This document shows positions 1 through 64,000 of a stretch of 64,000 nucleotides of DNA, in pieces. Source of the stretch: Phorcus lineatus (lineage: Eukaryota > Mollusca > Gastropoda > Trochida > Trochidae). Location: positions 20,559,645-20,623,644 of the forward strand of contig OV121088.1 of NCBI GenBank assembly GCA_921293015.1. Reading direction: 5' to 3'. A program made the translations under genes and the position numbers. The notes under the pieces were generated by a model. The model was not told the DNA's origin and searched no databases. It saw only the letters and a program-made list of their open reading frames with translations. How positions within the stretch are numbered: the first letter of the stretch is position 1; every line of letters starts with the position of its first letter.

Positions 1-1190
1 TAGCATGAGAAGAAAGAAGATTTACCCAATTGAACTTCAGACATGAAAATTTATCATTTATTGAATTGTAATGCTTTACTGAATCAAACTTTTAATCTGA
101 TTAAAGATTTTTATATTCAATCTCTATCTACAATGCAATTTAAGGATAAAATGTGTAATCAATATACTGTCACGCTTTATCAAAATCATTTTTGCCCTCT
201 TTCTGACCTCCTTCATTTGAGATGTAATTTTTACTTTATGACATATCTAGTTATCCAAAAATAAAGAAAAATAGTTTCTGTAATAGATTTTGTTGACACA
301 TTGATAATATGTACTCTTACTAGATCCCCCGGTATAATTCATGATTTGATTCTTATTTGTACAATAACATGAACTCAAGTTTTTTGACTTGTTAACAATT
401 TGTCTATCTTTTTGTGCTACTGTCATCTTGTTTGTATGTTCTGTTGTTGTCAATATATGCACAGAACGTATGTGTCCGCTAGAGCCAATAATGTCAACAT
501 GTCTACCTAAGTCAATTATGTAAACAACACCACGAGTGCGACCTGTCAGTTAAGACAAGGCAGTATTTTGTGGCAGAATGTGATTTGCCAGTAACAGTTT
601 TGCTGGTTGAAAAAGTGACATTTGTTTTCAAAGGAATTGTAGAATTATTTTGCTATATCATTTAACAAACGAATTATGTTTTAGAATTACTGTTTTAGAA
701 TTCTGTTCTGTGGTGTGTACATTCCCTGAGATAAGTAGGGCTTTAACACTTCATATTTATATGAGTTCTAAATACCTATTTCTTGTGTACAAATTTGAGA
801 GTCAGTGCTCCTAAGTACATATGGTTTTGGTCCTATCATGAATGTGCCGCTTACTTCCTAAACCGGTTTTGGAATGTCACATACCAGAATGAAGCTTATC
901 CAATGAGAAGTATGAAAAAAAAAACCAGTTTGTTGTACAGGTTTTGGTGTTTAGTCCCTGTAAACTTTTCCAGGCAAACCACAATGCCCAAAATGCCGTA
1001 CAAAATTGCTGTCATACCGTACACCTGACCCCTCAATATCGTACACAGTGTTTGTTCTCAGTTTGTAAGTGCTTGTTGGTTGAGTACACTTTTAAAATTA
1101 TAGTTAGATCCTCTGACTGTACTAAAGACGTAGTGCAAACAAAGTGTGCTATTCACTCCTTTTTCTGTTAACCATGATTTAATGACTATA
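1..1190. other. No gene seen; AT-rich intron or flank
   Basis: No coding pattern, RNA gene or clear repeat boundary is seen. Short open frames here have no recognisable motif. The stretch lies downstream of the last ferlin exon found, so it may be ferlin intron or 3' flank. Confidence 0.5.
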
Positions 1191-1194
1191 ATTT

Positions 1195-1370
1195 GGCTTT
1201 GATACAAACCTTAATTCAGAATGTGGTGATATAAATTCAAAACATCTGAACTTCGTTCCCACAACACATAAATGATGGTTTTCTATGAAAATCTCAAAAC
1301 AACCATAGAAATGCACAAAAGCGGAGATGATTTCCAATTATCCAATTTACATGGATACTAGTTATTCCTA
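1195..1370 (+). repeat. Diverged relative of the 37.2-kb TTAA MITE
   Basis: The stretch with TTTTCTATGAAAATCTCAAA and TACATGGATACTAGTTATTC follows the same word order as the MITE at 37193-37653. It ends where the pogo-like transposase remnant begins, so one element probably landed in or beside the other. Ends are approximate. Confidence 0.55.
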
Positions 1371-2350
1371 TCAAATGGACAGAGCCACTGGGTTGTATGG
1401 GGATACGAGAGCTGTAATGTTGTTCTCCCGTGCCTTCTCCAGAAAACCCAGTGTCTCGTGGGATGAATGGCTATCGAGGATGATCAGCTGGGGTCTCTCT
1501 GAGCTGCAGTGCTTGAGAAAATGGTCCTTTAACCACCTCTCCCCCTGCTGATCTTCCATCCAGGCTCTCTCCTGGTGTGTTTAGACGGTGCTGGGAATGC
1601 CAAGTTTGGTTTTGTAGGCACCCAGACTTCTTTGGGTTTTACCTCTCACAATTGCAATTGGAGGTATGTTCTTCCCAGCAGTGTTTACACATGCCAGGTC
1701 ATGGTCATTTCCAACACGACCAGGATTATTTTTGATCCCTGTTTGAGCGAATACCTTTGCCGGCCGGTGAGTGAGTGGAACCCCAGTTTCATCTATGTTC
1801 CATATGAGATGAGGTTTGTCGCTCATAGCTAGTGTGTTAATTAAACCAGCTAAAGTCTCAAAATAATTGTCAACAATGACAGGGTTTAACATCTTAGCTC
1901 TCATGGTAGATAACGCCACCGGTGCTCTTAATTTAACATCAGGGTGACGTTTTAGAAACCCTGATATTCATTTTTTCCCAGGAATCCCCCCTTTAAATGG
2001 ATTCTTGATATGGAGCTGCTTGCAGATTCTTGTCCCCTTTACTAACAACTGACGTCTAGTGATACCGAATCCCTGCATTGCGGCCGATTTAAACTTTTCT
2101 GCTACTTTGTTCTCGATGTCTGCAGAGATAGTTGGGGGCGCCCAAGATGTAAATCACCTTCGCATCTTCCAGTGACTCTGTCTGCAATCGTCATTACTGA
2201 TACACCATGTAGTTTGCTTGCTTTTCTATAGTATTCCCATGTTTACCACACTAACTGATAATGTTTCTTAATGAGATTTTTACTAAATCCTTCGCGATGA
2301 GGATTTTCCCAGAAAGTTCTTGATCTCTAATTTGGTTCAGCAATGCCATC
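1371..2350 (-). pseudogene. pogo/Tigger-like (DDE_1) transposase remnant
   Basis: Minus-strand frames encode PHLIWNIDETGVPLTHRPAK (1581-1919), the first catalytic Asp region, and PQLIILDSHSSHETLGFLEK (1371-1559), the second. Both are typical of pogo/Tigger/Jerky-type transposases. Weaker family-like fragments (for example ALLNQIRDQELSGK) run to about 2350 through several stops and shifts. The third catalytic Asp region (LQPLD) is absent because the C-terminus ends at 1371. It is a decayed DNA transposon, unrelated in function to the ferlin gene. Confidence 0.82.
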
Positions 2351-2359
2351 TGCAATGTA

Positions 2360-4195
2360 GTATACATTCTATTGCATGAAAGAGCATCAGTATTTAATGT
2401 GACCTAGCACAGGCATTAATTTTGTTCTTATTCAATTTAAATTAAGATTTTCTTCATACTCGATCCTGTCCTCGTCATTTAATTGCGTTTTCCATCAAAC
2501 CAGAACCTTAAACTAAATCTGATTAATGTTGATTTTTATGAAAACTGGAAAGTTATTCTTACAAATATGAATGATCTATTGATATATTTTGATCATTTCA
2601 TGTTTTTGGAAAACAAAATGCCTTCAAGGTAATCATAGTTTGTATGAATTTCGATTTATTCTTATCGGGTATAATCATGTATCAAACATTTTAGCACCAA
2701 CTACCATCACGTTATTCAACAGGATCAACAGATTCATGTAAATAAACTATTCATTTTGAGTGTACAATATTAGGAGAAAGTGATTTATTAATGTCTAAGT
2801 TGCCTAATATTGTACATCTAGTTTTTAAGAAATATATTTACCTCTTTGTATGAAACTTGTTAAACATTTATTAGATTACTGAGGTAAATATTCTGGCTGT
2901 TTTAGATACATCTCCATTTTCTGTGTTCACTTTTTGTACATACCGTAATCAATCAATAATCATCACAGGTTGCATAGGCAGGCTTTCCGTAAATTCTCGG
3001 ATGCAATCGAAAAGACTGCGCCTGCGCAGGCAACAGTCAAATTCGCCAATAAAATGGAGGAATATGATCACATGATAGTTTCTGATTGAGTGCTATAAAT
3101 AACACCAGGACACCCCTGAAAAGCAATATGCGGGCGACAAAAACAGAAACAAATCGTTGAATCAAAAACTTTATTGATATGAGGTGTACGGGAATTAGGG
3201 TACCGCATAGATTTTGGAGCACTGACTCTAAAGGGTAAACATGTTAATAACAGATATCATGTGTCCTTGACCTGTCATTCAAGGTCATACAATCTGTGAT
3301 CCCTTTTCATTGACTATAACAATCATATTATGATTTAAAAGGGACATTATACCGTAAAGCTGTCAAGCCTAATTGACCACTGTTGACCGTTACCTTAGAC
3401 TTCAGACAGGTAATGTAGTCACATGACACAAACTAAGCACAGCCCAACCTCTACAGGGGATTTTGTAATCACAAAACTTGTCCTGATTTGGATTTCACCC
3501 AATACGGTATCGAATAAAAACTAACAGTTTTCAATCAGAAAAAAAAACTTCTTTGAGAAAGTCAACAACGAATAATTTAATGATACAAAATGATTCCATG
3601 ATTTCGAAAAATGAATATTGTACCATGGGTCTTTCTTTTTCAATAAACAGTTACTTTGTGATTGCATATATACTAATCGTGTGTGATCAATTTGTTGAGC
3701 ATATACTTTATCAGAAACACATATGGCAAAATGAAGTTATATTTGTGTTTCTCGTCTATGTATTCTGACGTAACGGAGTACCAAACGATAAGCAAAAAAA
3801 TAATTTTTTTATCATTATACTTTTCTATTGCTTGAGTATTTTCTATTATTTCTTGGTTAAATCCCATTCTTTTCAATGGCGCATTTGAGCTCTACAGCCT
3901 TCAATTACATTTAATACATATCAAAGCTTTTCCTTTGATAACGGCCAGATGTGCGTCATTCAATGTTGTGTATCTCTCAGCATGACAGGTGGGGTAAGTA
4001 AATTGTGAAACATCTGGTTCTATAACATAACTAATGACAGAACAGTTGGTCTGTTACCTACTCATTACTATCGGCAACAGTATGTCTAGCTTAATGACTT
4101 TTGAGTTTGACAGTGACATCAGACTGTTTCGATATTTCTATTGCAGACACAAGATTAGAGTAAAGCAATGACAGTTTAGAACATAGATCTGACCA
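2360..4195. other. No gene seen; interspersed repeat fragments
   Basis: No exon-like stretch is recognised. About 3240-3340 resembles 16560-16680 (CTTGACCT...AAGGTCA, then TTTTCATTGACTATAACAA). About 3350-3450 resembles 33600-33680 (CCTAATTGACCA, then GTCACATGACAC). Both are fragments of unnamed interspersed repeats. Confidence 0.45.
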
Positions 4196-4199
4196 ATAA

Positions 4200-4865
4200 A
4201 TTAGGAATTGGATGGCAAAGCCCACACGATTCGAGTCTTACGCGACACATGCGCGATTTGTGCATGTCTGATGTGAAACCTTCATAATTGTCCATCCATG
4301 TTCGCTGGATCGGAGCTTTACGCGATTTCGGGTTTTGAGCACGGCTTTGCGTGAAAGTTTACGCAGTACTGCACTGTTTTACGTAAGTTATGCGTAGTGT
4401 GCGTAGTTCTTACATGGACAGTGTGCGAAATATGCGTGGAATGTCAGTGATCCTTCGCAAATATTTTGCCGCTATCGTGTTCATCGAAGACTTTCCACTG
4501 ACGATTAGCAGACATACGATGCATGGTTCGCGCATATGTGCCCATTGTGCGCAGTTCATACGTGAATCATGCGTGATCCATACGCAGTTCATTAGTGCAA
4601 GTACGCAGATTTTGCGTGGTTTTTCAGCGGACATTTCGTCGCTCACAACCACGTACTTGCCCTGTTTGCATGTTTATGCTCTAAAGTGCGTTGTTTGTTG
4701 GTGATTTGTGCGTGCTCTTTCCGTAGTTCTTGCGCAATTCATCGGTGATTTTTAATCCTGTAAACAGTGAAAATGGTCAAATTCTCGACGGACAGGCACA
4801 CACAACCAAACTTTGGGCGTGATTCGTGCATTTACACGACTTTTGGGCTGTGTGACCAGGCATTT
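4200..4865. repeat. TGCG/CGCA-rich segment, possible diverged MITE
   Basis: Words such as TGCGTAG, TGCGCAGTTC, TACGCAG and TTGCGTGG recur on both strands, and CpG is much denser than in the flanks. The ends show weak inverted similarity (GCAAAGCCCACACGA on the left; TCGTGT and AGCCCAAAAGTCG read inward on the right). Open frames on both strands follow from the self-complementary words and look non-coding. Confidence 0.35.
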
Positions 4866-4869
4866 ACAT

Positions 4870-5945
4870 ATTTATGGATGTAGTCAGCAAGTTTGTCATT
4901 TTCATTTTTGAACATGTTCAAATTAATGAAATGAAAAAAAAGGTAAATATTTTTTGCATTGACATTTAGGTACAGAGGCGTACACAACGTTGACTGTTTC
5001 TAACGAAAGGAAGGCTTTACTTGTCATATAAGTTTTATCACCTTTGATCAAATACATGTTTTGACTTTGATTCTACCCGACCTAACCTGATTGTCCGTGC
5101 TCAGAACCGCAAACATAAACAACAAATACTCTTTACTCTATCAGCACTTCTATAGCCAGAACTCAGGTTGCACAGACAATTCATAGCTGTGTAGGGAGCA
5201 CGCTGGTTGAGATTTCAGGCTCGCTGAGCCCTCATCACGCTTTGCTGGAAAAACACATCCAGTTAAAAACCATAAGATATAGATTCCCTTTAAAGATTTA
5301 AAAATTAGAATACAACAATTATGTAAAACTATGCAAAAGTTGTGACCTTGCTGTGACTTAAAACTTGGACCAATTGTACTTCTCGATAGTTCATATATAT
5401 ATATATATATGAAATTAGAGCCTCAAAGCACCAAAGCCCCCCTCCCCAGGTATAAGTAAGAACATATGTATAGGAGTTCTGAAAATGTTAGTAGGATAAG
5501 TTATAGCTATATACAATGTGCCGCAGCGGCAGCGGTGGAAACAGGAGAAAATCTGATAGCAGGGGCTTTATTAAATCGCAAGGGCACCGGTTCAGCTATT
5601 TATATTCCCGACCAGCATGTTGCACATTTTTATTGATTTTACATCATAATAAAGAGGAAATTACATCTTTTTAAAAGGACCGTCCTATCAGATTTTTTTT
5701 GGTGGAAACGAAATTCAAGGGGACATTCCCATTTATACAAGTATGTTATTAGTACGTGATTGTAACATAAACATTTGAAACATAGTACTGAGGATAATGT
5801 TTTGGCTTATTTGGATTTGACAACTAGATAAATGAGAGCACGTACTCGGTAAATAAAACAGGAATGGGAAACGAAGCCATTCGATCATCGGCACTACGAG
5901 TGTTAGAAGCCTTGCTGCAGCACTACGATTGATTGATTAGTCTTT
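4870..5945. other. No gene seen; repeat fragments and a short (AT)n
   Basis: An (AT)n run lies at about 5394-5410. The following text (AAATTAGAGCCT, then TATAATGTGCGGC-like words) matches 16780-17010. About 5190-5260 resembles the repeat end near 35750. No gene seen. Confidence 0.4.
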
Positions 5946-5947
5946 AA

Positions 5948-6553
5948 CATAGCTCACATGCCCCCGCAGCCCGTCTGATTTCTTCTCCCTCTAGTCTGAA
6001 TTAAAATGATTCTGGATAACCTGATTTACTAAAAGTTACTGTAATAGTTTAAGAGTAAATGTGGGCCCATTGGAGCATCAGATCTGTTAACTTTGTGAAA
6101 AATAATATTTTGGAAATGGCTTTCAAACTCGATCAAGAGCATCAACAGGTGTGTCCAAAAACAAAATTTCAATCACCTAAGTGTGATACTGTCTGAGAAA
6201 ACTTGTCCCTATTGAAGCATCAGATCTGTTAATCACTACAAGTCAAATTGCGCATTCAAAGGCCATAACTCTGTGAAAAATAATATTTCGGAAATGACTT
6301 TCGAACTCGATCAAGAGTATTATCAGGTGTATCCATAACCAAAATTTCACTCCTCTAGGTATAATAGTTTCTGAGTAAATCTGTTCCCACTGTACAACAT
6401 ATTATTAAGTCTGAAAAATGACGTTTCCATGATCTAGACCTAACATCTTTTAAATAAATTGACTGGACAGAAGGATGGACAGAAGAACAGAAGGACGGAG
6501 GGACAGAAGGACAAAATGAATGCTATATACCCGCGTACCCCCGCTACATTTAA
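5948..6553. repeat. Repeat family R1, copy 1 (internal ~180-bp units, GACGGA tail)
   Basis: It starts at CATGCCCCCGCAGCCCGTCT and ends with GAAGGACGGAGGGACAGAAG and a TACCCCCGCTAC border. Internally it repeats TTCGGAAATGGCTTTC--ACTCGATCAAGAG about every 180 bp. Related copies lie at 12408-13197 and 58780-58996. It has no coding potential. Confidence 0.65.
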
Positions 6554-6956
6554 TTGTTAATTTGTAGGTATTCTATCTATACATATAGTTTATAATATAA
6601 TATTGTGAAAGTACAGTGCTTTTTTGCGTGTCATTTTCCAACAAAGCAACATAGCAGACCGTAACCAATAGATAAGCTTCTTTCATTCCAAGAATAATTT
6701 TCAACTGATAAGAAAAATTATTGACATGGCAAATAATTCATAAATGTCACGATGATGATAATCTTAGTCTGTTTTCAAGAGCTATAATGGCACCTACTTT
6801 TGTAGTATACATATTCTAAACCTGTTATGGATTATGATTGTTTTACATGTTCATAAAAGTGAATCAATTTCAATTCCATGTATAATTTGCATATGTACCT
6901 AAAGAATTAAGAGATTTATAAAGTTTGGAATAAGACTATTTTCCACAATATATGAG

Positions 6957-7948
6957 GGTGAACTTTACATTTGGGTTACAGGTGAACTTTACATTTGGGT
7001 AACATGTAATCTTTACATTTGGGTAACATGTGAACTTTACATTTGGGTAACAGGTGAACTTTACATTTGGGTAACAGGTGAACTTAATTTACATTTGGGT
7101 AACAGGTGAACTTAATTTACATTTGGGTAACAGGTGAACTTTACATTTGGGTAACAGGTGAACTTTACATTTGGGTAACAGGTGAACTTTACATTTGGGT
7201 AACTGGTGAACTTTACATTTGGGTAACTGGTGAACTTTACATTTGGGTAACAGGTGAACTTTACATTTGGGTAACTGGTGAACTTTACATTTGGGTAACT
7301 GGTGAACTTTACATTTGGGTAACTGGTGAACTTTACATTTGGGTAACTGGTGAACTTTACATTTGGGTAACAGGTGAACTTTACATTTGGGTAACTGGTG
7401 AACTTTACATTTGGGTAACAGGTGAACTTTACATTTGGGTAACAGGTGAACTTTACATTTGGGTAACTGGTGTTTTACATTTGGGTAACTGGTGAACTTT
7501 ACATTTGGGTAACAGGTGAACTTTACATTTGGGTAACAGGTGAACTTTACATTTGGGTAACAGGTGAACTTTACATTTGGGTAACATGTGAACTTTACAT
7601 TTGGGTAACATGTAATCTTTACATTTGGGTAACATGTGAACTTTACATTTGGGTAACAGGTGAACTTTACATTTGGGTAACTGGTGAACTTTACATTTGG
7701 GTAACAGGTGAACTTTACATTTGGGTAACAGGTGAACTTTACATTTGGGTAACTGGTGAACTTTACATTTGGGTAACTGGTGAACTTTACATTTGGGTAA
7801 CTGGTGAACTTTACATTTGGGTAACTGGTGAACTTTACATTTGGGTAACTGGTGAACTTTACATTTGGGTAACTGGTGAACTTTACATTTGGGTAACTGG
7901 TGAACTTTACATTTGGGTAACTGGTGAACTTTACATTTGGGTAACAGT
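6957..7948. repeat. 24-bp minisatellite, about 41 copies
   Basis: The unit is GGTGAACTTTACATTTGGGT plus AAC and A or T. Variation is concentrated at one position (CAGGTG, CTGGTG or CATGTG), with two irregular units near 7090-7115 and one shorter unit near 7470. Because 24 is a multiple of three, long frames stay open on both strands (ELYIWVTG on plus, YPNVKFTS on minus). These are repeat artefacts, not credible proteins. Confidence 0.97.
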
Positions 7949-7949
7949 G

Positions 7950-8400
7950 TAACCTACAGGCACTGAGCTGGGATTTTGTCCAGGCCCTGAGGTTATGAAA
8001 CAATCTCTGTATTCAACTGAACTTGCATGGTGCTCAACTCACTGAGTTTGCTCACTGCTCATTTAATAAGACTGTTTGGGTCAGAATGTTATCGGGCTAT
8101 ATCACCTTCCTGCTTTCACAATAAATATCTTAAGTCACAGAGGCATATGAAAATAAAAATTATATCACTGCAATTGGTGACTAATCATCTTCATTTACTC
8201 ACAAAATTCACATATGGATGATTAGGATTTACAGGATTTTATATAGCAGGGAATAAAAACAATCTTTAGATGGATGAAGAAGGAGTTTCAAAGACTTTCT
8301 TGTAATAAATGTTGTATTGATGCCATGCGGACAATTCAACTTTAGTTGCATGATAACAATAACTAGGACTGCCGAGGCAGTACTTAGGTCTTCAAGATTT
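7950..8400. other. No gene seen
   Basis: AT-rich sequence between the 24-bp array and the 8.4-kb element, with nothing recognised. Confidence 0.4.
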
Positions 8401-8404
8401 CATC

Positions 8405-9580
8405 TTTGAGCTTCACGCCTTGGCTGTTTGGGGCAAACTAAGTGTTTTTCCAAATTGATATAGCATCTTGGAGACATTTTCAGTACACTGCTGTCATTTT
8501 AGCCTTATCCTGAACCAAAATTACATTTTGGGTACGTTTCCAGTACGTAGCAGATGTGTGAAAAGAGCGAGGTTTTCTTAGTTTACATGGCTCTCTGCAA
8601 GTTAAACGAAGAAAGCAAATCACTAATATGTAAGGGATATCTGGAGGGGATGGAGTACATGTTTGGATGTTCAAAAGGGACTACTTTTTGTTGAAATTAC
8701 TTTAATTACTTAATTATTGCGCCTGAATGCTGGCATATAAGTCTAGGGAGCTATCTCTTATAATTTTAAAAGACTTTGTCAGTCAGTCAGGCCTGGCATG
8801 GCAAGCAAGCTTTTTTGCTCGTTTCTCTACCTGCCTGATCAGATTTTGACAGCTTCTGACGCACGTAAGTGCATTTGGTCATCTCGCACAAACTGACCAT
8901 ATCTTCAGTTGTACGGACATCCGCTACAAAGAGCAATTTGTCCTTCTGTCGCCTGTCAATTACCTGATTTAAAAAATTGTTCTTTTCAGGGTGTCAGAGA
9001 ATAATATTTTAAACTTTTGACTTTTCACACGTACACAATCGCATTTACCTGTAAATCTTGACAGAAAGTGTTTTCTTTCAACTTTTCTATTAAACCCTTG
9101 CTAACGCACTTTAAGAATCTTGCTACAAGAGCAATGTAGAGTATTTCTTAAAATATTTACCTTTTCACATGTACACAGGCGCATTTACCGACATTTGGTC
9201 ATGTCACATATCTTGACAGAAAGTGTGTTTTCCTTCAACTTTTCAATTTAACCCTTGCTAATGCACTTTAAGAATCATGCTACAAGAGCAATGTAGAGGA
9301 TTTCTTAAAATATTTGCCTTTTCACATGTACACAGGCGCATTTACCGACATTTGGTCATGTCACATATCTTGACAGAAAGTGTTTTCCTTCAACTTTTCA
9401 ATTTAACCCTTGCTAACGCACTTAGTGAATTTTGCTACAAGAGCAATATTATACTTCGGAAAATGTCCGGTATTGGTTTTGAAAAGAAGAGAAGGGGGAG
9501 GGGGTGCATTTCATCACACCAGAGTGTGTTTTCCTTCAAATTCTGGCAATTTAACCCTTGCTAACGCATTTAACTGACAT
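8405..9580 (+). repeat. Interspersed element with ~150-157-bp core tandem repeats (pearl/Helentron-like?)
   Basis: A left arm (GGGGCAAACTAAGTG ... GGATATCTGGAGGGGA ... GTCAGTCAGTCAGGC) leads into a core repeat. The word ACCCTTGCTAA starts at 9094, 9251, 9406 and 9554 (spacing 157, 155, 148). A diverged second copy lies at 44085-45085. The arm plus ~160-bp core layout recalls pearl-type elements of bivalves, which have been linked to Helentrons; that link is inference. Confidence 0.6.
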
Positions 9581-9599
9581 AAAGAATGATGCAAACTTT

Positions 9600-10423
9600 G
9601 ATCCTTTGTATTTCAATGTTAAAGTACATATCTGAATTTATTGATAATTTTCCAAACATCAAAGTTCCTTCGGCTGTCTGGTTATATACTGAACAATGCT
9701 TTAAGATCTGTTGTTGATGCACAACGCTTTTTTAAACATACCCACCAAACACCACTTTTCCAAAAGGTAAAGTTTGACCCTTTCTCGTGACCGGAAGCAA
9801 CTATTCGCAAACGATTTTATTCTTTTATCCTGAAGACCTTGTTAATGTCTAACTCTCATGCCAAAGTCATAAAATTCCAAATTGGCCCAAAAGCTTCGCA
9901 TGTCTATTCCTCAGTAAGGGTTTTCAGCATACCCAATTTGGTCGAATTTGAAGCAGCCGTTTTGGCTGTATCTCGTTCACCTAATAAAGTAGATTTATAA
10001 AGCGCCTAAAACTGCCTGCTCACAGCGCTACAAAGATTAAAATAAAGATAATGTGCATGAATATTTGCAATCAGAATTTATGGAACTATGATATAAAACT
10101 TAATTCAAAGTGTCAGATATATATTGACCATTTGTTGAAGGAACCCACTTATCAGAATTGTAATTAATAATTGTATTACCATGTAGACATTTTGTCCCAC
10201 TCACTTTGAAAATTTAGCCAGCCATGCAAAAATGAAAGTAATATTAAGCAACTTGAGGGGTAAGTCCCTTAGTCAATTACTTTCAAAGGGTTTTAAGGAA
10301 CTCATTTGCCATGACCATATTTGAGAGAGGTTCAGTGCCAAGGAAGGTTTGAGATATTATGGACTACATGTCATTAAAACTATCAGGCTTGATCAATGAG
10401 CTAAACAGTTAATGGGATCTTAC
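9600..10423. other. Ferlin 3' intron, nothing recognised
   Basis: Sequence 3' of the exon j donor on the transcribed strand. I looked for the next ferlin exon and did not recognise it. Confidence 0.4.
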
Positions 10424-10522
10424 CTCAATTCCCGTTCTTTGCATGACAGGTCTTATTCCATTAGGAACAAGGTACAAATTTCCTTTCTTTGGTGGTAGGA
10501 ATGGCAAATCTTTTCCGGTGAT
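10424..10522 (-). CDS. DYSF-like: Ferlin exon j: post-C2 segment (PPKKGNLYLVPNGIRPV)
   Basis: This 99-nt exon has donor gtaaga. It encodes ITGKDLPFLPPKKGNLYLVP then NGIRPVMQRTGIE, as in the ferlin LPP---NLYMVPQGIRPV-Q-TAIE block. The acceptor is set at ...gggtttaag before ATC because that gives phase 0 after exon i and the expected family spacing. An alternative AG 19 bp upstream (10542) would put the reading frame out of phase. The next exon, expected to start with an (E)ILAWGLRNM-like sequence, was not located below 10424. Confidence 0.92.
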
Positions 10523-11178
10523 CTTAAACCCAAGAGAATAACTGCACATTAAAATGCAAAAAAATAAGGCCATGAATTCTGTAGCTCATTCAGCTTAACA
10601 TTTATTAGGCTGGGGCCATAGTATTATAATCACACATGCCTTATGAGTATGTACACATTTCAGCTTTCCTTTTTTTTTTGTTCAAGAGAAAAAGAGGAAA
10701 ATATGAGAGGCCACAAAGACATAATATTTTTAAATTATAATACCCATTCACCAAGGCATCTATAGACAACATTTCAGTTTTCTAGGTCTTTTTTTTTTGT
10801 GGGAAAAAAGGACCAAAACAGATTTTAACGGTGTGGCTCCTGGTAGCCTAATTAGGCACCAAAGGATTACTACATCTTTAAATCATAACTCAGATTAGCT
10901 AAGGAGTCTATACATAAGATTTCAGCTTTCTAGGCCTTTTACTTCTTGAGAAATCTATAAATTGTAATCCTGACTTATCAAGGTTCTGTTCAGGAAAAGT
11001 TGAAGATGTGAAAGGCATACAGATTGATGGAAGGACAGATTGATGTCTATAGCCATGACATGCCATATGAACATCAGGCCTTTCAGGAACAAAATAATCA
11101 GAAATGCCCAAAACAAAAAGGATTCATTGTAAAAAAAATTACTTTCTTTTTTAAGAATATGATTGTAAAGACTATCAC

Positions 11179-11328
11179 CTGAAAAAGCTCAAATGCAGCG
11201 AGAAGTTCTCCACCCTTCTGCCCCATGCGATCAATATCAAACCACTGCAGCACTGGTGTGCGTGCATCTCCTGGATCCAACTTTACCATGGGCTGTGCTC
11301 GTGTTCGACCAAGGAACTCTGGTTTTCC
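11179..11328 (-). CDS. DYSF-like: Ferlin exon i: end of the C2 domain
   Basis: This 150-nt, phase 0-0 exon has acceptor tacctgcag and donor gtgata. It encodes GKPEFLGRTRAQPMVKLDPG, DARTPVLQWFDIDRMGQKGG and ELLAAFELFQ. It matches the ferlin GxDEFLGR---P-V---W-P--R------GELLA-FEL block. The third loop-3 acidic position is Pro (KPEF against the usual xDEF), although the next Glu is kept. Confidence 0.95.
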
Positions 11329-12400
11329 CTGCAGGTACACAAATATCATGCAATATCATACATATGATGTACTTTTATAAATACTGATGACGTTCAAGAC
11401 TAAGAAACATACCAGTTACTTTACCTAGTGAAATACATCATCAAAATTGTCAAATGTTAGTGAACAAGATGTCTTAACACAAAATTGGAAGAAAATTAAT
11501 GAGACCATTTATTACCTAACAGGGCAATGTTATCGGGATTCATATTTTTAATAAGATCCATTACAATGCTTCGAAGGCACAGTTTGTCTATGAGCTTGCG
11601 TTTCCAATGTGACGATGGCAGGTTATCTGCATATGCTTGGATGTCGATATTGATTGTTTTCTTTCATTTCGGGACTTCGGTTATAAACAGAATATCATAT
11701 TCATGTTTACTACACTAATCCCTAGAAATCAGTATATCTCTCGCTCTCTTTTGGGAAATATTAATATTTAGGCGTCATGGACACTTATATAATATTCTTT
11801 ATATCATATTCCTTAAATAATGATACAAGAAAGAAAACAGTTTCTTTAAAAAAAATAGCAGTTAGGGAGTATAGCTATATATCTCTTGATTCATCTACAC
11901 ACTTTTATATATATTTGCCCTCTAGTGGAAATACTCTCTGTACGTTTTTTAAAAACATCGTAAAACATGATTTAAATCTAAGCCACCTACCAACATCCTA
12001 CCTTGACCATCTGACTCCCCTCCTTTGTTGTTTACCAATCCCAAATAAACATCAACCATGATTGTCCCCGGTTACTGTTAGCCCAGTGAAGTGTTACTGA
12101 AGTGCCATCTAAATGAGCACAGACATACACTACATCATTGCTGACCATAATTTTATGACCAATACTATGTTTATAGTTTGCTAAGTGGGTGGGCATGAAC
12201 TTGGGCTTGTTTGAATCCTCATTTCCACATCAAAATGATTGAATTACCCATTTTGAATCCTACAAAGATGATATTCTCAAAATTTTAGATTACTACTTGT
12301 AGCATGATTGGTGTCTGAAAATTTCTTATAAACTCTTAAAATTTCAGCCTCCTTGTCAATTCTTTTTGAGAGGAAAATTTCAGGTCTTAAAAAACAAGAA
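11329..12400. other. Ferlin intron, nothing recognised
   Basis: Intronic DNA 5' of exon i. Open frames here lack known motifs and fit no splice context. Confidence 0.4.
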
Positions 12401-12407
12401 AAAAGTG

Positions 12408-13197
12408 AGCATGGCTCACATACCCCCGCAGCCCGTCTGATTTCTTCTCCTCTAGTCTGAATTAATATGATTCTAGATAACCTGATTTACTAAAAGTTAC
12501 TGTTTCGAAATGGCTTTCGAACTCAATCAAGATCAACAGGTGTGTCCAAAACCAAAATTTCATTCACCCAAGTGTGATATTGTCTGAGAAAATTTGTCCC
12601 CATTGGAGCATCAGATCTGTTATATAATCACTACAAGTCAAACTGTGCATTCAAGGGCCATAACTTCGTGAAAATTAATATTTCGGAAATGGCTTTCGAA
12701 CTCGACCAAGAGCATCGACAGGTATGTCAAAAAACAAGATTTCATTCACCTAAGTGTGACACTGTATGAGAAAACTTGTACCCATTGAAGCATTAGACCT
12801 GTTAATCGCTCCAAGTCCAATTTTAGAAGCAAGGGCCATAAGTCTGTCAAAAATAAAATTTCAGAAATGGCTTTCAAACTCGATCAAGAGTATCATCAGG
12901 TGTATCCATAGCCAAAATGTCACTCCTCTAGGTGTAATAATTTCTGAGAAAATCTGTCCCCATTGTACATCATATAACTAAGTCCAAAAAATGACCTTTC
13001 CATGGAAACAACAACAAAAATGAATTCCAGAAATTCATAAGTAGTCCAAACTGTAGACAAGGTTATGGTTAACAAGTATGCAAAGTTTGGTTGATCTAGA
13101 TCTTTTTGAGTAAATTGACCGGACGGAAGGACGGAAGGACAGAGGGACGGAAGGATGGACGGACGGACGGAAGTACCGCTATGTAGTGGGGGTATAA
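12408..13197. repeat. Repeat family R1, copy 2 with inverted ends
   Basis: The left end CATACCCCCGCAGCCC and right end GTAGTGGGGGTATAATT are inverted over ATACCCCC-C. Three ~180-bp units each hold the word TTCGAAATGGCTTTCGAACT or a close variant (about 12503, 12681, 12860). A GGACGGAAGGACAGAGGGAC tract precedes the right end. It is non-coding and intronic. Confidence 0.7.
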
Positions 13198-13619
13198 TTA
13201 TGTTTCAATATTCTAGGAGAGGCACACAAGAATATAATATATACCTGCCATAAATAAAACATTGCCATGAATTAGAGAATTGTGTGATAGAATCTGCAGT
13301 GTGCATAATTAACTATATAGCCAGAGGAGAGATCTCAGACATGTTTATGTCAGCTGTATGCTATGCAACTAGAGGAGCATATGCGAGATGCAGGACACTG
13401 CGAAGGCAGAGCAGCCCAGAAACTGAGTGTTCCGCCTTCTTCACAGCTACTATAGATATGTCTTTTTTTTTATATACCACAAAAGACAAATGAACACTAA
13501 AGTGTATTTCATATTGAAATATATTTAAAACAATTCGAGTTCTCTTCCTTTACCTATTACCTTGCTTGAGTATACCTTATTGTGGGACGAGTTACTTCCC
13601 CTATATTTCTCCGGCTTTT

Positions 13620-15560
13620 AGCAGCGTAGCATGGCTGACATGAGCGTCACGGTAAAACTAAAACACGTTGCTAGATTTCTTTGAAAACTCGTCATTTCAG
13701 CACTGATCATTGACACGAAAATGTTTGCACGTATGTCTAGCTTCATGCAGGCGGAGCAAGATACCACAGTAGGCTTTGATTTGAATGACTTTATTGAAAA
13801 ATTGTGTTTGCCATGTGCTGTTGTCGACGCTTTGAACAAGGAAGGTTTCACGACCCGCGAGGCTTTGCTCGAGTGACAAACCAGTTAAGGAATAGGGATT
13901 ACCTGTCACTCATCCAGTCGTCGCATCCCCCTTTACTACCGAATACTAAGCTGTTAACAACTCGCTATCTTCTATACTTTCAAAATGGGAATCTGAATTA
14001 GAGTGTGATACTGACAGAGAATATTTAGTTAATGGTTTAAAATATGGTCTTAAAATATCTGACTCTGGAACTGCCCCACATAAAGGATATTTCAATGGTT
14101 CATGGTTCTCGATCAATGTGCTGCTTGAACTGTATCCTATAGTTGTAGCAGCAGTCCTGTGGGGCAAAAAGTGGTCTACAAAAAAGATTGTGTTCTATTG
14201 TGACAATGCATCTTCAGTTCACATTATAATAAAGGGTAGATCGAAAAGCAAGGACATTATGCCATACTGGCGTAAATTGATTTCCTTAGCTACCCTGAAC
14301 AATTTCATAGTTCATGACAAACATGTGCCTGGTGTCTGTAATGAAATTGCTGACTCTCTATCAGATCTGCAAGCGACACCATGCCCACCTCCGTCTCAGA
14401 TGTCATGGGTCTGACAGGACATCTGAACACCTTATGGGAGGCAGCGATCAGACCAAGGACCAGATCCACATATTCAACAGTTTCCAGTCCTATGTGTCGT
14501 TCCTCTTGCGATATAGCCTGTATTCAACTCTCTCACAGTCACTTGGACATCTTCCACCAGTCAACTCCAAGCTCCTTCGACAGTACGTTGCTTACTGCTT
14601 TGGAGAGGCAAAACTCCAATACAGCACCGTGAAATCTTACCTGGATGGTATCAATTAACCTATCTGAAGGCGGGTATCCACACAGTGTTTGATCTCGTGT
14701 CTTATGGTGCTCTTAACGAACTGCAGACTCTTCTCCATGGATATAAGAAGGTACGGAAGCCTAGTGTATCTAAACGCTTGCCCATTACTTTCCACGTGCT
14801 CGAGACAATTGTGTTCAAACTTAGAGCAGGAGTGCTCTGACCCTTGAATGGCATGGTAATGGAGGTCATGTGTACTACGGTTTTCTTTGGATTTCTCAGG
14901 TGTGTTGAATTTACTTGTGCAGGTGAATTTGATGCTTCTACAAATGTAACCTTATCTGATGTGACGATAGACCATAACCATGGAAAGTGTACCCTGCTGT
15001 TAAAAGCCTGAAAAACTGACATTTTCAGACAGGGTGTAACTATATCTCTATTCGCTAACCACACTACCATTTGCTCTTTTGATAACCTTAACCATCTGAA
15101 GCAAGCCAGACTATCGAGTGGTGCCTTGGATACTGATCCTCTCTTTGTAGATTGTGCTGGACACATAATTACACGTACCGTGTTCCTACAGTGGCTTGCT
15201 TTAACGCTAAGGCATGCAGGACTCGATGCAACGAAATATTCTGGACATTCATTTCGTATAGGGGCAGCAACCTCTGCTGCGTATATGTATGAATGGAAGA
15301 TCACCTGATAAAGACACTTGGCAGATGGCAGTCACTGTTTCACTCCTTATGTGTGTACACAGGAAACTGTTGTCAGAGATGCACAGTTGTCACTGGTGCA
15401 GCATCTACCAAATAACCAGGCTTAGAATACTTGGTACCTTTATTCAATTGCCTTACATGTCTTACCATAGCCATTTAATAACAACTTGGGGGCTCTCATG
15501 TATTTAAGTTTAAATCCATTCGATTTGGGCAATTACCCAATTCCTTATCCCCAGAGTGTA
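13620..15560 (+). mobile_element. DIRS-like tyrosine-recombinase retroelement fossil
   Basis: Parts in order: an N-terminal ORF fragment with FDLNDFIEKLCLPCAVVDAL (about 13728-13877), an RNase H-like segment with VFYCDNASSVHIII (about 14118-14380), and a tyrosine-recombinase region ending near 15310 with ATKYSGHSFRIGAATSAA, the conserved HxFR block. RNase H followed by a tyrosine recombinase is the DIRS/Ngaro layout. The middle (most of the reverse transcriptase) is missing and the rest is broken in several places, so it is an old, inactive copy. Outer ends are uncertain. Confidence 0.8.
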
Positions 15561-15569
15561 AACCAGAGT

Positions 15570-17890
15570 TCAGGTTCAATTGGGTCCGCGGATCCACTTC
15601 TTTAAATCCAAGAGTCTGCAGACTCTGAAATTGTCTGAGCCACCGCAGTGGCCACAGGACAGGAACCTAGCTCTCGGTCATGCCCTTCTCAACATCAGTC
15701 AGCTCCCAAGTTGTGCCAAAAATATGTGTATAAAACATTATTGTTTAAATTTCTGTTCTTTGTTATGTTTGCACAAATTCTCTATTCATATATGTTCAAC
15801 TGAAAAGCGGTTTTAATCATCTGCCTTTCTTTTGCGCTTCCTATTTATTTTAACGTAGAGCACATGATCAACATTTTTATATTAAATTAAAGTGAATAGG
15901 ATTGTCTTCAATTCTATGTAAAATTTTTAAATGACAATGAGACAGTAAAAGGAGCGTTAACTCGTGTCGCAATTATCAAAATGTGTTCTCAAATACCAGA
16001 CGGTACGATCTTTGCATACTTATATACATAGCCCAAACCAAGTGGAACATTTTTATTATTTTCATATTTCCATTTCCATATATTGATGTCAAAAGGAACT
16101 TATCGTATTCAGTTTCATATTGATTTTGCACATACGCTCTAACAATTCATGGAGTTACAACGCCCGAATTATAAACAAGTTTATTTTGGTTATAGAAACC
16201 ATTCTAAAGGTGAAAGATATTTCACTCAAATTGGCAGGTATATATGTACTGTATACTACTGTATTAAACGACTACTTTTGTATACTACGATATTAACCTC
16301 CAGAATTTGCCAGGTAAACACACCATATCATGGTGAAAAGGGTCACGTCTGCAGCGCTGGAAAATTCATTAACTGCTAGTTACTGATTAATGGTAGCGAG
16401 GCAGGTGCAAAAAAATTCAGCCTTGGGGGTAAAACTGTTCAAAATAATATTCAGGGATCAGAGTTAATAGGAACATGTCAAAGAATATCCAGGATGTATA
16501 ATCAATAAAAGATTAATATATGAGACCAAAATACCTATCAACATTTGCTTAAAAGGTGCACATGGCCATAATAAAAATCAAGCCTTACCTTGTGACAATG
16601 ACCTTTCACATTTAAGGTCACACAATGTATGATCATTTTCATTGACTATAACAACCATGTATTGATTAAAAGTGTTAATAGTTAAAATAAAGCATCTTTG
16701 CAAAACATAGCTGTGACCTTGACCTCTGACTATAATTGTAGTGAAAACGTTTTCAAATTATGATACTTCTGCATAGTTGATATATATCAAATTAGAGCCT
16801 AAAAGCATTATTAGGTTTACAAACGATTTTTTTAAAGAATTTCATAACTCATATAATGATTAAATGAAAAGATTTTTTTAATGAATTTTATAACTCAAGA
16901 CCTTGACCTATGAATTTCAATATGAGCATGTCAACACATGTCTCCCCGGGTGTAAGAAAGTGGGGGAAAAGTTATAGTTAAATATAATGTGCGGCGGCAG
17001 CTGTGCAAACTGGACAAAAACAGATCCTTTTTTTGATTAACTTCAATTGTGTTTTAATGTGACATTTCTAACAAAAGTGTGTTTTTTTATATCAAATACA
17101 TAAATATAAGATGACAAGTTAGAAATTACAAATATCTGAGGCTTTACCTTTATTAATGATTATCCCACCTATCCCCAATAATTCATGACATATATCGTAA
17201 TCATGAAATTTCTAATAAAATCATCAAGACGAGATTCGGAAAGATATGATGAGCAGTTTTTGAGTTATGCTCAAGAAATTTCTATTTGTTTCCAAGGAAA
17301 CTGAAACAATGTTTTTCCAAAAAAACTAATAATACCAAAAAGGCACCACCTCAGTAGGTGACGTAACAAATTTTCAGAAGGATATGACCAGTTTTTGAGT
17401 TCTGATCTTGAAATGAAGCTATCTGTGTACAGAGTCAAAATGAACACATTTGCATGGTAACAAAAAATAGTCCTGCTCCGGGAAAGATGTTACCCTTGTA
17501 AAGAGTCTGAATTCAACACAGCTAAATGGAAACGGAAAAAAAAATCAGAATTCTGAAATTATTAAAAGTCATCACTCCAGTAGCTGACTAACGCACATGC
17601 AAAATTTCAGAAAAATCTGATAAGGTTTCACAATTCTGCTTCAGAAATTAAATGAATATGGACTGACAGACGGACGAATTGACGGACAGACAACTATATA
17701 TTCTAAAATGTTCTTTTCTGAAGAAAGCATTGCCACTAGACTTCCAACTTCAATATCAGCACAGAATCTTTATCAAACAAACATCTAATGCTACATAAAT
17801 ACCCACTTTGTCCATAAAATATAACAAATATGTGTGAAATCTTTGTCATGTTCTTGACAATAAATGGTACAATTTTAATGCTATTGTTAC
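15570..17890. other. Ferlin intron with interspersed repeat fragments
   Basis: About 16560-17010 matches pieces at 3240-3340 and 5380-5580. About 17280-17690 shows the TTCCAAGGAAAC ... AAAGGCACCA ... GACGGACAGAC word order seen near 48550, 48720 and 61390. No gene seen. Confidence 0.45.
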
Positions 17891-17894
17891 TTAC

Positions 17895-18076
17895 AAAAGT
17901 GTCATGGTCAAAGAGCTCAATGATGATGTCTGGTGGTTGTGACTCAAGACTGCGTGGGTTGCCATACACTTCTATCTCCCCGAAGATGAGAGTCTGGTCC
18001 CAGGTAGGACACAAGGTCTTGTGTACTCGCTCAGTCACCATGCTCTGAGTCAGGAAGGACACCTGGCCAAAGGGAT
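17895..18076 (-). CDS. DYSF-like: Ferlin exon h: core of the C2 domain after DysF
   Basis: This 182-nt exon has acceptor gcaatag and consensus donor gtaagt. It encodes (D)PFGQVSFLTQSMVTERVHK, then TLCPTWDQTLIFGEIEVYGN and PRSLESQPPDIIIELFDHDT, ending in F. The S-DPF loop-1 aspartate, the PTWDQTLIF---E-YG strand and loop-3 DHD are all present, a near-diagnostic ferlin C2 pattern. Confidence 0.97.
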
Positions 18077-19028
18077 CTATTGCAAAAGGGAGAACACTCA
18101 TTGAAACCTAAAAATTAATTGAATTTAGCATGGGAAGATTCCCAGCATGTTAGCAAATGTCATGCTTTTTGTTCATGAAAAGAAGTAAATGGATAGTTAT
18201 TATAACAAACTGTCATCTAATTACATTTGTAAGAAGATGATCTGAAAATTTTAGCTCTCTCTGTCAATTTCTTCAGGAAAGAAGTTTTTTAAAAGATTTA
18301 GGGAAAATGCCTGCCACACCCATATTTGTGAGGTCAAAATATAGAAGCTTTGATACGCTCTTGGCACAAGGTAGCTCCTGAGAAATTTTTGTTAAGTACA
18401 TCTCGATGGATTAATCTATACATGAATTATACAGCTTATGAACAATCAATGGCAGACTGGACTTCAACTACTGTTGTAAGCTCATCTTCCTTTAACAACC
18501 CTGATGATAAACTTAACCATGTTCCCCGCCGCAATCAAGAAATGGGCTAATATTTTGGACACATATCAGAGTTTCTAAACAGTAGTTAGACTTTCTCTCT
18601 AAGGGTAGCGGTTCATGAGATATCGTGCTAACAAGAATGCTGTAGTCTCCATCCTACAAAGATGTTATTTATGGAATTTGAGTTTCCCAGAAAGTTTTAG
18701 GATGTACACTCTATTACTTTAAATTGATGTGCCCAAATGAATAAGGAAATATAAAAAGGGATGGTATGGATTTTCAACTTTCTTTTGTACACATGACGTT
18801 TCTGGGCTACATCAGGTGGGGAAGGGGCAAGAAGTAGGTTTTGCCAGTCAAGAACTTGACATGGGAAAAGAAAGAGTGTGAATACATGATACAACATCTT
18901 ATGTCTTTGCACACGTCTCTCTTAAGGCCTTGATTGTTAGCATCCTACATGTGATCATACCTTTCAAACGTGAAACTGAACATCTCTCGAGACACTGTTT
19001 TTTGTTTTACTTTTACAATATAAACTGG
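18077..19028. other. Ferlin intron, nothing recognised
   Basis: No coding or RNA feature seen between exon h and the SINE. Confidence 0.4.
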
Positions 19029-19029
19029 A

Positions 19030-19345
19030 GGTGAGGTGAGGTGATATGGGGTTTAATGCTGCTTTCAAGAGTATTTCACATATATAGGGGGTGCTAGTAT
19101 TATTGCAGGGAGAAAGCTCGCAACACCATGTGGCTATGCATCGTGGTGAAAACTGCGAGCATCGGCTGGAACTAGCAAACCATGGGTGATACTGCACTGA
19201 AACCCAGCGTAGCATTGCACCCAAACCTGACTGCGTGTAGAACAGTTCTCTACTGCAGACAAAGTTGCGGAGCCCCTGGCGGGATTCGAACCATGGACCT
19301 CTTGATCAAAAGCTGAACACGCTAACCACTGTGCTATCCCGCCCC
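19030..19345 (-). mobile_element. tRNA-derived SINE, nearly complete
   Basis: Read on the minus strand it begins GGGGCGGGATAGCACAGTGG (A-box TAGCACAGTGG). A B-box GGTTCGAATCC follows about 50 bp on, then a ~230-bp non-tRNA body, and it ends in a short TCACC repeat. A body copy without the tRNA 5' half lies at 62946-63158. SINEs are copied by LINE enzymes in trans; the partner here is unknown. Confidence 0.88.
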
Positions 19346-19346
19346 C

Positions 19347-20700
19347 ATATGAACTGGAATATACAGATAAAAAAACCTTGAATAGAATTCTGCAAATGTT
19401 GCTAGTTTCTACACTTGCTTGAAATAATTAATGTGTTATGCAAATAATTGTTTCGAAAATATTTAAGTAATAAACAGCAGCTTCATAGCTTTCACATTAT
19501 TACAAACTTTATTTATGTTTATATTTACAACTACTTATAACACGAACAGGTCTGATAAAAAATGTCCAAAACACATTTTATATCAATATTTAGGAGATAC
19601 ACGTAAGTATAAATGTTTGAAAATCAACACTGAGTTGATATTTATAAATGTTTGAAAATCAGCACCATATAATCAAATGTAACTAAAGTGCTTGTAAGAA
19701 TGAGTTTATTGTCATAACATACACAGCAAATATAATATAATAAATCCTCATGATGGCAAATCAAAGAGTAGAATATCAGTGATAAAATAAGGTGTTAAAT
19801 ACTTAAAAATGTCTCTCATAGCCACATGCACATAAATCCCACAACTGATGTGTTGCACACACCACAGTTTCAAAAAACCACAAGGATCAGTATCAACTTC
19901 ATTATCACTTTGCACTTCTGATTGACAATGGCACAAAGGAGAATATCCGATGCATAGAGATGGCAGATCATTGGACTTCATCGGGCAGGACTGTCTTACA
20001 TTTGGATGCTATAATAATTAATCATTTATGACTTGCCACAAGACCCTTGTTCATGGACAAAATGCTTGACCTGATCGTTCATGTTCTGTAAACCAACATC
20101 TGGCAATTAATGCTGTGACACGAATTCCAAGGCCAGGGTACAAAGAAGGAATCCTCCACAGAACATGGGGGCACATGAGGCAACTCTTCACAGAAAGTGG
20201 CAGCAGATATGTCAGGAACAGTGGCTGCAGTTATTCAGGAACGATGTGGCAATACAAGTTACTAATGTATTGTGTTTCCTGGGACACTGATCCACTTTGT
20301 TCAAGTTGCTTTTACCGGTGGCACAAAACAAGACCTGGAACTGACGATACGGAAACACCCATGTCTTTCGGATGAAATTCCATTTCAATTTCACAGTGTT
20401 TTCATGCACTTTTAGTGCTCATACTTTTACCAAAACTTCTTCCAAGTGACCAAATGATTGTACTTTTGATTAAAATTAGTTTTCAGTTTCATACCATACT
20501 TCTATGAAGATCACACCTCTGTGAAAAATCAGGGGCTGCATAATTGTTCTTGCTGTGTATATATGTAGAAATTAACATGTGCATCTCCCACTGAATAAGA
20601 GCTAGGTGCTTTCAACAGACGCATACATACGCTCTCACTGTGAGGAACTGCTAAATGGCGGAAGTTTTATGGACGTAAATATGCGTCTCTTGCCTTTGAT
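19347..20700. other. Ferlin intron, nothing recognised
   Basis: AT-rich intronic sequence without a supported feature. Confidence 0.4.
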
Positions 20701-20707
20701 AAACTAA

Positions 20708-20780
20708 GTGATTGATGAAGTGATTGATGAAGTGATTGATGAAGTGAATGATGAAATGAATGATGAAATGAATGATGAGT
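20708..20780. repeat. 12-bp tandem repeat at the exon g donor
   Basis: About six units of GTGATTGATGAA drifting to ATGAATGATGAA. On the transcribed strand this is a TTCATCA-rich tract beginning about 10 nt after the exon g donor. Confidence 0.9.
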
Positions 20781-20789
20781 GGGGAATAC

Positions 20790-20867
20790 CTGACAGTCCT
20801 GTGTCGTCTGCTGCCAACAAGTCACGAGCCTGATAGATGTATGCTCGCAGTTGGTACTTGAATGACC
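20790..20867 (-). CDS. DYSF-like: Ferlin exon g: start of the C2 domain after DysF
   Basis: This 78-nt exon has acceptor ctgcttcag and donor gtattc. After the shared arginine codon it reads SFKYQLRAYIYQARDLLAAD then DTGLS, plus one base. It matches the ferlin YHLRCYMYQARDL---D strand and calcium loop 1. A 12-bp tandem repeat starts about 10 bp beyond the donor. Confidence 0.95.
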
Positions 20868-20869
20868 CT

Positions 20870-22270
20870 GAAGCAGTAAATGCATACATCAATTGATACT
20901 TGAAACAATTTTTTATTCAATTTTGTTCTTACATGATATCCTGTTTAGTAGATATACAAATACATAACAACCACTCATATGATTGCAAAGAAAATGTTAA
21001 TAGATTTTGCAAACCAAAGAGATCAACAAAATGTAATTATCCTAAACATTGTAAATCTTTTGGTTAATTCTAAATCCTATGTCTTTACAGATCACTTACA
21101 TAAACGAAAAAATGTTTTCGACTAAAAAATGTAAAAATGAATAATTTGATAGTGATTTTATCCAAAACAAAGATCCACATGTTGCACCACGTTGTTAGCA
21201 TAAAAGTTTAGTGTTCCAACTCAACAGAAACTTGAGAACACCTTATTCTTCTCAAATATCTAATTTAGTAAGTTTGTCCCTCATTGAAGCATTGGCAACC
21301 CATCTTCCCCTGCATTGTCAACAGTCACGCCAGCCCCGATGACTTTCTTATATAGGCTTTGCTGCTTTCCCCCAAATTTTCTGTGCTTGCCATCCAGGCT
21401 GCTGTGATGGATAACTTTAGTCCAATGAGAATCACATGAGAATTGCAACTTTTACAGAAGAGAGCGCTACACTCAAAACACAAATTTTGACGGGTTGGCA
21501 GCAAGGTTTAAATAAGCCACTGATAGAGACTGGTGTAACTTAAAGCGATGAGGGGGAAGATGTTGGCAACCATGATTATGAACTATTATAACAATGAACT
21601 TAACATAATAAGTTGGTTTGGCCACATTTAAGTTCCGTTCAAGCCACACCCTAATTTTGGGAAAAATAAATATCAAAATTTCACATCAAAAGAGTGACTG
21701 TAGTTATTGAGGCACGTGGAAGTAGTACACGTTAGTGGTGTTGTGTTTCCTGGGACACTGATCTTGATCTACTTTGTTTCAATTTTTTTTACCAGGTTTC
21801 ACATAACAAGACCTTGAACTAACTATACTTAAACACTCATGTCTTTTGGATGAATTCCATTTCAGTTGCACCCCTGCCACACCCTTATTTTGGGAGATAC
21901 AAATATCAGAATTCCACCTCCCTGTCTCAATCTAACAAAGATAATGTATTCAAAATTTGTGATTCCTAGCATTAATAGTTTCTTGACAAAAGGCAAATGA
22001 AGATTTGGGGGAACACACAATGTCACGCCCATACTTGAAGGGGGGGCAAGACCAAATCTACAAACGATACTCGAAGAAGTTTGAATCCCTGTTACACTAA
22101 AAAACTTAGCAGCCAGGGAACAGCTAAGTCAAAAGACATTAGTAAAGGTAATTCAGTCAGGGTTATAAATTCTTTTTACAAATAAAAAAAACAAACCCAC
22201 AGAACATTCACACCAATACAAGATCAATTATCAAGGAAAGTAAGACAGTAATAATTCAGTCATCATAAGT
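20870..22270. other. Ferlin intron, nothing recognised
   Basis: AT-rich; no coding motif seen 5' of exon g up to the LINE 3' end. Confidence 0.4.
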
Positions 22271-22274
22271 CAGT

Positions 22275-25200
22275 ATCTTTATTTTTTTTTAAGAAATATA
22301 TTTAGTTTTAATTCTATGGAGTATATGGTACTGAAACCATCTTAATTTAGTGTCTTGAGTTACTTTAAAAGGTATTAAAACGATACAATTTCCTGTCAAG
22401 ATCACACTGAAATTCATCCTGCCATTTTCTCTGAGCTCTTGATTTCTTATCTGAAGAACATAAAATGTATTAAAAGGCTTTTGAGCCTTTTTCAATTGAA
22501 AGTAACAAACAAGTAATTGGTGTACTTTCAGCACACTTTCCAGTGTTTTCTTTCAACATTGATAACCCACCAAAAATATTTTTTATTGCACTAATAACAC
22601 TTTATTACTCATTAATTGAAACATTCAACTGATACATTTTAATTAAATAATTCAGTGATAGATAATCATGGTCACAAACAAGATAAACTATTTGAGTAAT
22701 TCCCACTTCAGGCCACTTTTTGTAAATCAATGTTTTCTTATTTATGACAATATTACGACACAATATCTTGAAAATTATCAGATTTTTACTTCTAGAGAAA
22801 TCATAAAAAGCATTTAAACAATCAATTCAGAAGGAATTTTTAAGATTACGAAAATTTTCTTTAAATACTCATTGCCATGCTTGTCGAACTCACTATCTTT
22901 TATAACTTAGAAGTAAATAAAATACATTTCCATTTTGGATGACTGACATTCTGATCCAGGTCACTTTCAAGGCTCTGACATATTCAAATATATTAATCAT
23001 GCCCAATCCACCTTCCTTAACTGGTCCAAATAAGGTTTCTCGCTTTATTCTATCAGATTTGTTATTCCATACAAACTTGAACAACATTTGGTTAAGCTCT
23101 TTGAGAAAAGTTACAGAAGGATTAGGTAAAGTCAGAGAGATAATTCAGTTGGAAATTAATAATGATTTTATCAATGCAATCTTTCCAATTGTTGTTAAAA
23201 TTCTTTTAACCCATTTATTCATCAATTGTTTTAGTTCAAAAAGTTTAGAGTGAAAATTAAGTTGAACAATATCTGAAATATTTTTGCTAAAGGAAACACT
23301 TAATACCTTAAACGTTGAGGGGTTCCACTGGAGTTTGAACTGAGATAAGTTTCTTATCCTACTGTTTTTCCTACTTCCAATCCATGTCACCTGTGGTTTA
23401 TCATAATTAATCTTCAAACCAGATGTACTTGCAAATGTATCCAGAGATTCAACAACAGCTTTAAGAGACTTTTTGCTCCCATCGAGGAGAAAATCTGTAT
23501 CGTCTGCAAACTGTGAAATTAAATACTCTGTATCATTTATACAAATACCTTTGATATTCTTGTTTTCACGCACCATGCCTGCCAGTATCTCCACTCACAG
23601 CAAAAAAATATACAGAGACAAGAGATCTCCCTGTCTACAGCCTCTTAGCACTTCACTTTTGCCATTTATGACAATACAAGATTTAACAACCTTGTAAAAC
23701 ACTTCAATCTATTTTTTATGACAGGTCCTAAACCAAAAGAGAATAATGTTTTCTGTATGAAACAGAATCAAATGCCATGGCAAAATCTACTCTGATCAAC
23801 ATACATGGAATATAAAAAAATTCTTATATATCACCAATATATTCGACCAAAAAACAGTTTGGTCATTATGTTGGGTTCTAGGGTTCATTTCACTCAAAAA
23901 CAACAATTCAGAGTCTTCTATTTCTTCTATTTATTCCTATAGTTGACATGTAGATTGAAGATTGAAAATTGACTGCAAAAATCGAAAATTCTATATTTAG
24001 TAACAGCAGTTCACATAAGCTGTTTGAGTGGCATTCTAGAAGTTGTCGGTATAAGGACAACAAGGAATTTTATGGATAATAAACTTCTTTATTGTACTGG
24101 TAGCTACGTATCGGTATAGATTCTTATACCGTTTTCAAGCGGTATAAGAATCTTATACACTTACAAACAACAAACATGATTACACTCAACGTCGCTTAGC
24201 TGAGGCTATTCAAATTGTTAGATTTAAGCCCTCTTTAAACAGGGATCAAGGCTATTTCATCCCATCAGCTTACAATCACCTAATCCACCCATGATTAATC
24301 CACTTGACTTACTCTGGCTTCACTCATCATCCCTCCCACTTTGTTCCCTAATCCGCCTCAGCCTAACTAACTCCCCTCCGATTGATAGGTAATCCCACAC
24401 ATCTTATCATGTTTTCCTACCTGTAACCCTTTCATGTTATTGTTACCTCATCCTGTTATCATTGTTACCTTGTTATTCCATTGTTATGCATTATTGCTTC
24501 AACAGTAGCATTCTAAAACAATATATAACTTGGCATATTGAATATGAAGTAGGATAATATTTATATATGCTCGAGTGTCGAGTCGAGGGTGAAGCATCGA
24601 GAAGTCGCAAACATAACAGAGTTATCTCCTCAGGAGGCTGCATACCGCTTATTAAAAATAAATCAACCTTTCGAATAAATCAAAGTGAACAAAAAGAACT
24701 TAATTATTTATAGAAAGTCAAATTCAAAATCCTACACATTATTCATAAGAATGGGAAGGACTTTTTTAAACCTTTCTGCAATACAGGAAGAAGCCATTTT
24801 ATAAATTAAATTAAGCAAGGAAATGTGCCTCCAGTTGGGAGAAAATGCTTGGGTTTATCACCCTTTGGAATACAAGTAACAACACCTAACACCTAATGTC
24901 AGGAGCACTATTGATAGATCTTAAATCAAAATAGCCCAAGTAAATCCAAAACATCTTGAAGAATTCTGCAGTAAAACCATCTGTACCAGGACTTTAGTTG
25001 TATTTCATACCTTTCAGTATGTGATGTATCCTTCCAAAGAATCTGAATCCACTTTATCCAAGACAGGTAAATCCTCACATAAAACATCATGAATGTCTGT
25101 AGACATTTGACTCAAGTTCCGTGTTACATGCATAGAGATTCCTATAGAGGGAGCCTGCTTCCTCATGAATATCAACAGAGTTGTGAATAACATATCCATC

Positions 25201-25900
25201 AGGTTTTTCAATGTCATTAAACCATCATCTCTATGATGTCATCTTCTTGTGTGTGTCTCTGTCCACTCCTGTCAGATCAGATGCTGTCAGATCAGAATTC
25301 CGAGGTTGGAAAGCATCAAGCTAATTCCCTTGGATAAGTCTAGACCGGTGTGAACCTGTGAGATGGTAATGTCGATCGTCCTGCGGGTGGCGCTTTCTAC
25401 GACATTACTTCCTTTATTGTCAAAACATAATCCTTGTCTTTCAGAAGAGAAGCGTTAAATTTTCAGTAAGCAGCTTTTTACCCCTGATCACTTAAACTTA
25501 AATGTACATCTACAATGAGACCCGTGACTGAGCATATGGGAATAGAGATTCAGAGACCAGAACAAAATCTAAACGAGCTTGTTTCTGCGCCAAGTGAATT
25601 TCATAGAATCAGGATTGTGGTCCCTCCATACATCAATTAGGTTCAGCTCACCAATCAACAATCAAAACATTCTTCTTATCATGCTTTTGAATTGATTAGG
25701 ATAGCTACATTTGAAAATACAGTCAAAGCCCCATTCTGCTCGAATATACAATTCTAACTAACTTTCAAAATGGGTATCCTTGAGAAAGTAAATTGAAAGT
25801 TCTTTAGCTCTCAAAAAATTGAAAACATCCTTCCTTCTTTGGGGATCTCCCAAGACTACAATTTTGGGAGCAACAGCTAAATTTGTCATCCATGACTAAT
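22275..25900 (-). mobile_element. L1-like LINE, decayed ORF2 (EN, RT, C-terminal)
   Basis: Endonuclease pieces lie at about 25790-25870 (GDPQRRKDVFNFLRAKELSI) and 25590-25640 (FTWRRNK). The RT includes SPGTDGFTAEFFK near 24970, a KGDKPK-F block near 24840, DFAMAFDSV near 23790 and SQFADDTDFLLDG near 23500, the active-site ADD. C-terminal parts are KEGGLGMINIFEY (about 23000) and KLRWFQYHILHRIK (about 22340). It ends by an A-rich tract at about 22280. The N-terminal ORF1 is not seen. Many stops and shifts show it is dead; a Penelope-like fragment splits the RT. Clade (L1/Tx1-like) is judged from the EGGLGM and SPG-DGFTAEF blocks. Confidence 0.85.
23870..24620 (+). mobile_element. Penelope-like element 3' fragment (GIY-YIG C-terminus) inside the LINE
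   Basis: Plus-strand text at about 24180-24293 encodes RRLAEAIQIVRFKPSLNRDQ then GYFIPSAYNHLI, the typical end of a GIY-YIG endonuclease in Penelope-like retroelements, followed by a ~300-bp 3' tail. Just before it, 24040-24165 holds an inverted pair (ATTCTTATACCG / CGGTATAAGAAT) and an AATAAAC-rich tail reading the other way. Head-to-head partial copies are known for this group. Limits are approximate. Confidence 0.65.
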
Positions 25901-25909
25901 CAGGCAGTG

Positions 25910-28900
25910 AATAGAAGATATAGACTTATCTAAAATGATGCAATGTTCCAGTATGGAAATCATAGGTAATATTGCTTGAATTATCAGTGAAAATTTGGAA
26001 TAGACACAATATTCTACTATTAATGTAACTTTATTCACATACACAAACAGATACAGACAAATACCTTCCAAACATTCACTCGTAACCAACATACTACATG
26101 TAACTTTTCTTACAAGTTCTGGAATGCAGGAACTGAGGCCACAAAGTTATACATTATCAAATTGACAACACAATTTCAAATTCTCATGTCAGAAATATAA
26201 ACATAATAAACATTTGTAATCATTGGTTCAAGACATCATTCTTGGATAACCAGAAAAAGCCTTGCAAAAAAGCAATTCTGGCGATATGTAGGAGCGAGAG
26301 TTATTGAAATCATAACAAGTGCTTTCCAGGAAGTTCAATAGTTCAAGGATGTAGATTTGTTTAACTCTGGCCTGCAACGAAGAGGTAATGATAGTGCAGT
26401 ACATTTCATCATGAGAACAAATTATCATTGCTAGATATAGACGACTAAGCTTCTGATTATAGAGTTTATTGTGTCTTGAAACTTGTACACAACTTGGCAG
26501 CATCACTGACAAACACTTGAGACTTGCTTGATTGACAATGATGTGTATTGTTGCTTAATCCTTGTACAGTTTGATTGACTGTAAATGAAATAAAATACCT
26601 ATCAAAATCGTGTTACACAATATCTTTCTGTTGTTACTTACATTTTCTCACATTTACAAAGCACGAATTATGTATTATAAAGCTTAAAACTTTTTGAAAC
26701 TACGCTTTAAAGAAAACTTGAGGTCAAGGTCACTCACAGTTAGCCTGGTTAATCAAGCGTGACCAACGAGCAACTATCAACTTTTGACATTAACATCAAA
26801 ATTACAGCTCAACAAAACTTGACATTTGGCTAATACTTATATTCTTATAATATATTTATCATACAATATCGCTAAATATTATCAACAATAAAACCTATAT
26901 TACCGAAGTTTTGAATGATCTGGGGCCAGCGACTGAACATTTTCAAAACACATGGTCTAAAACTTATACAATTAGAGTAACTTCCCCTTGACTGGTTCTA
27001 CAACCATGGAGAGCTTAAGAATGCGCTCTTACAAAACAAAAGTGTCGTAAAATCACTCAAATGAGCAACATAACTGAGAAAATTATGAGTAAAATTAGGT
27101 TAAGTTTTGGCGACTACACTTGACACATACTGGTTCTAAAAAAAAAAATGGAAAAAAAAGAAAAGCAGAAAACTTCACACAACGAAAACACAGCTCCAGA
27201 GACACAGGCGATTATACGACAGTTCATAGAGCGAAAGTTAATACAATGTCCAACAACAACAAGAAGTTCACTTTTGGATTCATCATTGCCTGTAACCATC
27301 ATCCCATTGATTAGGATGTCTGATCTGCAATAATAAAGCTTGAACTCTGGAAATCTGTCATCGTATTTCGTACTTGTATTTCAGCCACATTGTCGATTTT
27401 TCTTCTCACATCAGCTACACACGATTGAACTTTCTATTTCAGTTGAGTGTTCATTAAGTTGCTTCATCTCTGCTTTTACAGTGGCAAGAAAGATAGGATT
27501 TAACACTACGAACTGTTGCTTTGTTTCAGGATTTCTGACCCCTAGAGCTCATTTTTAGGAAAAAGATGGTCGATTGTCAAGAACTTGAAACAAAGTCCCA
27601 GAGCTGTACGTTCACACGTTTTACAAAAATGACGCCATGACCAGAAGTCTATCAAAGAAGTTGTTCTGAAAATTTTAGCTTCCTATGCTTACTAATTTTT
27701 ATTTGGTTAATCTATCTTAATATGACCCTGCCATGCCCATATCAATGAGGGTAGGACAAAAAACTTTACACATCTTGGTCTCATATCAAAAAAGGTGATA
27801 TTTTCAAAATTTGAGATGCCCCGCATTGATGGTTTCTTGAAAAAAAAAGGGGTTGTCAGTCTCAAACTCTCAAATTCTGATCCCATGGGTGCAAGGTACA
27901 TCCCTACAAAATTTCAGCTTTGGGGAATCAGCAGTTCTTCTAAAAGAAGTTAAAATAGAGCTATTGGCTACGTAGATGATCAGGCTTTAAATTTTAATAT
28001 TTGATAGAATGTACTTCAAAATAGATTTTCCTGCTAAGAACTTTCTTTGATTTGTAGTTCAGACGATATTAAACAAGTTATTCGCGATCGTGCGTGACCA
28101 CAATGGCACTCATTGAGGTCTCAGGGTCACCAAAGAGTCTATAACAACTATATGCCTTGAAGCCTTTTGGTTTAACCATAAGAAGGTGGAAGTATAACCC
28201 TAATAATGTAAGGGGTCTATAAACATTATGTCAGTTTTCAAGCCCTTTTAATTCACGGGAAAGTTAATGTAAGGGTTTGGCCCTTATTGAAGGCCATGGG
28301 GTCACAGAAACCAAGATTGATAATTCTCATGATGTAAGGAAACTATACATATTATTTCAGACTTCTAGCCCTTTTCTTTCAAGATGAGAAGAGAAGAAGA
28401 TAAAATTGGGCTTTTAGGATGTGGCCCTTTCAGGTCTGATGAGCTGAAAACTAATCTATTGAAAAACTGGTTCAAAATCCATAAATATTCAAACATTGTC
28501 TACAATACCAACTTTAAAAAATTATAACCTCTGAACACATATGGGAATTACATAGTTTTGATAAGCATCTGACATGGTCGAGCTTTATCCCCAACTACTG
28601 GCACAGTGATTTTTGGTGTTATATATTTTCTCCAATTACTTTTTATCTATTAAAGTTAAAGGTTCCTTAATATCCTTTTGTTGAATTATATGATACTTGC
28701 AATGTTGTTAAGAATAAAAGGAGGAAACTTTTTAATCCAAACCAAATTTAATCAACACATGTTGGAAAAACTAAGGGAAAATGTTCAAATCATATTCGTA
28801 TGATCGTTACACACACAAATTCCAATATAGACCAACAGCATAGGCAAAGAAGATCTGATCAGTTAAGATCATATAAGATAATCTTTATTGTCCCAAAAGG

Positions 28901-29316
28901 GAAATTTGTTTTGTATTATTACAATTCTCCAGAAATGTGATGACAACTAATAACATACTACTCAAAACAATTCATGTCGAAACAGTTAACATAGACTAGG
29001 ATAGATAATTTACGTATTCATGAAAAACGTGATGCAACATAAGAAAGAATTTATTTCTCTAATGCTGCACAGAGTGAATGATTGGCGGAACCTGTTTGTT
29101 TGAAAAGTGGCCATACCCAGCCTACGTCCAGAAGGTAATGTCGAATATTCCAAGAAAAGTGGATGGGAAGAATCACCCAAAATTTTGTTTCCTTTTTTTG
29201 ATAACTGCTGCTCTTAAAAACAAAATATCTTCGAAAATTGTTTATCATGACTTAAATTATCTTTGTTTGATCAAAATGACACATCACTACATGTTTCTGC
29301 TGGTGGGTAGAACTTA
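25910..29316. other. Ferlin intron, nothing recognised
   Basis: No exon or named element seen. About 27650-27950 and 28080-28400 contain diverged interspersed-repeat phrases (CAAAATTTCAGCTTTGG; GGGTCACAGAAACCAAGATT). Confidence 0.4.
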
Positions 29317-29317
29317 C

Positions 29318-29378
29318 TGTCAAAGGTGAGGAACATGCGGGGGGCTGTCAGTGAAGCGTCCAGCTTGTCTCCTCCTTC
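29318..29378 (-). CDS. DYSF-like: Ferlin exon f: DysF to C2 linker
   Basis: This 61-nt exon has acceptor tgaacag and consensus donor gtaagt. It encodes EGGDKLDASLTAPRMFLTFD plus one base. It occupies the linker between the DysF domain and the following C2 domain; TAPRMFLTFD corresponds to the TISCIFD-type strand in vertebrates. Identification relies on position, phase and splice sites more than on sequence length. Confidence 0.82.
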
Positions 29379-29589
29379 CTGTTCATAGCAAAGTAATGAA
29401 AACATTATCTTGGAATCATATGATAAATCGTTACAAAAATAGCGCCCTTACTGTAGCTCATCAGGTTATTCATAATTTATCTTATGAATGGTCACAGGAT
29501 CACCAAATCCATTCATCAAAATCCTCATGAGCTTGGTTGTCACTACACAAGATTTAAGTTTTGTAGGTTATTTCTTTTTTGAAAAAAAA

Positions 29590-30260
29590 TTTCTTTTAGG
29601 ATGTGGCCTTTGTGGCCCTTAATAGGTACACGAAATTCAGCTATCGAGGCCTTTTGTCTCTGGAGAAAAGACTTAATTGGTTTTAAGGGTGTGACACCTG
29701 TGACCCTTTTTAGAGTCAAATGGTCATCAAATCTATCAATAAAATCCCTATCAGCTACGCGGTCTGTGAAAATAAATCAAAATTTATTTTTATGGCGTAG
29801 TCCCTGTGGCGCTCCATAGGGGTAACAGGGTCACCAAATCTAAAAATTAAACCTTACTTAGAATCCCCATCAGCTACACAAAGTTTTAGCTTTGGAGGTC
29901 GTTTGCTTCTGGAGAAGACAATACGTTTTTAAAATACGTTTTTAGGGAGTGGCCTCTCTGGGGTCATCATGCGGTCTGTGAAAATGTTTGGGTCTTATAG
30001 GTCTCTTGCTCCAAAGAAAATAAATCAAAATTTATTTTTATGGCGTAGTCCCTGTGGCGCTCCATAGGGGTAACAGGGTCACCAAATCTAAAAATTAAAC
30101 CTTACTTAGAATCCCCATCAGCTACACAAAGTTTTAGCTTTGGAGGTCTTTTGCTTCTGGAGAAGACAATACGTTTTTAAAATACGTTTTTAGGGAGTGG
30201 CCTCTCTGGGGTCAGAGGGTCTCCAAATCAATAGATTAGAAACCTCCTTGGTCAAAGAGT
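29590..30260. repeat. Recent ~200-bp tandem duplication in a TGGCC/GGGTCA repeat
   Basis: About 198 bp starting AAAATAAATCAAAATTTATT at 29769 recurs at 30017 (offset 248) with about one difference (GGTCGTTTGC against GGTCTTTTGC). Both lie inside an older repeat rich in GGGTCACCAAATC phrases. Confidence 0.9.
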
Positions 30261-30264
30261 CTGC

Positions 30265-32095
30265 AGAAAAGATTTCAAATTTGATGAGCAAATAGCTTTA
30301 CATTACTGTTAGAGTTGCAGTTAAGTAAAAACTAAATATATATTCCCAGCTAATAAACATTTTTACAACTGAACACAAGTTGCACTCACCACGTTGAAAT
30401 TTAGAAACATACAATGCGTCACTTTAAATCAAGATAAACTCGGCAAAATATCGGGATCAACAGATCACAAGACCAGTCTGACAGTGGAGCCAACCATTTG
30501 ACGTAAAAAAATACACTTTTTTAGAGAGGCACATGCTGTAACTGAACAAATAACCCTTCAGTTGCAAGTTCCAGAATATTACAGGACGACTTTAGTTTCC
30601 ACTGCATTATCTGTTTCCGGAATTAACTGATTAAGTTAATGTTCTCAGTGGCAGGCTCTGGATGATTATCATTAAGGAGTATTTACAATCCAGCTGTCAT
30701 AAGCTACCAAGCCTTGTTTCGTTCTTGTAAAAATAATGCGGGTACATACTCAAATAGTTATGCAGAAATTGATCATGTCTATTGTACCAAAAATTAGCAT
30801 AACAATCACATAGATTTCCCCTACTCCCCGTCGCGATTGCTACAAGCCTATGAGCTCTCTCTACCCTCCTGAACAAGCTTACTGAGCTGTGCGTGTGTTA
30901 TTGTTAATGCTTAGACGCATGCACTCACACCATGATCTAAACTCTTGGATGGATTTCCATAAGAGTGGGATCATTTGAAACTTTCAATATATAGTAGGTA
31001 TCTGCACTACCCGAAATAAACATACAGCTTGTGCCACAAAAAAGTCGATTTTCAGATAATTTTAGTTTCATATTATTTATTCACACCATATTTTTCATGA
31101 TGTGACACATTCCCAAAAACATTTATATCATTGTCAAGAGAATTTTTTTTTTTCAATTTGATTTATAATATGTGTATGTGCTATAACAAATAGTGATACA
31201 GCAAACACCACACAAAGTTCATTTCGCTTTTCTTATATGAAATGAAGGGTGATTTTCTTCCAAAGTAAACATGAAAAAGAAAAAACAAGTGTCTTTAAAT
31301 CCTTATATTTTTATGACTTAATTATGCACAAATATAGATAAATACACAACAAGTGCCAAAAAGGCAACTTTTATATCCTGTATATGTGCACACAGAGATG
31401 AATATAAAACAAGCACTGAAAAAAAATTATAAACAAATTGTGCGAAATAGATATGAGGTTATTGAGAATTTATCCAATGACAATTTTGTGGACCAGATAC
31501 GGTCTCTGGGGATCCTGCATCAAGCATCGCCATTAGGTAACCAGGACAATTGTCGATCAACAATTATTGTGGTTGACATATATTTTTGTTTTTAATCTTT
31601 TCTTCACTATTGCCATGTGGAGAGGATAATTTTCCCACAACAATTTACAATGTCCATTGACCTCAGAATGGTTTATAAAGTTCAGTGTTATTCCATTTTG
31701 TTTTGCTATAAACTGTTACTCTAGTCCAAGGAACCATCTCCTTCTCGGAAAAAATCCAAGAGTATTTCACTTTCTTTGTTTCATACCTGTATCAGATCTT
31801 TATTAGATTGTTCTAAAATTCGGACAATATTTATCAAAAATACCTAAATACACTTTGTTTCAACATTATCAAGAAATATGCATGTTATCTAACAAAGAAT
31901 GACTTTGTTTGTCGATTAGTGTTTTCAATGTTTACATTGATTAAATTTTTATGGTTTTTTTACACTTTCTACAATGCAGAAAACAATGATTTTTCACTAT
32001 TGTATTTTTGTGATATGATATGGTCAAAACTTAATCCAATGTACGTTCAGATCAGTTTTTGTATATAACAAGTCAAGCAAAGTGAACAAATGGGG
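30265..32095. other. Ferlin intron, nothing recognised
   Basis: AT-rich, between exons f and e. The 80-codon open frame near 31353-31595 has no known motif and runs antisense to the gene. Confidence 0.4.
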
Positions 32096-32101
32096 AAATA
32101 C

Positions 32102-32269
32102 CTCAGGTTTGAGACTGAAAAAACAGCTTGCTTTTGAATCTTCAGCCACCATCTTGCGGTGCCATCGGCGCCTGCGAACAAGATCCATTGTTCTCTCCTG
32201 GGAGTGGAACTTCATGTTGAAGAGAGGGGCGTACTCCCAGCCCTCAGCTGCCTTCTGCTTCTGCTTCTC
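32102..32269 (-). CDS. DYSF-like: Ferlin exon e: outer DysFC motif
   Basis: This 168-nt, phase 0-0 exon has donor gtattt. It encodes EKQKQKAAEGWEYAPLFNMK, FHSQERTMDLVRRRRWHRKM and VAEDSKASCFFSLKPE. This is the second GWEY---RRRRW-RKM block, closing the outer DysF domain (dysferlin: EGWEYASLFGWKFH...FRRRRWRRRM). Its acceptor (gatgatgcag) is the end of a 1.1-kb minisatellite, so no ordinary pyrimidine tract is visible. Confidence 0.94.
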
Positions 32270-32271
32270 CT

Positions 32272-33408
32272 GCATCATCAACACCCATACATGACATCAT
32301 CAACACCCATACATGACATCATCAACACCCATACATGACATCATCAACACCATACATGACATCATCAACACCATACATGACATCATCAACACCATACATG
32401 ACATCATCAACACCCATACATGACATCATCAACACCATACATGACATCATCAACACCCATACATGACATCATCAACACCCATACATGACATCATTAACAC
32501 CATACATGACATCAACATCCTACATAACATCATCAACACCATACATGACATCATCATCATACATAACATCATCAACACCCATACATGACATCATCAACAC
32601 CATACATGACATCATCAACACCCATACATGACATCATCAACACCCATACATGACATCATCAACACCCATACATGACATCAACATCATACATAACATCATC
32701 AACACCATACATGACATCATCAACACCCATACATGACATCATCAACACCCATACATGACATCATCAACACCCATACATGACATCATCAACACCCATACAT
32801 GACATCAACATCATACATAACATCATCAACACCATACATGACATCATCAACACCCATACATGACATCATCAACACCCATACATGACATCAACATCATACA
32901 TAACATCATCAACACCATACATGACATCATCAACACCCATACATGACATCATCAACACCCATACATGACATCATCACCATACATGACATCATCAACACCC
33001 ATACATGACATCATCAACACCCATACATGACATCACCAACACCCATACATGACATCATCAACACCCATACATGACATCATCAACACCCATACATGACATC
33101 ATCAACACCATACATGACATCAACAACACCCATACATAACATCAACACCCATACATGACATCAACACCATACATGACGTCATCAACACCATACATGACAT
33201 CATCAACACCCATACATGACATCATCAACACCCATACATAACATCATCAACACCCAAACATGACATCATCAACACCCATACATGACATCATCAACACCAT
33301 ACATGACATCATCAACACCCATACATGACATCATCAACACCCATACATGACATCATCAACACCCATACATGACATCATCAACACCCATACATGACATCAT
33401 CAACATGA
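32272..33408. repeat. 21/22-bp minisatellite, roughly 50 copies, touching the exon e acceptor
   Basis: The unit is CATCATCAACACCCATACAT plus GA, with a 21-bp form lacking one C and shorter forms (CATCAACATCATACATAA) that recur in a higher-order pattern. On the transcribed strand it reads TCATGTATGGGTGTTGATGA and ends in GATGCAG, the acceptor of exon e. Confidence 0.97.
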
Positions 33409-33411
33409 ATA

Positions 33412-35158
33412 CTTAACAACTTCAATATCAATATTTGACAAATCTTACACTGATGTCTGACAACATCCAAACTTAAACTCAAATAATGTATATATTTCAC
33501 ATTAAACATTAATACAGAATAAGAATTAATTCTTGACTTAATTCATTGAGTTCCTAGACAACACCCAAACTGCTAATCGACACCGGTACTTAAAGGGGAA
33601 CAACAACCCTAGCCTTTCAGACCTAATTGACCAGCAGTTACGTAATTGCCATAGCCGGGAAAGAGGTCACATGACACGGACTGGGCGCCGGCCAAGCGAG
33701 CAATCGAAACACCTCGGCCCTCTCCGTTACTCTCCATTACACTCACAAGTGCCACGCGTGGCTCTCGCAGTTTCGAATGGCCAAGTGAGGTGCGGTCATT
33801 GTGACAGGGGAATCCCCTTTATGACATGCGATCGTTGATGTCGTGTGACATGATGCCTGAATTCAAAATTCCAAATTGATTTTATTTTTTACCACTTTAA
33901 AACTTTTATTAACTTTATTTGGGTGTCTATGACCTATTCTAAATCTTAATCCCCCATTCATTGCAAATAACTATGGCATAGGCCCCACGTCGGCGACATC
34001 GCCCAATGGTAGAAGCAGACGTTAAACTTCAACCCAACAACATCACGATACCTGCGGTGCAAAATGGCTAGCTTTTCTACTATCACATGTCGCTGTACGA
34101 ACACCTGCAATCGGTCGACTAAAAGGGGAGCATGTCCTTGCCGTACAACCGTATATTGCCTTTTGTCGATAATTATTGAAAATAAGTAAAGATCATAACT
34201 TTGGTATTTAAGTGATGAAAATGCAATTCTTCCGACATGACTTGAACTTTATGCAGGACACATGGGATATGATTTAAACAGTATTTTATTTCCATAAAAC
34301 TTGTAATACACAACATTCAGAATATATATATAACGATTAAGATATCAAATATATTGTTGGATATATATATTTGCAATTATTCTTACAAAACTCAAATTCA
34401 TATTAAGCATTGTCTACCTTTATACATTGGTATATTGGTTAGTAATTAAGCGACATAAACAATTTTGAAGCATACTCGGCGTCACTTTAAAATTGTCTCA
34501 CTAGTTATGAATAAATATTTCAATTCTTTTATTTCAGTAAGGTGCCTAATTACGCCCACATACAATCATATACAAATAAAACAGAATTAGGGAGGAGGTG
34601 AATTGACAATGTTTATTCCAGCTCGTCAACTAAAAACATGGGAGTAGAGCGAGATTACAGTGACTGTTTAGACCAGACTTTCCAAGTACTATATAACTTC
34701 CTTGAAGTGTTATAAACAACGTATGTGATCGATCTCTTACATAATATCCTTAATATCATTTCCTGGATTTCCGAGGACAGCTGTGCTTTATTGCTCTATG
34801 CCTGGCTGGCTGGATGATAAATTAGATAACATGATTGTTGATTTAAGCTTTACCGTTCATGCATTGTATAATGTCTGAGAGACTACGTGGAATAAGATAT
34901 ATCTATAACAAAATGTAAATTATGTGTTTTTCTTTATGTTCAAGATGAATCCAACTATATTTCATATTTTTCACTATCTTTTAAATGTCAAAAGCATGTG
35001 TTCATTTACTGCGAAAAAAATCAAAACAAAGTAACTATTTGTCAATCCGGGATTAGGACGAGATAATTTTTATTGTCATTTACTAAAGTGAATCTATCAT
35101 TCGTAATGGCTCAGATTGTTGGTGCCCTTTTCTCTGTAAGACTGGTAAATACATGTAC
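33412..35158. other. Ferlin intron with repeat scraps
   Basis: About 33600-33680 matches 3350-3450. Near 34000 is a GACATCGCCCAATGGTAGAA phrase followed by GACGTTAAAC, resembling the end of a SINE-type repeat. Otherwise nothing seen. Confidence 0.4.
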
Positions 35159-35160
35159 GT

Positions 35161-36862
35161 TAACAATTACTGCCAGGTTTGTATACATCATTTTTCAAGT
35201 CATTTTTATTCTTATCAATTCGTAATCAGAAATCCCATATCGGAACTATCGGGACGCATGATTTGCGAGGTGAACCCCTTAAATAGTCAACTCAAATGCG
35301 ATTTTTAAATACAAACCTCAAACCCATATCTGCCATAGATAAGAAATTTCAAATAGTTAGGAATTGAGTAATAGTGACGAAAATCCAAAAAATATCCACA
35401 CAAGTCAAAACCTAACTTTAAAAAATATCGAAGGAAATATTGTGAAGTTTGTAGTGTCCAAGCTTACAAGTAAAATGTAAACAACTGCATAATACCAGAG
35501 TACCAGAATTTTTTATCTAATTTTGTAAAATGTGAGGGAAATCTAAAAAAAAACTAAAAAAGATTTCACTTTACAAAGATTTATAATTTTTTCTCATATC
35601 TCATATCTCATATTGTATTCAGTTGTAGAACGATTTGTTTACAACAACATTCTCACACACGTATCTGGTTGGGTAATTCGCGCGAGTAGGGTGCAGCGCA
35701 GTCAAAACACCGCTGAGTAGAGGGCGCGCTGATTGAGATTTACGACTCTCGCGGGGCCTCGCTAATTAAACACTGGAAGTTAAAAATTAAGGTTGCAGAC
35801 CCCCTTTAACAATTACTGCCAGGTTTGTATACATCATTTTTCAAGTCATTTTTATTCTTATATATCCATTCGTAATCAGAAATCCCATATCAGAACTATC
35901 GGGACGCATGATTAGCGAGGTGAACCCCTTGTCGATGACTATGAAATAATGAAAATATTAAATCAATTTTCGATTGTATCATCATGAGATTATACCTTAA
36001 AATTTTACTGATAAACAGTCAACTCAAATGCGATTTTTACAGTGTTGTAAGACATACTAAACCGGACCCTTAATAACAGTTTAAAACACCCTATCATCAA
36101 GGTAACCCTTTTAATCAAACTTTATAACTAATGACCAGTATATCCTTCATCTATTCATTTTTTTAATAATCATCAGTGATATTTTCAAATTATGGCAAAC
36201 GTGTCTTAAATTTCTGAAAAATGATTGTGTCTTTGTTAAATGTCAACTTGGTGTTCAATTATGCTTGTAAAAAGTTGGATAATTATATGATAATTGTATC
36301 AATATTAAAAGTGCATTTATTTTACAGTTGTTTAATCAAGGTACAATTTACTGCCAAATATAAAAAACAAACCTCAAACCCATATCTGCCATAGATAAGA
36401 AATTTCAAATAGTTAGGAATTGAGTAATAGTGACGAAAATCCAAAAAATATCCACACAAGTCAAAACCTAACTTTAAAAAATATCGAAGGAAATATTGTG
36501 AAGTTTGTAGTGTCCAAGCTTACAAGTAAAATGTAAACAACTGCGTAATACCAGAGTACCAGAATTTTTTTATCTAATTTTGTAAAATGTGAGGGAAATC
36601 TAAAAAAAAACTAAAAAAGATTTCACTTTACAAAGATTTATAATTTTTTCTCATATCTCATATCTCATATGGCAGTTCAGTTGTAGAACGATTTGTTTAC
36701 AACGACATTCTCACACACGTATCCGGTTGCGTAATTTAGGGTGCAGCGCAGTCAAAACACCGCTGAGTAGAGGGCGCGCTGATTGAGATTTACGACTCTC
36801 GCGGGGCCTCGCTAATTAAACACTGGAAGTTAAAAATTAAGGTTGCAGACCCCCTTTAACAT
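35161..36862. repeat. Tandem duplication of a ~1.05-kb segment
   Basis: Copy 1 spans about 35161-35813 and copy 2 about 35814-36862; both start AACAATTACTGCCAGG and end CAGACCCCCTTTAAC. They are nearly identical where aligned, but copy 1 lacks two blocks (about 80 and 320 bp) that copy 2 has around 35931-36365. No coding frame is evident. Confidence 0.88.
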
Positions 36863-37192
36863 TATCCACACCAAACCTGCACTTCACCTACGTAAAAATG
36901 TCTTCATACACACCGAAAACCCCTTAAATGAATCCATCATGACAAGCAAATCAAGAACCAAGGAGAATGTCACTATGGTGACATGAATCCCGCTGCAAAT
37001 TATCATGAATTATGAATGTTGAAGAGAAAGAAGAGAAATTAAATGCTTATAGTTTTTAATTCACAGTGAACATGGAAGCAGTGTAAAGTCAGAAAAAGCT
37101 TTAATATTCAAGATCCCATAATGAAAAATTCAACAATGTTAATATCAACAAAAAAGATATCATGGTGAAAACTCCAATCAAACGTTTCTTAA

Positions 37193-37653
37193 AGAGCCAC
37201 TCCATGATTTTCATAACATATTATTTACTTTTGATGCGAACCTAAATGTCATATGTGCTGATATAAAATCAAAATATCTTAACTTTTCATGTCCAAAAGA
37301 CATATATGGCAAATACTGGTTTTCCATGAAAATCTAAAAACAGCCTTATAAATGCACAGAGGTGTAGATATCACGTCCAATATACATTGATACTAGTTAT
37401 ATACCCTAACAAACGCTATCAACTCCTAACTGCCCTCCTGGCTGTTTTCGATAAGTCTCCAAAATTATGTTTGACTATTTGACGCGCGCCACTGTCCAGT
37501 TTTCGATCATAATTGCGACGTTCTACTTTCATATTGTCACTGTAAAAAACAACAAGCTTTAAAATGTGTCCTTTTGTAACAGTCTAGTGTAACAAAATGA
37601 CACCATTGATTAAGTTTGGCATATATGACTCCAACAACTCACGGAGTGGCTCT
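37193..37653. mobile_element. 461-bp MITE with TTAA target-site duplication
   Basis: Ends are AGAGCCACTCC on the left and GGAGTGGCTCT on the right, flanked by TTAA at 37189-37192 and 37654-37657. It encodes nothing. TTAA duplication points to a piggyBac- or Kolobok-type transposase; the AGAG start fits Kolobok better, by inference. Relatives lie at 53243-53537, about 1195-1370 and about 61720-61880. Confidence 0.8.
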
Positions 37654-37657
37654 TTAA

Positions 37658-39780
37658 GATACTCAAGTGACAATGAAAATGATTTAAAGGTCACCAAAAT
37701 CTTGCATCTTTACAATAAGAAGGTCTGTATCAACTATGACAAGAAACTAGAGAATAGTTCCTGGCAAATGCTGTTTACAAACTTTTATGCAGGTGTCAAT
37801 TTTGAAAAATAAACAATTTTGCTTTGACCTGAACAGATTTGAAGGTCACCATAATCAACTGGGCACACTTGAAATATGTTTCTTGGTGCGAACTTTGAAA
37901 AGAGGATAATGAATGATTCTTAATTGATAGCTTAACATGAAGGTTTCAATGCAGAATAACTCAAAGCCTTGCTGTTAAAATAATTTGAAGTTCACCAAAA
38001 TCAACTGGTCTAGGCCTCTTCCCTATGAGAAGCTATATGTGTGAATAATAAAGAGAAATCTACAATTGGTTCTTAAAGATCGACTGAAATGACAATGGCA
38101 ACTTTGGTGATTCATAAAATATGTATTCAAATTCGCCAGTAACTTGAATTTACATTTTCTAAATCGGCCGATACACAACTTTGATACGGCTTATCAAATC
38201 ACCAGCTAATTAGCACCAGTGAACAGAACTGAAATGGTCACTGAAGCGTGTCCTGTCGCGTGACGTGCTAGTCGGCGGAAGTATATATAACCTCCTTAAT
38301 GAAAGAACAACAGGAAATCTCACTGTCTTAACAACTGTTAAAATATATTCAAAGTCATCCAAACAACTCCAAACTCTGATAAATTGATGTTTAATATATC
38401 TTTGATTATTTGTATTGTTCCAAGCGAAAGACAGTGTTTAAATGTGAAGCTATGCGCACTATCCCATAGCATGTGTACATCAATTACGACGTCTGCCAAA
38501 TGTTGTCACAACAATCAGACTGGTTTAACTAGTTTTATTCATTTACGACATGACCGTTGTGTAATCCTATCGTATTCAATTTCGATTCTTGAATTAATGG
38601 TCTCTAATTATACCTTTTGAATTTTCACGCCTTGGACCCGTCAAGCGGAATATATGTCCTGTCATAATGGCGTAACTCTTGGCATTCGACTGCTACTTAG
38701 TTTATTGTCATGCCGTCCAGTCATTAAGAACCAATGATCTTGTAGCAGATATATTCAACCAATAAATTAAGAGAAGGAGATTTGGCTCATGCACTTCTAC
38801 CAACGATGACACTCATTTTAAAAAGTAGATCGTTAATAACGGGTACCAACATTCTTTAGGATTACATAGGATGTTTCTAATGCTTGAGCCAGGTATGTTT
38901 TCATGTCATTGATTGTTAACTTCAAAGACAAAGATAACAATATGATATATGTTTGTTGAAAACAAACTAATAATCATCCACTAAGTACTAAGTTGTCATG
39001 AAAGTGAAGTGAAAGAAAATATTTTTTCTACAGTAAACATTAAACAATTTATTTTACATTGTCTCCCATTTATTACAAAAACTTCCATTTTTTCTAAACA
39101 ATTTATAACTTCATATCAATAAATACACGATATAACACTACGAGTTAACCCATAGTGGTGGATCTCTCACCGACCAAGTTCTAAAGCTTTTTGATAAAAA
39201 CCCACCCACGAAAATCGCGTCCAATGATTGTCACGGTCCTATCAAAATGTATTTGATGACTGAGAAGGAAACTTGATATCATGAAGCAGTACTCCCAGCT
39301 TAGAACACAACTTATCGTATTTAGGAGTTCTTTCGGTCATGCTGTTGCCTATATTGAATTAGCTTTAAAATACAAAGAAAATCAAAGGCCTGGACATTCG
39401 GCTGACGACTAGCACGTCACACACTGGGCGTGGCTTCGAGTCATGCCTCGATGATTTTGACTAAGCGTTCGCCAGTCTCATTAGGCAGTTATCCAAAACA
39501 GGGGTATAAAAGGTCTCCTAGAAGTCGAATTAAAGCGTATATTTTCTCATTTTTTGGCTCTATTGATTCTTATAAATGAAGCGAATACAGATAATAATTT
39601 TTAATAATCACAATTATGAGTTACATCTCCTCTTTAAGATATTCAGCTTACTAGTAATGTCAGTTTTGTTGTGACCTTGAAATGAAGGTCAAGGTCACAA
39701 ACCTATTTAGGGACCTCTGTTTCAAAACTGTACTCTTGCTGTTTAAAAAACATAAAAGAAACTTGTAAAAGATAAAAACA
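37658..39780. other. Ferlin intron, nothing recognised
   Basis: Contains the 27-bp near-copy of the exon d acceptor at 39286-39312. Otherwise no supported feature. Confidence 0.4.
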
Positions 39781-39781
39781 C

Positions 39782-39912
39782 CTTTTCCATTTGTTTTTTA
39801 TTGTCCATGACCATGGTTCTAGACCTGACCCAGCGTCTACGTCGACACAGATGGTATGTTTTCTCTACTGGCCCATAGCCACCAATAGTAGCTTCCACGC
39901 AGTACTCCCAGC
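39782..39912 (-). CDS. DYSF-like: Ferlin exon d: DysFC motif, GWEY...RRRRWVR
   Basis: This 131-nt exon has acceptor tgttctag and a weak donor gtgttt. It encodes (G)WEYCVEATIGGYGPVEKT then YHLCRRRRWVRSRTMVMDNK and KQMEK. It carries the inner DysFC signature GWEY----------RRRRW-R. It ends in phase 0. A (TTCTA)n microsatellite on the transcribed strand begins 47 bp before the acceptor, and a 27-bp near-copy of the intron-exon junction occurs about 600 bp downstream in the gene. Confidence 0.93.
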
Positions 39913-39958
39913 CTAGAACACAAATACAAATGAAGTAATTACTTCTGGATACACTGAA

Positions 39959-40061
39959 AATAGAATAGAATAGAATAGAATAGAATAGAATAGAATAGAA
40001 TAGAATAGAATAGAATAGAATAGAATAGAATAGAATAGAATAAAATAAAATAAAATAAAAA
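39959..40061. repeat. (GAATA)n then (AAAAT)n microsatellite
   Basis: About 16 GAATA units followed by AAAAT units, 47 bp 5' of the exon d acceptor on the transcribed strand, where it reads as a TTCTA-rich tract. It directly precedes the first unit of the 40-46 kb array. Confidence 0.97.
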
Positions 40062-43000
40062 TATAGTCGCAAGCTACGACAAACGGATTCAGTGCTTTAA
40101 AAGAACATTCATTATGTACATAGTGATGTTAGCAATCATCCCTGAAAGTTTCATGAATATTGGCCGACGCATTTGGCTACAACAGCATGTTTCCTCTGAC
40201 CTAATGTGTGATTATTGCAAAGAAGTTGATAATGTGAAAAAACCATGCTACTTATGAATTCGTCATGATTTACTTTTTTGTTCGTACTAGCTGTTACTGC
40301 GCATCTTTCAAAACAAGTTTCAACTCTCTAAGTACAATTTGAACAAATAGCCCATGTTAATTTTGTTCAAAATGATTTTTCACATTTTTTATCCTTTATT
40401 GTGAACAAAAATTATTGTTCGCGAGCAATGTTTTGACAGTTTCATCAAGTCCATATACTGTTCTTACATCCCTGAAAAATTAATGCAATTGTGAGTCTAA
40501 CTTTTTTAATTATCTCCCTTTGAATATGCTTACATGAGCAAAGTCGCCCGACTTTGAAGGGTTGCCGAGAAATAAATATTTGACTTTCATCAAAATCTGA
40601 ATCACCCTGATATTCCCAATGTCTCAGCTACATTATTGGAGATTTTCAGCTCTTAGATGCAAGTATCTTCAGAGGAGTTACATTTCAAAGATGCATGGGG
40701 TCCGGAAATTTCAAGAAGTCCAAAAAAAGCAATATGGCGGCGAAAGTATTCATGCTACGAATTTGCCATGATTTACTTTTTTGCTTGAAATGTTATTGCA
40801 CATCGTTTAAAAAAAGTTCCAAGTCTCTAGGTGCATTTTGAAAAAATTTCCAATGTTAATTTTGAAAAGTTTGAGTGGTACTGAGCCTTTAATGCAATGT
40901 CCGAATTGGCTGAAAAGCTTCGTGTCGCGAGGTCTTTGTAAGGGCTATAAGATCGTAAAGTTTGGTTGTAATTGAGTTGCTAGTTTTGGCTGAATTTTCT
41001 ACACAAGAATCGTGGAATAATAATAATAATAAATATAGTCGCAAGCGACGACAAAAGGATTCAGCGCATGAACGCACATTCAGTACAAACATAGTGATGT
41101 TAGCCAGCTTCAGTGAAATTTTCATGAAGATTGGAGCATGCATTCATCTACAGCAGCAAGTTTCATCTGACCTTATCTCCAAAGCATACTCCGGTTATTG
41201 CAAAGAAGTGGTGAGCAAAAAATATTTGACTGACATCAAAATCTGAATCACCCTGAAATTCCCAACGTCTCAGCTACATTATTAGAGAGTTTCAGCTCTT
41301 AGATGCAAGTATCTTCAGAGAAGAAGATTTTTTAAGATGCATCTCAAAAATCACTAAAAGCAATATGGCGGCCAAACTATTCATGCTACGAATTTGTCAT
41401 GATTTACTTTTTTGCTCCAAATGTAATTGCCTGTCGTTTAAAACAAGTTGCAAGTCTCTAAGTGCATTTAAAAAAAATAACCCATGTTAATTTTTCCAAC
41501 TTTGGATCGTACTGTGCCTTTAACGCTTAATCCGATGAAGCCCAAAAGCTTATTGTGGCGTCGTCTCATGAGGTTCTATCAGAATGGTAAGTTTGGCTGT
41601 AATAGCTTTAGCGGTTTGGGCTGAATCGTGTCCACAAGAATCGCGGAATAATGACAAGCGATTTCTGGAACAAAAAAGTTCATAATGCGAAAAAACTATA
41701 AAACTTATGAATTTGTCATGATTGACTTTTTTGTTTGTATTGTTCTTACGCTTCTTTCAAATCAAGTTTCAAGTCTCTAAGTGCATTTTGAAAAATTACC
41801 CCATGTTAATTTTTTGTAAACATATTTTTGCTGTTTTTGACCGATTATTGTGAACGTAAATGACTGTTCGCGATCAATGTTTTAACAGTTTCGTCAAGTG
41901 CACATACTGGTCTTATATTCCTGAAAAAATGTTGCAATTGTGAGTCTAACTTTTAGAGTTATCTCCCTTTGAACATGCTTACATGAGCTAAATCGCCCGA
42001 CTTTGAAGGGTTGCTGAGAAATAAATATTTGACTTTCATCAAAATCTGAATCACCCTGAAGTTCCCAATGTCTCAGCTACATTATTGGAGAATTTCAGCT
42101 CTTAGATGTAAGTATCTTTAGAGAAGAAGATTTTCAAAGATGCACGTGGTCTGGAAATTTCAAGTAGTAAGAATAAAGCAATATGGCGGCGAAACTATGC
42201 ATGCTATGAATTTGCCATGATTTACTTTTTTGCTCCAAATGTAATTGCCTATCTTTTAAAACAAGTTGCAAGTCTCTAAGTGCATTTTGAAAAATTTTCC
42301 CATGTTAATTTTTCGAACTTTGAGTGGTACTGAGCCTTTAACGCTTAATCCGATTAAGCCCAAAAGCTTATTGCAGGATCTCCTCATGAAGCTCTATAAG
42401 GCTGCTAAGTTTGGCTGGAATTGCTTTCGCCGTTTGGGCTGAATCTTGTACACAAAAATCGTGGAATAAAAAAAAAAAAAATAATAATAATAAAACACGC
42501 CAATAACAATAAGGATTCAGCAAAATTGCTGAATCCTTAAATATAGTCGCAAGCGACGACAAAAGGATTCAGCGCATAAAAAGCACATTCAGTACAAACA
42601 TAGTGATGTTAGCCAGCTTCACTGAAATTTTCATGAAGATTGGAGCATGCATTAATCCACAGCAGCAAGTTTCATCTAACCTTATCTCCAAAGCATACTC
42701 CGGTTTTTGCAAAGAAGTGGTAAGAAAAAAATATTGGACTGACATCAAAATCTGAATCACCCTGAAATTCCCAATGTCTCAGCTACATTATTTGAGAGTT
42801 TGAGCTCTTAGATGCAAGTATCTTCAGAGAAGAAGATTTTTAAAGATGCATCTCAAAAATCACTAAAAGCAATATGGCGGCCAAACTATTCATGCTACGA
42901 ATTGGCCATGATTTACTTTTTTGCTCAAAATGTAATTGCCTATCGTTTCAAGCAGGTTGCAAGTCTCTAAGTGCATTTTGGAAAAAAATCCCATGTTAAT

Positions 43001-46000
43001 TTTTCGCAATTTGGATGGTACTGTGCCTTTAACGTTTAATCCGATTAAGCCCAAAAGCTTATTGTGGCGTCGTCTCATGAAGTTCAAGCATACTGGTAAG
43101 TTTGGTTGTCATAGCTTTAGCGGTTTGGGCTGAATCGTGTACACAAGAATCGGGGAATAGTGGAAAGCGATTTCTGGAACAAATAAGTTCATAATGCGAA
43201 AAAACTATAATACTTATGAATTCGTCATGATTGACTTTTTTGTTTGTATTGTTCTTACGCTTCTTTCAAATCAAGTTTCAAGTCTCTACGTGCATTTTGA
43301 GAAAATAGCCCATGTTAATTTTTTGTAAACATATTTTTGCTGTTTTTGATCGATTATTGTGAACGAAAATGACTGTTCGCGATCAATGTTTTAACAGCTT
43401 CGTCAAGTGCACTAAGTGGTATTATATCCCTGAAAAAATGTTGCAATTGTGAGTCTAACTTTTTGAGTTATCTCCCTTTGAACATGCTTACATGAGCTAA
43501 GTCGCCCGACTTTGAAGGCTTGCTGAGAAAAAAATATTTGACTTTCATGAAACTCAAGATCACCCTGAAATGCCCAATGCCTCAGCTACATTATTGGAGA
43601 GTTTCAGCTCTTAGATGCAAGTATCTTCAGAGAAGAAGATTCTCAAAGATGCATGGGGTCTTGCATTTTTACATAAGTCAAAAAAAGCAATATGGCGGTC
43701 AAACTATGCATGCTACAACATCACCATGATTGACTTTTGTGCTTGCATTGCTATTGCGCATCGTTTAAAACAAGTTGCAAGTCTCTAAGTGCATTTTGAA
43801 AAAAAATCCCATGTTAATTTTTCCAACTTTAGATCGTACTGTGCCTTTAACGCTTAAGCCGATTAAGCCCAAAAGCTTATTGCAGGGTCTCCTTATGAAG
43901 CTCTATCAGGCTGGCAAGTTTGGCTGTAATAGCTTTAGCGGTTTGGGCTGAATCGTGTACACAAAAATCGTGGAATAAAAAAAATAAAAAAAATAATAAT
44001 AAAACACGCCAATAACAATAAGGATTCAGCAAAATTGCTGAATCCTTAAATATAGTCGCAAGCGACGACAATGACAGGATTCAGCAATATATGAGCACCC
44101 GTGGCTCTTGGGGGCAAACTAAGTGCTTTTCCAAGTTTAGATAGCGTTTTGAAGACATTTTTAGTGCACTGCAGTAGATTTAGCCGTATTCTGAAGCAAA
44201 ATGACGTTTTATATATATATATACGTTTTCAGTACGTAGCGAGACATAGGAGCGGAAGTGAGGTTTACTCGATGTACACGGCCTGCTGCCAGTTGAGGCA
44301 AGAAAGCAACAACATCAAAATGTAAGGGGTATCTGGAGGGGAGGCAGTAGAGGTTCGAAAGTTGAAAAAGGGCTAGTGTTTTCCTTTGGCGAGATCAAGT
44401 GCTTTGCCGACACTGGAATATAGTTCCCGAATGCTGGTACATAGGTTGAGGCTCTCATTATATATAAATAATCAAGACTATGTCAGTCAGTCAGCTCAGA
44501 TCAGTCAGGCAGGCTTTTTTGCTCGCTTCTCTGCCTGTCTGATCGGATTTTGACGGCTCTTGACGCACTTGCGTGCATTTGGTCATCTCGCGCACGCTGT
44601 CCACACGTCCAGTCGTACGGACTTCCGCTGCACAAAGCGATTTCAGCCTTCTCTACACTGTATATTACGTGATAATTTATAAGACATCGAAGAGTATTTC
44701 TTCAAACTTTTGCCCCATGTCGCATGTTTTCACAGTTAGGGTGTTTTCCTTTAACTTTGCAAATTAACCCTTGCTAACGCACTTAGCGAATCTTGCTACA
44801 GGAGCGATGTAGAGTATTTCTTTCAACTTTTGCCCTTTCACACGTACAAGAGCGCATGTACATGCATTTGGACATGTCACACGTCTTGACCGTTCTTCAA
44901 TATTGATGTTTTCCTTCAATTTTATGCAATCTAACCCTTGCTAACGCACTTGACGAATCTTGCTACAGGAGCAATGTAAGACTTCTGCGCACGTTCCCAT
45001 TTGCTTTTAAACAGGTGAGGGGGCATTTCTGCATTTCATCACGCTAGAGTGTGTTTTCCTTCAACGGTTTGCAATTTAACCCTTGGGGGTCAGAAATTTG
45101 CAAAAAGTCAAATGAAGCAATATGGCGGCCAAACTATGCATGCTACGAATTCGCCGTGATTTGCTTTTTTGCTCGTGATGTAATTGCCTATTGTTTAAAA
45201 CAAGTTTCAAGTCTCTAAGTGCATTTTGAAAAAAATTCCCATGTTAATTTTTCGAAATTTCGATCGTACTGTGCCTTTAACGCTTGATCTGATTATGCCC
45301 AAAAGCTTATTGTGGCTTCGTCTCAAGAAGTTCTATCTGACTGGCAAGTTTGGCTGTAATCGCTTGAGCGGTTTAGGCTGAATCGTGTTAACAAGAATTG
45401 TGGAATAATGGAAACCTATTTCTGGAACAAATAAGTTGATAATGTGCAAAAACTATAATACTTATGAAATCGTCATGATTGACTTTTTTCTTCATACAGT
45501 TAATACGCTTCATTCAAAACAAGTTTCAAGTGTCTAAGTGCATTTTGAAAAAATAGCCCATGTTAATTTTGTTCAAAATGATTTTTCACATTTTTGATCC
45601 TTTATTGTGAACGAAAATTATTGTTCGCGAGCAATGTTTTGACAGTTTCATCAATTTCAAATACTGTTCTTACATCCCTGAAAAATTGGTGCAATTGTGA
45701 GTCTAACTTTTTTAATTATCTCCCTTTGAATATGCTTACATGATCAAAGTCGCCCGACTTTGAAGGGTTGCCGAGAAATAAATATTTGACTTTCATCAAA
45801 ATCTGAATCACCCTGAAATTCCCAATGTCTCAGCTACATTATTGGAGATTTTCAGCTCTTAGATGCAAGTATCTTCAGAGGAGTTACATTTCAAAGATGC
45901 ATGGGATCCGGAAATTTCAAAAGTAGAAAAAAAGCAATATGGCGGCGAAAGTATTCATGCTACGAATTCGCCATGATTTACTTTTTTGCTTGACATGTTA

Positions 46001-46334
46001 TTGCGCATCGTTTAAAAAAAGTTTCAAGTCTCTAGGTGCATTTTGAAAAAATTTCCAATGTTAATTTTGAAAAGTTTGAGTGGTACTGAGCCTTTAATGC
46101 AATGTCCGAATTGGCTGAAAAGCTTCGTGTCGCGAGGTCTTTGTAAGGGCTATTAGATTGTAAAGTTTGGTTGTAATTGAGTCGCTAGTTTTGGCTGAAT
46201 TTTCTACACAAGAATCGTGGAATAATAATAATAAACACGCCAATAACAATAAGGATTCAGCATTTCTGCTGAATCCTTAATAATAAAAAACACGCCAATA
46301 ACAATAAGGATTCAGCAAAATTGCTGAATCCTTA
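40062..46334 (+). repeat. Array of ~1.5-kb hairpin-ended repeat units in a ferlin intron
   Basis: Units start ATATAGTCGCAAGCGACGAC. Two full units span 41033-42540 (1508 bp) and 42541-44049 (1509 bp). A partial unit precedes (40062-41032), and a unit from 44050 to about 46280 is interrupted by another element. Each full unit holds two diverged halves marked by GCAATATGGCGG (41363/42177, 42869/43687). Units end CACGCCAATAACAATAAGG with a stem AAGGATTCAGCA ... TGCTGAATCCTT and a 4-nt loop at 42511-42538, 44020-44047, 46251-46278 and 46306-46333. No transposase is seen. Confidence 0.88.
44085..45085 (+). repeat. Second copy of the 8.4-kb element, inserted in the array
   Basis: It shares the left arm (GGGGCAAACTAAGTG ... 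GGTATCTGGAGGGGAGG ... GTCAGTCAGTCAG) and the core word ACCCTTG at 44767, 44934 and 45079 (spacing 167 and 145). It breaks a hairpin-ended unit, which resumes near 45086 with GGGGTCAGAAATTTGC. Confidence 0.7.
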
Positions 46335-47055
46335 ATAAAATAAAATAAAATAAAATAAAACAAAATAAAATAACAATGATAAAATACAATTATATGCTTC
46401 AAGTGGGGTTGATCCAATAGACACATGATTTTCATTGAGAAGAAGTCAAGGTGAATATCACTTTTCCAAGGTCAATTATAATCAATCGATCAACTGATTC
46501 TGATGTCTATTATTGTTTTAATCATTCAGACTGTCTTAAATAATTAAATTTTTCAAATATAAGGGACATAACTCTAATTTAGCACAGTCACAGAGACAAA
46601 GCAATGCCTATTCTCTTGATGAACAGTACTACATCAGAGGTGTTTGGATTGTTACATTGACCTCTCACGATTCACACAGGTTTACATCACTTGGCATCAA
46701 TGCTGTCACTTGTCCAAGTAGGCCAATCAGAAAGTCCGAGATAATCCAATCATTTAATAATTCTAATGATGCAGTTGAATAATGGGTAAACATTCCTATG
46801 TGTATATGGCCACACTGCGGGCCACTCTCCCACCACGAATTAAAGAACTAATTAAGAACATGTTAAATCTGAGTGTGAGGGATCAGGGAAAACCAGTTTC
46901 AGTCATAAAAGCATTACAGAAGCATTTTTTTTGGATTGTTAGCATTTAAGTTGAGAAAACAAAACTTGGTGGAATGTATCAAAATGAGGGGAAAGTATTA
47001 AGGGAATGAAGAGAATTGATCTGAGGTGATCAGTAAAGTGTCTCGTACACAACGT
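46335..47055. other. Ferlin intron, nothing recognised
   Basis: Short (AAAAT)n at the left, then ordinary AT-rich intron. Confidence 0.4.
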
Positions 47056-47059
47056 CATC

Positions 47060-47500
47060 TCATGGATCTTATATTACAACATTAGTAAACACTGACCGAG
47101 GAAGACGTCGCCATTGCTCAACAAGGTGAGTGAGTGAGTGAGTTGTTGTTGAACGCTGCTTGGGCAATATTACAGCCATTAGCGGCGTGTGCTCAAACAA
47201 GGTGACGTTGAAGATCTTGCAATGTCTGTGGTGGATTAACTTGTTGACGAACACGTACACAAACTTGAGCATGGCGTTCACCTTGTCTGCGGTAACACGG
47301 GCCCTGCCGTCGGCATATCTCAAGGTGAAATGAGATTTGTCACTAAAAACATTGGAATTCCACTGTCGTTGAGTTAACCTTAAGTGCCTTGTGGCCCACG
47401 CAAGACGGTTACGGCGATGAAGAGGTGTAAGGATAGGTCCTCTATCAGGTCTCCCTATAGCAGGTTGAGGTTCTTCATTTGTAAGATGCGTCATTGCCAA
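47060..47500 (-). pseudogene. Tc1/mariner-type transposase fragment
   Basis: The minus strand encodes LTPLHRRNRLAWATRHLRLT then QRQWNSNVFSDKSHFTLRYA, as in Tc1-like transposases. The catalytic block reads SDKSHFTL where SDESRFTL is usual. The frame later passes through a short inserted repeat and resumes as VEQWRRLPRSVFTNVV, part of the C-terminal end. The N-terminal DNA-binding domain and much of the catalytic middle are missing. It is a dead DNA-transposon copy in a ferlin intron. Confidence 0.82.
47115..47204. mobile_element. Short SINE-type insertion with target-site duplication
   Basis: About 60 bp (GTGAGTGAGTGAG then GCTGCTTGGGCAATATTACA) is flanked by TGCTCAACAAGGTGA (47115-47129) and TGCTCAAACAAGGTGA (47190-47204). 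The inserted phrase resembles the start of a widespread molluscan (GTGA)n ... GCAATATTCCAGC repeat. Confidence 0.7.
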
Positions 47501-47504
47501 AAGG

Positions 47505-50500
47505 TCATAAAAATTTAACTTTCAATTTGTTTTCCCAAATGAGCTTTAATGTGTTTACTCAGTTTATGCAAACATGCATTGATTGATTTTGTGTTTGCAC
47601 ATGCATTCACAGTTTCTGATTTTTTTGGCTACAAAGTCAATGATTGCACATAACTTCACAAATTCCTCACATTAAAGGAGTCAAAACCATTACTTTCACT
47701 ACAAATAGTGATTAAAATATTTCAAAGATACAGACAGAAACGATTTCATAAATTTACCTGTGTCAAGTTTTCAATTTTGCTAAGTATAGAAGGCTTTTAC
47801 AAACATTGTTCTTGATGAACAGTCATCATATCTCACAACAATGCATAACCCAGTTAGTCGTTATTGATGGCTGAGGATATCAAAGTCATTGTTGACACAA
47901 TGTGTGCCTCCAGTTATGATGTTGCAAGGGGAATTGTCAGACCATAAAGGGAAAGCCAAACTTAAGTGAGACAAGGATGCGACAAGTGACAATATGTCTA
48001 TATTAGACAAAATGTCAAAACAGGTGAGTGCTGGAAATATGGCCAAGTAATCAACTCAAATGCCAGCAAAATCTGAAAGAATCAAAAACAGATATCAGAG
48101 CAGCTAGCACCACACCTCTGCAAATTGAGAGCACATTCATCAGGGAGAGGTGAGGAACCATAAACAGAGGCAACAGAGAGTTGTGGTTGAAACCAACAAG
48201 AGGTCAAAAGTCAAGTAAAAGGGAAACTCTCAGACCCTACACCAGTGGCAGAGAACACTACCGATAAATCAATGGTCACTACAAGAACAGGCTGCATCAT
48301 CAGGAGGCCTGAGAAATTGGACCTGTAGCTGAAGGGAAGTGTAGTGACATTTTCAATGTTCAATTTCAAGCTCATTTTGTATTAAATGTTCATCAGGATG
48401 TAAACTTAACTCGTATTTAGGACGGCTATTTTTGCAGAAATGTGAATAATAAAAATAACTAGAAAGATTTGTTTGCAATGAACTGTGATGTCCAACGCCC
48501 TAACTTTCAATCCAACCTCATCACTCTTATTTGCCCAAGCTTAAAAATGTTTCCATGGAAACCAGAAGAAACAAATTCAGAATAACCAAAGTGAAAAAGG
48601 CACTAGTCCACCATTACGTAGGTCTAATCATATTCCAAGTCTCATAAAATAATACTGAATAGATGTTGATATAGTGCATATGCGGATACCAACCGTTTCC
48701 GGCCTCTTAAGTTCAAATTGTTTCCATGGAAACCAGAATTTTGCTTTATCAAAATCAGAATAACCAAAGTAGCAAAGGACACCATTTCACCACTACGTAG
48801 GTCTAACCACATACAAAGTCTTGTAAAAAAATATGGAACGGTTTTTGAGAATGGGCCCAAAACAAAGACATTTTAGAATTTAGGAATTACAGAATCATAA
48901 ATCAAGCGGGTGAAATAATTTTTTCTCCATCAAAGTTTTCTGGGGAACATCATAATACACCAGCCAATAACAATGAGGATTCAGCCTACATATGACTGAA
49001 TCAGAATAAAAAATATCAGGAACATATCTCGGCAGTAATGTGCTTTACTCTCTCATTGTACAATAACCATCAGATGTTCGAACAACATTCATTCATTGAA
49101 ATAAGATCTCCCGAAAGTGGTATCTACAGTGTCACAGCCATATTGTAAACAAAACTTTGAAGATTTTAGGAAAATTAAAACAAGGAGTCACTCAACGGTG
49201 TTTTTAATTTGGTGCATTATCCGTGTAGACACGGAGAAAAGCAGTGTTTTGAGACCGCAAATTTATCGTATGAATTGTTTTCATAATATCGTATAAAAGT
49301 CATCAAAAAGCGTTTTCCTTTTTTGAATTTACGTACAGCACTTATATTTAAAAACCATCCTGTGGTGCTGTTCACCTTTGTTATGGCGGCTACGTCGCGT
49401 GTGCTTTCCACAGTTGACGTCACATCCGGTTGATTTCACAGAACAACACGATCAGGGAAGCAATTTACTACCTTTTTTTAATCGTAATTAATTACACAAT
49501 CAATTCATCTAAACTTGTTTAAACCTGACGTAAATTCATTTCAAGAAGGATATATTATGAAAATATGCACATAAGTGTACAATTTGGCTTGGTTAAATAA
49601 GGTTTTTTTACTCGGGAGCCCCACTTTAATCATAGGCTGCATCCTTTTGAATTACCGCAGGTGACACAAAATAAATTACCTGTAGAGTTAAAATCAACTA
49701 CAGAAGTTTAATCAGTCATTTTTTTGGAGAGGAAAAATGAGAATGTATAAAAATTTCCAACTGATCATTAGGAATGCTTTCCTCGCTGGCGAGATGAACA
49801 TGGCCATTTTGTTTAGTTATGTAATTATTAATGTGTTACCCATGCTATTTTGACAAATAGTTTTGGAAAGGTGTGTTACATGTTATTACTATGGCAAATA
49901 GACATTCATGTATAATATTCATTTCTGTATCTTTATTTCATGGTTTTTTTTGGAAATTAAATTTAAGTGAATAGCTTAGTGAAAGTTATGAATCATATTT
50001 ATTTTCCTACAGTCAAAGAATGGTGGCCACTATTCACACGAAAATGATACTTGTTTACCTCCGTTCTTGGTTTCTCATAACGCTTTGTTGGAAATCATAA
50101 TGTGATTTAAATAGTAGACACACTTAAGATTTTGGAGAGAATTAACCCCCTAGTTGCGACGGCCAAGTACCATAAGTGGCCTTGACGTGGTCTTTGCGAA
50201 AATCTTAATTTTTCTGTTAATATTAGGTTTTATAGTACGATAAAGTTATCAAAATGAAGCTATTTGGCAGGGATTCTGAGAAAATGGTTGTCAAGTAGAA
50301 TTAGTGAAGATTTCTTTTCTCATGCATTGAATAGAATTAAGCCCCACTGGACATGGCCAAGGACCATATGTGGCCTAGACAAGTTTTTGTGTGACAACCT
50401 TGATTTTTCTGTCAATAATAGGTTTTATGGTAAAAAAAAGTAATAAAAATGAAGCTATGTTCACACGTACGGATGTCAAATGGAGTTCGTACAGATATCT

Positions 50501-51218
50501 TTTCACATGCATTGCAGAGAATCAACCGCAGTGGCTATATGAGGACCATATGTGTAGTGATCAGAAATCATCATATATGATAGAAAAGTGGTATCAAATT
50601 GAAGCTATGTTCCATGGTTCTTGGAAAAAAAGGTTGTTAGCTTGTAGGGTGGGGGGAGGGGACCTTTTATGATGTAACTTTTTTATGCACTCTAAGTGTT
50701 AAACAACATCAAATTGCATCTCCATCCATGTTGATTTGCTCATAAAGACGGACAATACTACAAAGTCCTTTAACAGCTGAACAAAAATAGTTCTACTCAA
50801 TATTTGATACAAAATTTTATCAAAATGACTTGTTTGTTGAGAAGTTATGATTCAGACAGGACTTGTAAAAACTTTGTAAAAAAGTCACTACATCTAAGAA
50901 TTTACAATAGCAAAATTTTACAAAAATAGTTTTTTCTCGATTTACCTCCATATAATAATGAATGTTCATATCAAGTAATGCAGTAACATAAGAGAGAAAC
51001 AGAAAGAGGGGTGTATCACTCAAACAGAGAAAACCAAAATAGTACAGCTTTAAAATGATTTGCCACCCTTGGTAGAGGCTTCACCAGACAACATTCAGGC
51101 AGAGAAGATTTTTAGCTGCACCATTCTGCCTGAAAGGTTATTAAAGCTGTACTTTGAAGATGTCAACCTTTGGGTTTTTTCATGTTTGGATGGTACAACA
51201 CTGGTGCTGGAATTTTTA
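47505..51218. other. Ferlin intron with repeat scraps
   Basis: 48530-48850 holds two diverged copies of a TTTCCATGGAAACCAGAA ... CACTACGTAGGTCTAA repeat. 48961-49002 is a decayed relative of the array hairpin end (CCAATAACAATGAGGATTCA, then CTGAATC). No gene seen. Confidence 0.45.
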
Positions 51219-51219
51219 C

Positions 51220-51322
51220 CTTCTTCATCCACAGCTCGGTTAAGGTCCACTTGCCATTCATCATCCCAGCGCCACCCACTTGGCAACGGAAGATCCTCTT
51301 TAGCAGCACATGGGTCCCCTTT
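51220..51322 (-). CDS. DYSF-like: Ferlin exon c: inner DysF C-terminal segment
   Basis: This 103-nt exon has acceptor gttaacag and donor gtaaaa. It encodes KGDPCAAKEDLPLPSGWRWD then DEWQVDLNRAVDEE, plus one base. The GW-W-DEW--DLNRAVDE string is highly characteristic of type-1 ferlins (dysferlin: [20 protein letters not shown]). Phase 1 at the 3' end is completed by GC of the next exon to give the glycine of GWEY. Confidence 0.95.
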
Positions 51323-51324
51323 CT

Positions 51325-53095
51325 GTTAACGATAACATTCTAAGTGAGAAGCAATTCCTCACAAATACAAATTGAAACCATCTTGGGGTATTTATTTGTG
51401 AAGAAAAGCTCTGATTATTTTCTTTTTTAAAAATGAAAAACAATGAATTAACCGCATATGTGACACAAAATCATAAATAATTCATTGGAATTAACTTGAG
51501 GACGTCATTGATTTAATGTAAATAATAAATCTGGTTCAAAAGGATGAGATAAATGAAGATGACATTGTCATATGTAAATTGCATGCATGAATAATACATA
51601 GGACACACTGAAGTACCCAGGAATCAAACTCATGGTAAACTTTTATGACAACATTTAACTGTCTAAACAATTTTTTATTAGATATGATAAACTTGCTATT
51701 TTAAAAAAAGATATATAAATTCCAAAATAAATCAGTTGTTCATTCAATCTCTCAATAACCAATCGACAACTAATAATAACAATTATAATAATGTAATAAA
51801 ATGTCAAGCCATCGGATGAAACACAATAGAAGATTTTTACTAATTTAAGAGTTATTTATGAGACAAACATAGTGAGTTGAAAGACAGCAGCATATGACTG
51901 ATTAAAGGATTTTAAAACCCCACTTAGAAACTACTGTGATTAGATACATGATGTTTCAATCATACAACACATCTTACGACATCGCCCAGCTAAAAATATT
52001 GTCCCTCATGGTAAACTTACAATGTCACGCTTTCCGAGTGAAAGCCGAAAAACAACCCAACATTAATGAGCGCATGTACTAGTGACGTAATAGTAGCCCG
52101 ACGAACCCGGAAGTATGCAGTTGTTTACATGTAAACGTAGGGAGAGTTAAAGCCGAATTTTGATGTAACTGTCATTAGAAATAAACATATAATGCTACAT
52201 ATTCTAGCAACAAACTAATTATGGACTTATTTGACAAAAAACTTTATTCTATTCGATACATTATTTTCTCATTTTATAATCAGTATTCCACAACCCGAGT
52301 GAAATCGTATTCAAATCAGCATTTCATTTCCTGTAAACCGCAACTTGGTTATGGGTTTATATTTTTGTACAACCATACTACAAATTGAAAAAAAAAAAAA
52401 CATGCCTTATTTTCTGCGCTTGTTTCGAATCTAGGCCTAGATCTATGTGACGAAACGTCCGACTGTCTAACTAACAGTTTGTGACAAAATATCTTTATGA
52501 ATTTTTTTATGACAAATGGATTTTATTATGTGTTACTATTGTTGAAACTGCGATTATTTAATGTAAGGGAGGTCCCCAGTAAAGGTCTCTAAATACAGCC
52601 ATTAGGTAAATAGTTTATAATGTAATATCATTAATCAGTTCTTATCTTTTTCTGTTGTCTGAGTTGGCAGAATCAGACAGGCTGAATTATTTTTTTTCCC
52701 ATATTTATAGTATATCTAGTAGCAAAGATAAAACTAGGCAATGGACAGCAAACAGAGTATTAATAGAAAAATATTACATATAGGGAAAATATGTTTGACA
52801 TTTATCATTTAAGTTTGTTTGATTTGTTTTAAATGATGATATTGTTACCATACAAATACAATATGCGTGTGTATTGCTACATCTACATAATCAGATTTCT
52901 GTGATTTAATTTTTGCAAGATATTTCTGTTTTCAAGTCAGAAGACTAACAATTTAATCAGGGAATAATAACTGCAGATCCAAAAAATGGAAGTTATGTTC
53001 AGGTAATTTCCATGTAGAGTTAAAATGTTAGAAAAAATATTTTTTTAGATATTTTACAAAAAAAATCACTTCAATAAACCCCTATCCCCTCCTCC
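51325..53095. other. Ferlin intron, nothing recognised
   Basis: AT-rich, without a supported feature. Confidence 0.4.
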
Positions 53096-53099
53096 CTCT

Positions 53100-53132
53100 T
53101 CCCCCCCCCCCCCCCCCCCCCCCCACCCCCCT
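53100..53132. repeat. Poly-C tract
   Basis: A C homopolymer with one interrupting A near 53125. Assembly length is likely to be inexact here. Confidence 0.95.
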
Positions 53133-53242
53133 AAAAAAATATATACAGAAAGAATGGATTTTTTCCCCTATTACTCTCTTCCTACAAGAAAGCCAAATCC
53201 ATGCAGATTTTCATTTTTTAACAACATAAATGATACTGTTAA

Positions 53243-53537
53243 AGAGCCAGTCCGTGATTTTCATAACATATTATTTACCTTTGATACAAACCTAAATGTC
53301 ACATGTGATGATATAAAATCAAAACATCTTAACTTTTCATGTCCAAATATAACAAATACTGGTTTTCCATGAAAATCTAAACACCGCCTTATAAATGCAA
53401 AGAGGTGTAGATATCGCGTTCATTATACAAGGATACTAGTCATATAACCTAACAAACGCTATCAACTCTTTACTGCTCCCTGGCTGTTTTCTAAAAGTCT
53501 CCAAAATTACATTTGACTATTTGACGCGTACCACTGT
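53243..53537. mobile_element. Truncated copy of the TTAA MITE
   Basis: It begins AGAGCCAGTCCGTGATTTTC after TTAA at 53239-53242 and follows the 37.2-kb copy to TTTGACGCGTACCACTG, where similarity stops. The right end is missing. Confidence 0.8.
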
Positions 53538-53539
53538 AA

Positions 53540-56050
53540 TAAGATGCTATCCTCAGGAAAGCAATAAGAAATTAAATCGTTGCTCTTTGTGCAAAAATAT
53601 ACTACGTTTTGTAAATGAAAACATTTTGCATACGTTGGTCTTGGAAGAGAAAAATAAATACTTTAAAAAGAAGGTTTATTAAATCAGATGAAACGATTGG
53701 AGTCTTTGTGAAGTTACCAATTTTGAAACATTGTTAGATACATTTTATTTCTAAAACGCATTGAATTCATATATCTAACTAGCTGAGCGCATCCTTTATC
53801 AAGCACGGTTAGTAGCGGTCCTGTAACAATAATAGGTTTAGCATGTACATGATTTTTTTAATTCGACAATATGCTTCATAGATCCACAACCCTGTCTGCC
53901 ATTGAATGGATACATACACATATTAAATTATAATTAGAGTTGACAACGTCCCAACAGAATAAATCACTTGGTCAATATTGATAATCATTACATTGGTTGA
54001 TGTTACGTGCTATCTCTTAAATCGGGATATCAATTCCATAAATTCTTAATTATTATTCAGATATTTGAGATACCAACACACTGTATCTACTCAACATGGT
54101 GTGTAGATATGCAGTATTTGTATTTACAAATAAAATTCCAAGTAAATCAACAAATGTGAAAATATGAGGTACGTTACGTGTTTATGTGTTAGTACTTGCA
54201 AAGGAGTGAACAATATGCCGCCATCAAATCACTGTAGTGGTAGATTGAGAAAGACAATCTAACATGAAGATTGACAAATGCTTATAAGTGATATTTGGTT
54301 ATGTATATACTATATATATCATAATATGTAAGTGTGTGTTTGTGTTTATTATTTGCTGTTCTTTAAGTACTGTTGTTTAGGTATAAGTAAGAGAAATTGT
54401 CTCTCATAACATTTTGACCAATATTAAAGGTGCAATATCTAATGCAGTTTACTTGTCAATTGTATTTGGTGAGACAATGAAAACAATTTCACTCTCTCTC
54501 CCTCCCTCTCTCTTTAAGTATGTTTATGAATTGAAATCAGCCAAACCGCAAAATATTAACTGAAATATCACTGTTATATTCCTGTAAAGTATCAATATTC
54601 AGCACCTGCATCTATCTTCATGAAACTATAAAACAGTCAAGACTTTATGGCACAAGGCTAGACAGTTTCTGTTCAATAGTCGCCCACAAAGGCTGTCGCT
54701 TAAAAAGCGGTGCTTTGAGCTAATTGGTCTCGCTACAGTGAGCAGCGTCTGTGGTCAGTGGCGCAGGCGTTGAGCCGTGAAGCTGTCTCGGCATTAAGGA
54801 GTTAAGCATTTTGGACACAATAATAAACTTTGTCATCCTAAATAGAAATTGCCAAGAAATTATGAATGATTGCAAGATAAATATGTAAATCCAAAATATG
54901 CGATTGTGATCATGATTATCATTTTATTTTGTCATAATTCTTTACAATATCAAATATCTGTTTTTAAAGAATGTCACCTCAATTAAATAATTTCAAAAAG
55001 TGTTAAACCGGAATAGAAAATCGTCTTAGGATATATGTCATATTGACAATGTTTTAACCATGTGCTCAGATCAAATGCGTATTTTACTTTGCGTTGTGTT
55101 TTCGTGAATCCCGATTTAAAAACAAATATACAGTTGCTTTTGAATACAATATTAGTAAATCAAGATGATTTTGACAGATATTTGATGTACATATGATTGA
55201 AATATCGCTAATTTTGGTAAATAATAAAGGAACACAATTGGACTCAATTCCTCTCGCGATTCACTTGTAGTTTTGTTCCTGAGGCAGTTGGCAGTGACAA
55301 TGTGTCCGGAGTTTGTCAATACAAAAGATTTGTAGATAGTTATTCTCTTATTGTTTTAGCAACATTAAAATGCATTGTCTTTTTCAGGCAGAAACGTACG
55401 TGAATTTGACTCTAGCTCAGTCATGATAATTTCGAGACATTGAAACAAACTGATTTGTTTTGTTTTTTCAACACTATCAAATAATTTATTTTTTATTTAA
55501 GATTGAATTCCACAAATAACTGTGTACAGTTAAATTCTCTGAGAAAACAATTAATAAGATTATATTTGAATTTAATTTAATTATTTGCAACAATTACAAC
55601 TGACATGATTTACAGAATGATTTCCAAAAAAAATAACTAACTAATGTTATAAAACATATATTTCTGAACCTAGAAGGCTAAAAAATATCTAATTAATCAC
55701 CTGTTTCTTAGATTTTGTATTCATTTTTCACACAAAACATCTTGTGAATCAATTTCTGAAACATACTAAATTTTGCATTTTTCTCTGGTATTGAGGCCAA
55801 GTAATGGCTGTGGTATTTATGTGACATATTGCAAAAAAAAATCTCAAGTTTAAGAAGCAACTTTATAAAAATATCGTCACTATGTAAAGGGTTAAGGAAC
55901 AAATATACACTACATGTTTGATACACCTGAAAATGAAAACTATTGGATCATAAATATTTGTAGTAGTCTGAAAAGACAATTTCAAGTCATCCCTCGAAGT
56001 GAGGCTGAGTGTGTGTAGTAAAATGAATGCATAAGAAAAGAGTTGAGCAC
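53540..56050. other. Ferlin intron, nothing recognised
   Basis: AT-rich intron with a short (CTCTC)n near 54492-54514. No gene seen. Confidence 0.4.
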
Positions 56051-56054
56051 TGAC

Positions 56055-56172
56055 CACATCTGCCCATGGCCTAGAGGCTGGGCCCCAGTGTCCTCCCGGC
56101 AGGTTGCGTGCCATGCATTCGTAGATGTCCTCCAAAAATACATGGTGTCCTGCGTCCTTGTCAAAGAGCATA
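56055..56172 (-). CDS. DYSF-like: Ferlin exon b: inner DysF N-terminal segment
   Basis: This 118-nt exon has acceptor ttttccag and donor gtcagt. After one base shared with exon a it reads MLFDKDAGHHVFLEDIYECM then ARNLPGGHWGPASRPWADV. Vertebrate ferlins have the comparable [27 protein letters not shown]. The LPGG-W core of the DysF N-terminal motif is intact. Cys and Met (YECMAR) replace the usual ENQTR residues. The exon ends in phase 0, matching exon c. Confidence 0.93.
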
Positions 56173-56174
56173 CT

Positions 56175-57485
56175 GGAAAACAACAATGATATTACAAAGT
56201 AATGTTTTAACTGGATGAAATGATGAATGAATTGAGTAGAGAGTAATGCTTTAGTGGCAGTATGGATAGAGGTCATGTCCCCCACCCCAACTTTAATCTA
56301 ACCTTACAATCTTATTCTTATTTGCCATACACACGCAATGGCTCTGTAGCTCATCAGGATATCCAGGATTTATCATTCAAGGTTGAAAATCTAAAACAAA
56401 TGTTTTCTCAAGTAATACATTGTTGAAATGTTTGTCAAAATACCTCAAATGGCTTTGAAAATAGTTAGGATGTGCCTCATATAAGTAACAAAAGTAATTT
56501 GAGTGGTCGTGCAAACACCATTCTTATCCATTCCTCTTCAACCCTTTACCACAAAGACAATTGAATTCCTAATTCTGGAAAAAGTTAAAGAGAGAGAGGA
56601 AGAGAAAGAGATTAACTTTTTAATACATAAATCCCCATTACATAGAGGATTCCTCTCCAATTGAGCACAAGCCCCATTTCAGTAAATCACTGTAAAATGG
56701 ATTTCCTTTTTCAAAGAACTTTGATGATAAAGAAAAAAACACCCATTAAGACACTCAATGGATAAGCCAAAAATCAAGAATAAAATAACTTTAAATTTAC
56801 AAGATTGTGATATAACATCATATATGTAGAAAATTTATTTTCTTTGTTTCTGCTAAAAGCTATGTTTGTTTCAATGACATACCTGATACTCACAATAGTA
56901 GACGACAGTAATTTTTGCAAGTTGTAATTTTAATGCATATGTACATTTTGATATATTTTTTGATTTCCTGTTCAAAATGTATGATTTTGATTCATCGTGA
57001 TTCAGTCCGTGCTTGTTCATGTTGTTTTTGTTGATAAGTAGACCCAAAGTTCAGCCTTTCATATTTCTAATACAAACTTTAATACTACCAATCTTATGTA
57101 GGACAGATAAAAATTAACACTACATTAGCGTGTTACTTGTCAGGATAATGTAATCAAATCTTGTTATTTTTCCTCACATATAGTACTTGGACTATGAGCA
57201 ATGTTTTTCCCCAACTTATGAATATTTGTTTTTATTAATAATATATAATTAGGGCTTACAATTCTGTTTTTACATCTTTTATAAAAAAAATACGACATAA
57301 AGCCCATGGTTGAATTATTGGAATGTCAACAATGAACGTTTGGCACATGGTCAAATAATTGGAGGTGATTTGAATCTTTGGCCTCAGAAAAATTTACCAA
57401 ACGAATTATTAGAGATAAGAAAATCAATGGAGAAAATCCTGTTATCCTAAATAAAGAAAAATACCTAAACGAGATTAGAATGCAC
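56175..57485. other. Ferlin intron, nothing recognised
   Basis: AT-rich, without a supported feature. Confidence 0.4.
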
Positions 57486-57489
57486 CCCT

Positions 57490-57577
57490 GAAGGTGACAC
57501 AAAGGTGACACAAAGGTGAAACAAAGGTGACACAAAGGTGACACAAAGGTGAAACAAAGGTGAAACAAAGGTGAAAG
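57490..57577. repeat. 11-bp tandem repeat, about 8 copies
   Basis: The unit is AAAGGTGACAC or AAAGGTGAAAC. Minus-strand open frames through it (CFTFVSPLCHL) are repeat artefacts. Confidence 0.95.
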
Positions 57578-57870
57578 TCTCAAATCTTGATATTACGAGC
57601 ATGATTGGTGTCCTACAAATTAATGAAAGAAGATGGGGTTGATACCCTTCCAATTTGCCCATATTTGAAGGGGGATCATATGTACAAATTCTGATCACCA
57701 AAGTCGAAAGAATATCCCCACAAAATTTCAGCTACGGATGCAGCTGTTTCGAAGTATAAAATGTTAAAAGCAGACGGACGCTGGACGTTGGATGCCAAGC
57801 CATAAGCCCATCTGACCTTTCCAGGTAATGAGGAAAAGAAAGTGTGACACTCATGGTTCCATGACTAGAC

Positions 57871-58754
57871 CAGGCCCCCCTAAATAATTGAAGGAAATGC
57901 ATCAAATTTGAAGGAAAACAGTGCCTAATAGAAGGAAAAGCTTCCATAATGGAAGGAAACCAGCTTAATTGTGAAACAAACATGTCAACATCGGTGAAAA
58001 ACGGTAATAACAGAGATTGTTCGTCCTGAACGGAAGCAACATGGTCCCACTTTTGAAGGAAATTGGTAGACTTCGGAAGGAACATCGGTAATAATATCCG
58101 TGAATTCTCGGACGACAGCGGAAGCAAACTCATCTAAAAATAGTTTGGATTGAGCAGTCTCCAGCTTCGGTGGGTGTTGTTTTTTATGTTTAATGTGCGA
58201 TTTCTAATTGTATTTAGTTGTACATGCTTGCATTGAAAGCATAATTGGACAAGGAAACGATGGGGTTGTAGAGTTTTGTTATGAAATTGAGTAGTTACGG
58301 CGTAATTCGCATAGAGTCCGGGTTTGTTTACATCAGTCAGGTGAAGCCGTATCGCTAATGCTATCATTGACCCATATAAGTATAAAAAAACATAAGATAC
58401 AGCATGAGGTTATATGTATTTGGAATGTAAATATACCAGACACTTTCAATTAATTTGATATCTTATAAGAAAATGATTAATGAAACGCAGGCCTCAGAAT
58501 CTAAATTACCAACTTCGATCATTACGACGAAGGGAAGTGACTGTAATATAGTTGAATTGGCCTAATGCCGCTAACTTGTGAAATAATAAACAAGTGGTTG
58601 CAAAGTCATTTCAATATCAACTCAAATATGGTACCTAACAAGTGTTTGTTTCACGATTAAGCTGGTTTCCTTCCATTATGGAAGCTTTTCCTTCTATTAG
58701 GCACTGTTTTCCTTCAAATTTGATGCATTTCCTTCAATTACTTAGGGGGGCCTG
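57871..58754. mobile_element. 884-bp non-autonomous DNA transposon with 112-bp TIRs
   Basis: The left end CAGGCCCCCCTAAATAATTG and the inverted right end CAGGCCCCCCTAAGTAATTG begin TIRs that match over about 112 bp with two differences. The flanks carry TAGAC at 57866-57870 and 58755-58759, a probable 5-bp target duplication. The TIRs contain repeated GAAGGAAA words. The ~660-bp interior has no recognisable transposase. The superfamily is not settled. Confidence 0.9.
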
Positions 58755-58779
58755 TAGACAGGGAGAAAAAAATGAACAA

Positions 58780-58996
58780 ATATTTTTTAAAATCCAAGTC
58801 TGAATTAATATAATTCTGGATAACCTGATTTACTAAAAATTACTGTGATAGTTTAAGAGTAAATGTGGGCCCATTGGAGCATCATATCTGTTAATCACTA
58901 CAAGTCAAATTGCACATTCAAGGGCCATAACTCCGTGAAAAATATTTCGGAAATGGCTTTTGAACTCGATCAAGAGCATCAACAGGTTTGTAAAAG
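58780..58996. repeat. Repeat family R1, copy 3 (partial)
   Basis: It matches copies 1 and 2 from AAGTCTGAATTAATATAATT to CGATCAAGAGCATCAACAGG, then is replaced by the 36-bp minisatellite. Confidence 0.7.
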
Positions 58997-58997
58997 G

Positions 58998-60452
58998 TTT
59001 TACAGGGAGTTATAAGGTAAGGAAGGAGTGATGCTTTACAGGGAGTAATAAGATAAGGAAAGAGTGATTCTTTATAGGGAGTAATAAGGTGAGGAAGGAG
59101 TGATGCTTTACAGGGAGTTATAAGGTGAGGAAGGAGTGATGTATTCCTGGGAGTAATAAGGTGAGGAAGGAGTGATGCTTTACAGGGAGTAATAAGGTGA
59201 GGAAGGAGTGATGCATTACTGGGAGTAATGAGGTGAGGAAGGAGTGATGCTTTACAGGGAGTTATAAGGTGAGGAAGGAGTGATGCATTACTGGGAGTAA
59301 TAAGGTGAGGAAGGAGTGATGCATTACTGGGAGTAATGAGGTGAGGAAGGAGTGATGCTTTACAGGGAGTTATAAGGTGAGGAAGGAGTGATGCTTTACT
59401 TGGAGTAATAAGGTAAAGAAGGAATGATGCATTACTGGGAGTAATAAAGTGAGGAAGGAGTGATGCTTTACTTGGAGTAATAAGGTAAAGAAGGAATGAT
59501 GCATTACTGGGAGTAATAAGGTGAGGAAGGAGTGATGCTTTACAGGGAGTAATAAGGTAAGGAAGGAGTGATGCATTACTGGGAGTAATAAGGTGAGGAA
59601 GGAGTGATGCTTTACAGGGAGTAATAAGTGAGGAAGGAGTGATGCATTACGGGAGTAATAAGATAAGGAAGGAGTGATGCTTTACAGGGAGTAATAAGGT
59701 GAGGAAGGAGTGATGCTTTACAGGGAGTAAGAAGGTGAGGAGGGAGTGATGCATTACTGGGAGTAATAAGGTGAGGAAGGAGTGATGCTTTACAGGGAGT
59801 AATAAGGTAAGGAAGGAATGATGCATTACTGGGAGTAATAAGGTGAGGAAGGAGTGATGCTTTACAGGGAGTAATAAGGTGAGGAAGGAGTGATGCTTTA
59901 CAGGGAGTTATAAGGTGAGGAAGGAGTGATGCTTTACTTGGAGTAATAAGGTGAGGAAGGAGTGATGCTTTACAGGGAGTAATAAGGTGAGGAAGGAGTG
60001 ATGCTTTACAGGGAGTAAGAAGGTGAGGAAGGAGTGATGCTTTACTGGGAGTAATAAGGTGAGGAAGGAGTGATGCTTTACTTGGAGTAATAAGGTGAGG
60101 AAGGAGTGATGCTTTACAGGGAGTAATAAGGTGAGGAAGGAGTGATGCTTTACAGGGAGTAAGAAGGTGAGGAAGGAGTGATGCTTTACTGGGAGTAATA
60201 AGGTGAGGAAGGAGTGATGCTTTACAGGGAGTAATAAGGTGAGGAAGGAGTGATGCTTTACAGGGAGTAATAAGGTGAGAAAGGAGTGATGCATTACTGG
60301 GAGTAATAAGGTGAGGAAGGAGTGATGCTTTACAGGGAGTAATAAGGTGAGGAAGGAGTGATGCTTTACAGGGAGTAAGAAGGTGAGGAAGGAGTGATGC
60401 TTTACAGGGAGTAAGAAGGTGAGGAGGGAGTGATGCATTACTGGGAGTTGTG
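58998..60452. repeat. 36-bp minisatellite, about 40 copies
   Basis: The unit is GGGAGTAATAAGGTGAGGAA then GGAGTGATGCTTTACA. Variants are TTATAAGG, TAAGAAGG, CATTACTG and CTTTACTT. On the transcribed strand it is a pyrimidine-rich SLLPHLITPCKA-coding repeat, since 36 is a multiple of three. It starts about 40 bp inside the intron after ferlin exon a. Confidence 0.97.
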
Positions 60453-60491
60453 AGGAAAGAACAGAGTGTTACTTTACTGAGTTGTTTGTAC

Positions 60492-60571
60492 CTGAGCTCC
60501 GGACTGACATACCAATCACTATCCCACCTCCATCCGCCTGGAGGTTCAAATCCTTCTTTCGGCAGGGAAAC
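60492..60571 (-). CDS. DYSF-like: Ferlin exon a: outer/inner DysF segment
   Basis: This 80-nt exon starts in phase 0 after acceptor ...ttaag and ends with 2 nt before donor gtacaa. It encodes VSLPKEGFEPPGGWRWDSDW followed by YVSPEL. The PPGGW-W---W-VSPE pattern matches the ferlin segment that precedes DKDAGH. The next exon supplies one base to complete a serine codon. A 36-bp minisatellite begins about 40 bp past the donor, and the reading frame continues open into it if the intron is retained. The upstream exon, expected to carry an EVYENQ-like DysF start, was not found in the 3.4 kb to the window end. Confidence 0.9.
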
Positions 60572-61715
60572 CTTAAATGAACACAGAATAGAATGATATA
60601 AGATAAACAAGGTATTTACCAAGAATTTTTTTATCTATCATATTCTGTACTCCTAGTAAGTACTCCAAAATAGTGCCATTTGCATGTTGAGCGGTCATAA
60701 AGTACACATGGCAACAACGACAATGTGACTTAAGAGAAATCTTTATGTCAAACAATTGTTTCATGACACTACCTTTAGTACTGATAGAATGTCATTTTCA
60801 TTCAGTGACTACTATTGTAGACTATTACATAGACTATAGACTATAATTTGTTACACTAAAAGAATGTGCGGTTTCGCGAATTATTTTAAAATAGCCATAA
60901 TAATAAATGAAATTTTAACCTGTTTTACACAGCCGTTAATTATCTTGCCTGTCTTGCATACCCCGATCAATGGAGACCAGTGCAAGTGTGGTCAATCTGT
61001 CTGGTGGTGTCTTAAAAAATACATTAGTGTTGTATCTGTAAGTTTTACAACCATAGAAATAGAGCTATTACCTGTGTTAAATGTTAAATATATTCAAAAA
61101 TAGTTATGAAACTGTTTTCAACAGTAACACTTGATAACTTTAATAATTCTAAGCTGAAAATATTATCAGCAAATCATTTGTAATTCATTTATCCTTCAGA
61201 AGATAGTTTTAGATTAGTAGGTTTATATAGTATAGTGTTAAGGTTAAAGGTGCCTCCCTGAAAACAGGATTAGTTGTGTATCTATGGAAAAGTGGAAAAC
61301 CCAAAAGGCACCAGTACACATGCTGATAATGAGTGAGACCATATGATTTTTATGTTCTGGTTGATAAAAATTCTACGGAATGTTTCCATGGAAACTGCCA
61401 AAATTAAAGAAGGAACAAGATGAAAACACCAAAAGGCACAATTTCATATGATTATTTTTTTATACCAAGTTTTGAGCTGAACATTATAGTTTTTTAGTTC
61501 TGGTTTGAAAAATAAATTCTATGTTGTGATTCCATGGAAACAGCAAAAATCAAATGTAGGAAGGAGTTAAAACCTGAGAAGGCACCACTACACATGATGA
61601 TTGTTCCATATACAAACTTTCAATGAGCTAGGTCTAATATCTGAGCTAAGTTCAAAATTATGACAATTTCTTGTGTTTGATCGTAAATTAAAAACGGTCA
61701 CATAAATGTTAAGTC
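60572..61715. other. Ferlin intron, repeat scraps
   Basis: 61370-61640 carries two diverged copies of the TTCCATGGAAACxGC ... AAAAGGCACxA repeat also seen near 48.6 kb and 17.3 kb. The exon preceding exon a was not found. Confidence 0.4.
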
Positions 61716-61719
61716 AAAA

Positions 61720-61880
61720 TTCAGTATTCAAATTTCATAATTATTAGTTACATGACCAAATTAACAATACCAACCTATATTTCTCGTTGTGTCTGCTATA
61801 AATAAGCTTCCAAAATTACTTTTGAGTAATTGGCGCATGCCATTGCTGGGTTTACGATCATAAATCTCAACCATTTTTCT
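61720..61880. repeat. Diverged tail of the TTAA MITE family
   Basis: TCCAAAATTACTTTTGAGTA, GGCGCATGCCATTG and CGATCATAA follow the 37.45-kb word order of the complete copy. Confidence 0.5.
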
Positions 61881-61898
61881 GTTTATTGGTTTGAGGCT

Positions 61899-62126
61899 TT
61901 AGCCTGCAACCATCTTAACAGCTGAAATTCTCTCTATATTACACTTGGAATTTTCAATGGAACTTTCAACCAATCCTACTAAGACTCTTTGTATTTTGTC
62001 AATATCATATAGACAATGAACACGTACATCTGTATCAAATTTAGAACCACGTGACCATGTGGGTATTCCGAAATAATTGGCAACCTGTAAAATGATTGTT
62101 TCTGCAAATCTCAAATTGAAGGGCAA
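61899..62126 (-). pseudogene. Protein-coding-looking fragment of unknown family
   Basis: The minus strand encodes PFNLRFAETIILQVANYFGI, PTWSRGSKFDTDVRVHCLYD and IDKIQRVLVGLVESSIENSK, ending KMVAG and a stop. Composition, hydrophobic spacing and lack of low complexity look like real protein, unlike other short frames here. I do not recognise the family. It directly precedes a TTAA-MITE remnant, so it may be part of a mobile element or a retrocopied host gene. There is no sign of ferlin homology. Confidence 0.45.
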
Positions 62127-62129
62127 TCA

Positions 62130-62940
62130 GTTGTGTTTAAGAGTCAAAACGGCAGTACAATTCTTTATGACCGCACATGTACAAATTTGACACATACATT
62201 TTGCATGAAAGGTCAGAAAAATCTATACCCTATTAGTAAAAACCCTTCCTTTACAATGGTATACACGAGAATTGAGCAGCTACAAGTCGATAAGTAGAGA
62301 ATGTGATAAAGACGAGTCAACTTGTGTGATATCGCTTCGTGACAGATAGAGGTAGTGTTTAGATAATACTTTAAAATATCTTGTACTGGCAATCTTTGAG
62401 AGTTGAGAAACAATTAATTGATGCATGTGGAAATATTAATTAGCAAAACCATCGAACATTTTGAGCGGTGCTGCTCGAGCGCTATCAAATTGTGAGCTAC
62501 ATCCTAAAAATAGATCCATATCGACTTTCTCCAAGGGATAAATCGGTGACTGTTGTTTATAACAGAACTGTATATATAACTGCATATTTGTCTCACTATT
62601 CTATCATTTGATGCAATGAACAAATAATTGTATAACTTTTTCTAAATAGAAGATATCATGAAGGTCTTTTGTTCTATTGTTGGCCTAAATCTACTCATTT
62701 GCCGTTATGCAAATCCTACCCTATTATTTCGCAGTATCTCCTAGCCTAACTAGGGTGCCTCCAACTTTGCCGTCTTAAAGGCTTTTCTTGTTGTTACTAT
62801 GCTAACTGATAAGCACTGAGTAGTTGATTCTCAGAAACAACCACAACTTATCAATGAAGTACCATCATTTATGAAGTTTGAAATATTAGACCCCAACAAC
62901 AATGCATGGTTAAAATTTTGAAGAGATGGTATTTCACTTA
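62130..62940. other. No gene seen
   Basis: AT-rich, without a supported feature. Confidence 0.4.
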
Positions 62941-62945
62941 TATCG

Positions 62946-63158
62946 TGGCTGCTAGTATTATTGCAGGGAGAAAGCCTGCAACACCATTGTGGCTATGTAT
63001 TGCGGTGAAATCTGCAAGCATCGGCTGGAACTAGCGAACCATGGGTGGTACTGCGCTGAAATTCAGTGTCGCATTGCACCAAAACCTTACTCCATGTAGA
63101 ACAGTTCTCTACTGCATACAAAGTTGCCGAGCTCCTGGCGGGATTCAAACCACGGCTC
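62946..63158 (-). mobile_element. tRNA-SINE, second copy, 5' half of the tRNA head missing
   Basis: It matches the 19.03-19.35 kb SINE through the body (GCTAGTATTATTGCAGGGAG ... ACAGTTCTCTACTGC) to the B-box complement GGGATTCAAACCACGG. It then leaves homology before the A-box; the 3' tail is also cut. Confidence 0.85.
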
Positions 63159-63159
63159 C

Positions 63160-64000
63160 CTAAAATTTTTCACTTTCAAAACTATTTGCACTATGTTTAA
63201 TGCTAACAATGTCTTCTAAACATCTATGTTGTCATTTGATTTCAGAGCAATTAGAGAGATTCATCGGAATGCTTGACTCTAGGTCCTCACAACTACATAT
63301 TGCTACTATTGCAGCCAAAGCTTTGTTAACTGGGTGCCAGTGGAACAGGGCAAACTTTCCCCTCGCCCAACTTCTCCCCCTGGACTAAATTTTCCCCGGG
63401 GAAAGACTGGCCTGGGCTATTTTCTCCCCGGGGAAAGTTTAGACTGGAGAAGAAATGGCCTGCAACACCGGTTCCTAGAGCAGGAGACAATCATCTGCAT
63501 AAACTGAAGAATAGAATATTCCAATTGCAAGCAATAGGGTTCTCAATGACAGTATTACCCGACGTTGTAAACCCATCATTCAAGTGAGAGAGATTATACC
63601 CATTGTTGACATTTACTGTAAAATTAATCAAATTGAGAAAACACTGTCTGTTTTCACTTTATCGTTGTTCACTTTATCGTTGCTCACTTAGTGATGAGCA
63701 ATTTTTGTCTGAGTAATAAATTAATTTACATTCATTTCTTAATCTTATGTTTACATAATTTAAAGTGAATTTATTCCTCTCTAACTAGGTGATAACTTTT
63801 AACTAGAGGGTAGTATATATTTAATGATATCAGTGGCCGATTGCTTGGTGTTGTGGTGCCTGGATCAGTCACTGGATCGTGTAAGATTTTCACTAATGCT
63901 TTCAATAGTAACTTAGATTGGAATGACTTTGAATCCTAGCTTTATGTTGAATCAATGATTTGATGCTTGGAAATTCTGGAGTTTATTATTAAATACCCCC
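63160..64000. other. No gene seen; contains a CCCCGGGG inverted repeat
   Basis: The only structure noted is the inverted repeat at 63371-63452 with two TTCCCCGGGGAA-like cores. Confidence 0.45.

Follow-up and report, generated by a model that had tools for sequence, protein, structure and literature searches.

How is an exon recognized when a tandem repeat, rather than a conventional polypyrimidine tract, fills the sequence upstream of it? This question is raised by a ferlin gene with introns that lies on the minus strand of a 64-kb stretch of Phorcus lineatus DNA (contig OV121088.1; hereafter the window, with positions counted from its first letter), in which a minisatellite stops 3 nt short of an exon encoding part of the DysF region (exon E, Table 1). 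We asked where the acceptor of this exon lies, which signals the array could supply to it, and what a change in copy number would do to them.

Table 1. Positions of the ferlin exons, the exon E splice signals, and neighboring tandem arrays in the window
Feature	Position	Strand	Remarks
Exon A	60492–60571	−	Weak match (E 0.95) with plausible splice sites; less sure
Exon B	56055–56172	−	Splice consensus and phase; alignment starts some bases past the exon start
Exon C	51220–51322	−	Protein match with splice consensus and phase
Exon D	39782–39912	−	Precedes exon E; donor GTGTTT; phase-0 join to exon E
Exon E	32102–32269	−	168 nt; second part of DysF region; donor GTATTT follows
Exon G	20790–20867	−	Splice consensus and phase; alignment starts some bases past the exon start
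Exon H	17895–18076	−	Protein match with splice consensus and phase
Exon I	11179–11328	−	Protein match with splice consensus and phase
Exon J	ends at 10424	−	Start unsure (guessed)
Minisatellite	32273–33405	− (transcribed)	Main unit TCATGTATGGGTGTTGATGATG; 53 units of 18–22 nt; from TRF and a split into units
Acceptor CAG	32270–32272	−	AG at 32271–32270; sole intron bases between array and exon E
Best-placed branch-point candidate, TGTTGAT	32299–32305	−	A at 32300, i.e., −31; putative function
Purine-rich exon start	32240–32269	−	80% purine over 30 nt, with 11 GAA/AGA/AAG/GAG triplets; may act as an exonic enhancer
(TTCTA)n array	39959–40057	−	About 20 copies, pyrimidine-rich; ends 46 bases upstream of exon D acceptor
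12-bp array	20697–20778		Begins 11 bases past exon G donor
36-bp minisatellite	58999–60448		About 40 copies; begins 43 bases past likely exon A donor

Human dysferlin sequence served as a query in finding the exons. Exons G, H, and I, when joined and compared with solved ferlin chains, matched dysferlin (E 2e-51), myoferlin (E 8.8e-51), and otoferlin (E 2.8e-42). The joined peptide of exons D and E aligned with residues 1027–1101 of dysferlin (9b8k) without a gap through the exon junction (E 8.9e-15), and with myoferlin with two one-residue gaps (E 5e-12). Homology to dysferlin and myoferlin across the DysF region and a C2 domain thus identifies the gene as a ferlin. A Pfam search with the D+E peptide, which is short, gave no DysF match; its two matches were both under the cut-off and unrelated. 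At least one exon is expected between E and G, because the phase-0 end of exon E does not supply the one base that exon G takes from its predecessor; none was located. Elsewhere in the window, open frames on the minus strand at 1297–1967 resemble, judged by eye, a pogo/Tigger-like DDE transposase, and positions 29768–30214 hold nearly identical tandem copies of 248 bp (1.8 copies, 99% matches). ARAGORN and Rfam (at gathering scores) gave no match across the 64-kb window.

Exon D ends with AAG/GTGTTT and exon E starts with CAG/GAG, both in phase 0. The acceptor at 32270/32271 is well supported by the sequence, since the D+E peptide matches dysferlin ungapped where the two exons meet; because the linker is variable at this point, an acceptor at AGs a few codons into the exon is possible. 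Read in the exon E frame, the array has a stop codon nine residues upstream, so the exon cannot extend far in that direction, and a long coding extension through the array was rejected, given 29–39 stops in each of the three frames. Exon E is open and has kept the GWEY and RRRRW motifs that match dysferlin and myoferlin, and so has the look of coding sequence on which selection still acts. It is 168 nt long with phase 0-0, so its skipping would stay in frame.

TRF described the array with a period of 22, 53.5 copies, and 91% matches (score 1846). Splitting it at a CATG core yielded 53 units, which fall into 14 types, and a partial unit of 11 nt; 32 units are 22 nt long, 13 are 21 nt, seven are 18 nt, and one is 19 nt, with the commonest 22-mer occurring 28 times and a 21-mer 11 times. 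Tandem units above about 10 bp qualify it as a minisatellite. Read on the minus strand, it ends with GATGATG at 32273, followed by CAG (32272–32270) and by exon E from 32269. The chance that an array would end 4 nt or less from any boundary of the placed exons was P 0.024 for 19 arrays and P 0.004 for the three minisatellites of at least 40 copies, in a test on nine exons (one with a guessed start) of a case singled out because it looked odd.

To see how this acceptor compares within the gene, we measured seven acceptors (B, C, D, E, G, H, and I; A and J were omitted as less sure). They were placed by protein match, splice consensus, and phase, with those of B and G lying beside rather than at aligned residues. 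Pyrimidines at −20 to −4 numbered 12, 8, 12, 7, 11, 13, and 10 of 17 for B, C, D, E, G, H, and I, respectively; in the same order, the longest stretch of at least 80% pyrimidine at −40 to −4 was 11, 13, 11, 0, 10, 15, and 5 nt, and the AG-free zone was 36, 15, 27, 248, 29, 18, and 41 nt. The raw pyrimidine count of exon C is nearly as low as that of exon E, so exon E is set apart by its missing tract and its AG-free zone: it is the only one of the seven without a pyrimidine-rich stretch (no run of at least 5 nt at 80% or more, and no pyrimidine run longer than 2, in −40 to −4) and the only one with an AG-free zone above 41 nt. The initial annotation had placed the array directly before a ferlin DysF-region exon, had seen no separate pyrimidine tract there, and had reasoned that the repeat must itself supply the acceptor context. 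These points are borne out by the dysferlin match, the three intervening bases, the pyrimidine counts, and the position of the 248-nt AG-free stretch within the array. Its remark that no branch region is visible proved incorrect, since nearly every unit carries a candidate motif.

That motif is the branch-point heptamer YNYURAY, in the form used in PMC1431707. It matches the array 51 times (50 TGTTGAT and one TGTTAAT), in 50 of the 53 units and in the partial unit, at a density of 45 per kb versus 6.3 per kb in the rest of the strand and 4.2 expected from the composition of the array. Copies stand at −9, −31, and −53 before exon E, and the TGTTAAT variant is at −225. YNYURAY is absent from the last 70 nt of five of the other six acceptors and, at exon C, matches only at −4; splicing of this gene thus does not depend on the heptamer, and finding it at exon E is weak evidence that it is used. 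The looser yTNAy shows only a 1.7-fold excess in the array (45 vs. 26 per kb for the whole strand). Selection against AG in the array was also considered and was not borne out, because one AG is present (the only internal one, at 32521) and only 12 of 66 single changes to the unit make an AG, which leaves such a comparison low in power; the scarcity of AG may be mere composition.

The explanation that, taken as a whole, we consider probable is that the array has become a buffered acceptor. An intronic minisatellite would have reached the acceptor of exon E and would now form its whole 3′ splice-site region, with the unit at −31 (or −53) as the putative branch point. The site would be a weak acceptor of the AG-dependent type, in which the first step of splicing requires the AG and U2AF35, and it would be recognized through CAG/G and through the first 30 nt of the exon acting as a purine-rich enhancer. 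Downstream of any usable unit in the AG-free zone, the first AG encountered would be the true one, and the array would thereby tolerate gain or loss of repeats. Inclusion of exon E may be incomplete, and its in-frame skipping would cost the protein the second half of its DysF region. Shorter and more degenerate tracts, together with a need for both U2AF subunits, are described for AG-dependent introns (PMC3931810). The exon E acceptor, with its longest pyrimidine run of 2, agrees with such a short and degenerate tract, whereas at the human AG-dependent sites reported there the pyrimidine stretches measured 4 nt or more (PMC3931810). The first 30 nt of the six other exons are 30–67% purine with 0–4 GAA/AGA/AAG/GAG triplets, and a role of the exon E start as an exonic enhancer is possible; alternatively, the lysine/glutamate/glutamine linker encoded there would be enough alone to make the sequence purine-rich.

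The effect of repeat loss on this arrangement was simulated by deleting each possible in-register block of units, one block at a time (1378 deletions with equal weights; deletions only). The last 60 intron bases were identical in 1332 of the 1378 products, and the largest edit distance was 10 (five cases). An AG-free zone of at least 60 nt was kept in 99.7% of the deletions, and just one of the 1378 left no yTNAy at −50 to −18. The acceptor context is mostly unchanged because the array is periodic; that is, it is buffered by geometry against repeat loss. The D–E intron is 7512 nt long, so one 22-nt unit hardly alters its length. The initial annotation had expected a change in copy number to move or alter the splicing environment of the exon, and the simulation mostly does not support this; its suggestion that units could offer decoy branch points fits the density of the heptamer and describes a possible competition from distal units.

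These decoys are central to a reading that we consider unlikely, in which array length varies among individuals and tunes the inclusion of exon E as distal units compete for SF1 and U2. The abundance of heptamer matches would suit it, but the proximal context hardly changes among the simulated deletions, and the unit motif UGUUGAU lies further from the branch-point optimum than UACUAAC. A structured RNA was rejected, the fold of one stretch (32240–32480) being no more stable than its shuffles (z +0.76). For UACUAAC itself, oligonucleotides carrying tandem repeats are reported to delay the splicing of a weak intron in trans through SF1 (PMC3116199). A VNTR in intron 6 of TERT likewise shifts splicing, but that effect is ascribed to G-quadruplexes (PMC11830802), and a G-quadruplex switch was rejected for the present array, in which no two GGG runs are closer than 19 nt and quadruplex patterns with loops up to 12 nt number zero.

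It is rather improbable that exon E is mostly skipped, or is spliced at a slightly downstream AG, the AG adjoining the array having decayed. The lack of a pyrimidine-rich stretch at this acceptor alone among the seven would agree with decay, and the phase would permit in-frame skipping, but the open frame with its conserved motifs points to coding sequence under selection, and the ungapped length match favors an exon start at 32269.

We give little credence to a branch point far up the 248-nt AG-free zone, with the array as the spacer of a regulated exon. AG-free zones of at least 100 nt occur in 838 of 67,334 human exons (PMC1431707), and exons with distant branch points share with exon E a large AG exclusion zone, well over 150 nt in the cases described there; the TGTTAAT variant at −225 could serve as such a site. 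The verified cases, however, have their branch point and a pyrimidine tract toward the far end of the zone (PMC1431707), whereas here no tract is found at the upstream end or elsewhere in the zone, a heptamer already stands at −31 with similar units throughout, and the zone itself follows from a unit free of AG. Also quite unlikely is a self-similar acceptor in which nearly every unit would be a full branch-point module free of AG. The exon would then keep its acceptor at any copy number, the pyrimidine tract would be dispensable in this animal, and titration of branch-point recognition by distal units would set a partial, in-frame inclusion of the DysF exon.

Further arrays of the window are found close to splice sites of the gene (Table 1). 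Within 50 nt of an array we counted four of 16 exon boundaries, exon E included, against a random mean of 0.27 (P 0.00013, eight exons), a pattern noticed post hoc in one gene, at distances chosen after seeing the data and with exon A less sure. For this test, 19 arrays were merged by hand from 27 TRF rows, and the eight exons were placed randomly outside arrays. The same eight exons gave P values of 0.026, 0.003, 0.008, and 0.0007 at 5, 15, 25, and 75 nt, and of 0.0005, 0.002, 0.0007, and 0.009 at 100, 150, 200, and 300 nt, respectively. With nine exons, one of which has a guessed start, P was 0.0001 at 50 nt (exons outside arrays). At 50 nt, a permutation that let exons overlap arrays, a flawed form of the test, yielded P values of 0.14 in its circular and 0.002 in its independent version. 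On the plus strand, the unit of the 58999–60448 array contains TTTACAGG and AAGGTGAGG, which resemble both splice sites; the gene is on the minus strand. A 24-bp minisatellite of 41 copies occupies 6957–7947, with no ferlin exon recognized alongside.

The exon E acceptor offers a natural test of whether an animal 3′ splice site can function without a pyrimidine tract when the branch-point motif is repeated. Contrary to the assumption that splicing depends on repeat length, repeat instability beside a coding exon should here be near harmless by geometry. Among the literature matches listed, judged by title and the start of the abstract, none concerned a minisatellite at a ferlin acceptor, and we do not claim that none is in print. 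Several known systems resemble parts of this arrangement. The tandem UACUAAC repeats of Gomafu are likewise tandem branch-point-like motifs, but they belong to a noncoding RNA, follow the yeast consensus, and were tested in trans, as described in PMC3116199. The repeats of the human IFI6 (6-16) minisatellite give several donor sites (Turri et al., 1995, via PMC4526556); there, too, a minisatellite provides splice signals, although these are donors, whereas the exon E array provides the context of an acceptor, with a single AG next to the exon. Closest in anatomy are the amphioxus mirages of Adh3 and of the globins BflGb6 and BflGb9, which also place a minisatellite-like tandem array at an intron–exon boundary (PMC3087553). 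Regular splicing is reported to be undisturbed in these genes, and the two haplotypes of BflGb6 differ in copy number (PMC3087553). Mirage repeats, by that account, span the boundary, include exon sequence, and in many cases carry AG/GT signals. The exon E array, in contrast, stops at 32273, 3 nt before the exon; its unit is wholly intronic, its common forms lack AG, and CAGG occurs 0 times in it. Collectively, IFI6 and the amphioxus mirages, as described in these sources, indicate that repeats forming splice signals are already known, and the exon E array is a variant of these.
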